Source: Lachnospiraceae bacterium (lineage in GTDB: Bacteria; Bacillota; Clostridia; Lachnospirales; Lachnospiraceae). Taken from it: a stretch of DNA of 35,069 bases. Below, piece after piece: positions 1 to 35,069 of the stretch. Where the stretch lies: NCBI GenBank assembly GCA_017620155.1, contig JAFZQY010000098.1:1-35069 (forward strand). The letters are read 5' to 3'. Under the pieces are notes generated by a model. It was not told the DNA's origin, searched no databases, and saw only the letters and a program-made list of their open reading frames with translations. Positions within the stretch are counted from its first letter, which is position 1. Each line of letters begins with the position of its first letter. The position numbers were made by a program, and so were the translations under genes.

Positions 1-28
1 GAGCCAGGATCAAACTCTCGAAAAAAGT
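1..28 (-). rRNA. 16S rRNA gene, 5' end only
   Basis: The first bases are the reverse complement of the universal 16S 5' primer region (AGAGTTTGATCCTGGCTC), so the gene reads leftward out of the window and only its first bases are present. The mature 5' end is placed by analogy with other 16S genes and is good to a few bases. Confidence 0.93.
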
Positions 29-187
29 TTGTTTTTTCCTGATTCAAAACCTTCTGGCTTCTTATCACGAATTTGTTTTGGTTGTTCTCAAAAATTCTTT
101 AGAATTTTCAAGGTCGCACTGCTGTGTGATCATCAAATTTGATTGATAACTTTTTCAAGGTTCAGCGTCCGCAGACGCAACTACATT
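29..187 (-). other. rRNA operon leader (5' external spacer)
   Basis: This is the transcribed spacer between the rRNA promoter and the 16S 5' end. On the minus strand it holds a short hairpin (GCGTC-TGCG-GACGC) near the transcription start and an AAAATTC/GAATTTT hairpin further down. The phrase ACCTTGAAAA occurs twice. A leader of this kind normally pairs with sequence beyond the 16S 3' end for RNase III processing, but that partner lies outside the window. Confidence 0.6.
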
Positions 188-216
188 AAGATAGCACTAC
201 TAAAACATTGCGTCAA
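188..216 (-). promoter_or_regulatory. rRNA operon promoter
   Basis: On the minus strand a -35 TTGACG (211-216) and a -10 TATCTT (188-193) are separated by exactly 17 bases. They lie about 160 bases upstream of the 16S 5' end, in an AT-rich setting. This is a sigma-A type promoter in the expected place for an rRNA operon. Confidence 0.8.
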
Positions 217-341
217 GAACTTTTTTAGAAAATAACATCAGATTTTTATATTCTTCGATGTGGTAACGTTTATGATAGAATATTCTCATATATCAGGCAA
301 TAGTTTTTTCACAAAAAACAGAATTAATCAGAGGTGAATAA

Positions 342-671
342 ATGACTATAGCAGAACTGATAATTGCCATTCTTATATTTGCCGGTGCAGGAGTAATGTT
401 ACTTATCAGTATCAGAAGTTTCCTGTGCAAAGGTTTCCTGATGAACAACGCATATCTTTATGCATCGAAACAGGAACGGGAACAGATGGATAAGAAGCCG
501 TATTACAGACAGACGGCAATCGTCTTTCTCCTCTTAAGCATCGTATTTGTGATCGTCGGAGTATCCCTCGTTCTTCATAATGATAAGATCACGCTCTTTG
601 AGATACCCGTCATCCTGGGTGCAGTAATATACGCAATCGTCTCCACGATACATATCAAAAAGCGAACATAA
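342..671 (+). CDS. Small membrane protein, DUF3784-like
   Basis: This 109-residue protein has three hydrophobic segments: about 5-25, 58-78 and 84-102. A charged stretch between the first two contains a KQEREQMDKK-type motif. The layout (membrane helix, a 'G-F/Y-x-x-x-S/N-x-x-E' segment, then two helices) resembles the DUF3784 family of small Firmicutes membrane proteins. No function is established for that family. The start is supported by a GAGGTG ribosome binding site (331-336), five bases before the ATG. It reads divergently from the rRNA operon and no gene is coupled to it. The family call is from memory of the pattern and could be wrong; a real small membrane protein is well supported. 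Confidence 0.7.
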   Translation: MTIAELIIAILIFAGAGVMLLISIRSFLCKGFLMNNAYLYASKQEREQMDKKPYYRQTAIVFLLLSIVFVIVGVSLVLHNDKITLFEIPVILGAVIYAIVSTIHIKKRT

Positions 672-1314
672 ATAAGAAGAAAGTGGCTGTTCATTAATCG
701 GGCCGTCCTTAGACGCTTAGGAATCGTGGTTATCATACAGTTTATGACCCAAATGGGGGTATATACTGATTTTGGGTCATGAATCAGGCCCGATATAAGC
801 ACACCGGAACCACAGTGAGCATTCAACTTATGACCCAAACAAAGTTATACGTGGCATTTGGGTCATATCACAGGCCTAACATAAGCGCAAGAGAGCCACG
901 ATCAGCATTCAACTTATGACCCAAACAGAGTTTTAAATGGCTTTTGGGTCATAAATCAGATTGCGGACACCGCGGTCGGACGACGAATTGAGCCTCCGTG
1001 AATGCGATTCATGACTTACAGAGCAAAAAGTTGCTTTTGGGTCATAAATCAGATTACAGACGCCTCGGACGGACACCGGTTAGAGCCGCCGCGAGACAAG
1101 ATGTATGACTAACTGGCCAAAAAGTTGTTCTCAAGTCATGAATTGGATTTCAGAAGCCCAGACCGGGTGAAAAACAGGCATTAAATCTGAGGTCAAGAGA
1201 ATAAACAAACGTCGAATGCGGAAAAAGCCGACGATATCTCGAACAGATGCTATACTTCTATATATATATATATAACCGAACATCACAAACAGAAAACCAG
1301 CAAAGGGGACAGCT
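672..1314. other. Gene-free 643-base intergenic region with repeat array
   Basis: I find no convincing coding region here: the short reading frames that cross it have no ribosome binding site and run through the repeats. It holds five palindromic units (listed separately). Beyond them, an (AT)-rich tract of eight TA steps lies at 1259-1274, shortly before the xylanase gene. A TATACT at 1251-1256 could be a -10 element for that gene, but there is no good -35 at the right distance. Confidence 0.6.
744..1139. repeat. Array of five 86-95 bp units, each with a palindrome
   Basis: Units 1-3 each carry ATGACCCAAA, a 16-17 base spacer and TTTGGGTCAT: 744-780, 828-867 and 914-954. Unit 4 (1011-1047) has a changed left arm, ATGACTTA, with TTTTGGGTCAT on the right. 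Unit 5 (1105-1139) has ATGACT paired with AGTCAT, a two-sided change that keeps the pairing. Left arms start 86, 86, 95 and 94 bases apart. The sequence between palindromes is also related: CAGGCC...AGC...CCAC...AGCATTCAACTT follows units 1 and 2, and ATAAATCAGATT follows units 3 and 4. I do not recognise a known repeat family. Confidence 0.85.
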
Positions 1315-3381
1315 ATGAATTTAAAGACAGCGTACAAAGATCATTTCAAAATCGGAGCAGCCATCTCTAAGTGGGACCTGCACACTCCGGCATACATGAA
1401 GCTGCTGGGGGCTCAGTTTAACAGTTTCACCTGCGAGAATGAGATGAAGCCGATGTATTATCTCGACAGGGATGCGTGCAAATCCGATCCTGCCAGGTAC
1501 AACCTGGCTCCTGCGCTGAACTTCGATACTGCGAGGCCCTTCCTGGACTTTGCGAAGGAGAACGGCATACCGATGCGCGGCCACACACTCGTATGGCACA
1601 ATCAGACTCCCGACTGGTTCTTCCGTGAAAACTATCACGAGATGTGCAAGTACGCCGACAGAGAAACAATGCTTGCCAGACTCGAAAGCTACATCCACGG
1701 AGTCCTTGATTTTGTTCAGACCAATTATCCCGGCATCATCTACGCGTGGGATGTGGTCAACGAAGCTGTCGACGAAGGCACTTTCAGAAAATCCAATTGG
1801 ACCAAAACTGTCGGAAACGATTTCGTCATAAAGGCATTTGAGTTTGCCCGCAAGTATGCTGCCCCCGAAACCAGGCTTTTCTATAACGACTACGAAACCG
1901 CCCAGGAATGGAAAAGAGACTTCATTATAAAAGAGATCTTAAAGCCCCTGAAGGAAAAGGGTCTCGTTGACGGCATGGGAATGCAGTCCCATCTCCTGAT
2001 GGACCATCCGGATCTTAAGGACTATCGCACGGCACTCGATATGTACGGAGCCCTCGGCTTAGAGATCCACATCACCGAACTCGACATGCACAACGCCGAT
2101 CCGTCGGAGGAATCAATGCATGCGCTCGCAGACAGATACGCCGCCATCTTCCAAATGTATCTGGATGCTAAAAAAGACGGCACAGCCAACATCACTTCCG
2201 TCACGTTTTGGAACATTGCAGATGAAAGAAGCTGGCTGAGCGGATTCAGAAGAGAGACGAGCTATCCCCTCTTATTTAAAGGAAAGTGTGAAGCCAAGGA
2301 AGCCTACTACTCTGTCCTCAAGGTCGCCGTGCCCGAATCCGAGATAGATAAATGGGAACCCGCATACCCCGATGAGGATTATGAGCTTCAGGGCATGCCC
2401 GAATCAGGCAAAAAAGTATTCCGCGAAAACATCTGGAAAGACAGCGAGTATGATTACGAAGCGGCATACGGCTTTACTCCGAATGTATTCGCATACCTGC
2501 ATAACGACGATGAAAAACGCGACTGCATGCTAGTGGTACCCGGCGGCGGATACTGCATGGTCGTTCCTCACGAAGGCGAACTGCCCGCAGACGAATTCTT
2601 TGATCGCGGAATGAACGTGTTCGTATTAACATACACCACCGATATCACGATGTCAGTCCCCCTGAAGAAACAGCCACTAAACGACATCTCCAGAGCAGTA
2701 AGATTCATCAGGAGCAAGGCAGAAGAATATAACATCGACGGCAAAAAACTTCTGATCTGCGGTTTCTCCGCAGGCGCACATGTATGCGGAAGCCTCGCCG
2801 TTCACTTTGACGACGTGACGGATCCGGATCCGGAGCTTAACAAAATCTCCAACCGCCCCGACGGCGCGATCCTCTCCTATCCGGTGCTGACCTCAGGCGA
2901 GTATACGCACCCCGATTCGATCAGAGCGCTGCTCGGCAATGAACCTTCCGAGGACGAACTCGAATACTTCTCTCTGGAAAAGCAGGTATCGGATAACACT
3001 CCTCCCTGCTTCCTGTGGCAGACCGAAACAGACGATCTGGTTCCGGTCGAGAACACATATCTGTTCGCAATGGCCCTCAGGAAGAAAAAGATCCCGTTTG
3101 CACACTATGTATTCCCTGCGGGATTCCACGGCCTGTCCATAGCCAACGACGAGTATTTCAAAGGCTGGTCCGGCGGCAATTACACGATGGAACAGACCAT
3201 GCGCGCTGCACATTCGGTTAAAGACGGAAAAGGGATCAATGTATCCGAGGAAAGAAAAAAAGAACTGATCGATCAGTTCTTCGGCGATAATGAGATGCCC
3301 GCATTCGGTATCGACTTAAGTCTCAAAGAAGATGCGGGACTTTGGTCTGACCTCGCATGGGCGTGGATGAAAAGACTGTAA
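1315..3381 (+). CDS. Intracellular GH10 endo-xylanase fused to an alpha/beta-hydrolase esterase
   Basis: Residues 1-340 are a GH10 xylanase. The acid/base Glu150 lies in WDVVNEA and the nucleophile Glu255 in HITELDMH; HTLVWHNQTPDWF (about 90-102) and the TFWNIADERSW motif (about 297-307) form the substrate cleft. Residues about 380-640 are an alpha/beta hydrolase. They show an oxyanion-type VPGGGY (408-413), nucleophile Ser485 in GFSAGAH, an acidic residue at 573/574 and His605 in GFHGLS, as in acetyl-xylan and related carbohydrate esterases. There is no signal peptide, so it probably cleaves and deacylates imported xylo-oligosaccharides in the cytoplasm. An AAAGGGG ribosome binding site (1302-1308) sets the start. 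The exact esterase specificity (acetyl or feruloyl) cannot be read from the sequence. Confidence 0.93.
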   Translation: MNLKTAYKDHFKIGAAISKWDLHTPAYMKLLGAQFNSFTCENEMKPMYYLDRDACKSDPARYNLAPALNFDTARPFLDFAKENGIPMRGHTLVWHNQTPDWFFRENYHEMCKYADRETMLARLESYIHGVLDFVQTNYPGIIYAWDVVNEAVDEGTFRKSNWTKTVGNDFVIKAFEFARKYAAPETRLFYNDYETAQEWKRDFIIKEILKPLKEKGLVDGMGMQSHLLMDHPDLKDYRTALDMYGALGLEIHITELDMHNADPSEESMHALADRYAAIFQMYLDAKKDGTANITSVTFWNIADERSWLSGFRRETSYPLLFKGKCEAKEAYYSVLKVAVPESEIDKWEPAYPDEDYELQGMPESGKKVFRENIWKDSEYDYEAAYGFTPNVFAYLHNDDEKRDCMLVVPGGGYCMVVPHEGELPADEFFDRGMNVFVLTYTTDITMSVPLKKQPLNDISRAVRFIRSKAEEYNIDGKKLLICGFSAGAHVCGSLAVHFDDVTDPDPELNKISNRPDGAILSYPVLTSGEYTHPDSIRALLGNEPSEDELEYFSLEKQVSDNTPPCFLWQTETDDLVPVENTYLFAMALRKKKIPFAHYVFPAGFHGLSIANDEYFKGWSGGNYTMEQTMRAAHSVKDGKGINVSEERKKELIDQFFGDNEMPAFGIDLSLKEDAGLWSDLAWAWMKRL

Positions 3382-3412
3382 GGCGGGTGTGACTTAACCG
3401 TTCAATAGTACC

Positions 3413-3997
3413 TCACCTAAAAAGTCCCGTGCTCTGCTTTATGCGGTTTAATGCTTTGGTCAGGGGCGTGAATAATATGGCGGCACCCACGAAATTGGTT
3501 ATGCCGTGAAGAATGTCAAAAGGAATCCCGGCTACCCACCAGGCGAGCGCTGTCGCAGGCCCTCCCATGAAGAAGTAGGGGATCGAGCACATGGCTCCGA
3601 AGAACAAGCCGAACATGGCTGCCAGAGTCACAAAAGGCCACTGCGACTTGTACTTGCGCATCAGGCATGTGATCAGCACCAGCAAAGGCCATACATAGAT
3701 ATACATTATCGTCCACAGGCCAAGCCCATAAACGGCACATTCCATACCCACAAAGCCCCAAACCGCAATAAGCGATTTGGGACCAAGGTACAATGTAAAG
3801 ACTATAATAAGCAGAGTCACCAGTTCGACATTGGGAATACTCTGGAGTGCGACCTTCACAACTTCAAGAAGAGCAGCCATCATGCCGATGACAGCTATAT
3901 CGGAAGCTGTGAAGATCTTCTTTTTTCTTATGTCGGAATCGGTAAAATTCTTCTTTTCTCCCTGTTCAGGTGACTCGGTCGGCATATTACTGTGCAT
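3413..3997 (-). CDS. ECF transporter S component, predicted cobalamin/corrinoid specific
   Basis: This protein of roughly 190 residues has a hydrophilic N-terminus and about six membrane segments, starting at the ASDIAVIGMMAALLEVV helix. Its pattern is typical of substrate-binding (S) subunits of energy-coupling factor vitamin transporters. The substrate call comes from context: it is the second gene behind a cobalamin riboswitch and follows a DUF4430 protein. CblT/CbrT-type S components are the known B12 ones. The shared AAT ATPases and T subunit must be encoded elsewhere. The start is uncertain: ATGs at 4006 (overlaps the upstream gene), 3997 (GAGG just before it) and 3985 (one base after the upstream stop, suiting translational coupling) are all possible. 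Confidence 0.75.
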   Translation of the reverse strand: MHSNMPTESPEQGEKKNFTDSDIRKKKIFTASDIAVIGMMAALLEVVKVALQSIPNVELVTLLIIVFTLYLGPKSLIAVWGFVGMECAVYGLGLWTIMYIYVWPLLVLITCLMRKYKSQWPFVTLAAMFGLFFGAMCSIPYFFMGGPATALAWWVAGIPFDILHGITNFVGAAILFTPLTKALNRIKQSTGLFR

Positions 3998-4403
3998 AAA
4001 CCTCATAAACGAATCCGAACTTGTCTCCGTCTGCTACAGGCTGTGAATCTGCACCGTACATTCCGTACTCATCATTCACATATATCGACCAGTAAGCTCC
4101 GTCTGCATCGTAATCGGCTGTAACGCCGTTAACAGCGGTAATATACAGACCGTAATCACCGTTTGTTCCTTCATAGGAAAAATCACCTGCTTTGGCAAGT
4201 TCATCCATAGCCTGGCTAAGGAACTCGGCGTCGGTCTTAAGCTCATATGTTTTGGTCTGAGCGTTATTGTCGGTAACCTCGATCGTTATGGCCTTGGATC
4301 CTTCTGCTGTTTTGGGGCCGAGAACTTTATATGCCACAAAAAGAAGGCATATTACGGCAAGAACCGCTACTACTGAAATAATGATCTTTGTGTTTTTTTT
4401 CAT
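3987..4403 (-). CDS. Membrane-anchored DUF4430 protein (transcobalamin-like domain)
   Basis: The 138 residues comprise a Lys-rich start, one membrane helix or uncleaved signal (about 7-27), and an extracellular domain. That domain ends in the pattern Y-W-S-I-Y-V-N-D-E-Y-G-M-Y-G followed by V-x-D-G-D-K-F-x-F-V-Y-E. This matches the DUF4430 family, related to the C-terminal domain of vertebrate intrinsic factor and transcobalamin. The gene is first behind a cobalamin riboswitch and abuts an S-component gene, so it plausibly captures corrinoids at the cell surface for that transporter. There is no lipobox cysteine. A GGAGGAG ribosome binding site about seven bases upstream supports the start. 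Confidence 0.8.
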   Translation of the reverse strand: MKKNTKIIISVVAVLAVICLLFVAYKVLGPKTAEGSKAITIEVTDNNAQTKTYELKTDAEFLSQAMDELAKAGDFSYEGTNGDYGLYITAVNGVTADYDADGAYWSIYVNDEYGMYGADSQPVADGDKFGFVYEVYAQ

Positions 4404-4449
4404 GTGTCTCCTCCGTGTTGGTTTTGTATGAGTTTATCTGATCTGCATC

Positions 4450-4482
4450 AAAAAAACTCCATCCGCATTCACGCAGACAGAG
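4450..4482 (-). terminator. Terminator in the cobalamin riboswitch expression platform
   Basis: On the minus strand CTCTGTCTGC (4473-4482) pairs over ten positions with GCGGATGGAG (4457-4466) around a six-base loop. Seven T residues (4450-4456) follow directly. Three pairs are G-U, which would be A-C on the other strand, so the hairpin fits a minus-strand RNA. It lies between the riboswitch and the DUF4430 ribosome binding site, as expected for control by premature termination. Confidence 0.75.
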
Positions 4483-4572
4483 CTATACCAAAAAAGACCT
4501 GACAGGTATCAAAACTTTTTGATCCCGGCAAATCCAAGACAGTACGACCAAGTCCTCGTGGTCATGCGTACC

Positions 4573-4817
4573 GGATATCAGGCAGGTTTCCTGGCTTAAG
4601 GATCATCGCATTTGGCCGCCTTCCCGGTTTACCAGTGACTGCCGCTTCACAAGAATAATCACAGAATAATTATTCCGAAACGGCCTGGCCGCACACTCCT
4701 CTGTCACAGTGACGAGATCGCACAGGTCTTGCACCTGTTTCCCTTTTAACCCGCATATACCCGCCTGAGATAGCACTCCGTTTAATCAGGTCTGAATACT
4801 GTGGGCACCTGAAATCC
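4573..4817 (-). promoter_or_regulatory. Cobalamin riboswitch
   Basis: The minus strand contains the B12 box AAGCCAGGAAACCTGCC (4581-4597), preceded by the conserved GGGAAGGCGGCCAAATGCGATGA context and an upstream GGGAAACAGGTGCAAGACCTG segment. The ends pair as P1: GGATTTCAGG (4808-4817) with CCTGATATCC (4573-4582), nine of ten positions. It controls the DUF4430 gene and the S component, probably through the terminator at 4450-4482: bound cobalamin would stop transcription. Which corrinoid form it prefers cannot be judged by eye. Confidence 0.95.
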
Positions 4818-4847
4818 ATATATTTTATTTACGTAGTCACTGTAAAG

Positions 4848-4877
4848 CAAAAAAGCCGGGATGTCAAACATCCCGGC
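4848..4877 (-). terminator. Rho-independent terminator of the signalling operon
   Basis: A perfect nine-base stem GCCGGGATG/CATCCCGGC (4855-4863 with 4869-4877) closes a five-base loop and is followed on the minus strand by a T-run. It lies 27 bases after the thioesterase stop codon and ends the operon that starts at 14894. Confidence 0.9.
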
Positions 4878-4903
4878 CCGATGGTTCGAAATACTTATCG
4901 GCT

Positions 4904-5314
4904 TCACAGATCCAGCTGTTCCCTGAGATCTGCGTCAAGTCGCGGCAGCTCTTTCTTAAGTGAAACCAGTCTGTCGCCGTGGATGAAGCAGTGTCTTGAT
5001 ACGGCATGCGTACATACCTCATCCTTGCTCAGGTTGTAGAACTCATACTCTATCTCGAGCACAGCGCCGTTGTATTCGGATACGGAGAGGCGGATCTCTA
5101 TCTTGTCATCAAACTCGACCTGCTTCTTGTATTCAACATTGATGCTGACGACCGGAGAAGCTACGCCCAGATCCTCCATCTCTCTGTAGCTTAAGCCTAT
5201 GCTGTCCATGAACTCGATGCGGGCTTCCTCCATCCATTTCACATAGTTGGAATGATGGATAATCCCCATCCGGTCCGTTTCGTGATACTGTGCTTTGCGT
5301 CTGTAAACAAACAT
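4904..5314 (-). CDS. Hotdog-fold acyl-CoA thioesterase (YbgC/4HBT family)
   Basis: The protein has 136 residues, normal for the family. The N-terminal signature Y-x-x-T-D-x-M-G-I-I-H-H-S-N-Y (10-24) includes the catalytic Asp14, and W-M-E-E-A-R follows, as in 4-hydroxybenzoyl-CoA thioesterase and YbgC. It should hydrolyse small or medium acyl-CoA esters in the cytoplasm; the natural substrate is unknown. Its ATG lies one base after the stop codon of the degenerate HD-GYP gene, so the two are translationally coupled. It is the last gene of the signalling operon. Nothing in its sequence links it to signalling, so it may simply be a co-transcribed housekeeping enzyme. Confidence 0.9.
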   Translation of the reverse strand: MFVYRRKAQYHETDRMGIIHHSNYVKWMEEARIEFMDSIGLSYREMEDLGVASPVVSINVEYKKQVEFDDKIEIRLSVSEYNGAVLEIEYEFYNLSKDEVCTHAVSRHCFIHGDRLVSLKKELPRLDADLREQLDL

Positions 5315-5315
5315 C

Positions 5316-7697
5316 TTATAGCCTTTCTATCAGAACCCTGATATCGGTAAGCGCAACCTCATCTCCGGTGAGCGCCGCATATACTTTATCCGGCATCTCG
5401 TAGATGGTCGTGATACACTCCGTGCTCACTCCGCTGTTCTCCGTAGTTGTAACGATGCGGTTTCCTTTTCTGTCGAATACGATCTCACAGTCAAGCCCGG
5501 CTTTATTGGCATCCCTCCAAGCTTCCCAGCCGTGGAAATCAGCCGTTCTCTTCATGGTAAAGTTATTCTGCGCATGATCACCGGTTCCGTTGTTCTCGCC
5601 GTTCATCTTGATAAGGTTGTATTCACGGTAGTTGGGACCGCCGATCGTACCGTCATCGGATGAATACAGAACGATGTAAGGGCAATGCCATACAAGCTCC
5701 GCTCCGGGAAGAGTGAGTGTATGGAATGCAAGCCTTTTCTTTCCGGTAAGTTCCACTCCTGGCGTTGATATGGAACGGTTCTGGTCTATCTGAATGTTCT
5801 TGAAATCGGATTCCATATGATCCGTATAATCTACGGCTCCGGCTATTCTGGGTATGTCTTCCGATCCGATATATCTGCCGGTGGGCTCGATAGTCACATC
5901 AGTGATATGGCAATGCTCACCCGTCAATCCGATGTGGGATGACTTGGACTTGTCAGGTAATACCAGAATGATCTCTTTGGTATACTCGGGTCCGATCATC
6001 CTGATCTGCAGATGATCGTCAGTTCTGCCTGCGATGATCTCATAACCGACCTTGACGCCTTTTCCGGTCCTTCCCTCATAATCTTCATTACGGGTTATTT
6101 CGGTAACCTGTGCGGTCCTGGCGGCAGTCATGATCATATGATCATCAAACCAGATCTCACCGTACTCAAGATAATGATATGCGCTTATGGTTTTTTCATC
6201 TGTATGAGAACGTCTGTCATATGAATCAAAAAGAATGATCGAAGGAGAGCTGAATCCTTCATCGGGGTCAACGCTCGCCTCATATTTGAACGAGATCTTC
6301 TTCTCCTCGCCTTCAACCGGAATACCGATCGCTACATAATCCCTGTATTCATTGCATTCAAATTCGGTCTCCGTCTCCAGAGAAACCTCCTGCATTCCTT
6401 CACTTCCGCTTCTGTCGATCATCTTGACCATGATATCGGAAAACTCGGGATCGAACTTCGCGCCGGCTTCTTTAACGAACATCTCACGGGCCATAAAGTT
6501 AGGAAGGCCGTCTCCGGTCCGGCTTTTGGACGTCATGGTCACATATGCGTCTGCAATCGCGATTATACGCGCCATCTCGGGTATTTCTTTACCTTTGAGT
6601 CCTTCAGGAAAACCGGTTCCGTCATAGTGTTCACTGCTGTAATAAGCGCCGTCACTCAGATACGGATATTCGGTTATCTCCGAGAGGAGTCCCCTGCCGA
6701 TCTCGGCCTTGCGTTTTATCATTTCAGGGTCGGGATCTTCCATGTTTAATTCCGTATCATCCGGAAGACCTACCATTCCGACATTGTGAAGCAGAGCCGC
6801 GTAGTATATCTGATCACAGTATTCCTGATCCTTTCCGGCCTTTTCGGCGATCCTTCTGGCAAAATCGGCGATCTTGGCGGATTTCCCCTTAGCGTATTCA
6901 TCCCTGATCTCCGCTGCGGATACAAGCGCCGTGGCGGTCTTGTCAACCAGTTCCTGCATACGTTTCTGCTCGCCGTGCAGGTTCTCAAGTTCGATATTGT
7001 GAGCATGCACAACCTGATCGTTGATATCGAAGTAGTTGAATATATACAGACATACGGATACAACTACCATCGCCATGTTTACGATGGATATGCCGTATGC
7101 AAATACCTGGATTATCGCAAAAACTATCGGTACGAAGATGAACAGGACCAGAGATATGTATATCCACCTGCTTATGCGTTTTCTGAGCTGGAAGATAACG
7201 GAAAAATCGATCAGCGGACATACGAGCGGGATTATATACGCTATGAAAAATCCCGGTCCTCTGTTATACAGATTGTTCTCATCGAAATAGTAATATAATC
7301 CGGTGAGCGCGGATATGATGGCAAGTACCATTCCCAGGCTCGAAAGATAATCAACAACTTTGAGCCTTACGGGAAGCACATCCATTTCGCCCTCGGTACT
7401 TAAGTAATCCATGACATAGCGGTTGAATCCGAAGCACATTCCGGACGTCAGGAAAAAGACCATGAAATTGCTTGCCCTGACCATGATAAATCCCATATGC
7501 GACATATCGCCCGCATATATATATGCAAGCCTGTCAAACCACAGCAAAAGAAGAGCCATGACCTCCATCAGGAGGATGACCATCTTTCTTCTGGGAGAAA
7601 GAAAGCGTGTGATCAGGAGCATGAACGCCATGGTCGCACACGCTCCGCACATGACCAGCATTACATTCAATTGATGTGCTTTTATCAGTTCGAACAT
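5316..7697 (-). CDS. Seven-helix membrane protein with degenerate HD-GYP domain and C-terminal beta domain
   Basis: Residues about 8-225 hold seven hydrophobic helices, like the 7TM sensor modules of signalling proteins. A helical linker (230-255) leads into an HD-GYP domain (about 256-430). The catalytic signature is broken: HD is H304-N305 in LLHNVGMVG instead of LHDxGK; the HHE triplet is S354-S355-E356; GYP is G362-F363-P364. Loss of several metal ligands makes c-di-GMP hydrolysis unlikely, so a binding or scaffold role is a fair inference. Residues about 445-793 form an extra, probably beta-rich region I do not recognise; its W-x-A-W-x-x-A-N-K-A-G...V-F-D-R-K-G-N stretch recalls carbohydrate-binding jelly rolls. 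An AGGAGA site supports the start. It lies between the dual-receiver gene and the thioesterase. Confidence 0.85.
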   Translation of the reverse strand: MFELIKAHQLNVMLVMCGACATMAFMLLITRFLSPRRKMVILLMEVMALLLLWFDRLAYIYAGDMSHMGFIMVRASNFMVFFLTSGMCFGFNRYVMDYLSTEGEMDVLPVRLKVVDYLSSLGMVLAIISALTGLYYYFDENNLYNRGPGFFIAYIIPLVCPLIDFSVIFQLRKRISRWIYISLVLFIFVPIVFAIIQVFAYGISIVNMAMVVVSVCLYIFNYFDINDQVVHAHNIELENLHGEQKRMQELVDKTATALVSAAEIRDEYAKGKSAKIADFARRIAEKAGKDQEYCDQIYYAALLHNVGMVGLPDDTELNMEDPDPEMIKRKAEIGRGLLSEITEYPYLSDGAYYSSEHYDGTGFPEGLKGKEIPEMARIIAIADAYVTMTSKSRTGDGLPNFMAREMFVKEAGAKFDPEFSDIMVKMIDRSGSEGMQEVSLETETEFECNEYRDYVAIGIPVEGEEKKISFKYEASVDPDEGFSSPSIILFDSYDRRSHTDEKTISAYHYLEYGEIWFDDHMIMTAARTAQVTEITRNEDYEGRTGKGVKVGYEIIAGRTDDHLQIRMIGPEYTKEIILVLPDKSKSSHIGLTGEHCHITDVTIEPTGRYIGSEDIPRIAGAVDYTDHMESDFKNIQIDQNRSISTPGVELTGKKRLAFHTLTLPGAELVWHCPYIVLYSSDDGTIGGPNYREYNLIKMNGENNGTGDHAQNNFTMKRTADFHGWEAWRDANKAGLDCEIVFDRKGNRIVTTTENSGVSTECITTIYEMPDKVYAALTGDEVALTDIRVLIERL

Positions 7698-7747
7698 TGA
7701 CTATGTTCTCCTATCAAACCGCATGTATCTGATTACCGAAGTCCCGC

Positions 7748-8506
7748 TTACTTATGAAGTGTGAAGAACTCCTGCAGTTTCTCCAACAGTTCGTCTTTCT
7801 GTATGGTCTTAAGAAAATATCCTTCCGGTTTAAGCGCCACCACCTTCATGACGCTGGCCTTATCACCCTTGCCGGTCAGGAAGATAACAGGGATATCCTG
7901 CGTCTCAGGGTCGCTTCTGAGCATCTCGAGAACCTGAGGTCCGGTAGTTACAGGCATCTCGTGATCGAGCAGGATCAGATCGACTTTGTTCTTACCGAGC
8001 CACTTGAGCGCCTGGAGACCGGAGTTGACCATGGATACCTTGTATGTATCCTTAAGCCATTCACGGACAAGCTTAAGATAACTCGGATCATCGTCTACGA
8101 TCAGAATGCTCTTCTTGAATTCCCCGGCAGCCGCTTTTTCGGCATAATCCTGCATCTCCGCTGCAAAAGCTTCGTTATCGACCGGTCTCGCATAGGTTTT
8201 ATATATCAGTTCATAAGACATATGATCGCAGAGAGCAGCCACGTCATCTCTTTCACCTATGACTACCATCTTAAGATCGTTCTCTTCGAGTTTTTCCGAA
8301 AGGAAATGGGTAAGCTCTTCGGAAAGTTTCTCATCATCACCCAGAATGATGGCAACAAGAAAAGCTTCAGCGATATGGGAGTTGATCGAGTTGATCGTAT
8401 TCGGAATGAACTTGCATTCCGTTCCCTTCTCCTGTACTTTGTTCATCAGGACTCTGGTAATGAATGTTTCTTTTTCGCCGCAAAAGAGCAGGCTGCTACC
8501 GGCCAT
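7748..8506 (-). CDS. Dual-receiver response regulator without output domain
   Basis: Residues about 132-250 are a complete receiver: acidic pocket DDD (138-140), phospho-acceptor Asp181 in LLDHEMP, Thr211 in FLTGKG, and Lys233. Residues 1-120 have a similar alternating pattern but lack the acidic pocket, so they look like a pseudo-receiver. No DNA-binding or enzymatic domain follows. The lysine sits in an unusual K-P-E-G-Y-F-L-K-T in place of the usual xxKP. A GGAGG site lies eight bases before the ATG. In the operon it follows the hybrid kinase and precedes the degenerate HD-GYP gene, so it may pass a phosphorylation signal between them. A clear paralogue lies at 31602-32405. Confidence 0.9.
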   Translation of the reverse strand: MAGSSLLFCGEKETFITRVLMNKVQEKGTECKFIPNTINSINSHIAEAFLVAIILGDDEKLSEELTHFLSEKLEENDLKMVVIGERDDVAALCDHMSYELIYKTYARPVDNEAFAAEMQDYAEKAAAGEFKKSILIVDDDPSYLKLVREWLKDTYKVSMVNSGLQALKWLGKNKVDLILLDHEMPVTTGPQVLEMLRSDPETQDIPVIFLTGKGDKASVMKVVALKPEGYFLKTIQKDELLEKLQEFFTLHK

Positions 8507-8526
8507 TTTGATATCCTCCTAATACC

Positions 8527-11500
8527 TCACTTCGCTATCAGTTCTTCCATTCCGTCCCAATCAAAGGCTTCAAGCATCTTCTTAAGTTCTTTGATCTTCG
8601 CATCATCCTCCGGCGGAAGGGCGTAGTCACTCAGCTGTGCAAGTATGAGTTCAACCGAATCGTAATCCATCTGCGGAATAACGTCTTTAAGAGCGCTGTA
8701 CGCTTCCTTAAGATCACCCTCGGGGATCGGTTCCTTGTCCGAATCGTCTTCCTGCTCGTGAAGTCCTGCCAGTTTTTCCTTAAATGCAAGACAATCTGCA
8801 AGAAGCTTTTCGGTATTTGCATCGATAAATGCTTTATCTTCATTGTTGCCGGCTTCCTCAAGTGAAGCGGCAAGCGCGGACAGTTCCATTGCGCCTATGA
8901 TCCTTGCGGAACTCTTCAGCGAATGGACCTTGATAGTATACAGTCTTAAGTTCTCGCCCTCCCATGAATCTCTGATGACATCGGCTGTTGCCTCTATCGT
9001 TTCATCGAACATGTTCAGCGAGAAGATATAATTACCTACGCCGCCTGAATTTTTGATACCTTCGTCCGCATCGATGCCTTCGGTCTCATATATCCATTTC
9101 ATGTTCTCGGGCATCTCGGTGATATCTTCTACAGCATCCGCTTTCTCGGGTTTCTTCATTATCTCCTCGGGGAGATGCTTCATGATGGTCTTTTCAAGCA
9201 CCGTAGAATCTATGGGCTTGGCCAGATATCCGTTGAAACCTTTTGACTTGTAGAACTCTTCAGTATTTGCTGCATTTGCAGTCAGCGCATATACGGGAAG
9301 ATCCGGCTCGGTCTCTCTTATCCTGGCAAGAGTCTCCACGCCGTCCATACCCGGCATCATATGATCGAGCAGGACTACGTTGAAATTGGTCTCCTTGATC
9401 TTCTCAAGGGCTTCCTCTCCGCTGTTTGCTGTAGTAACGAAAACCCTGGTAGCCTTAAGCAGGCCTCTGATGACCGTCAGGTTCATCGGCGTATCATCGA
9501 CAACGAGGATGTCCGCATCCGGTGCGATGAACTGAGGAACGTAAGGACCCTTCTTTGTGCTGTCATCATGTTCCTTGAACACTCCGATAGGAGTCACATC
9601 GGTTATCTTCTGACTGACGGTGAGAGTAAATTCCGATCCCTTGCCGTATTCGCTTTCGCAGGTAAGAGAACCTCCCATGAGTTCGGCAAATCTTCTGGAG
9701 ATATCAAGCCCCAGACCGGTTCCCTGTATTCCCATGTTTTTCTGTTCATCAAGACGCTCATATGCCGTGAAGAGCTTATCCATGTCCTCAGGCTTAACGC
9801 CGATTCCGGTATCTTTTACGGCAAAGCGGAGTTTGCACACATCGTCCGTCATCTCGTCCATCGAAACGGTCAGTGAGAAACCGCCGAGGTTTGTATATTT
9901 CAGAGCGTTGGTCAGCAGATTTAAAACTACCTGTTTGATCTTGCCTGAATCACCGAACAAGCGGGTAGGAAGCATCTCATCTATGCTCACGTCAAAGATA
10001 AGTTCCTTCTCATTGCTTCGCATGCGGATCATGGAAACGATGGATCTGAGCATGTCCTGGGTATCGTAATCAACCTCGACCAGATTCATCTTACCCGACT
10101 CGATCTTGGACATATCCAAAACGTCATTAATGAGTGAAAGCAATGATTCCGCTGCGTTCCTTATATCCAGGGAATAGTTGATCATCGAGATGAAATACGG
10201 TTTGGGTACATCAGTCGCATCTTCTCTTAACGCCATCTCATTCATACCCAAGATCGTATTGATAGGCGTTCGTATCTCGTGGGACATGTTGGCCAGGAAT
10301 CTGGACTTGGCTGTATTTGCGCGCTCAGCCTCTTCCTTGGCCTTACGTATCTCGTCGTACTGTCTGTTAATGACGGTGCTCTTGATAAACCGCCATACTC
10401 CGAAACCGGTCACCGTACCGACTATGATAAGTGTGAGAAGCCTGGCTATGGGAAGTTCCGCAAACCTGGCTCTTTTTTCTATCTTAAAGGTTTCATCCAG
10501 AAGTTCCGTCCGTCCGGCGCTGTCCATGACCTTAATGTGCAGCGTGTAGTTACCATATTTCAAGCCCGTATATTCAAGTGTTCCGAGATTGCTTCTGGGT
10601 GCGGTCAGACCGCCCTCCTCATCACCTTCCATATACACGCTGACGGTCGGATTCATCAGACTGTAATCAAGCACCGATGTAGTGATCCTGATTCTCTCAT
10701 CATCCGAAGGAAGTATATACTTTCCGTTTTCATCGGGAAGGATCTCTTCATCTCCGAAATATATTGAACTGATAGTGGCTTTAACGGGAACCTGGTCAGC
10801 CGAGAACATATCCAGATCGACCTTGCACACGCCGTTTCTTCCCGAAATATACAGATAGCCTTCGTCGTCGATAAAGCTGTAGGAGTTGGACATGGGAGTA
10901 TTCGTAAGTCCGTTAGCTACAGTGTAGAGTCTGTAATCCGTTACCTGATTCTTTATCATCTCTTCGGCGCTTACGACATACAGACCGCTTGATGCGAGAA
11001 CCCATACATCGTCACCGTTGAAATACATATCAAAGTTATTGTTATAGGGGAATGTTGTCACCGCATAGACGATACCTTCCTTAATGTACTGGATGGAGTT
11101 TGAAGTAACGACCCAGTATACGCCTCTGACATCGTCACGGATGATCCTCATGACCACATCACTGGTCAGGCCCTCGTCTCTTCCGATCCTTCTGATATCC
11201 TTATCATTGATCACATAGATACCGTCGCCGTCCGTTCCGACATAGATATCTCCGTTCTTACCTTCCTCAACGGTAAGAAAAACGGTATTCTTGATCCCGT
11301 CCTTGTCACTGATACTGTCCTTTACCAGACCGTTCTGTATGATCGCCAGACCGTTGTTTGTTCCTGCATACACCGTTCCATCTGCCAGGATCTTGGTACA
11401 TCTGACTTCATCGGAGGGCATTCCGCTGGAATCGGTATAGTTTTTGATCGTACCGTCCGCAGACTGACATACGAGTCCCATGTCTTTTGCAAAAGTAGAA

Positions 11501-12741
11501 ATCCAGATCTCACCGTTTATGCCTTCTTTAATACAGCGTATCCTGGCGTCACCTATATGCTCGGACAGTTCGGTTTCAATCGCTTTCCCGTATTCATTCA
11601 AAACGCGTAAGCCCGTGTTCGTGCCGATATATATGTAGCCGTCATGCATACAGCAGGCATTTACGACCTCCGGTTCCATTCCCGCTGTCGCAAAAAGATC
11701 ATAGAAACTGTTGGTGACAATCTTTAATACGCCTCGGGTGGATGATGCTATCCAGATATTACCCTGGAAGTCTGAAGAAAGAGACTCAATGCCGCTGTCC
11801 AAAGGGATATCTTCAAGGGGAACAAATTTATCTTTTGCATCCAGATATCCCACCATGCTGGTAGATGAAACCCAGACCCTTCCGCATTCAAAATCCAGCC
11901 TGTTAATGCTTGTGAGGGGATCTACCGAAATACGTTTCATCTGGATCGAAGGAGAACCGTAATCGCCGTAATACAGATCGCCGTCCTCATTCGCGATGTA
12001 TACTTTTCCGTTATGTATGGGATCCGGAAGTACCGAAGTAATATTGCCGAATCCAAGCTTATTCCCGTCATGGACCGACTCGACCAGACAATGCTCTATA
12101 CGGAAAAAATAGCCTTTCTGAGTATGACCGTAGACACGTCCCATTGAGTCACGATTCAGCTGGAAAACCCTGTCTTCGTTAAATCTTACATCATCTATAA
12201 TGTGAATATGCAGATCAGGATCCGCATAGCAGATTCCCGCTGTCGTAGCTATGTATACATTTCCGCTTTCGTCTCCGGCAAAGCTCCTGATTGAGGATGA
12301 AGGCAGGCCTTCACGATATGTGATGTGAATGCTCTCGCTGCCGTCCATAACGACCACGCCGTTATCATTGGTTCCGACCCAGATACGACCAAGTTTGTCT
12401 TCATACATGCATCTGCCGCTGGTAAGTCCGGAGGTCGTATCCATTCTGGTAAAAGTAGTGCCGTCATAACGGATGATACCGCTGTAACCGCCGATCCAAA
12501 TATAACCGTCGCTTGCTCCGAGAACTATGTTTGCATCCGATGTCGGAAGACCGTTTGAAGCATCAAACAGTTCAGTGGTATAGCTTACGTTTTTGATCTG
12601 ACCGGTCGCTGCAAATCCGCCGCCGATAAGACTGTAATCCGCAAGCGCAGTCAAGGAGGACAGCATAATGGACATGATGAGGGTAACGACTGCTACGGCC
12701 GCCATTATTCTGATCTTTGAGCCTTTAATCTTTACAGCCAA
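8527..12741 (-). CDS. Hybrid histidine kinase: beta-propeller sensor, HisKA, HATPase, receiver and Hpt
   Basis: The order in 1404 residues is: N-terminal signal/anchor helix (12-34); about 600 residues of two-component propeller repeats with recurrent G-x-I-W-I/V-G-T-x-x-G; a Y_Y_Y-type beta domain (about 650-755); membrane helix (763-786); HisKA with His821 in MSHEIRTP; HATPase with Asn945, DTGIG (977-981) and GTGLGL (1007-1012); receiver with Asp1126 and Lys1175; Hpt with His1273 in HSLKSSAR. All phosphorelay residues are intact. The sensor should lie outside the cell. Bacteroides HTCS kinases have the same front half but end in a DNA-binding domain; this one ends in an Hpt, so it must signal to another protein. 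The start appears to be TTG, with AGGAGG 13 bases upstream; ATG at 12705 is the alternative. Confidence 0.93.
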   Translation of the reverse strand: MAVKIKGSKIRIMAAVAVVTLIMSIMLSSLTALADYSLIGGGFAATGQIKNVSYTTELFDASNGLPTSDANIVLGASDGYIWIGGYSGIIRYDGTTFTRMDTTSGLTSGRCMYEDKLGRIWVGTNDNGVVVMDGSESIHITYREGLPSSSIRSFAGDESGNVYIATTAGICYADPDLHIHIIDDVRFNEDRVFQLNRDSMGRVYGHTQKGYFFRIEHCLVESVHDGNKLGFGNITSVLPDPIHNGKVYIANEDGDLYYGDYGSPSIQMKRISVDPLTSINRLDFECGRVWVSSTSMVGYLDAKDKFVPLEDIPLDSGIESLSSDFQGNIWIASSTRGVLKIVTNSFYDLFATAGMEPEVVNACCMHDGYIYIGTNTGLRVLNEYGKAIETELSEHIGDARIRCIKEGINGEIWISTFAKDMGLVCQSADGTIKNYTDSSGMPSDEVRCTKILADGTVYAGTNNGLAIIQNGLVKDSISDKDGIKNTVFLTVEEGKNGDIYVGTDGDGIYVINDKDIRRIGRDEGLTSDVVMRIIRDDVRGVYWVVTSNSIQYIKEGIVYAVTTFPYNNNFDMYFNGDDVWVLASSGLYVVSAEEMIKNQVTDYRLYTVANGLTNTPMSNSYSFIDDEGYLYISGRNGVCKVDLDMFSADQVPVKATISSIYFGDEEILPDENGKYILPSDDERIRITTSVLDYSLMNPTVSVYMEGDEEGGLTAPRSNLGTLEYTGLKYGNYTLHIKVMDSAGRTELLDETFKIEKRARFAELPIARLLTLIIVGTVTGFGVWRFIKSTVINRQYDEIRKAKEEAERANTAKSRFLANMSHEIRTPINTILGMNEMALREDATDVPKPYFISMINYSLDIRNAAESLLSLINDVLDMSKIESGKMNLVEVDYDTQDMLRSIVSMIRMRSNEKELIFDVSIDEMLPTRLFGDSGKIKQVVLNLLTNALKYTNLGGFSLTVSMDEMTDDVCKLRFAVKDTGIGVKPEDMDKLFTAYERLDEQKNMGIQGTGLGLDISRRFAELMGGSLTCESEYGKGSEFTLTVSQKITDVTPIGVFKEHDDSTKKGPYVPQFIAPDADILVVDDTPMNLTVIRGLLKATRVFVTTANSGEEALEKIKETNFNVVLLDHMMPGMDGVETLARIRETEPDLPVYALTANAANTEEFYKSKGFNGYLAKPIDSTVLEKTIMKHLPEEIMKKPEKADAVEDITEMPENMKWIYETEGIDADEGIKNSGGVGNYIFSLNMFDETIEATADVIRDSWEGENLRLYTIKVHSLKSSARIIGAMELSALAASLEEAGNNEDKAFIDANTEKLLADCLAFKEKLAGLHEQEDDSDKEPIPEGDLKEAYSALKDVIPQMDYDSVELILAQLSDYALPPEDDAKIKELKKMLEAFDWDGMEELIAK

Positions 12742-12749
12742 TCTAAGAC

Positions 12750-14894
12750 CTATGCCTCCTTGTTATATTTGTTCAGTATAACCATTACTTCGTCCAGAGA
12801 ATCCATGAACACTTCAACACACTTCGGATCGAACTGCGTTCCTTTTCCTTCTTCTATGATGGACAAAGCTTTTTCAACCGGGAATGCCGGTTTATATACA
12901 CGCGGAGAAGTAAGCGCGTCAAATACGTCCGCAACTGCCATTATCCTGGCAGACAGCGGTATGACCTCACCGTGAAGCCCCTCGGGATAACCTTTTCCGT
13001 CCCAGCGTTCATGATGGTAGGCCGCCATGTTTCTGGCTTCTTTAAGGTAGTTCTCTCCGGCAACGGTACTGATAGCGTCTTCCATGATCTTCTTGCCGTG
13101 AGTTGTATGGGTCTTCATGATCTCATACTCATCATCGTCAAGTTTGCCGGGTTTATTCAAAACCTTATCAGAGATATTGATCTTACCTACGTCATGAAGA
13201 GGCGCGCTTCGTACAACGTCGGACATGAACTTGGGTGTGATCTTCTCGGTGTAATAACCTTTTTTCTTAAGTCCTTCCACGATTATCTTGACATAAGCCG
13301 CCGTTTTCTGAATATGCGCGCCGGTATCGGAGTCGCGGTTTTCCACCATGTCCGCCATCGTGATGATCAGTCCGTCCTGCATCTTTGCGGTTGAATCGGA
13401 CAGGCGTCTGATGTTTCTCATCTGCTCGGTCTGTCTTAAGGTCATTCGGCAAAGCGACTGATAGAGCTTCTCGATCTCATCACCGGTCCTTACATCCAGA
13501 CGGCGGAATGCCCTGACATCCTCATCCATTTCTTCCTGTGTATCCTCGCCTTCGGCAAAACCGTCGACACATCTTGTTATGGTATTGACCGGAACGATGA
13601 TGGCGTATCTGATGAGCCAGAGCACAAATACGATCAGAAGGATGAAAAAGCCCAAGGATACGGAGATCAGCTCCATAACGTAGCTCTCCTCCATGGTAAG
13701 AAGCGTACTCATGTCCACATCCGCCCCCGCATAGCACACTACATTCCCCAAAGAATCGTAGACAGGTTCATATGCAGTCAGCAGATATCCGTATTTATCT
13801 CTGCTGATGATGGGATCTATTCGTTCGCCGGCCAGGAGCTTGGGGATATACTCCGCAAAACTTTCATCAAATTCGATGACCTCTCCGGGTGCTTCAGCCT
13901 TCACGTTTTCCGTATCTATATCGAACACAACATGGCAGCCGTCTTCTTTGATCTGATATACATACAGAAAGGCTATGTCAGGAGAACTGTTGATGATACT
14001 CCTGAGGGTATTCCATGTATCAAGATAGTCATCGGCAAGAGCGCCTTTTTCAACATATTCATTAACACGATTACCGTCCACAACACTGGCCGCGATCTTG
14101 GCAGTTCCCTCTGCGATCTTGGTATGTTCATCGACTATCGTACGATGATAGATGGTCAGACCTATCACCAGAGAAACTACTGATACGATAAAAAGTGAAA
14201 GGCACAGGACTATGACTATCCTGCCGCCCAGCGAAAGGAAACGGACTTTTCCCCAGCCCTTCCATCCTCTGGAATCCGTATCGATATCCGACATCGGAGT
14301 CTGTCTCCAGCCTTTGATCTCAAAGTACTGGTGAAATCTTTCGGGAATGATGCGCTGGATCAACAGCGCAAGGAAAACAGAAGCGGCCTTATCCGGGAAA
14401 TCCGTGACTATGCTGGAAATAAGATGTGCCGGGAACCGGCTGAAATATCCCGTCTCATACAGAATTGTAAACAGGGAGTCATTTCTGGCAGCCACCCCTT
14501 CAATAAACCAGGGAATAAGCGAACCTAAGCCCCCTCCGATCAAGGTAAAAGCTACTACGGTTCCGACGAGTTTAAGAGGTTTCTTAAACCAGCCGTGACC
14601 TGCAAACCAGCTCGCCGCAACGGCGATCATCACGTTCAGAACCCCGTAATACACCGAAGACGAATCATAAAAGTTCTTGATAAAGTTAGTGAGAAATCCG
14701 ACTATGACACCGGGAAGATATCCTCCCAGCGCCGCAACCACAACGGTTCCGACGGTATCAAAATAGAGAGGAAGTCCGGCCTTATCGGTCAGAAATCCTA
14801 AAAGAATATTAACAAGTATTCCTGCTGCGCAGAGCGATATCGAGATCTTATTATGTCTGCGCTGCTCCAAGCGCGGATTTACGCTATCGTTCAT
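12750..14894 (-). CDS. Membrane HD-GYP c-di-GMP phosphodiesterase with S-component-like sensor
   Basis: With the start at the ATG preceded by GGAGG (14899-14903) it has 714 residues; an ATG 15 codons upstream lacks such a site. Residues about 17-185 are hydrophobic, with a pattern like ECF transporter S components (P-L-Y-F-D-T-V-G-T...L-G-G-Y-L-P-G). A membrane helix (about 226-250), an extracytoplasmic Cache-like domain (about 250-405), a second helix and HAMP (about 410-485) follow. The HD-GYP domain is canonical: His567-Asp568 in LHDVGK, HHE at 627-629 and DGKGYP. It should hydrolyse c-di-GMP at the inner membrane face. It is the first gene of the operon; the hybrid kinase starts eight bases after its stop. 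No clear promoter is visible before it. Confidence 0.9.
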   Translation of the reverse strand: MNDSVNPRLEQRRHNKISISLCAAGILVNILLGFLTDKAGLPLYFDTVGTVVVAALGGYLPGVIVGFLTNFIKNFYDSSSVYYGVLNVMIAVAASWFAGHGWFKKPLKLVGTVVAFTLIGGGLGSLIPWFIEGVAARNDSLFTILYETGYFSRFPAHLISSIVTDFPDKAASVFLALLIQRIIPERFHQYFEIKGWRQTPMSDIDTDSRGWKGWGKVRFLSLGGRIVIVLCLSLFIVSVVSLVIGLTIYHRTIVDEHTKIAEGTAKIAASVVDGNRVNEYVEKGALADDYLDTWNTLRSIINSSPDIAFLYVYQIKEDGCHVVFDIDTENVKAEAPGEVIEFDESFAEYIPKLLAGERIDPIISRDKYGYLLTAYEPVYDSLGNVVCYAGADVDMSTLLTMEESYVMELISVSLGFFILLIVFVLWLIRYAIIVPVNTITRCVDGFAEGEDTQEEMDEDVRAFRRLDVRTGDEIEKLYQSLCRMTLRQTEQMRNIRRLSDSTAKMQDGLIITMADMVENRDSDTGAHIQKTAAYVKIIVEGLKKKGYYTEKITPKFMSDVVRSAPLHDVGKINISDKVLNKPGKLDDDEYEIMKTHTTHGKKIMEDAISTVAGENYLKEARNMAAYHHERWDGKGYPEGLHGEVIPLSARIMAVADVFDALTSPRVYKPAFPVEKALSIIEEGKGTQFDPKCVEVFMDSLDEVMVILNKYNKEA

Positions 14895-14968
14895 AGTTCC
14901 TCCGAACTCAAGCAAAACAAAGCCGGTAAAAAAATACAAAAAAGAGGCAAGTAAACTTCAAAAATACG

Positions 14969-15006
14969 AAAAAAGGTGAAAGCCCACTCTTGTTTGGGAT
15001 TTCACC
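14969..15006 (-). terminator. Terminator of the tRNA-Ser pair
   Basis: On the minus strand GGTGAAATCCCA (14995-15006) pairs with TGGGCTTTCACC (14975-14986) with one mismatch, followed by six T residues. It lies ten bases after the tRNA-Ser(GGA) 3' end and separates the tRNAs from the signalling operon. Confidence 0.88.
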
Positions 15007-15015
15007 TGATTCAAA

Positions 15016-15105
15016 CGGAGAAGGAGGGATTTGAACCCTCGCGCCGCTATTAACGACCTACTCCCTTTCCAGGGGAGCCCCTTCGGCCAGCTTGGGTACT
15101 TCTCC
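15016..15105 (-). tRNA. tRNA-Ser (GGA)
   Basis: This class II tRNA has the acceptor GGAGAAG paired with CTTCTCC, discriminator G, a T-arm with GGTTCAAATCC, a long variable arm, and the anticodon loop CTGGAAA giving anticodon GGA. The 3' CCA is not encoded. It is second in a two-gene transcript. Confidence 0.95.
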
Positions 15106-15148
15106 ATGTTGCCGAATGCCGAATAAAATATTGAATATTTAATTTGAG

Positions 15149-15234
15149 CGGAGAGAGTGGGATTCGAACCCACGTGCCCTTGCGGACAAACGGTTTTCAA
15201 GACCGCCTCGTTATGACCACTTCGATATCTCTCC
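15149..15234 (-). tRNA. tRNA-Ser (TGA)
   Basis: This class II tRNA has the acceptor GGAGAGA with CTCTCTCC ending in discriminator G, a T-arm with GGTTCGAATCC, a long variable arm, and the anticodon loop CTTGAAA giving TGA. The CCA end is not encoded. It is first behind the promoter at 15278-15306. Confidence 0.95.
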
Positions 15235-15277
15235 GGACGAACAAAAGCGGGCTTTTGTCGGGATTGTTAACCATCAG

Positions 15278-15306
15278 ATTGTATCAAACACCTAACTTTA
15301 TGTCAA
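15278..15306 (-). promoter_or_regulatory. Promoter of the tRNA-Ser pair
   Basis: A consensus -35 TTGACA (15301-15306) and a -10 TACAAT (15278-15283) are separated by 17 bases on the minus strand. The element sits just after the ispD stop codon, about 45 bases upstream of tRNA-Ser(TGA). Confidence 0.9.
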
Positions 15307-15319
15307 GGGAAAAAGTAAA

Positions 15320-16030
15320 TCATTGACCTGCTTTTCCCGAAAGGATGGCGTGGGCCAGGGGCAGGTCCTCGGGGGTAGTGATCTTAATGTTGTTGTAGGA
15401 CCCCATGACCAGTTTGACAGGAGTACCTCCGAAGTGCTCAACGACCATCGCATCATCCGTGATATTGAGGTCTCCGAGCGTTCCCTCAAACTCACGTGAC
15501 ATCAGTTCCGAATACGCCTTATAGATCAGGCTGTATTCAAAGCACTGCGGCGTCTGGATATTCCATACGCTCCTTCTGTCGGGCGTCGAGATGACCATCC
15601 CGTTCTCATCGGCTATCTTAACCGTATCCTTCGAAGGAACGGCAGCCACGCAGGCAGGCGTTCCGCTTTCAAGTTCTTTCAGGCATCTGGCGATCGTATC
15701 CCCATCCACAAAAGGGCGGGCTCCGTCATGGATCAGCACATGATCGCTGCCGCATACTGCTCTGAGTCCGTTATAAACGGATTGGTATCTTTCATCACCC
15801 GAGGAGATAAACTGCTCTATCTTGGGAAACTCCGGATAGTATGTTTCGGCGATTTCGAACATATCGTCATCCGGACACACGAGGATTATGTCATTAACGT
15901 CACTGTCTTCAAAAGCCCTGAGGCTGTGCCAGAGAACGGTATGACCGTCCAGATCCATGTATTGCTTTTTGACAGCTCCTCCCATCCGGGTGCCGCTTCC
16001 TCCTGCAAGGACTATGGCTGTAGTACGCAT
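15320..16030 (-). CDS. ispD: 2-C-methyl-D-erythritol 4-phosphate cytidylyltransferase
   Basis: This 236-residue cytidylyltransferase performs the third step of the non-mevalonate (MEP) isoprenoid pathway: MEP plus CTP gives CDP-methylerythritol and PPi. Visible motifs are the nucleotide-binding LAGGSGTRMG (8-17) with nearby lysines, IHDGARPFV (about 100-108), TDDAMVVE and NIKITTPEDL near the C-terminus, all characteristic of IspD. Length is normal. An AGGAG site seven bases upstream supports the ATG. It stands between azlD and the tRNA-Ser promoter; an 88-base AT-rich gap separates it from azlD, so it may have its own promoter, though none is clear. Confidence 0.95.
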   Translation of the reverse strand: MRTTAIVLAGGSGTRMGGAVKKQYMDLDGHTVLWHSLRAFEDSDVNDIILVCPDDDMFEIAETYYPEFPKIEQFISSGDERYQSVYNGLRAVCGSDHVLIHDGARPFVDGDTIARCLKELESGTPACVAAVPSKDTVKIADENGMVISTPDRRSVWNIQTPQCFEYSLIYKAYSELMSREFEGTLGDLNITDDAMVVEHFGGTPVKLVMGSYNNIKITTPEDLPLAHAILSGKAGQ

Positions 16031-16118
16031 ACGCTATTCTCCTGTTTATATAAAAACAAACAATCCATATGTATATAAAAAGACAATCCCTATTTATTCG
16101 GATAAACCATGCACATAT

Positions 16119-16418
16119 TTATACAAAAAACTCCAGCACAAAGACCACCGCGCAGCATATGACCGATACGGGGAAAAGTCCGAGCCCGAACCATGCTGCC
16201 ACTATGCCGCACACGAGTGCTACGGCACCGGCGATCGGAGACGAAGTGGCTTCCACGATCGCTGGAAAAGTCATGACTGCAAGCGTCACATAAGGTACGT
16301 AGTAAAGAAACGATTTTATGAATTTGTTCTTGATCTGCTTCCTGATCAGAGTTACCGGAAGGACTCTTATGAGACCTATGGTAACGATCATGATCGCAAG
16401 GTAAATGTATTTATTCAT
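16119..16418 (-). CDS. azlD: AzlD-family small subunit of a branched-chain amino acid exporter
   Basis: The 99-residue protein has about four hydrophobic helices and typical AzlD features: the N-terminal I-x-x-V-T-I-G-L-I-R-V-L-P motif and a P-Y-V-T-L-A-V-M-T-F-P stretch. AzlD works with AzlC in the membrane to export branched-chain amino acids or their analogues. Its start overlaps the azlC stop by one base (ATGA), so the two are translationally coupled. It is the last gene of the long string that begins at the lipoprotein gene. Confidence 0.93.
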   Translation of the reverse strand: MNKYIYLAIMIVTIGLIRVLPVTLIRKQIKNKFIKSFLYYVPYVTLAVMTFPAIVEATSSPIAGAVALVCGIVAAWFGLGLFPVSVICCAVVFVLEFFV

Positions 16419-17173
16419 CAGGCTTCGGCCGCTCCGCTTGTGGTATCTGTTTTCTGTTCGTTGTCCGGAACGGGGTGTATGATCGCTGCTGCGGATGAGA
16501 TAACCACAGTCAGGACGATGGTCTTTGTTCCCGCCGAAAGATCCGATATGTACGGAATCTTCAGAGGACTTATATCCGAGAGCAGGTAACTTAACAGAAA
16601 GCCTGCCGCCACCGATAAAAACACCGTTTTGTCATGCTTGGAAGGCGGAACTATGATCGCAATGAACATTCCGTAAAGTGCAACGCTTAATGCGCTCACG
16701 GCCCTCGCAGGCATCACTCCGCCCGCTATTATTCCAAGCGCGGTCCCTAAGCCCCACATAGGCGCCGCTATTGCAGTTAATCCGTATGTATACTGGGGAA
16801 TTATCGGACCTGGTCTCGCTATCGTTGCGCCGAAGATCTCATCGGTTGCCTGGAACGCAACGAACACGCGATGGAAAAGCGGCGTGGAATCCGAGAAACG
16901 CTGTGAGAGCGCTGTGGTCATGAGCATGTATCTGGCGTTGGTGATGATACATACCAGTATCGTTTCAACCAGAGTAGCGTGCGCAAGGATCATAGAATAT
17001 CCCGCATACTCACCCGCAGATGCGCGCGCGAGCACGGAGGTAAGAAAACCCTCGATGGGGGTAAGTCCTACTTTTTTGGCTATGATCCCAAGTGAAAATG
17101 ACACGGCGAAATATCCGGTCCCTATAGGAAGTCCGTCACGCAGACCGTTTAAGAATGCCTGTTTCCTGTTCAT
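16418..17173 (-). CDS. azlC: AzlC-family branched-chain amino acid exporter, large subunit
   Basis: The 251-residue membrane protein begins with the AzlC signature [20 protein letters not shown] (10-29), followed by several hydrophobic helices including [11 protein letters not shown] and I-T-N-A-R-Y-M-L-M. The pair AzlC/AzlD is known for branched-chain amino acid (azaleucine) export. The gene starts inside the last codons of tsaD (four-base overlap). The substrate in this organism is inferred from the family only. The C-terminal tail of about 20 residues is hydrophilic. Confidence 0.93.
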
Positions 17174-18192
17174 AATGGCAGATTCGGCACGGCGTTAAGA
17201 TCGTATCCGTGTCTTACTCCGGCTATATAATCGTAGTACGCCGCCGCACCTATCATAGCGGCGTTGTCTGTGCAATATACGGGCGAAGGAACATAGAAAG
17301 GAATGCCCCTTGCCGCGCACGCTTTTTCAAGGGAAGTACGAAGCGCGGTGTTCGATGCGACTCCTCCGGCAAGCGCGAAGCTCTTGTCCTGTGCGCCTAT
17401 CTTTTCCAGCGCTTCCATCGATCTCTCGGTGAGCACCTCAACGACCGACTTCTGGAACGAAGCCGCAACATCGGCTGTGTTTATCTCTATTCCCTGCATC
17501 TTGCATGAATTTAAGTGATTGAGAACGGCGCTCTTAAGTCCGCTGAACGAAAAATCGTACTCAGAGTCACGCACTTTTCCCTTGGGGAAATCCATCGCAT
17601 CGGGATTGCCTTCTCTTGCGGCCTTATCGATCTTCGGACCGCCGGGATATCCTAAGCCTATCGCTCTCGCGACCTTATCAAAAGCCTCTCCCGCCGCATC
17701 ATCTCTGGTGCGTGCGATTATGTTATATTTTCCGTAATCAGTGACTTCGACCAGATGAGTGTGTCCGCCCGATACGACCAGACACATATAGGGTGGCTCA
17801 AGATCGGGATGCTCGATGTAGTTAGCAGAGATATGTCCTCCTATGTGATGCACTCCGACAAGCGGTTTGCCTGCTGCCCAGCTGATGGTCTTGGCGGCGT
17901 TTACGCCGACTAAAAGAGGTCCTACCAGACCGGGACCGTAAGTTACGGCAACGGCGTCTATGTCATCGAGAGTCACCTGTGCATCGGACAGAGCCTGTCT
18001 GATCACGGGGTTTATCTTTTCCACATGCTTACGGCTTGCAAGCTCGGGAACGACGCCGCCGTACTCGGTATGAAGAGCGATCTGAGTATATATAACATTA
18101 GATAAGACCTCCCGGCCGTTTCTTACTACGGCAGCGGCGGTCTCATCACACGAAGTTTCTATGGCGAGAATCTTTATGTCATCGTTATTCAT
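17170..18192 (-). CDS. tsaD: tRNA N6-adenosine threonylcarbamoyltransferase
   Basis: This 340-residue TsaD/Kae1/Gcp enzyme transfers the threonylcarbamoyl group to A37 of ANN-decoding tRNAs (t6A). It has the N-terminal IETSCDET (11-18), the metal-binding HHIGGH (115-120), the VSGGHT motif, ALAGGVASN and the C-terminal CTDNAAM with its metal-ligand aspartate. TsaB and TsaE, its partners, are encoded upstream in the same gene string; the TsaC/TsaC2 partner is not in the window. It overlaps the upstream unknown gene by eight bases and azlC by four. Confidence 0.97.
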
Positions 18193-18817
18193 TGAAAAGC
18201 ATGACCTCTGAAGTATCGTTAGAATCGTCCTGTGTTAAATCCCATCCGAGTATGCGCCAGTGTCCCGCTTCATCCTTTCGCAGGATAAACAATTCCTCAA
18301 CGCTTCCGGGAACCGCACCGTTCCTGATGTTGTAGATACAGTACAGGCTCGCGCATTCGTAGGAATCCTTGGTGAAGTATTTCACATCGGTGCTGGCTGA
18401 CAGACTGTAGCTCATTATCGCATATTCCTGCGATTTCTTCGTAGCTATCTCGGACTTTAAGTCTGTAATATATCTGTTCCATTCCTGGTTGGCCGCCAGC
18501 TCATCATCATATATCTGAAGAGCGCGTTTTGCGAGCTGTTCTATCTCTTCGTCCGAGCAGTCCTCATTATAGAGGCATTTGGTCAGTTCCGAATAGTATT
18601 TAACAACTTCCTTGGGCGACGGCGGGTAGTTCTTATCAAGATTGCGAAGCAGCACCTCCTGGACAGCGGTAACGGGAATGTCTTCCTCTACCTCTGTCTC
18701 ACGGCGCACATTTGCTACGTGATAATACGCAAAAATGAGAAGCGCAGCCAGTATGCCGACCACTATCAGCTTCTGTATAGCCGAAGAGGCGGTTTTTTTC
18801 TTTTTTGCTTGCGCCAT
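18185..18817 (-). CDS. Uncharacterised single-pass membrane protein (DUF6715-like)
   Basis: This 210-residue protein has a Lys-rich start (MAQAKKKK), one membrane helix (about 16-33) and a soluble domain probably facing outward. That domain has a helical region (about 48-130) and a C-terminal part with the paired motif [19 protein letters not shown] do not recognise a functional family with certainty; it resembles a Lachnospiraceae family often found beside tsaD. It overlaps tsaD by eight bases and follows rnz by eight, so it is expressed with the tRNA modification genes, which does not prove a role in that pathway. Confidence 0.75.
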
Positions 18818-18825
18818 TTAGGGCC

Positions 18826-19737
18826 TTAATCCTCCGGAAAGTTAATGTCTATGTTCTTGCCGTCCTTACCGGCTTCCGCATCGGGGAAGATCCTGCGGAC
18901 TTCATCCATGTAGGGTTTCGGATGAACCAGCGACGGTGAATAATGCGTGAGCCACATCCTCTTGGGATGAGTCTTGGCGGCGATCTGAGCCGCCTCGGTG
19001 AAGGTCATGTGTTTGCGGGCTACAGCCTTGCCGGCCTTGTCCTCCTCGCCGTACATGCCTTCGCAAATGAACAGATCGGCGTCTTCGGCGTATTTATATA
19101 TCGAATCTACCGGCCTGGTATCGGTCGTGTATGTTACCTTGATGCCGCATCGTTCGGGGCCCATGACCATATCCGGCGTGTAGGTCACTCCGTCCACGGT
19201 AACTTTCTCACCGCTCTGGAGCACGCCCCAGTACCTGCGGTCTATCGGAAGCTTCATTGCGGCTTCCACATCAAACTTGCCCTGTCTGGGTATGCGGATG
19301 CTGTATCCGTAGCAGAGCACGTTGTGGTTGACCTTGAATGCATCTATATACATCCCGTCAAACTCAAATGTCTGCTCATTGCCCTCTATCTCTACGCAGA
19401 TGATCTCAAAAGGAAGCTCGGGAGCTATGATCCTGAGTGAATTGACCACCTTGGTCAAGCCTTTCGGACCTATCATCATGAGAGGTTCCGTTCTCTCTGC
19501 ATTTCCCATGGTCAGGAGCATTCCGGGAAGTCCGGATATGTGATCCGCATGGAAATGTGTGATACACATCACTCCTATGGGGTTGGGGCTTAAGCCGCTT
19601 TTTCTTAAAGCGATCTGTGTTGCCTCTCCGCAATCTATAAGTACGCTCATCCCGTTGAATCTGGCCAGAAGCGAGGTCAGAAATCGGTTGGGCAGCGGCA
19701 TCATTCCGCCGCATCCGAGCAGTGTAACATCAAGCAT
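18826..19737 (-). CDS. rnz: Ribonuclease Z
   Basis: This 303-residue metallo-beta-lactamase fold nuclease trims the 3' trailer of precursor tRNAs. The zinc motif THFHADH (60-66) is complete, and further ligands are visible in the H-N-V-L-C-Y-G region, the Y-T-T-D-T segment and the C-terminal W-L-T-H-Y-S. The length matches bacterial RNase Z. It fits the organism, since all tRNA genes in the window lack an encoded CCA and RNase Z acts mainly on such precursors. The ATG overlaps the rimI end by eight bases. Confidence 0.95.
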   Translation of the reverse strand: MLDVTLLGCGGMMPLPNRFLTSLLARFNGMSVLIDCGEATQIALRKSGLSPNPIGVMCITHFHADHISGLPGMLLTMGNAERTEPLMMIGPKGLTKVVNSLRIIAPELPFEIICVEIEGNEQTFEFDGMYIDAFKVNHNVLCYGYSIRIPRQGKFDVEAAMKLPIDRRYWGVLQSGEKVTVDGVTYTPDMVMGPERCGIKVTYTTDTRPVDSIYKYAEDADLFICEGMYGEEDKAGKAVARKHMTFTEAAQIAAKTHPKRMWLTHYSPSLVHPKPYMDEVRRIFPDAEAGKDGKNIDINFPED

Positions 19738-20200
19738 TTGTTTCTCTGCCTTCCTTATATCTCCACATGATCAGTCCGTCTTCTTTGGGATGATCATAAA
19801 ATCCGGGACGAACGCCGACCGATTCAAAACCGCATTTCTCGTATACTCTGATGGCGGCGGCGTTGGAAGCTCTTACTTCCAGCGTAAAATCTTCCGTCCC
19901 GAGAGCTTCGTTGTGCTCAAGCGCAAAATTAAGAAGCTGTGTGGCTATTCCTTTTCCCCGGTATTCTTCAGCGACAGCGACATTCGTGATATCTCCTTCA
20001 TCAATTATCCGAAATACCACGCATCCGCCCGCAAGGGCACCGGTATCTGTATCTTCGGCCAGATAATAATCCGCATCCGGCTTATCAACTATCTCCTCAA
20101 AAGCACTCCTCGGCCAGGGATCCGCAAATGATGCCCTTTCAAGAGCGATCGCATTATCAACATCCCCGGCGGTGATCAGGCGGTAAACTATGTTCATCAC
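19730..20200 (-). CDS. rimI: Ribosomal protein S18 alanine N-acetyltransferase-type GNAT
   Basis: The 156 residues form one GNAT domain with the acetyl-CoA binding R-G-K-G-I-A (81-86) in V-A-E-E-Y-R-G-K-G-I-A-T-Q-L-L, the S-F-x-x-P-W-x-x-x-x-F segment (24-34) typical of RimI, and R-x-S-N-x-x-A-I-R-V-Y-E-K-x-G-F. RimI acetylates the N-terminus of S18; in Firmicutes the gene usually sits between tsaB and tsaD, as here. Its start overlaps the tsaB stop by four bases. Confidence 0.92.
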   Translation of the reverse strand: MMNIVYRLITAGDVDNAIALERASFADPWPRSAFEEIVDKPDADYYLAEDTDTGALAGGCVVFRIIDEGDITNVAVAEEYRGKGIATQLLNFALEHNEALGTEDFTLEVRASNAAAIRVYEKCGFESVGVRPGFYDHPKEDGLIMWRYKEGRETNA

Positions 20201-20952
20201 TCACCGGCTCCATCTTCCCTCTTACCGCGCTCCATCTTCTCGCGCTCTGCCTGTGAAAGCCTTAAGTAGATGGGGGTAAGTCCGTCGGCATCGGTTACCT
20301 CTCCCTCGAACCCTGAGTCTATCTCGCCCTTAAGATAAGCAAGTGCCAGGGCTGCTAGCGAAGCTGCGCGCTGTCTGCTCATATGTGCGGGCGCCGTCTC
20401 GTACGGACATGTAAGGAGTTCTTTCATCTTCTCTGCGAAGACCGGTATGCCGTCTCCGGTGAAGATCACGGGGCGTCCGAGCTCATTTAACCTGGTGCAG
20501 AGATCCTCAAAAGCCATCGCGGACTGCTTAAGCAGCGGCCTCATCATACAGCCGCCGGCCACGGGTGTAAACTCATATATCCCGGTATAGACCTGGGATC
20601 TTCTCGCATCCATGATCGGGCATACGAGGCTTCCCGCGCCATACAGGTTATAAGCCAGCGCCTCCAGCGTGGGAACCGCTACTACAGGCTTGTCTATCGA
20701 AACGCCCAGACCTTTGACCGTCGCTATGCCTATGCGCAATCCTGTAAAAGAACCCGGCCCCGCTGCCACAGCGTATGCATCTATCGTTTCAAGGTCCAGT
20801 CCTATCCTGCTCCTTATCTCCTCCATGAGAGGAAGGAGCGTCTGGGAATGGGTATGTCCCGTCTGTATGCTGTATTCTGCCAATATGATGTCATCCTCTA
20901 TGACAGCTGCCGCTGCCGTTAGACCGGACGAGTCAATCGCAAGTATCTTCAT
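20197..20952 (-). CDS. tsaB: tRNA t6A biosynthesis protein TsaB
   Basis: The 251-residue TsaB (YeaZ) is an ASKHA-fold partner of TsaD. It carries the N-terminal ILAIDSSG (3-10), the G-H-T-H-S-Q-T-L-L-P motif (32-41) and G-P-G-S-F-T-G-L-R-I-G (65-75). TsaB has no catalytic activity of its own but is required for TsaD function. The gene lies 11 bases after tsaE and overlaps rimI, so the t6A genes form one translationally linked block. The C-terminal 20 residues are charged and variable. Confidence 0.95.
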   Translation of the reverse strand: MKILAIDSSGLTAAAAVIEDDIILAEYSIQTGHTHSQTLLPLMEEIRSRIGLDLETIDAYAVAAGPGSFTGLRIGIATVKGLGVSIDKPVVAVPTLEALAYNLYGAGSLVCPIMDARRSQVYTGIYEFTPVAGGCMMRPLLKQSAMAFEDLCTRLNELGRPVIFTGDGIPVFAEKMKELLTCPYETAPAHMSRQRAASLAALALAYLKGEIDSGFEGEVTDADGLTPIYLRLSQAEREKMERGKREDGAGE

Positions 20953-20963
20953 GTCTAAACCGT

Positions 20964-21410
20964 TTATTCCGTATATCCTATGTATTCGGTCTCTATCAGG
21001 CGATAATCATCTCCGCGGGCGTAATCGCGCGAAATCTTTATCCTGATATATATATCGGGAAAAAGTTCATAAATCTGACCCGGCCATTCGATAACGCTTA
21101 CTCCTTCTCCGTAGATGAAATCGTCGAAGCCGACTTCCTCCATCTCATACGGGTCCTCGATGCGGTATACATCGAAGTGATAGAGGGGCATCCGCCCGCT
21201 CTCATATATCTGGAGGATCGTAAACGTCGGAGAATTGACCGGTTCGGTTATTCCAAGTCCCGCTGCGAGTCCCTGCGTAAAAAGCGTCTTGCCGGCGCCT
21301 AAATCTCCCTCCAGCGCTATGACGCATCCCGGGCTTATCTTTTCCCCCATGGATCTGCCGAATTCATATGTTTCATCCGGGGATGAGGATTCAAATATCT
21401 CTTTTTTCAT
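20964..21410 (-). CDS. tsaE: tRNA t6A biosynthesis ATPase TsaE
   Basis: The 148-residue P-loop ATPase has the Walker A motif GDLGAGKT (35-42), the P-V-N-S-P-T-F-T-I-L switch region and the conserved H-F-D-V-Y-R-I motif. TsaE (YjeE) binds the TsaD-TsaB complex, and its ATP hydrolysis resets it for new t6A synthesis. It is the first of the t6A genes, 29 bases after the YcxB-like gene. Confidence 0.95.
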   Translation of the reverse strand: MKKEIFESSSPDETYEFGRSMGEKISPGCVIALEGDLGAGKTLFTQGLAAGLGITEPVNSPTFTILQIYESGRMPLYHFDVYRIEDPYEMEEVGFDDFIYGEGVSVIEWPGQIYELFPDIYIRIKISRDYARGDDYRLIETEYIGYTE

Positions 21411-21439
21411 CTCTAGCCTTCAGTTTCCCCGCAATATTA

Positions 21440-21922
21440 TCAGTTTCCCCTGATATGAACCTTCTTAGGATCCATGTGAGTGGAGATGCATGCGATCACG
21501 CTATCCTTCTTGTCCCCGAGATCTTTCTTGGGAAAAATGCATGCATTCACCTTGCTCGTATATACAAGTATGTTCCCCGGTGTGGATACGGCCTTATATG
21601 TATCCTCCCAGGAGATCGTCCCTTCACTTTCTTCCTGGCTGACGGTGATTCCGTCGTCGTTCATCAGATAGTGAAGAGGCTTCTTAAAAGTCTCGTTGGT
21701 CAGATACTGCTGTCTGGACTTGATGAACAGCGTCCAGGGGATATAGCCTATGATCACGATGCCTGCGATGAGAAAAGGAACCTTCATCGTCATCGCAAAG
21801 CCTATGATCAGTATCACACCGACTATCGTGCCTATCAGTCCCGAAGCTGTACGGTATGTATGACTTAAGAGATAATCATACAGCGCCCCGGGGGTCACTT
21901 TTACATCGAATTCTACTTCCAT
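21440..21922 (-). CDS. YcxB-like membrane protein
   Basis: This 160-residue protein starts with the polar sequence M-E-V-E-F-D-V-K-V-T, has two adjacent membrane helices (about 25-65), and a cytoplasmic C-terminal domain with N-D-D-G-I-T-V-S...I-S-W-E-D-T-Y-K-A-V-S-T, typical of the YcxB-like C-terminal domain. The family is widespread in Firmicutes and has no known function. It follows the lipoprotein gene by 15 bases and precedes tsaE by 29, so all three are probably on one transcript. Confidence 0.8.
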   Translation of the reverse strand: MEVEFDVKVTPGALYDYLLSHTYRTASGLIGTIVGVILIIGFAMTMKVPFLIAGIVIIGYIPWTLFIKSRQQYLTNETFKKPLHYLMNDDGITVSQEESEGTISWEDTYKAVSTPGNILVYTSKVNACIFPKKDLGDKKDSVIACISTHMDPKKVHIRGN

Positions 21923-21937
21923 TCAAGCCCCCTAAGA

Positions 21938-23035
21938 TCAGCCTGCTGCCAGAGGAGAGCTTAAGAATCCGTGATAGTTCCACATATTGATGTCATCCAT
22001 GTACATCAGTTCGATATCCATGGAGTATCCCTCATCAGAATACAGGTAGATCTCTCCGATATTCTTGTAATCAGCACCATCCTCGGTGTACTTGGGATAG
22101 GCGTGTCCTTCAAACTCCACCTTCTGTCCGTCGATCTCAACGACTACGGATGCATAACCTTCCTCATCCACGAGCATCTCGAAATCTCCGAGCATTCCGG
22201 TACATACATAATGTCCGTCATAGCCGATCTCCTGATCTTCGCCGTAGGGAGTATGACGGAATGTTCCGTTTACGGAGCAGTCCACATACCAGTCGAGAGT
22301 AAGATTGCCTTCCTCATCGTGGCAGAAGAAATCATATCTGCTTCCTTCGCTGATCACGCGGCCTTCCTGAACGGTTCCGTCTTCATAGGTCAGGCTCGCA
22401 TCTCCGTACTTGGTTATCGTAAGTGTCAGTTCTCCGAGTTCGGGATCGTCGCAGGTATAAGTACCGGCTGCCTGAGCTACCATCTCGTCATAGTAATTGT
22501 TCTCGACACTTACAACATGGTCTCCCGACAGTTCAAATACATAGGTTTCGGAGCTGTCGACCTCAGAAGCGGCATCGTACTTGAACTCGATGGTATCACC
22601 GTCCTCAGACCAGCTTCCGTTATACAGCTCAGTGGTCATCCTGTCATCAAAATACTGATAGTTGATCTCCAGATTTGCGGTTCCGTCATTGTTCAGATAG
22701 AGATTATAGACAATATCGTATCCGTATTCGTAATATGCCGTTCCGGGCTCCTCATAATCCTGATAAGGATAGATGGTATCAACGTACTGATATATGCGGT
22801 CCGCAGTCGGTTCTTCTGCTATGAGATCGCCCTGACCCTCTGTTTCATCCCCTGCAGGCTGTTCAGGCTCATCCGGAGTCTCAGGTGCCGGTTCATCAGG
22901 CACCACATCGACATTTACCTCAGGTTCCTGATCGCCGCCTATGCCTATCAGATTCAGCGGGTTAAGTCCGCATCCCGTAAGCGCTACGGTAAGCGCCACA
23001 GCAGATGTTAAGGCAAGTATTTTTTTCTTAAGCAT
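21938..23035 (-). CDS. Putative lipoprotein, function unknown
   Basis: The N-terminus is a classical lipoprotein signal: MLKKK, a hydrophobic core and the lipobox L-T-G-C with Cys22. A Pro/Glu-rich, low-complexity linker follows (about 35-75). The remaining 290 residues are acidic, rich in Tyr, Asp and Gly, and look like repeated beta-sheet modules with patterns such as G-S-W-S-E-D-G-D-T-I-E-F and G-T-Y-T-C-D-D-P-E-L-G-E-L-T-L-T-I. I do not recognise the family. It should sit on the outer face of the membrane. It is the first gene of the string that contains the t6A genes; the ATG has a GGGAGGA site seven bases upstream. Confidence 0.85.
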   Translation of the reverse strand: MLKKKILALTSAVALTVALTGCGLNPLNLIGIGGDQEPEVNVDVVPDEPAPETPDEPEQPAGDETEGQGDLIAEEPTADRIYQYVDTIYPYQDYEEPGTAYYEYGYDIVYNLYLNNDGTANLEINYQYFDDRMTTELYNGSWSEDGDTIEFKYDAASEVDSSETYVFELSGDHVVSVENNYYDEMVAQAAGTYTCDDPELGELTLTITKYGDASLTYEDGTVQEGRVISEGSRYDFFCHDEEGNLTLDWYVDCSVNGTFRHTPYGEDQEIGYDGHYVCTGMLGDFEMLVDEEGYASVVVEIDGQKVEFEGHAYPKYTEDGADYKNIGEIYLYSDEGYSMDIELMYMDDINMWNYHGFLSSPLAAG

Positions 23036-23090
23036 GGTTATCCTCCCGTATAAATGACGGTCCGTCCCGTCACATAGTTATCCAAATAAT

Positions 23091-23119
23091 ACGATACCAC
23101 AACAGGCCCTCTCTTACAA
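23091..23119 (-). promoter_or_regulatory. Possible promoter of the lipoprotein-to-azlD gene string
   Basis: On the minus strand TTGTAA (23114-23119) and TATCGT (23091-23096) are 17 bases apart, about 55 bases before the lipoprotein ATG. The match is moderate. A GACGGTCCGTC palindrome lies between it and the gene. Confidence 0.4.
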
Positions 23120-23143
23120 TCAAAAGGGGCTGGGGCAAGCCCC

Positions 23144-23172
23144 TTGACAATCCCTCTTTCGGCGTATATAGT
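23144..23172 (+). promoter_or_regulatory. Promoter of ribU
   Basis: A consensus -35 TTGACA (23144-23149) and -10 TATAGT (23167-23172) are 17 bases apart, about 25 bases upstream of the FMN riboswitch. An eight-base inverted repeat AAGGGGCT/AGCCCCTT runs into the -35 from the left. Confidence 0.85.
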
Positions 23173-23196
23173 GTTTGTTGTTTCACAATTCAAAAC

Positions 23197-23304
23197 GTTT
23201 CTTCAGGGCAGGGTGAGATTCCCGACCGGCGGTAAAGTCCGCGAGCCAAAGTGCATGATCCGGTGAAACTCCGGAACCGACAGTACAGTCTGGATGAGAG
23301 GAGG
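23197..23304 (+). promoter_or_regulatory. FMN riboswitch (RFN element)
   Basis: The sequence follows the RFN consensus closely: CTTCAGGGCAGGGTGAGATT, CCCGACCGGCGGT, AGTCCGCGAGCC, CCGGTGAAACTCCGGAACCGACAGT and AGTCTGGATGAGAG. The ribosome binding site (GAGGAGG, up to 23304) sits at its very 3' edge and the ATG is eight bases on. There is no room for a terminator, so control of translation initiation is the likely mode. Confidence 0.97.
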
Positions 23305-23312
23305 AATATCAA

Positions 23313-24041
23313 ATGAATGATCTTTTTATGTCCCTTAAGGAAAATGTAACTTTTGTTCTCGAGTTTCTCGGGCTGGTCGTACTTATGTTTGTCATAGCAT
23401 ATGTAGCCCAGAAGATCGCACGGAAAAAGGAAAATGCGAGCGGCAGGATACTCTCCACGCGTACCATGGCCGTGACAGGAATGTTCTCCGCGATCTCGGC
23501 GATCCTGATGATCCTCGAGATCCCTGTATTCTTCGCACCGAGCTTCTACAAGTTCGATTTTTCGGAGCTTCCGGCGCTCATCGGAGCATTTGCGTTCGGC
23601 CCTGTTGCCGGTGTGATGATCGAGTTCATCAAGATAGTGATCAAATGCCTGTTTAAGGGCACATCCACAGCTTTTGTCGGCGAGCTCGCCAACTTCGTCA
23701 TTGGATGCTCGCTCATACTTCCGGCCTCGATCATTTATCTTTTCCGGAAAAATAAAAAGACCGCCATCGCCGGATGCATCACGGGCACCCTCATCATGAC
23801 GGTCGTGGGTTCTGTATTCAATGCCGTATATCTGCTGCCCAAGTTCGCGCAGATGTTCGGAATGCCACTTGAAGCGATCGTTGAGATGGCTACGGCGATC
23901 AACCCCAAGATCACTTCGATATCAGGTCTCGTAATAATGGCAGTGGCCCCGCTCAATCTGCTGAAAGGCGGAGCCGTGTCACTCATCACTATTCTGATCT
24001 ATAAGAAGATAAGCGGGATACTCAAAGGATCCCATAACTGA
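23313..24041 (+). CDS. ribU: Riboflavin ECF transporter S component
   Basis: The 242-residue membrane protein has an additional N-terminal helix (about 13-35) before the RibU core. The core starts at R-T-M-A-V-T-G-M-F-S-A-I-S-A-I-L-M and includes F-Y-K-F-D-F-S-E-L-P-A-L-I-G-A-F-A-F-G-P (about 78-97), the riboflavin-binding signature of RibU. It takes up riboflavin with the shared ECF module, which is not in this window. The FMN riboswitch directly upstream confirms the substrate. It converges with glgP with only ten bases between the stop codons and no visible terminator. Confidence 0.96.
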   Translation: MNDLFMSLKENVTFVLEFLGLVVLMFVIAYVAQKIARKKENASGRILSTRTMAVTGMFSAISAILMILEIPVFFAPSFYKFDFSELPALIGAFAFGPVAGVMIEFIKIVIKCLFKGTSTAFVGELANFVIGCSLILPASIIYLFRKNKKTAIAGCITGTLIMTVVGSVFNAVYLLPKFAQMFGMPLEAIVEMATAINPKITSISGLVIMAVAPLNLLKGGAVSLITILIYKKISGILKGSHN

Positions 24042-24051
24042 TCCGATTTAT

Positions 24052-26367
24052 TTATTCGCTGAGTTTCCAGATGTCTCTGTTGTACTCTGCGATGGTCCTG
24101 TCGGATGAGAAGAATCCTGCTTTCGCGATATTGACGAGCATCATCTGTCCCCATTTATCGCGGTCTTCGTAATCTTCAAGCATCCTGTCCTTGACCTTGA
24201 TATACTCTTCAAGGTCAAGGAGGGTCATAAACCAATCCTTGTTTATAAGTTCATCGTGAAGACGCTTTAAGTTCTCTTTGTGTCCGACTTTAAGAGCCTG
24301 CTTGCCGATGATGAAATCGACGGCCTCTTTGATGACGGGGCTCTTCTTATAAAAATCTTTTGATACATAATCGGCTTTGGCATAATGCTCGATGACGGTA
24401 TCGGAATCCTTGCCGAAGATGTAGATGTTATCATCTCCTACCAGTTCATGAATCTCCACGTTTGCACCGTCGCTGGTTCCCAATGTGATCGCGCCGTTTA
24501 ACATATACTTCATGTTTCCGGTTCCCGAAGCCTCCTTGCTCGCAAGTGAGATCTGTTCGGAGATATCTGCGGCGGGGATCATCTTCTCGGCATAAGCCAC
24601 ATTGTAATTTTCCACCATCACGACCTTCATATAAGGGCTCACATCGGGATCGTTGTTCACGATCTCCTGGAGCACCAGGAGCAGATGGATGATATCCTGT
24701 GCGATCACATAAGCGGGAGCGGCTTTGGCACCGAACATGAAAGTGATCGGGCGTGACGGCTTCCTGCCGCCCTTGATCTCCAGATACTTATGGATGATGT
24801 AGAGCGCGTTCATCTGCTGGCGCTTATATTCATGCAGTCTCTTGGACTGAAGATCGAAGATAGAGTCGGGATCCAAGTCCACACCCTCGTGCTCCTTCAC
24901 ATATGCGGCGAGCTCCTGCTTCTTCTGATGCTTGATCTCGAAGATGCGGGCCATGAACTCCTCGTCATCCTTAAACTCGAGCAGTCTCTCCAACTGATCG
25001 GCATCCTTCTTGTATCCGTCTCCGATCTTCTCGGTGATCAGAGCCGTAAGCTCGCGGTTACATGAGAAGAGCCATCTGCGGAATGTGATGCCGTTCGTCT
25101 TGTTGTTGAACTTCTCGGGATAGATCTTGTAGAAATCATTAAGCTCGGTATTCTTCAGGATCTCGGTATGGATGGCTGCGACGCCGTTTACCGAGAACCC
25201 GTAATGTATGTCGATATGCGCCATGTGCACGCGCTTATCCTTATCGATGATCTGAACCTTGGGATTCTTATATTTTGCCCTGACTCTCTTATCAAGTTCC
25301 TTGATGTAGGGGATGAGCTGGGGCACTACTTTCTCAAGATACTTAAGCGGCCATTTCTCCAGTGCTTCCGCGAGGATGGTGTGGTTCGTATAAGCACAGG
25401 TCTTGCTCACCACATCGATAGCCTCGTCCATCGAGAAGGCTTTCTCCTCGACCAGGATACGGATGAGCTCGGGGATGACCATGGTAGGATGCGTGTCGTT
25501 GATCTGGATCACGGCATACTTATTGAGCTTGCGAAGGTCGTACTGGCGCTCCTTCATTTCTTTAAGAATGAGCTGGGCTGCATTGGATACCATGAAGTAC
25601 TGCTGGTAGATCCTGAGCAGATTGCCGGCTTCGTCCGAGTCATCCGGATACAGGAAAAGCGTAAGGTTCTTCTCTACGGCCTTTTTGTCAAAATCGATGC
25701 CCTTCTTCACTATGGATTCATCGACGGATTCTATATCAAAAAGATGAAGCTTGTTGGTTCCCGCGCGGTAGCCTACCACATCGATATCATAAAGTCTGGA
25801 AGTTACCTCTCCGTCACCGAACTTAACCGTAAAAGTGGTATCGGTGCGGGTAAGCCAGCTTTTGTCAGGCTCGATCCAGTCATTCTTCTCGGCACACTGT
25901 AAGCGGTCCTTAAACACCTGCTTGAAGAGTCCGAAGTGATAGTTAAGGCCGATGCCGTCGCCGGGAAGTCCGAGCGTTGCGATCGAATCAAGGAAGCATG
26001 CTGCGAGTCTTCCAAGGCCGCCGTTACCTAGAGACGGTTCGGGCTCTTCATCCTCGATCACGCTTAAGGACTTGCCGTTTGCCTTAAGGATCTCATCCAC
26101 GCGGTCATATATCCCGAGGTTGATCAGGTTATTGGCAAGCAGCTTTCCGATCAGGAATTCCGCGGATATGTAGTATACCTTCTTCTCGCCCTCGATCGTT
26201 GCGGTAACTTCGGTCAGTTCCTTTACCACATATAAAAGTGCGTGATAAATCTCTTTGTCTGAAGCATCGGCTATCGATTTGCCGCATTCATTCATCACAG
26301 CCTGCTTAAGCTGATCCTCCAGATTCATGAGTAATACATCTTTTTGCATGTTGTCTCCGGTTGACAT
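24052..26367 (-). CDS. glgP: Glycogen (alpha-glucan) phosphorylase
   Basis: The enzyme removes glucose units from glycogen or maltodextrin as glucose 1-phosphate, using pyridoxal phosphate. Signatures are [18 protein letters not shown] near the N-terminus, [10 protein letters not shown], the P-L-P-lysine motif [10 protein letters not shown] and [10 protein letters not shown]. From the chosen ATG, which has GGGAGG seven bases upstream (26375-26380), it is 771 residues, a little short for the family but complete at both ends. An ATG nine codons upstream would overlap the regulator gene and has no good site. It follows a LacI-type regulator by 13 bases and probably shares its promoter. Confidence 0.96.
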
Positions 26368-26380
26368 GTTTCTACCTCCC

Positions 26381-27370
26381 TTAAATAAGTGCATCCCGGT
26401 ATTTCACTCTAACCAGGTCATATTCCATCGTGTATGATGCGCCTTCGGCTCCGCCAAGCAGTTCGCGCACTCTCTTCACCGCTTCGCGGGACAATGCTTC
26501 GAAGTCCTGTCTTACGGTGTTCATCTGCTTGCCGGCGTAGGCCATCAGTTTGATCCCGCCGAAGCCGCAGACGGGCTTGAATATATCGAGTTCCATCAGT
26601 GCTCTCATCGCGCCTATCGCCATCAGGTCGGATCCGCAGGCTATCACATCGGACTTTTCGGCATATTTAAAAGTAAGCTCCCTCGCGGTCAGTTCCGAGA
26701 AATCTCCGTATACCACCTTGGCCTTCGTCTTCATCTCATCCTCGATGCGCCTTAAGCCTTCCAGCTTCAATGCGGTCGAGTAGCTGCTGTCCTTGCCTGC
26801 GATGTACAGAATGCGGTTTCCTTCGATATTTTCAAAAGTGCGCATGATCACGTCATACTGCGCCGCCGCATAGTCGATCGCCACCGATGAAGTCGATCTG
26901 TTAGTGATCACGGAGCCTACGACCACTATCTTGAAAGTCTCGGAATCGATGAGCCTTAAAAGCACCTCATCCTCTCGGTTAAGTCCGAATACGATGATGC
27001 CCTCGATGCTCTGTGACTTAAGATAAGCGGTGAGAGCTTCCTCGTCCATGTCCTGTACGGTCTCATAGAAGACCGTAACCGCATCTAACCGGTTATCCAT
27101 CGCCGAGCTTATCGCTCCGAAGAGATATCTCATGTTTATCTCATCCATCGAAGCGTTGTTTACGACAAGCTTAACGAGCAGGGCAATGCGTTTGGATCTT
27201 TTGGAAGAAAGAGCCGCCGCTACGGAGTTGGGCGTGAATCCCAGTCTCGTCACCGCGCTATTTACTTTTTCCTTAGTCAGGGGGCTTACGCCTTCGTATC
27301 CGTTCAGCACCTTGGATACCGTGGAGATCGCAACTCCGGCTTCGGCCGCCACGTCCTTGATCGTGACCAT
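26381..27370 (-). CDS. LacI/GalR-family transcriptional regulator
   Basis: The 329-residue protein has an N-terminal helix-turn-helix ([22 protein letters not shown], about 3-24) with hinge helix, then a periplasmic-binding-protein-like effector domain. It precedes glgP in the same orientation, so it probably controls glycogen or maltodextrin use and itself. Two matching palindromes flank its promoter (27417-27487). The effector is unknown, and the sequence does not allow a specific name such as MalR or CcpA. Confidence 0.93.
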
Positions 27371-27416
27371 TACGGTTCTTAATCCCTCTTGAAAAGAGCC
27401 TTGCGAAAACTGTATG

Positions 27417-27428
27417 GAAATCGTTTTC
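27417..27428. promoter_or_regulatory. LacI-type operator, downstream site
   Basis: GAAATCGTTTTC is a near-perfect 12-base palindrome around a central CG (one mismatched pair), the form bound by LacI/CcpA-type regulators. It covers about +1 to +12 of the regulator transcript predicted from the promoter at 27436-27464, a position that would block transcription. Confidence 0.6.
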
Positions 27429-27435
27429 TATATTG

Positions 27436-27464
27436 ATAATAGAACACAGCTCTTTGAATGTCAA
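27436..27464 (-). promoter_or_regulatory. Promoter of the LacI-type regulator and glgP
   Basis: A perfect -35 TTGACA (27459-27464) and -10 TATTAT (27436-27441) lie 17 bases apart on the minus strand, about 65 bases before the regulator ATG. Operator-like palindromes lie on both sides. Confidence 0.88.
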
Positions 27465-27474
27465 GAAATTTTTG

Positions 27475-27487
27475 GAAAACGTTTTTC
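27475..27487. promoter_or_regulatory. LacI-type operator, upstream site
   Basis: GAAAACGTTTTTC matches the downstream site in the core TGGAAAWCGTTTT. Its centre is 58 bases from the other, and it lies just upstream of the -35 of the regulator promoter and before the promoter of the divergent REC-HD-GYP gene. The arrangement would allow looping by a LacI-type protein. Confidence 0.55.
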
Positions 27488-27509
27488 GCGACGAAAATAC
27501 AGGCTTTTC

Positions 27510-27538
27510 TTGTGCTTATTCGCACTTTTTGCTACTAT
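27510..27538 (+). promoter_or_regulatory. Promoter of the REC-HD-GYP gene
   Basis: TTGTGC (27510-27515) and TACTAT (27533-27538) are 17 bases apart, about 40 bases before the ATG. The -35 is moderate. Confidence 0.5.
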
Positions 27539-27579
27539 TTAGGTATGTATTGGGTGTCTTGATAAGGAGACAAGGGGTT

Positions 27580-28713
27580 ATGGATAAAAAGACAATTCTG
27601 ATCATAGACGATGTGAAGTTCAATATCAGAGCCGCACAGGATGTGCTAGGCGAAGAATACAAGGTGATCGGAGCGCTTTCTGCCGAAGCCGGAATGAAGG
27701 TACTCTCACATACGATCCCGGATCTTATACTCTTAGACATCATCATGCCCGAGACCGACGGACACCAGGTCCTGAAGATCCTCAAAGGCACTCCCCGCTA
27801 CATGCATATACCGGTCATCTTCCTTACAGCCGACAGCAATTACGAGACCGAGGTGGAAGGCTTCAACGAAGGCATCGTGGATTACATCACCAAACCCTTC
27901 GTGGCCGATGTACTTAAGAAGCGTATCCAGACCCAGATAGAGCTCGCCGAGTACCAGCGTTCGATGGAAGACAAGGTCCGCGAGAAGATCGCCGAGCTCG
28001 AGGATATGTACGATCTGCTGGCTGTCAGCTTCGCCGCCCTTACCGAGTACCGTGATTCGATCACCGGCGGGCATCTAAAAAATACATCGATATATTTCAA
28101 GGCTTTCATAGAGCATCTCGCAGAAAGCGACGGATACAAGGATCAGTTAAACCCGAGCATCGTCGCCAAAGCGATAAGATCCGCACCTCTTCATGATGTG
28201 GGCAAGATCGCGATCAACGACAGCGTGCTCCAGAAACCCGGCGCTCTCTCCGACCAGGAATTCGAACGAATTAAACTCCACTCCGTGATCGGAGGCGAGC
28301 TGTTCAGTTTCATCGGGCAGCGCGTATCGGACAAGGAGTTTGCGGATATAGCATATGTCATATGCCGTTACCATCATGAAAAATGGGACGGCACAGGATA
28401 TCCCGAAGGACTATCCGGCAAGGATATACCTCTCTTAGCGCGCATCATGAGCATCGTGGATGTATATGATGCCCTGACAAGTGAGCGTCCTTACAAGAAA
28501 GCTCTCTCCCATGAAAAATCAATGTCCATGATCGCAGAGAGAAGCTCGACCGACTTCGATCCCGGTCTGGTCAATGAATTCCTGAACATCTCCCCGAAGA
28601 TTGAGGAATGCCTGAAGGCAAAAGAGGACGGCGCGGAATCCGAGCGCTACTTCAAACTTCCGAAGCACATCTTCGAGGATGTTAACGACATACATCAGCT
28701 CACGAGATCTTAG
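27580..28713 (+). CDS. Response regulator with HD-GYP c-di-GMP phosphodiesterase output
   Basis: With the ATG at 27580 (AAGGAG site ten bases upstream) the protein has 377 residues; the reading frame is open further upstream, but that stretch contains the regulator promoter and operators. Residues 4-120 are a receiver with D-D (10-11), phospho-acceptor Asp53 in LLDIIMP, Thr83 and Lys105. A coiled linker (about 120-148) joins a canonical HD-GYP: His205-Asp206 in LHDVGK, HHE (265-267) and DGTGYP (270-275). It is a soluble phosphodiesterase switched by an unidentified kinase; no kinase gene is adjacent. It is divergent from the glycogen regulator gene. Confidence 0.94.
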   Translation: MDKKTILIIDDVKFNIRAAQDVLGEEYKVIGALSAEAGMKVLSHTIPDLILLDIIMPETDGHQVLKILKGTPRYMHIPVIFLTADSNYETEVEGFNEGIVDYITKPFVADVLKKRIQTQIELAEYQRSMEDKVREKIAELEDMYDLLAVSFAALTEYRDSITGGHLKNTSIYFKAFIEHLAESDGYKDQLNPSIVAKAIRSAPLHDVGKIAINDSVLQKPGALSDQEFERIKLHSVIGGELFSFIGQRVSDKEFADIAYVICRYHHEKWDGTGYPEGLSGKDIPLLARIMSIVDVYDALTSERPYKKALSHEKSMSMIAERSSTDFDPGLVNEFLNISPKIEECLKAKEDGAESERYFKLPKHIFEDVNDIHQLTRS

Positions 28714-28737
28714 AATTAATAAGAGTCCGAACGACAA

Positions 28738-28771
28738 GAAAAAGAGCCCGCCGCTTCTGCGACGGGCTCTT
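28738..28771 (-). terminator. Terminator between convergent genes (mainly for pfp)
   Basis: The arms AAGAGCCCG (28742-28750) and CGGGCTCTT (28763-28771) form a strong hairpin. A run of T follows on the minus strand, where it ends the phosphofructokinase transcript. On the plus strand the T-run is short, so it may also serve the REC-HD-GYP gene less efficiently. Confidence 0.85.
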
Positions 28772-28795
28772 CTGATCTACATGATCGCGGGCTTA

Positions 28796-30454
28796 TCAGC
28801 CTTTCTCAAGAGCAAGAGTTCTGGTAGTAAGATCGCATACCTCCGAAGGTCCGAAGTACTGGATAGCTCCGGGATAGGTGAACGAAGTCTCAACTGCCCA
28901 CTTGTCTCTGTTAGCCTCGAAGAACTTGAAGGGCTTGCCGTCGAGTTCTACAAGCGCCTTACGGATAACGGGCTTGTCTTCACCGTTTCTTCTCTCCATG
29001 TTCATCATCTTGGTGATCGGCATACCGCCTGCTACCCACTCCTCTGCGGGCTTAGACAGGTTGGAAACCTTTGAAAGATATCCGGTATAACCGTACTGGA
29101 TGAGCATGAATGCATTGTAACCCAGTGAATAGCAATAGTCGGCATCGAAGTTTGAAGGGAATGCACATCTTCCTTCATATCCGAAGAAGTGATGCTGTGC
29201 ACCGAATTTGCCCTTGTAAGTGCCTGCTGCCTTTCTCTTAGCCAGTTCAGCCTTAACCATCTCGGAGAAGAGCTTCTCGGACTCGATCAATGAAACCTGT
29301 ACGTTTCCGTGAGGATCTCTCTCAAGGAAAAGCTGCTGCTGAACGAACTGGGGAAGGATATCGAATACTGCAAAAGACTCAGCGGTAAGGCCGGCCTTGA
29401 TGAATGCATATTTAGCATCCCAGTCGGGAAGCGCATTGAACTCATCGGTCTTGGAACCTGCAAGAAGCTCGTTGATCTCGGCGATCAGCTTGGAGAACTC
29501 GGGAACGAACTCAACGATACCCTCGGGGATGATAGCCACACCGAAGTTCTCACCGTTGTTGCCACGCTTTTCTACTGCATCTGCGATGTAGTTGGTGATC
29601 TGAGCAAGCGACATCTTCTTGGCTGCTACTTCCTCACCGATCAGGCAGATATTGGGCTGGGTCTCAAGTGCACACTCAAGTGCCACATGTGAAGCGCTGC
29701 GGCCCATAACCTTGATGAAGTGCCAGTACTTCTTAGCGGAGTTGGCATCTCTCTCGATGTTGCCGATAAGCTCTGAATAAGTCTTGGTAGCGGTATCAAA
29801 ACCGAAAGAAGCCTCAATGTCCTCGTTCTTTAAGTCGCCGTCGATGGTCTTGGGGCAACCGATGACCTGAACGCCGGTATTGTTGGCTGCCATGTACTCT
29901 GCAAGAGTAGCGGCGTTGGTGTTGGAATCGTCACCACCAATGATCACGATAGCGGTAAGGCCGTTCTTCTTTGCATTCTCAGCAACGATTGCGAACTGCT
30001 CTTTGGTCTCTAACTTCGTACGGCCTGAACCGATGATATCGAAACCGCCTGTATTTCTGTATGCATCGATGAAAGCATCATCGAACTCTACATAGTCATC
30101 TTTAAGAAGTCCGTCAGGGCCGCCCTTGAAACCGAGCAGAACGTTCTCTGAGTTGGTAGCCTTCAATGCATCATAAAGACCTGAGATAACATTGTGTCCG
30201 CCGGGTGCCTGTCCACCTGAAAGGATAACGCCTACAACCTGCTTCTTAGCTGCGGATGTATTGGTTCCTTTCTCAAAAGTGATCTCGGGCTTGCCGTATG
30301 TATTAGGGAAAAGGGCTTTGATCTTGTCCTGATCTGCTACGCTCTCGGTAGCTGCTCCGTCCTTAACGCAGATCTCTGCGATTCCGCCTCTGAGCATTCC
30401 CGGAAGCTTGGGCTTGTACTCATATCTGACTTTCTGAAGTGGTGATAAGTTCAT
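28796..30454 (-). CDS. pfp: PPi-dependent 6-phosphofructokinase
   Basis: This 552-residue enzyme phosphorylates fructose 6-phosphate with pyrophosphate, reversibly. It is the long (plant-beta-subunit-like) group [17 protein letters not shown] (77-88), G-G-D-D-S-N-T-N (173-180) where ATP enzymes have a glycine, and P-K-T-I-D-G-D-L (201-208), with [11 protein letters not shown] further on. Using PPi saves ATP in anaerobic sugar fermentation. The start has an AAAGGAG site eight bases upstream. It is a single-gene transcript with its own promoter (30518-30546) and terminator. Confidence 0.96.
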
Positions 30455-30517
30455 ACTGATTCTCCTTTGTGTGATGGTTCATTAATCCTATGCCTTTCGG
30501 CACATTTACAACAGTTG

Positions 30518-30546
30518 ATTGTATCTCAAATCACGGGCTTTGTAAA
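30518..30546 (-). promoter_or_regulatory. Promoter of pfp
   Basis: TTTACA (30541-30546) and TACAAT (30518-30523) lie 17 bases apart on the minus strand, giving a leader of about 55 bases before the ATG. It is close to the sigma-A consensus. Confidence 0.85.
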
Positions 30547-30575
30547 TGTGGATTGTAAAACGAAATCCTCTTATT

Positions 30576-30935
30576 TCAAGACAGCTGATCCAAGTTTATT
30601 GCTTCACCGGCCCTATTCTCAAAAACGAATTCCAAAAACTCTTTTCCTTCTTCCGGCGACAAAGACCTGACCCGTTTTATTATTCTCTCCACCTCCGGGG
30701 ATAATTCTTCCACGGTTTGAATAGAATCCTCTTTTTCCTCGGAGCCTTTATGAACCAATTGCAGATCTGCTTCCGGGCATACAATCAGAGCTTTTCCCCA
30801 TTCGTTTTCCTCTGTAGCGTTTTCATTATCACAGCTGACAAGCCACCGGTCGTCATTCGGATCCTTAAGTATTGTCTTACCCTGCTTGTTGATACGCTTA
30901 ATTAAAACTGTGTCAAATAACTCTATTCTTTCCAT
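30576..30935 (-). CDS. Hypothetical acidic small protein
   Basis: This 119-residue soluble, acidic protein has no family I recognise. The first 35 residues look like a small beta barrel (I-E-L-F-D-T-V-L-I-K-R...G-K-T-I-L-K-D...W-L-V-S), and the last 45 form a predicted amphipathic helix with S-L-S-P-E-E-G-K-E-F-L-E-F-V-F. A GGGGG-containing ribosome binding site lies four bases before the ATG, and a TATAAT (30977-30982) about 40 bases upstream could be its -10, without a good -35. It stands alone between pfp and the tRNA-Leu terminator. Confidence 0.6.
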   Translation of the reverse strand: MERIELFDTVLIKRINKQGKTILKDPNDDRWLVSCDNENATEENEWGKALIVCPEADLQLVHKGSEEKEDSIQTVEELSPEVERIIKRVRSLSPEEGKEFLEFVFENRAGEAINLDQLS

Positions 30936-31038
30936 CTTTTCCCCCTACATGTTATTTGTATCTCAAATATGCATCCATTATACCCCAACTATCTCCGCCA
31001 TTAATAATACATTATTCCAGCGCCTTCCTTAGAGATAG

Positions 31039-31075
31039 CAAAAAAGACTTCCCTGAGATTTTTCCGAGAAGTCTT
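31039..31075 (-). terminator. Terminator after tRNA-Leu
   Basis: On the minus strand AAGACTTC (31068-31075) pairs with GAAGTCTT (31044-31051) around a 16-base loop, followed by T residues. It ends the transcript carrying tRNA-Leu and probably the dual-receiver and Hpt genes. Confidence 0.8.
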
Positions 31076-31109
31076 ATATCCCTTATAAATCAACATATTT
31101 AATTCATAA

Positions 31110-31191
31110 TGCGGTCAGTGGGACTTGAACCCACACGCCTCGCGGCACAGGAACCTAAATCCTGCATGTCTGCCAATTCCATCATGACCGC
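31110..31191 (-). tRNA. tRNA-Leu (TAG)
   Basis: This class II tRNA has the acceptor GCGGTCA/TGACCGC, discriminator A, T-arm GGTTCAAGTCC, a variable arm, and the anticodon loop TTTAGGT giving TAG. CCA is not encoded. It begins 17 bases after the Hpt stop codon, with no good promoter of its own. Confidence 0.95.
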
Positions 31192-31208
31192 AGGCATGTG
31201 ATGCCCGG

Positions 31209-31562
31209 TCAGATTTCGGCCATGTATCCTTTTATTGCTTCAAATACAACATCAACATGTGCCTTTAATGCATCATGGTGGCTGCGGATATACTCTACAT
31301 CACCGGCTTTGGATTTCTGCTCGAGGTCAAAAGCCTCATCGCCGAGCTTCATGGCTCCGATAAGCCTCGATCCGGACTTTACTGCATGAACGAGTGTTGC
31401 ATATTCGGGCATATTCTCACTGTCCAGGTACAGATCCATCTGCTTGATCTGATCTGCCGTTTCTTCCAGATAAGTCTCCAGAATTTCCTTATAGAAATCC
31501 ACGCTGTCCATGGAATATTCAAGGCCTTCTTTTACATTAAGTTCTTCGGTATTGTATGCCAT
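31209..31562 (-). CDS. Stand-alone Hpt phosphotransfer protein
   Basis: The 117 residues form a single all-helical Hpt domain. The phospho-accepting His59 lies in T-L-V-H-A-V-K-S-G-S-R-L-I-G-A, matching the HxxKSxSxxIGA signature. It relays phosphate between a hybrid kinase's receiver and a response regulator in the cytoplasm. It lies 39 bases after the dual-receiver gene, which is its likely partner. No kinase is adjacent; the hybrid kinase at 8527 already has its own Hpt, so the donor is unknown. Confidence 0.92.
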   Translation of the reverse strand: MAYNTEELNVKEGLEYSMDSVDFYKEILETYLEETADQIKQMDLYLDSENMPEYATLVHAVKSGSRLIGAMKLGDEAFDLEQKSKAGDVEYIRSHHDALKAHVDVVFEAIKGYMAEI

Positions 31563-31601
31563 TTCCTTTTTCCTTCTGATATGAAATCTGCCGGTAAAAA
31601 A

Positions 31602-32405
31602 TTACTTCCCGGATTTACGCAATAGGCCGCTCTTTAACTGAGCATCCCTCTTAATAAAGAACTCATCGATATACTGTCTTACAGCATAGGGTTTCATGGT
31701 CTTAAGCAGGTATCCCTCAGGCTTTAATGCCATGACATCGATGATACTCTCTTTGTCCTGACGCCCGGTTAGGAAGATAACCGGAATATCGGCAAAATCC
31801 CTCTCCGAACGGATCATCTCAAGTACCTGCTTACCGTCGATGACCGGCATCTCATAGTCTAAGATGATCAGATCCGGTCTGGTGATCGTGATGCTCTTAA
31901 CTGCGGTAAGTCCCGAATCGGCGAGAAGCACCTGGTACTTGTCTCCCAGCCAGTTCTTGATGGAGTTGAGCATGACACCAGAATCATCTACTGCAAGGAT
32001 GATCTTGCGCTGAACGCCGGTATGCTCGAGCAGGTATTTATGGATATCGCTCACTACATTCTTCACATTGATCGGGCGCTCGAATTCCTGTCCGACCATG
32101 GTGGAAGGAATTACATCTTTGATCGTGCTGATCTCCTGGGGATCTCCGAGAACGAACAGAGGAAAATCATCTTCAGTAGCCTTGTCTCTGATGAAGATCA
32201 GAAGCTGGCTGTCTTCAAGGAGTTCTTCATCAAGATAGAGCAGACAAGCATCGACTCGATCAATGATCGTGTTCATTGAGGCAACGTTGTTCACACGGAT
32301 GATATTGTAAGTATCCTTGTCAAACTGATCTATCAGGTTGGAAACCAGATAGCCCTTGCTCTTACACGCTATGACGACATTTCTCTTTTCATCAAGATTG
32401 AACAT
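31602..32405 (-). CDS. Dual-receiver response regulator without output domain (paralogue)
   Basis: This 267-residue paralogue of the protein at 7748-8506 has an N-terminal receiver-like domain (1-125) without the acidic pocket, then an intact receiver with an A-V-D-D-S pocket, phospho-acceptor Asp in I-I-L-D-Y-E-M-P, F-L-T-G-R, and the lysine in the same unusual K-P-E-G-Y-L-L-K-T. The second domains of the two proteins are alike over long stretches. A short basic tail follows (Q-L-K-S-G-L-L-R-K-S-G-K). GAGG four bases before the ATG gives the start. No output domain, so it presumably acts through protein contact; the Hpt gene follows. Confidence 0.9.
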   Translation of the reverse strand: MFNLDEKRNVVIACKSKGYLVSNLIDQFDKDTYNIIRVNNVASMNTIIDRVDACLLYLDEELLEDSQLLIFIRDKATEDDFPLFVLGDPQEISTIKDVIPSTMVGQEFERPINVKNVVSDIHKYLLEHTGVQRKIILAVDDSGVMLNSIKNWLGDKYQVLLADSGLTAVKSITITRPDLIILDYEMPVIDGKQVLEMIRSERDFADIPVIFLTGRQDKESIIDVMALKPEGYLLKTMKPYAVRQYIDEFFIKRDAQLKSGLLRKSGK

Positions 32406-32439
32406 AAAACCTCAATTGGGGTGGATGTATTACTATAAG

Positions 32440-32496
32440 CAATTAACGGAGTAATTGAGCACATGTTCAGGAATACATGGATGTATTCCTATGTGC
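32440..32496. promoter_or_regulatory. Two adjacent inverted repeats between Nudix gene and dual-receiver gene
   Basis: The larger repeat (32459-32496) has arms GCACAT/ATGTGC and AGGAATACAT/ATGTATTCCT, a 16-base pairing interrupted only by a four-base bulge. The second, CAATTA/TAATTG (32440-32457), lies next to it. There is no T-run on either side, so it is not a standard terminator. It sits 35-90 bases before the dual-receiver ATG, where operators or leader structure would be. Confidence 0.5.
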
Positions 32497-32513
32497 AAGT
32501 ATATCACAGTGGG

Positions 32514-33077
32514 TTACTTCTTCACAAGATATCCGAGCTGAACAGCGGCGCGCAAAACGGCACATACAGTCTTGCCGTCGGTGATCTTTCCGGACAGAAC
32601 ATCCTCGATAACATCTGCCATCGGAACCTTTTCAATATTAAGGAACTCATCCGTGTCAAGTTTCTGGTCGCCCATGTGAAGTCCTTTTGCAAGGTAAAGA
32701 GTCAGTTTCTCGCTGCAGTAAGCGGCAGCCGGATGATACTCGCCCAGGTCGATCCATTCATCAGCCACGATCCCTGTCTCCTCTAAGAGTTCCCTTTTGG
32801 CTGCGGCCAGAGGTTCCTCGGATGCAGAGTCAAGCTTTCCTGCGGGGATCTCGGTAATCACTCTGTGCAGAGGATATCTGAACTGATGCTCGATGATCAT
32901 CTCTCCTTCATCGGTGACAGGCACGATTCCCACAGCTCCTAAGTGAGTCACATACTCTCTGGTCGATTCATTGCCGTTGGGGAGGCTAACCGTATCAACC
33001 GCCACATGCAATATGTTTCCGTCAAAAATCTTCTGTGTGGATATGGGCTTTTCTTCTAAATCTTCAAACTTCAGCAT
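32514..33077 (-). CDS. ADP-ribose pyrophosphatase-type Nudix hydrolase
   Basis: The 187-residue protein has a Nudix box P-A-G-K-L-D-S-A-S-E-E-P...R-E-L-L-E-E-T-G (about 78-102), with a two-residue longer loop after the first glycine as in many ADP-ribose pyrophosphatases, and the preceding Q-F-R-Y-P...E-I-P-A-G typical of that subfamily. It hydrolyses ADP-ribose or similar nucleotide sugars to AMP and ribose 5-phosphate. AGGAGG seven bases before the ATG sets the start. It lies just downstream of the tRNA cluster's terminator, with no room for a normal separate promoter. Confidence 0.92.
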   Translation of the reverse strand: MLKFEDLEEKPISTQKIFDGNILHVAVDTVSLPNGNESTREYVTHLGAVGIVPVTDEGEMIIEHQFRYPLHRVITEIPAGKLDSASEEPLAAAKRELLEETGIVADEWIDLGEYHPAAAYCSEKLTLYLAKGLHMGDQKLDTDEFLNIEKVPMADVIEDVLSGKITDGKTVCAVLRAAVQLGYLVKK

Positions 33078-33098
33078 AAAAAATCCTCCTAGATACAG

Positions 33099-33128
33099 AA
33101 AATCGAGTAGGGCCTGCCCTCCTCGATA
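33099..33128 (-). terminator. Terminator of the tRNA cluster
   Basis: On the minus strand ATCGAG (33122-33127) pairs with CTCGAT (33102-33107), enclosing an inner AGGGC/GCCCT stem, followed by TTTTC. It lies between tRNA-Lys and the Nudix gene. The T-run is short, so some read-through into the Nudix gene is plausible. Confidence 0.65.
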
Positions 33129-33150
33129 AACTGTTGAATCTTAATGTAAA

Positions 33151-33223
33151 TGAGCCATCGGGGACTCGAACCCCGGACAACTTGATTAAAAGTCAAGTGC
33201 TCTACCACCTGAGCTAATGGCCC
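33151..33223 (-). tRNA. tRNA-Lys (TTT)
   Basis: The acceptor GGGCCAT pairs with ATGGCTC (one G-U), discriminator A, D-arm TAGCTCAGGTGGTAGAGCA, anticodon loop CTTTTAA (TTT), T-arm GGGGTTCGAGTCCCC. CCA is not encoded. Last in the four-tRNA cluster. Confidence 0.95.
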
Positions 33224-33226
33224 TGA

Positions 33227-33298
33227 CTGGGCTGGCGGGATTCGAACCCACGAATACAGGAGTCAAAGTCCTGTGCCTTACCGCTTGGCGACAGCCCA
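33227..33298 (-). tRNA. tRNA-Gln (TTG)
   Basis: The acceptor TGGGCTG pairs with CAGCCCA, discriminator G, D-arm CGCCAAGCGGTAAGGCA typical of tRNA-Gln, anticodon loop CTTTGAC (TTG), T-arm GTGGGTTCGAATCCCGC. CCA is not encoded. It is three bases from tRNA-Lys. Confidence 0.95.
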
Positions 33299-33342
33299 CT
33301 ATTAAATAGCGCTCCCGCAAAAAATAAACGGTATGCCCCGAG

Positions 33343-33417
33343 GGTGGGTAGAGGGACTCGAACCCTCGATCTCCAGAACCACAATCTGGCGCGCTAACCA
33401 ACTACGCCATACCCACC
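33343..33417 (-). tRNA. tRNA-His (GTG)
   Basis: The acceptor GTGGGTA/TACCCAC carries the extra 5' G (position -1, at 33417) opposite discriminator C, the identity mark of tRNA-His. The anticodon loop is TTGTGGT (GTG). T-arm AGGGTTCGAGTCCCT. CCA is not encoded. Confidence 0.95.
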
Positions 33418-33422
33418 GTATA

Positions 33423-33496
<74 letters not shown>

Positions 33497-33530
33497 ATAT
33501 CTGCGTTCTTATCTCTGAACACGCTTAAAT

Positions 33531-33559
33531 AAGTTATCACAGATAGAGGCACAAGTCAA
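33531..33559 (-). promoter_or_regulatory. Promoter of the Arg-His-Gln-Lys tRNA cluster
   Basis: TTGACT (33554-33559) and TAACTT (33531-33536) lie 17 bases apart on the minus strand, about 35 bases before tRNA-Arg. Confidence 0.8.
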
Positions 33560-33596
33560 GTAAAAAACCACAATCCCCGCCCCTGAAAAAGTGCCA

Positions 33597-33633
33597 TGAA
33601 AAAGAGCCGGGCATCGGTTTTTGCCGATGCCCG
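33597..33633 (-). terminator. Strong terminator downstream of the REC-SARP regulator gene
   Basis: A perfect ten-base stem CGGGCATCGG/CCGATGCCCG (33608-33617 with 33624-33633) with a six-base loop is followed on the minus strand by GCTC and five T residues. It lies 160 bases after the regulator's stop codon, so it ends either that transcript or a small RNA encoded in between. Confidence 0.85.
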
Positions 33634-33645
33634 AAAATGTGAGAT

Positions 33646-33736
33646 GTGAGGAGTTTATATTCTAGTCAAAATCCCGGATGTAATGTACCTGCAGCGGATG
33701 GCAATCTAAAATTGCCTACAGGTCTTCTCACGTTAC
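33646..33736 (+). ncRNA. Candidate structured RNA, unidentified
   Basis: In this gene-free stretch several arms nest: GTAATGT (33680-33686) with ACGTTAC (33730-33736), ACCTG (33687-33691) with CAGGT (33719-33723), and GGCAAT (33700-33705) with ATTGCC (33711-33716). An alternative pairing joins GTGAGGAG (33646-33653) to CTTCTCAC (33724-33731), which would exclude the outermost stem. Two pairs are G-U on the plus strand and would be A-C mismatches on the minus strand, which favours a plus-strand RNA. I see no clear promoter or terminator for it and match it to no known family. Confidence 0.35.
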
Positions 33737-33794
33737 TACCATATCAAACAGGGTGTAGCAAATGCGTATCATGAAAAAAGTGCCGTAAATACGC

Positions 33795-34592
33795 CTACAT
33801 CCCGTCAAGTTCCGCACAGATCTCGTCCGCCCACGGATACTGCGACATGAATTCGCCGTGATATGAGCTGCCCTCATCGGCGTCTCCGGACAGATATCTG
33901 TAATAATCGCATTCGATCAGTTTCGTATCTATGGAGTATGCATCACGGTTATGCAGGAGCACTTCTCCGGCTCCGCACTTATCCAGGGATTCCCTGAGAG
34001 ACTGTACATACTGGCGCAGATATGTCTTCTGGCGGCCGATGTCCGTATTATCTTCCCACAGAACGCCGCACAGCTCCCCGCTGCTCACGCCGGCGCCTCT
34101 GGCTGCGACCAGGTAGGCCAGGACCTCTTTTGCACGGCTCCTCTTATATCTGACAGGCTCACCATCGGCGAAGACCTCGAACTTGCCGAAACACCGTACA
34201 TCCAGCACGGGTTCGGGTCCGGGAGTGATCTTTCTCTTGGCGAACACGTCTCTCAGGACTGTAGAGATATCCTCTACACTCGCCGGCTTTAACAGATACC
34301 CGTCCACTCTGAGTTCCCATGCCTTGAGAGCGTAGTCGTTATAAGCTGTCACGAAGATTATGATCACGCCGGGAAGCCTGTTCTTAAGAGCGGAAGCTAA
34401 GCTCACGCCGTTCATTCCCGGCATCTCGATATCCAGAAAGACTATATCGGGTTTATACTCGTCTATATCTTTAAGCGCATCGGCCGAGCCGGTGTAACCT
34501 ATGATCTGAATCTCTTCATCAATGGATTTGCTTATATTCAGCTTCAGGCTCTCTACTGCGAGCGGTTCATCATCTACTACGAATATAGTCAT
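33795..34592 (-). CDS. Response regulator with SARP-type DNA-binding output
   Basis: Residues 1-118 are a receiver with V-D-D-E (6-9), phospho-acceptor Asp54 in FLDIEMPGMNG, Thr82 and Lys102. Residues about 128-265 look like a winged-helix DNA-binding domain of the SARP/OmpR type (L-D-V-R-C-F-G-K-F-E-V-F...K-R-S-R-A-K-E-V-L-A-Y-L-V) followed by a shortened bacterial transcriptional activator region (Y-L-R-Q-Y-V-Q-S-L-R). It should activate transcription when phosphorylated by the adjacent LytS-type kinase, whose gene ends three bases upstream. The receiver half resembles LytR/AlgR regulators, but the output domain is not LytTR. Confidence 0.88.
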   Translation of the reverse strand: MTIFVVDDEPLAVESLKLNISKSIDEEIQIIGYTGSADALKDIDEYKPDIVFLDIEMPGMNGVSLASALKNRLPGVIIIFVTAYNDYALKAWELRVDGYLLKPASVEDISTVLRDVFAKRKITPGPEPVLDVRCFGKFEVFADGEPVRYKRSRAKEVLAYLVAARGAGVSSGELCGVLWEDNTDIGRQKTYLRQYVQSLRESLDKCGAGEVLLHNRDAYSIDTKLIECDYYRYLSGDADEGSSYHGEFMSQYPWADEICAELDGM

Positions 34593-34595
34593 GCT

Positions 34596-35069
34596 TTAAG
34601 TTTCCTTCTTGATCGGTATAGATATGGTAACCACTGTTCCTTTTCCGGGGGTGGAGTCTATAGACAGCTGTCCCTGACACAGCTGTTCTACTCTGACAGA
34701 AACATTCCTGAGTGCGATACGGTTGTGCTCGGTATCGGGCTCCTGCTCTCCTAAGATCGAGGTGTCGAATCCGGCTCCGTCATCCTCCACTTCGACTACG
34801 CACGCCTCGTCCGTTCTGTACGAACGTATCGTCACCGTACCTCTTCCGTTCTTTTCACGGATACCGTGTCTGACGGCATTCTCCGCAATGGGCTGGAGCG
34901 AAAGAGGCGGCAGTTCGAAATCGGTATCTTCTATATCATATTCCACATTCAGTTCATCACCGAAGCGCATTTTCTCTATGGACAGATAAAAGCGCGTATG
35001 CTCGAGCTCTTCATCGAACGATACCGGACCGTACTGCTCCATCGATCTGAAATGGTGTCTTAGATATCC
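34596..35069 (-). CDS. LytS-type sensor histidine kinase, C-terminal part (cut by window end)
   Basis: The reading frame stays open to the last base, so the ATG at 35042 is internal: the nine codons before it continue a His_kinase-family sequence (Y-L-R-H-H-F-R-S...V-S-F-D-E-E-L-E-H-T-R-F-Y-L-S-I-E-K-M-R-F-G-D-E-L). The ATPase domain follows, with the N-box P-I-A-E-N-A-V-R-H-G, D-D-G-A-G-F and a C-terminal G-K-G-T-V-V glycine loop. The phospho-accepting histidine and sensor lie outside the window. It forms a two-component pair with the SARP-type regulator immediately downstream. Confidence 0.92.
   Translation of the reverse strand, partial: GYLRHHFRSMEQYGPVSFDEELEHTRFYLSIEKMRFGDELNVEYDIEDTDFELPPLSLQPIAENAVRHGIREKNGRGTVTIRSYRTDEACVVEVEDDGAGFDTSILGEQEPDTEHNRIALRNVSVRVEQLCQGQLSIDSTPGKGTVVTISIPIKKET

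Follow-up and report, generated by a model that had tools for sequence, protein, structure and literature searches.

A turning-over family of intergenic palindrome arrays with helically spaced units in two sister species of Lachnospiraceae

Analysis of the window, a 35,069-nucleotide stretch of DNA from a Lachnospiraceae bacterium (contig JAFZQY010000098.1, assembly GCA_017620155.1), revealed a five-unit palindrome array (positions 744-1139) which is probably a member of a narrowly distributed intergenic repeat family, composed of putative protein-binding or DNA-wrapping sites that lie in helical register and behave as non-autonomous repeats. Comparison of the window genome with that of a sister species, Lachnospiraceae bacterium XBB2008, and with further relatives leads us to conclude that these arrays belong to a turning-over family of intergenic DNA repeats that is BIME/NIME-like in layout, but a new family.

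The array and its site classes

The initial annotation had described five regularly stepped units in this interval, and the array is real, with the units and their steps being recovered (start steps of 86, 86, 95 and 94 bp; Table 1). Units 1-3 are perfect palindromes of 37 bp with 10-bp inverted arms and a 17-bp interior (class A), whereas the interior is 15 bp in both unit 4 and unit 5, which represent a second class of site (class B) that is also found elsewhere. Unit 4 retains the right arm only of class A (ATGACTTACA...TTTGGGTCAT), and unit 5 retains neither class A arm. The array had been regarded as a uniform series with degenerate last units, in which both arms of unit 5 had changed together, and selection on the pairing had been deduced from that change; this argument fails, as ATGACTT...ARGTCAT is the usual form of class B and unit 5 is not an altered class A site.

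Table 1. Features of the array and its flanking genes in the window.
Feature	Position	Strand	Description
Upstream neighbour	342..671	+	Small membrane protein, DUF3784
Unit 1	744..780	.	Class A palindrome ATGACCCAAA-N17-TTTGGGTCAT, 37 bp
Linker 1	781..829	.	49 bp, ladder value
Unit 2	830..866	.	Class A palindrome
Linker 2	867..915	.	49 bp
Unit 3	916..952	.	Class A palindrome
Linker 3	953..1010	.	58 bp (ladder value 59 minus 1)
Unit 4	1011..1045	+	Hybrid, 35 bp: left half-site and A-rich centre of class B, right arm of class A
Linker 4	1046..1104	.	59 bp
Unit 5	1105..1139	+	Class B site, 35 bp, 3 mismatches to class B pattern
Downstream neighbour	1315..3381	+	GH10 xylanase fused to BD-FAE-type esterase domain

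A CRISPR array was rejected as a candidate, since it needs identical repeats and unrelated spacers, while here the interiors of the repeats vary and the linkers within the array are related. Elsewhere in the window, a 23-bp A-rich tandem repeat in two copies (16049-16097) was the sole row found by TRF. Positions 1-20 look like the reverse complement of the 5' end of a 16S rRNA gene, so that the contig break apparently falls at a ribosomal operon.

Distribution among relatives

Across 61 genomes, the search for exact class A arms with the interior gap left free from 10 to 30 (ATGACCCAAA-N10..30-TTTGGGTCAT) detected 26 sites in the window genome and 8 in XBB2008, while none were detected in the other 59 relatives searched and the reversed-pattern control gave 0. 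The abundance of the motif in the window genome is far beyond chance. This search of genome and relatives had been proposed by the initial annotation together with a fixed spacer of 16-17 bases; the spacer is indeed fixed, at a value of exactly 17 bp in all 34 exact-arm sites despite the wider gap allowed. With up to three mismatches, class A sites numbered 38 in the window genome and 21 in XBB2008, with 0 in five other members of the genus. The generic pattern ATGACYY...RRGTCAT occurred 52 and 53 times in these two genomes, respectively, vs 3-7 times in those five (reversed-pattern controls 0-4; places listed only in part). Copy number stands at about 50 sites per genome, with up to six sites per array.

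Three classes of site adjoin unrelated genes, class A of 37 bp, class B of 35 bp and class C of 48 bp. Class A combines conserved arms with a free interior: in 59 sites, which were chosen for carrying two arm mismatches at most, TGAC and GTCAT never vary, 58 sites have A or T at the dyad, and the interior positions carry 0.01-0.9 bits. Class B (ATGACTTACAGAGCAAAAAGTTGCTCTCARGTCAT; comparison set of 25 site sequences) is asymmetric with a conserved A-rich centre and, with up to three mismatches, was detected 6 times in the window genome, 17 times in XBB2008 and not at all in 39 other relatives. Class C has two A-rich stretches and was found at about 10 sites in XBB2008 (11 listed, of which one overlaps a class A site by chance and another contains one), at four in relative G006, and at one in relative G002, where a G006 copy sits. 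Allowing up to two mismatches, 22 of the 61 genomes had some class C match; those beyond XBB2008, G006 and the one G002 site amounted to 1-3 per genome vs 0-1 in the reversed control and were treated as chance, and matches of the 48-bp generic pattern in relative G005, which lie inside a coding gene, were likewise discarded. The classes mix within arrays, with an A-B-A-B-A-B alternation at one locus and with hybrid sites such as window unit 4.

Regarding more distant genomes, a GTDB scan with the class A pattern, from which the window genome may be absent, returned 34 stretches, 6 of them from XBB2008. A widespread class A motif was rejected, as 23 of the 28 other stretches had no second site within 400 bp (up to six mismatches); of the rest, three had one weak or near copy and two, from Bacillaceae, were other arrays. 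These latter palindrome arrays (L050 1-420, Bacillus sp. EB106-08-02-XG196; L031 1990-2270, Neobacillus niacini) have GTGACCC-like arms at strict 50-52-bp steps and are probably unrelated to the window family, though of the same layout; in N. niacini some arms appear to change together (GTGACCC/GGGTCAC vs GTTACCC/GGGTAAC). A Rhodanobacteraceae MAG (L058 6400-6680) contains a 35-bp palindrome, TGACCCAAACGGACC...TTTGGGTCA, in two copies about 190 bp apart, the second with one mismatch; it follows a tRNA-like sequence and looks like a terminator.

Gain and loss of arrays between sister species

In XBB2008 the same DUF3784/xylanase gene pair is present, with a 90% identical xylanase, and a two-unit class A array lies between the two genes; the array is therefore not absent from every close relative with this gene pair, a state that the initial annotation had named as evidence against it. 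The xylanase of relatives G002, G004 and G006 is 76% identical; in G002 the gene upstream of it differs from that of the window, and in G006 class C sites lie downstream of it.

Six arrays, including that of the window, are common to both species (window/L075, L067/L025, L068/L070, L019/L071, L020/L026 and L106/L073), and shared arrays differ in unit number (5 vs 2, 4 vs 1). A further 20 arrays, 8 from the window genome and 12 from among the XBB2008 loci, were queried via a neighbouring gene, which was present in the other species for 16, the remaining four being XBB2008 arrays with no usable match. At all 16 loci (8/8 from the window genome and 8/8 from XBB2008) the other species has no site beside the same gene. 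Both flanks could be aligned at 11 of these loci; at L023, L024, L069, L072 and L078 the alignment was limited to a single flank (or to a 31-bp match on the left). At nine of the loci with both flanks the array occupies a stretch of 169-903 bp vs 0-79 bp in the other species, while at L020 (454 vs 311 bp) and L022 (251 vs 185 bp) the other species has other DNA in its place. The arrays at L030 and L081 are gains in XBB2008, because the two outgroups, G002 and G006, are both short there (gaps of 2 and 25 bp vs about 280 and about 885); the outgroup state is ambiguous at L022, where G002 has 132 bp, and at L028, where the left flank is distant in G006.

Whole blocks are similar between arrays of different loci, and class C copies at two XBB2008 loci are 91% alike over 100 bp. 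One orthologous place holds a class B site in one species (L106 4287-4321) and a class A site in the other (L073 6004-6040); the right flank is the same in both, as would result from an exchange of bodies. Short tandem repeats stand beside arrays at L082 1500-1640 and L025 7250-7500 (about 21 bp, TTCGGTTTCAATCGCCGTTTC; AACCCGGGAAACGAAGC-like). Since the array is missing from the sister species at 16 of 16 loci and shared arrays vary in unit number, turnover of an intergenic repeat is supported, in agreement with the expanding intergenic repeat that had been among the first suggestions.

The same observations could reflect a pure non-autonomous mobile element, in which the arms are recognition sites of a transposase or recombinase, the helical register is that of a synaptic complex, and the host draws no function from the arrays. 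The presence/absence pattern, the class C copies that are so alike, the differing body classes at the L106/L073 place and the BIME- and NIME-like layout all agree with such an element, and yet a search for PF01797 in 7 genomes detected no Y1 (RAYT-type) transposase in the window genome or in XBB2008, the two that bear arrays, with one match in G005; a Y1 gene may have been missed in the window genome, because this is 88.6% complete (XBB2008 99%). A REP/REPIN system mobilized by a RAYT was rejected on the same search. Insertion ends read at six sites, moreover, had neither a constant end sequence nor a consistent target duplication; one possible 5-bp target duplication at L028 is not enough for a claim. 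Carriage by phages or plasmids was also rejected: viral contigs contained no class B or C copies and two lone class A matches, each with no second site within 400 bp, and neither a plasmid match of one class C array nor a phage match of the window array was found. A purely mobile origin with no host function is therefore considered unlikely, and repeat turnover combined with protein binding is preferred.

Helical spacing and A/T phasing

Linkers, measured from GTCAT to the next ATGAC, have lengths of 17, 38, 49, 57-60, 66, 69 and 80 bp. When unit spacing was checked, as the initial annotation had proposed, 54 of 57 linkers fell within 1 bp of 17+10.5n; the exceptions are the 66-bp linkers, seen at one locus of both species, and a single linker of 57 bp. 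In this count one 12-bp 'linker' resulting from a false body was dropped, one 70-bp linker was re-read as 59 bp because a 48-bp body starts earlier there, and gaps of at least 130 bp were left out; within the one concerned (143 bp) lies a degenerate class B site, flanked by linkers of 59 and 49 bp. When seven lengths are drawn at random, an equally strong periodicity at 10.5 bp arises in 0.5% of cases, or in 1.3% with the period free from 10 to 11, although some of the lengths are not independent observations, because the arrays are partly copies of one another even without the orthologues. Class C bodies are likewise 11 bp (one helical turn) longer than those of class A; class B bodies, against this pattern, are 2 bp shorter than those of class A. 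The sites are hence spaced in multiples of the DNA helical repeat, as in a protein-bound, helically phased array.

Base composition follows the same rhythm. Around the dyads of 59 class A sites the A/T maxima, taken from the profile, lie at about 0, 10, 18, 29, 42, 53 and 64 bp and thus reach well into the linkers, the best period being 10.4 when the profile is taken as a whole, 9.9 when only the body and 20 bp on either side are used, and 11.2-11.5 in the linkers alone. The phase of A/T in the linkers agrees across 23 class A arrays (R=0.81) and across 13 class B arrays (R=0.82), and agreement persists in 18 class A arrays with one array per orthologous pair (0.80) and in 7 class B-only loci (0.89), although these are not independent witnesses, because the arrays resemble each other in blocks even without orthologues. 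By comparison, 1000 control draws of 23 sets from 1225 ATGAC/GTCAT anchors outside arrays (period 10.45) reached at most 0.57, and the A/T profile is flat at 1508 such anchors outside arrays. For the 7 class B-only loci at 10.45 bp, the observed 0.89 compares with a control 95th percentile of 0.64 and a control maximum of 0.88, whereas at 11.2 bp the observed 0.91 is below the control maximum of 0.92; phase agreement was not significant for class C arrays (n=7). The curvature predicted from roll and wedge values, taken as supporting only, is high for most class A arrays and ordinary for L075 and for class B-only arrays. At one pair of orthologous arrays (L067 5987-6403 and L025 6678-7190) TTATGTAAAC occurs after the units, about 22-25 bp downstream of GTCAT, at an A/T maximum. 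Unit and linker lengths that change by helical turns, together with A/T phasing that runs on across the linkers, point to selection on the shape of duplex DNA.

These lengths also bear on the earlier suggestion of a row of RNA hairpins, transcribed and serving as signals for processing, stability or termination. Folded as a single strand the array is more stable than its shuffles (z -4.7), as any inverted repeat would be, and at all class B loci that lie between co-directional genes (7 of 7) the sites have the same direction as these genes. The covariation analysis that had been recommended nevertheless showed base-pair covariation to be essentially absent in classes A and B. In class A, 29 of 30 pairs had no excess, the one nominal signal coming from an interior pair (14/22; reached in 81 of 2000 shuffles); the pair adjoining the arms matched less often than in shuffles (28/59 vs 35.1 expected), and a matched change was present in one of 25 sites with an altered arm (ATGACTCAAA/TTTGAGTCAT). 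In class B, one of 17 pairs tested was nominal (13/22; reached by 85 of 2000 shuffles) and the others gave nothing. Covariance models of Rfam 15 had 0 matches at E<=1 in window positions 1-3000. Because the array lengths follow the 10.5-bp helix of B-DNA, a property of the duplex, and covariation is essentially absent, RNA hairpins are disfavoured and appear very improbable as an explanation, and sites recognised in duplex DNA are favoured.

Neighbouring genes and orientation

All arrays are intergenic, with the exception of one class C copy overlapping the end of an ORF (L108) and of small or over-extended ORFs from the greedy finder. Ten flanking proteins were scanned and seven had a Pfam match, namely DUF3784, the GH10 and BD-FAE domains of the window xylanase, FeoB, Mfd (a name assigned from its domains), KDPG aldolase, an AAA ATPase and a metallo-beta-lactamase-fold protein. 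The gene order around the arrays is tandem, divergent or convergent. In counts made by eye with orthologous loci counted once, the orientation with the genes seen in class B was found at 3 of 4 loci for class C, one further being unclear, and at 9 of 12 for class A, where polarity was inferred from the centre. That class B and, less clearly, class A sites point with the genes is not required by a model of pure DNA architecture. Replication direction is an equal candidate cause of this orientation, since genes tend to favour the leading strand.

A multi-site operator can also be considered, in which a regulator bound to the dyads loops between helically phased sites and controls the adjacent genes, including the xylanase. 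Dyad symmetry combined with 10.5-bp phasing is as found in repression loops, and the xylanase gene has an upstream array in both the window species and XBB2008. The neighbours of the arrays are, however, functionally unrelated, so that among the ten flanking proteins scanned the sites do not precede genes of one regulon, and arrays also lie between convergent and divergent genes. No sigma-70-like promoter was detected in window positions 600-1400, and the accompanying terminator scan found nothing. Furthermore, the orthologous xylanase genes of G002, G004 and G006 have no site upstream in the loci fetched, and arrays restricted to one sister species (16 of 16 tested loci) stand against six that are common to both. 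An operator private to the xylanase gene, as first proposed, is not supported, because the same sites adjoin the genes for FeoB, Mfd, KDPG aldolase, the AAA ATPase and others that are unrelated, and we consider control of adjacent genes through such operators improbable; a general role in DNA binding is supported by the helical phasing.

Comparison with known repeat families

The best-known interspersed palindromic repeats are those of enterobacteria, pseudomonads and Neisseria; such repeats are mostly interpreted as products of transposases, targets of recombination or protein-binding sites of uncertain use. No description of the present family was found among the literature matches listed. 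BIMEs are reported to bind gyrase and IHF, and complementary mutations are inferred in the REPs of Stenotrophomonas BIMEs (PMC2817692). Like BIMEs, the window family consists of intergenic palindromic units that form tandem arrays with regular spacing, can combine more than one class and change fast; unlike BIMEs, it occurs in genomes in which no Y1 transposase was detected, and complementary changes that would keep the palindrome are nearly absent. For NIMEs, short inverted repeats are reported together with 30-160 bp RS segments in intergenic arrays, the dRS3 repeat being 20 bp long, ATTCCC(N8)GGGAAT, with almost 700 copies (PMC3898611). Fixed arms, a variable interior and a place in intergenic arrays are common to dRS3, as described there, and the window family; this differs in having other arms (ATGACCCAAA or ATGACTTACA), bodies of 35, 37 or 48 bp, about 50 copies per genome, helical linker steps and A/T phasing, and no sequence relation between the two was seen. 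The window family works like BIMEs and NIMEs and is not classed with either, because neither the dRS3 sequence nor, in the two array-bearing genomes, a RAYT gene was detected.

The family also shares features with two kinds of protein-bound DNA. Dyad operators with long spacers (BirA-type, CIRCE) occur as one or two sites before co-regulated genes; they resemble the window family in their inverted arms of about 9-10 bp, separated by a gap and read by a dimer, whereas in the window family as many as six sites are joined in an array and the adjacent genes are unrelated. Phased A-tract or wrapping DNA, such as Lrp-type arrays and strong gyrase sites, has A/T stretches every helical turn and sites in register, as here, whereas the 10-bp arms of the window family are far more specific.

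A model of the arrays and its meaning

The near-invariant arms with their free interiors fit protein binding to half-sites on duplex DNA, the 10.5-bp steps and the A/T phasing are compatible with proteins lined up on one helical face or with DNA that wraps or curves, and the presence/absence pattern fits mobile repeats of the BIME/NIME type; protein binding and mobile-repeat behaviour can both be true. The site classes, the ladder of lengths, the A/T phasing, the scarcity of covariation, the turnover and the dispersal beside unrelated genes are observed; a protein, its wrapping of DNA and a function of the arrays we infer. In each element two inverted half-sites (core ATGACYY) form a dyad with an A/T-rich centre, and elements are chained by linkers that differ by whole helical turns, with the A/T phasing running on into the linkers. 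A putative oligomeric protein may recognise the half-sites on duplex DNA and assemble on a single side of the helix, so that the array is bent or wrapped, and its binding would hold the 10-bp arms almost constant, whereas the 17-bp interiors and the linkers are left to drift. The arrays may grow and shrink by duplication of units of about 95 bp and may also spread as multi-unit blocks to new intergenic places; spreading as blocks and changing in unit number, they would act as non-autonomous repeats. If the xylanase gene is affected at all, this would follow secondarily from the architecture of the DNA beside it.

A more far-reaching possibility, which we put forward tentatively, is a sequence-encoded DNA-wrapping system, in which a putative lineage-specific protein reads the inverted ATGACYY half-sites and wraps or stacks entire arrays in helical register, the A/T-phased linkers resembling rotational positioning signals, so that dozens of fixed nucleosome-like or looped islands between genes would be gained and lost as mobile repeats. 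The array DNA may serve as bait for finding a putative protein that organises intergenic DNA in Lachnospiraceae, and the presence/absence pairs at 16 loci in the two sister species provide ready tests of the effect of an array on its neighbours.
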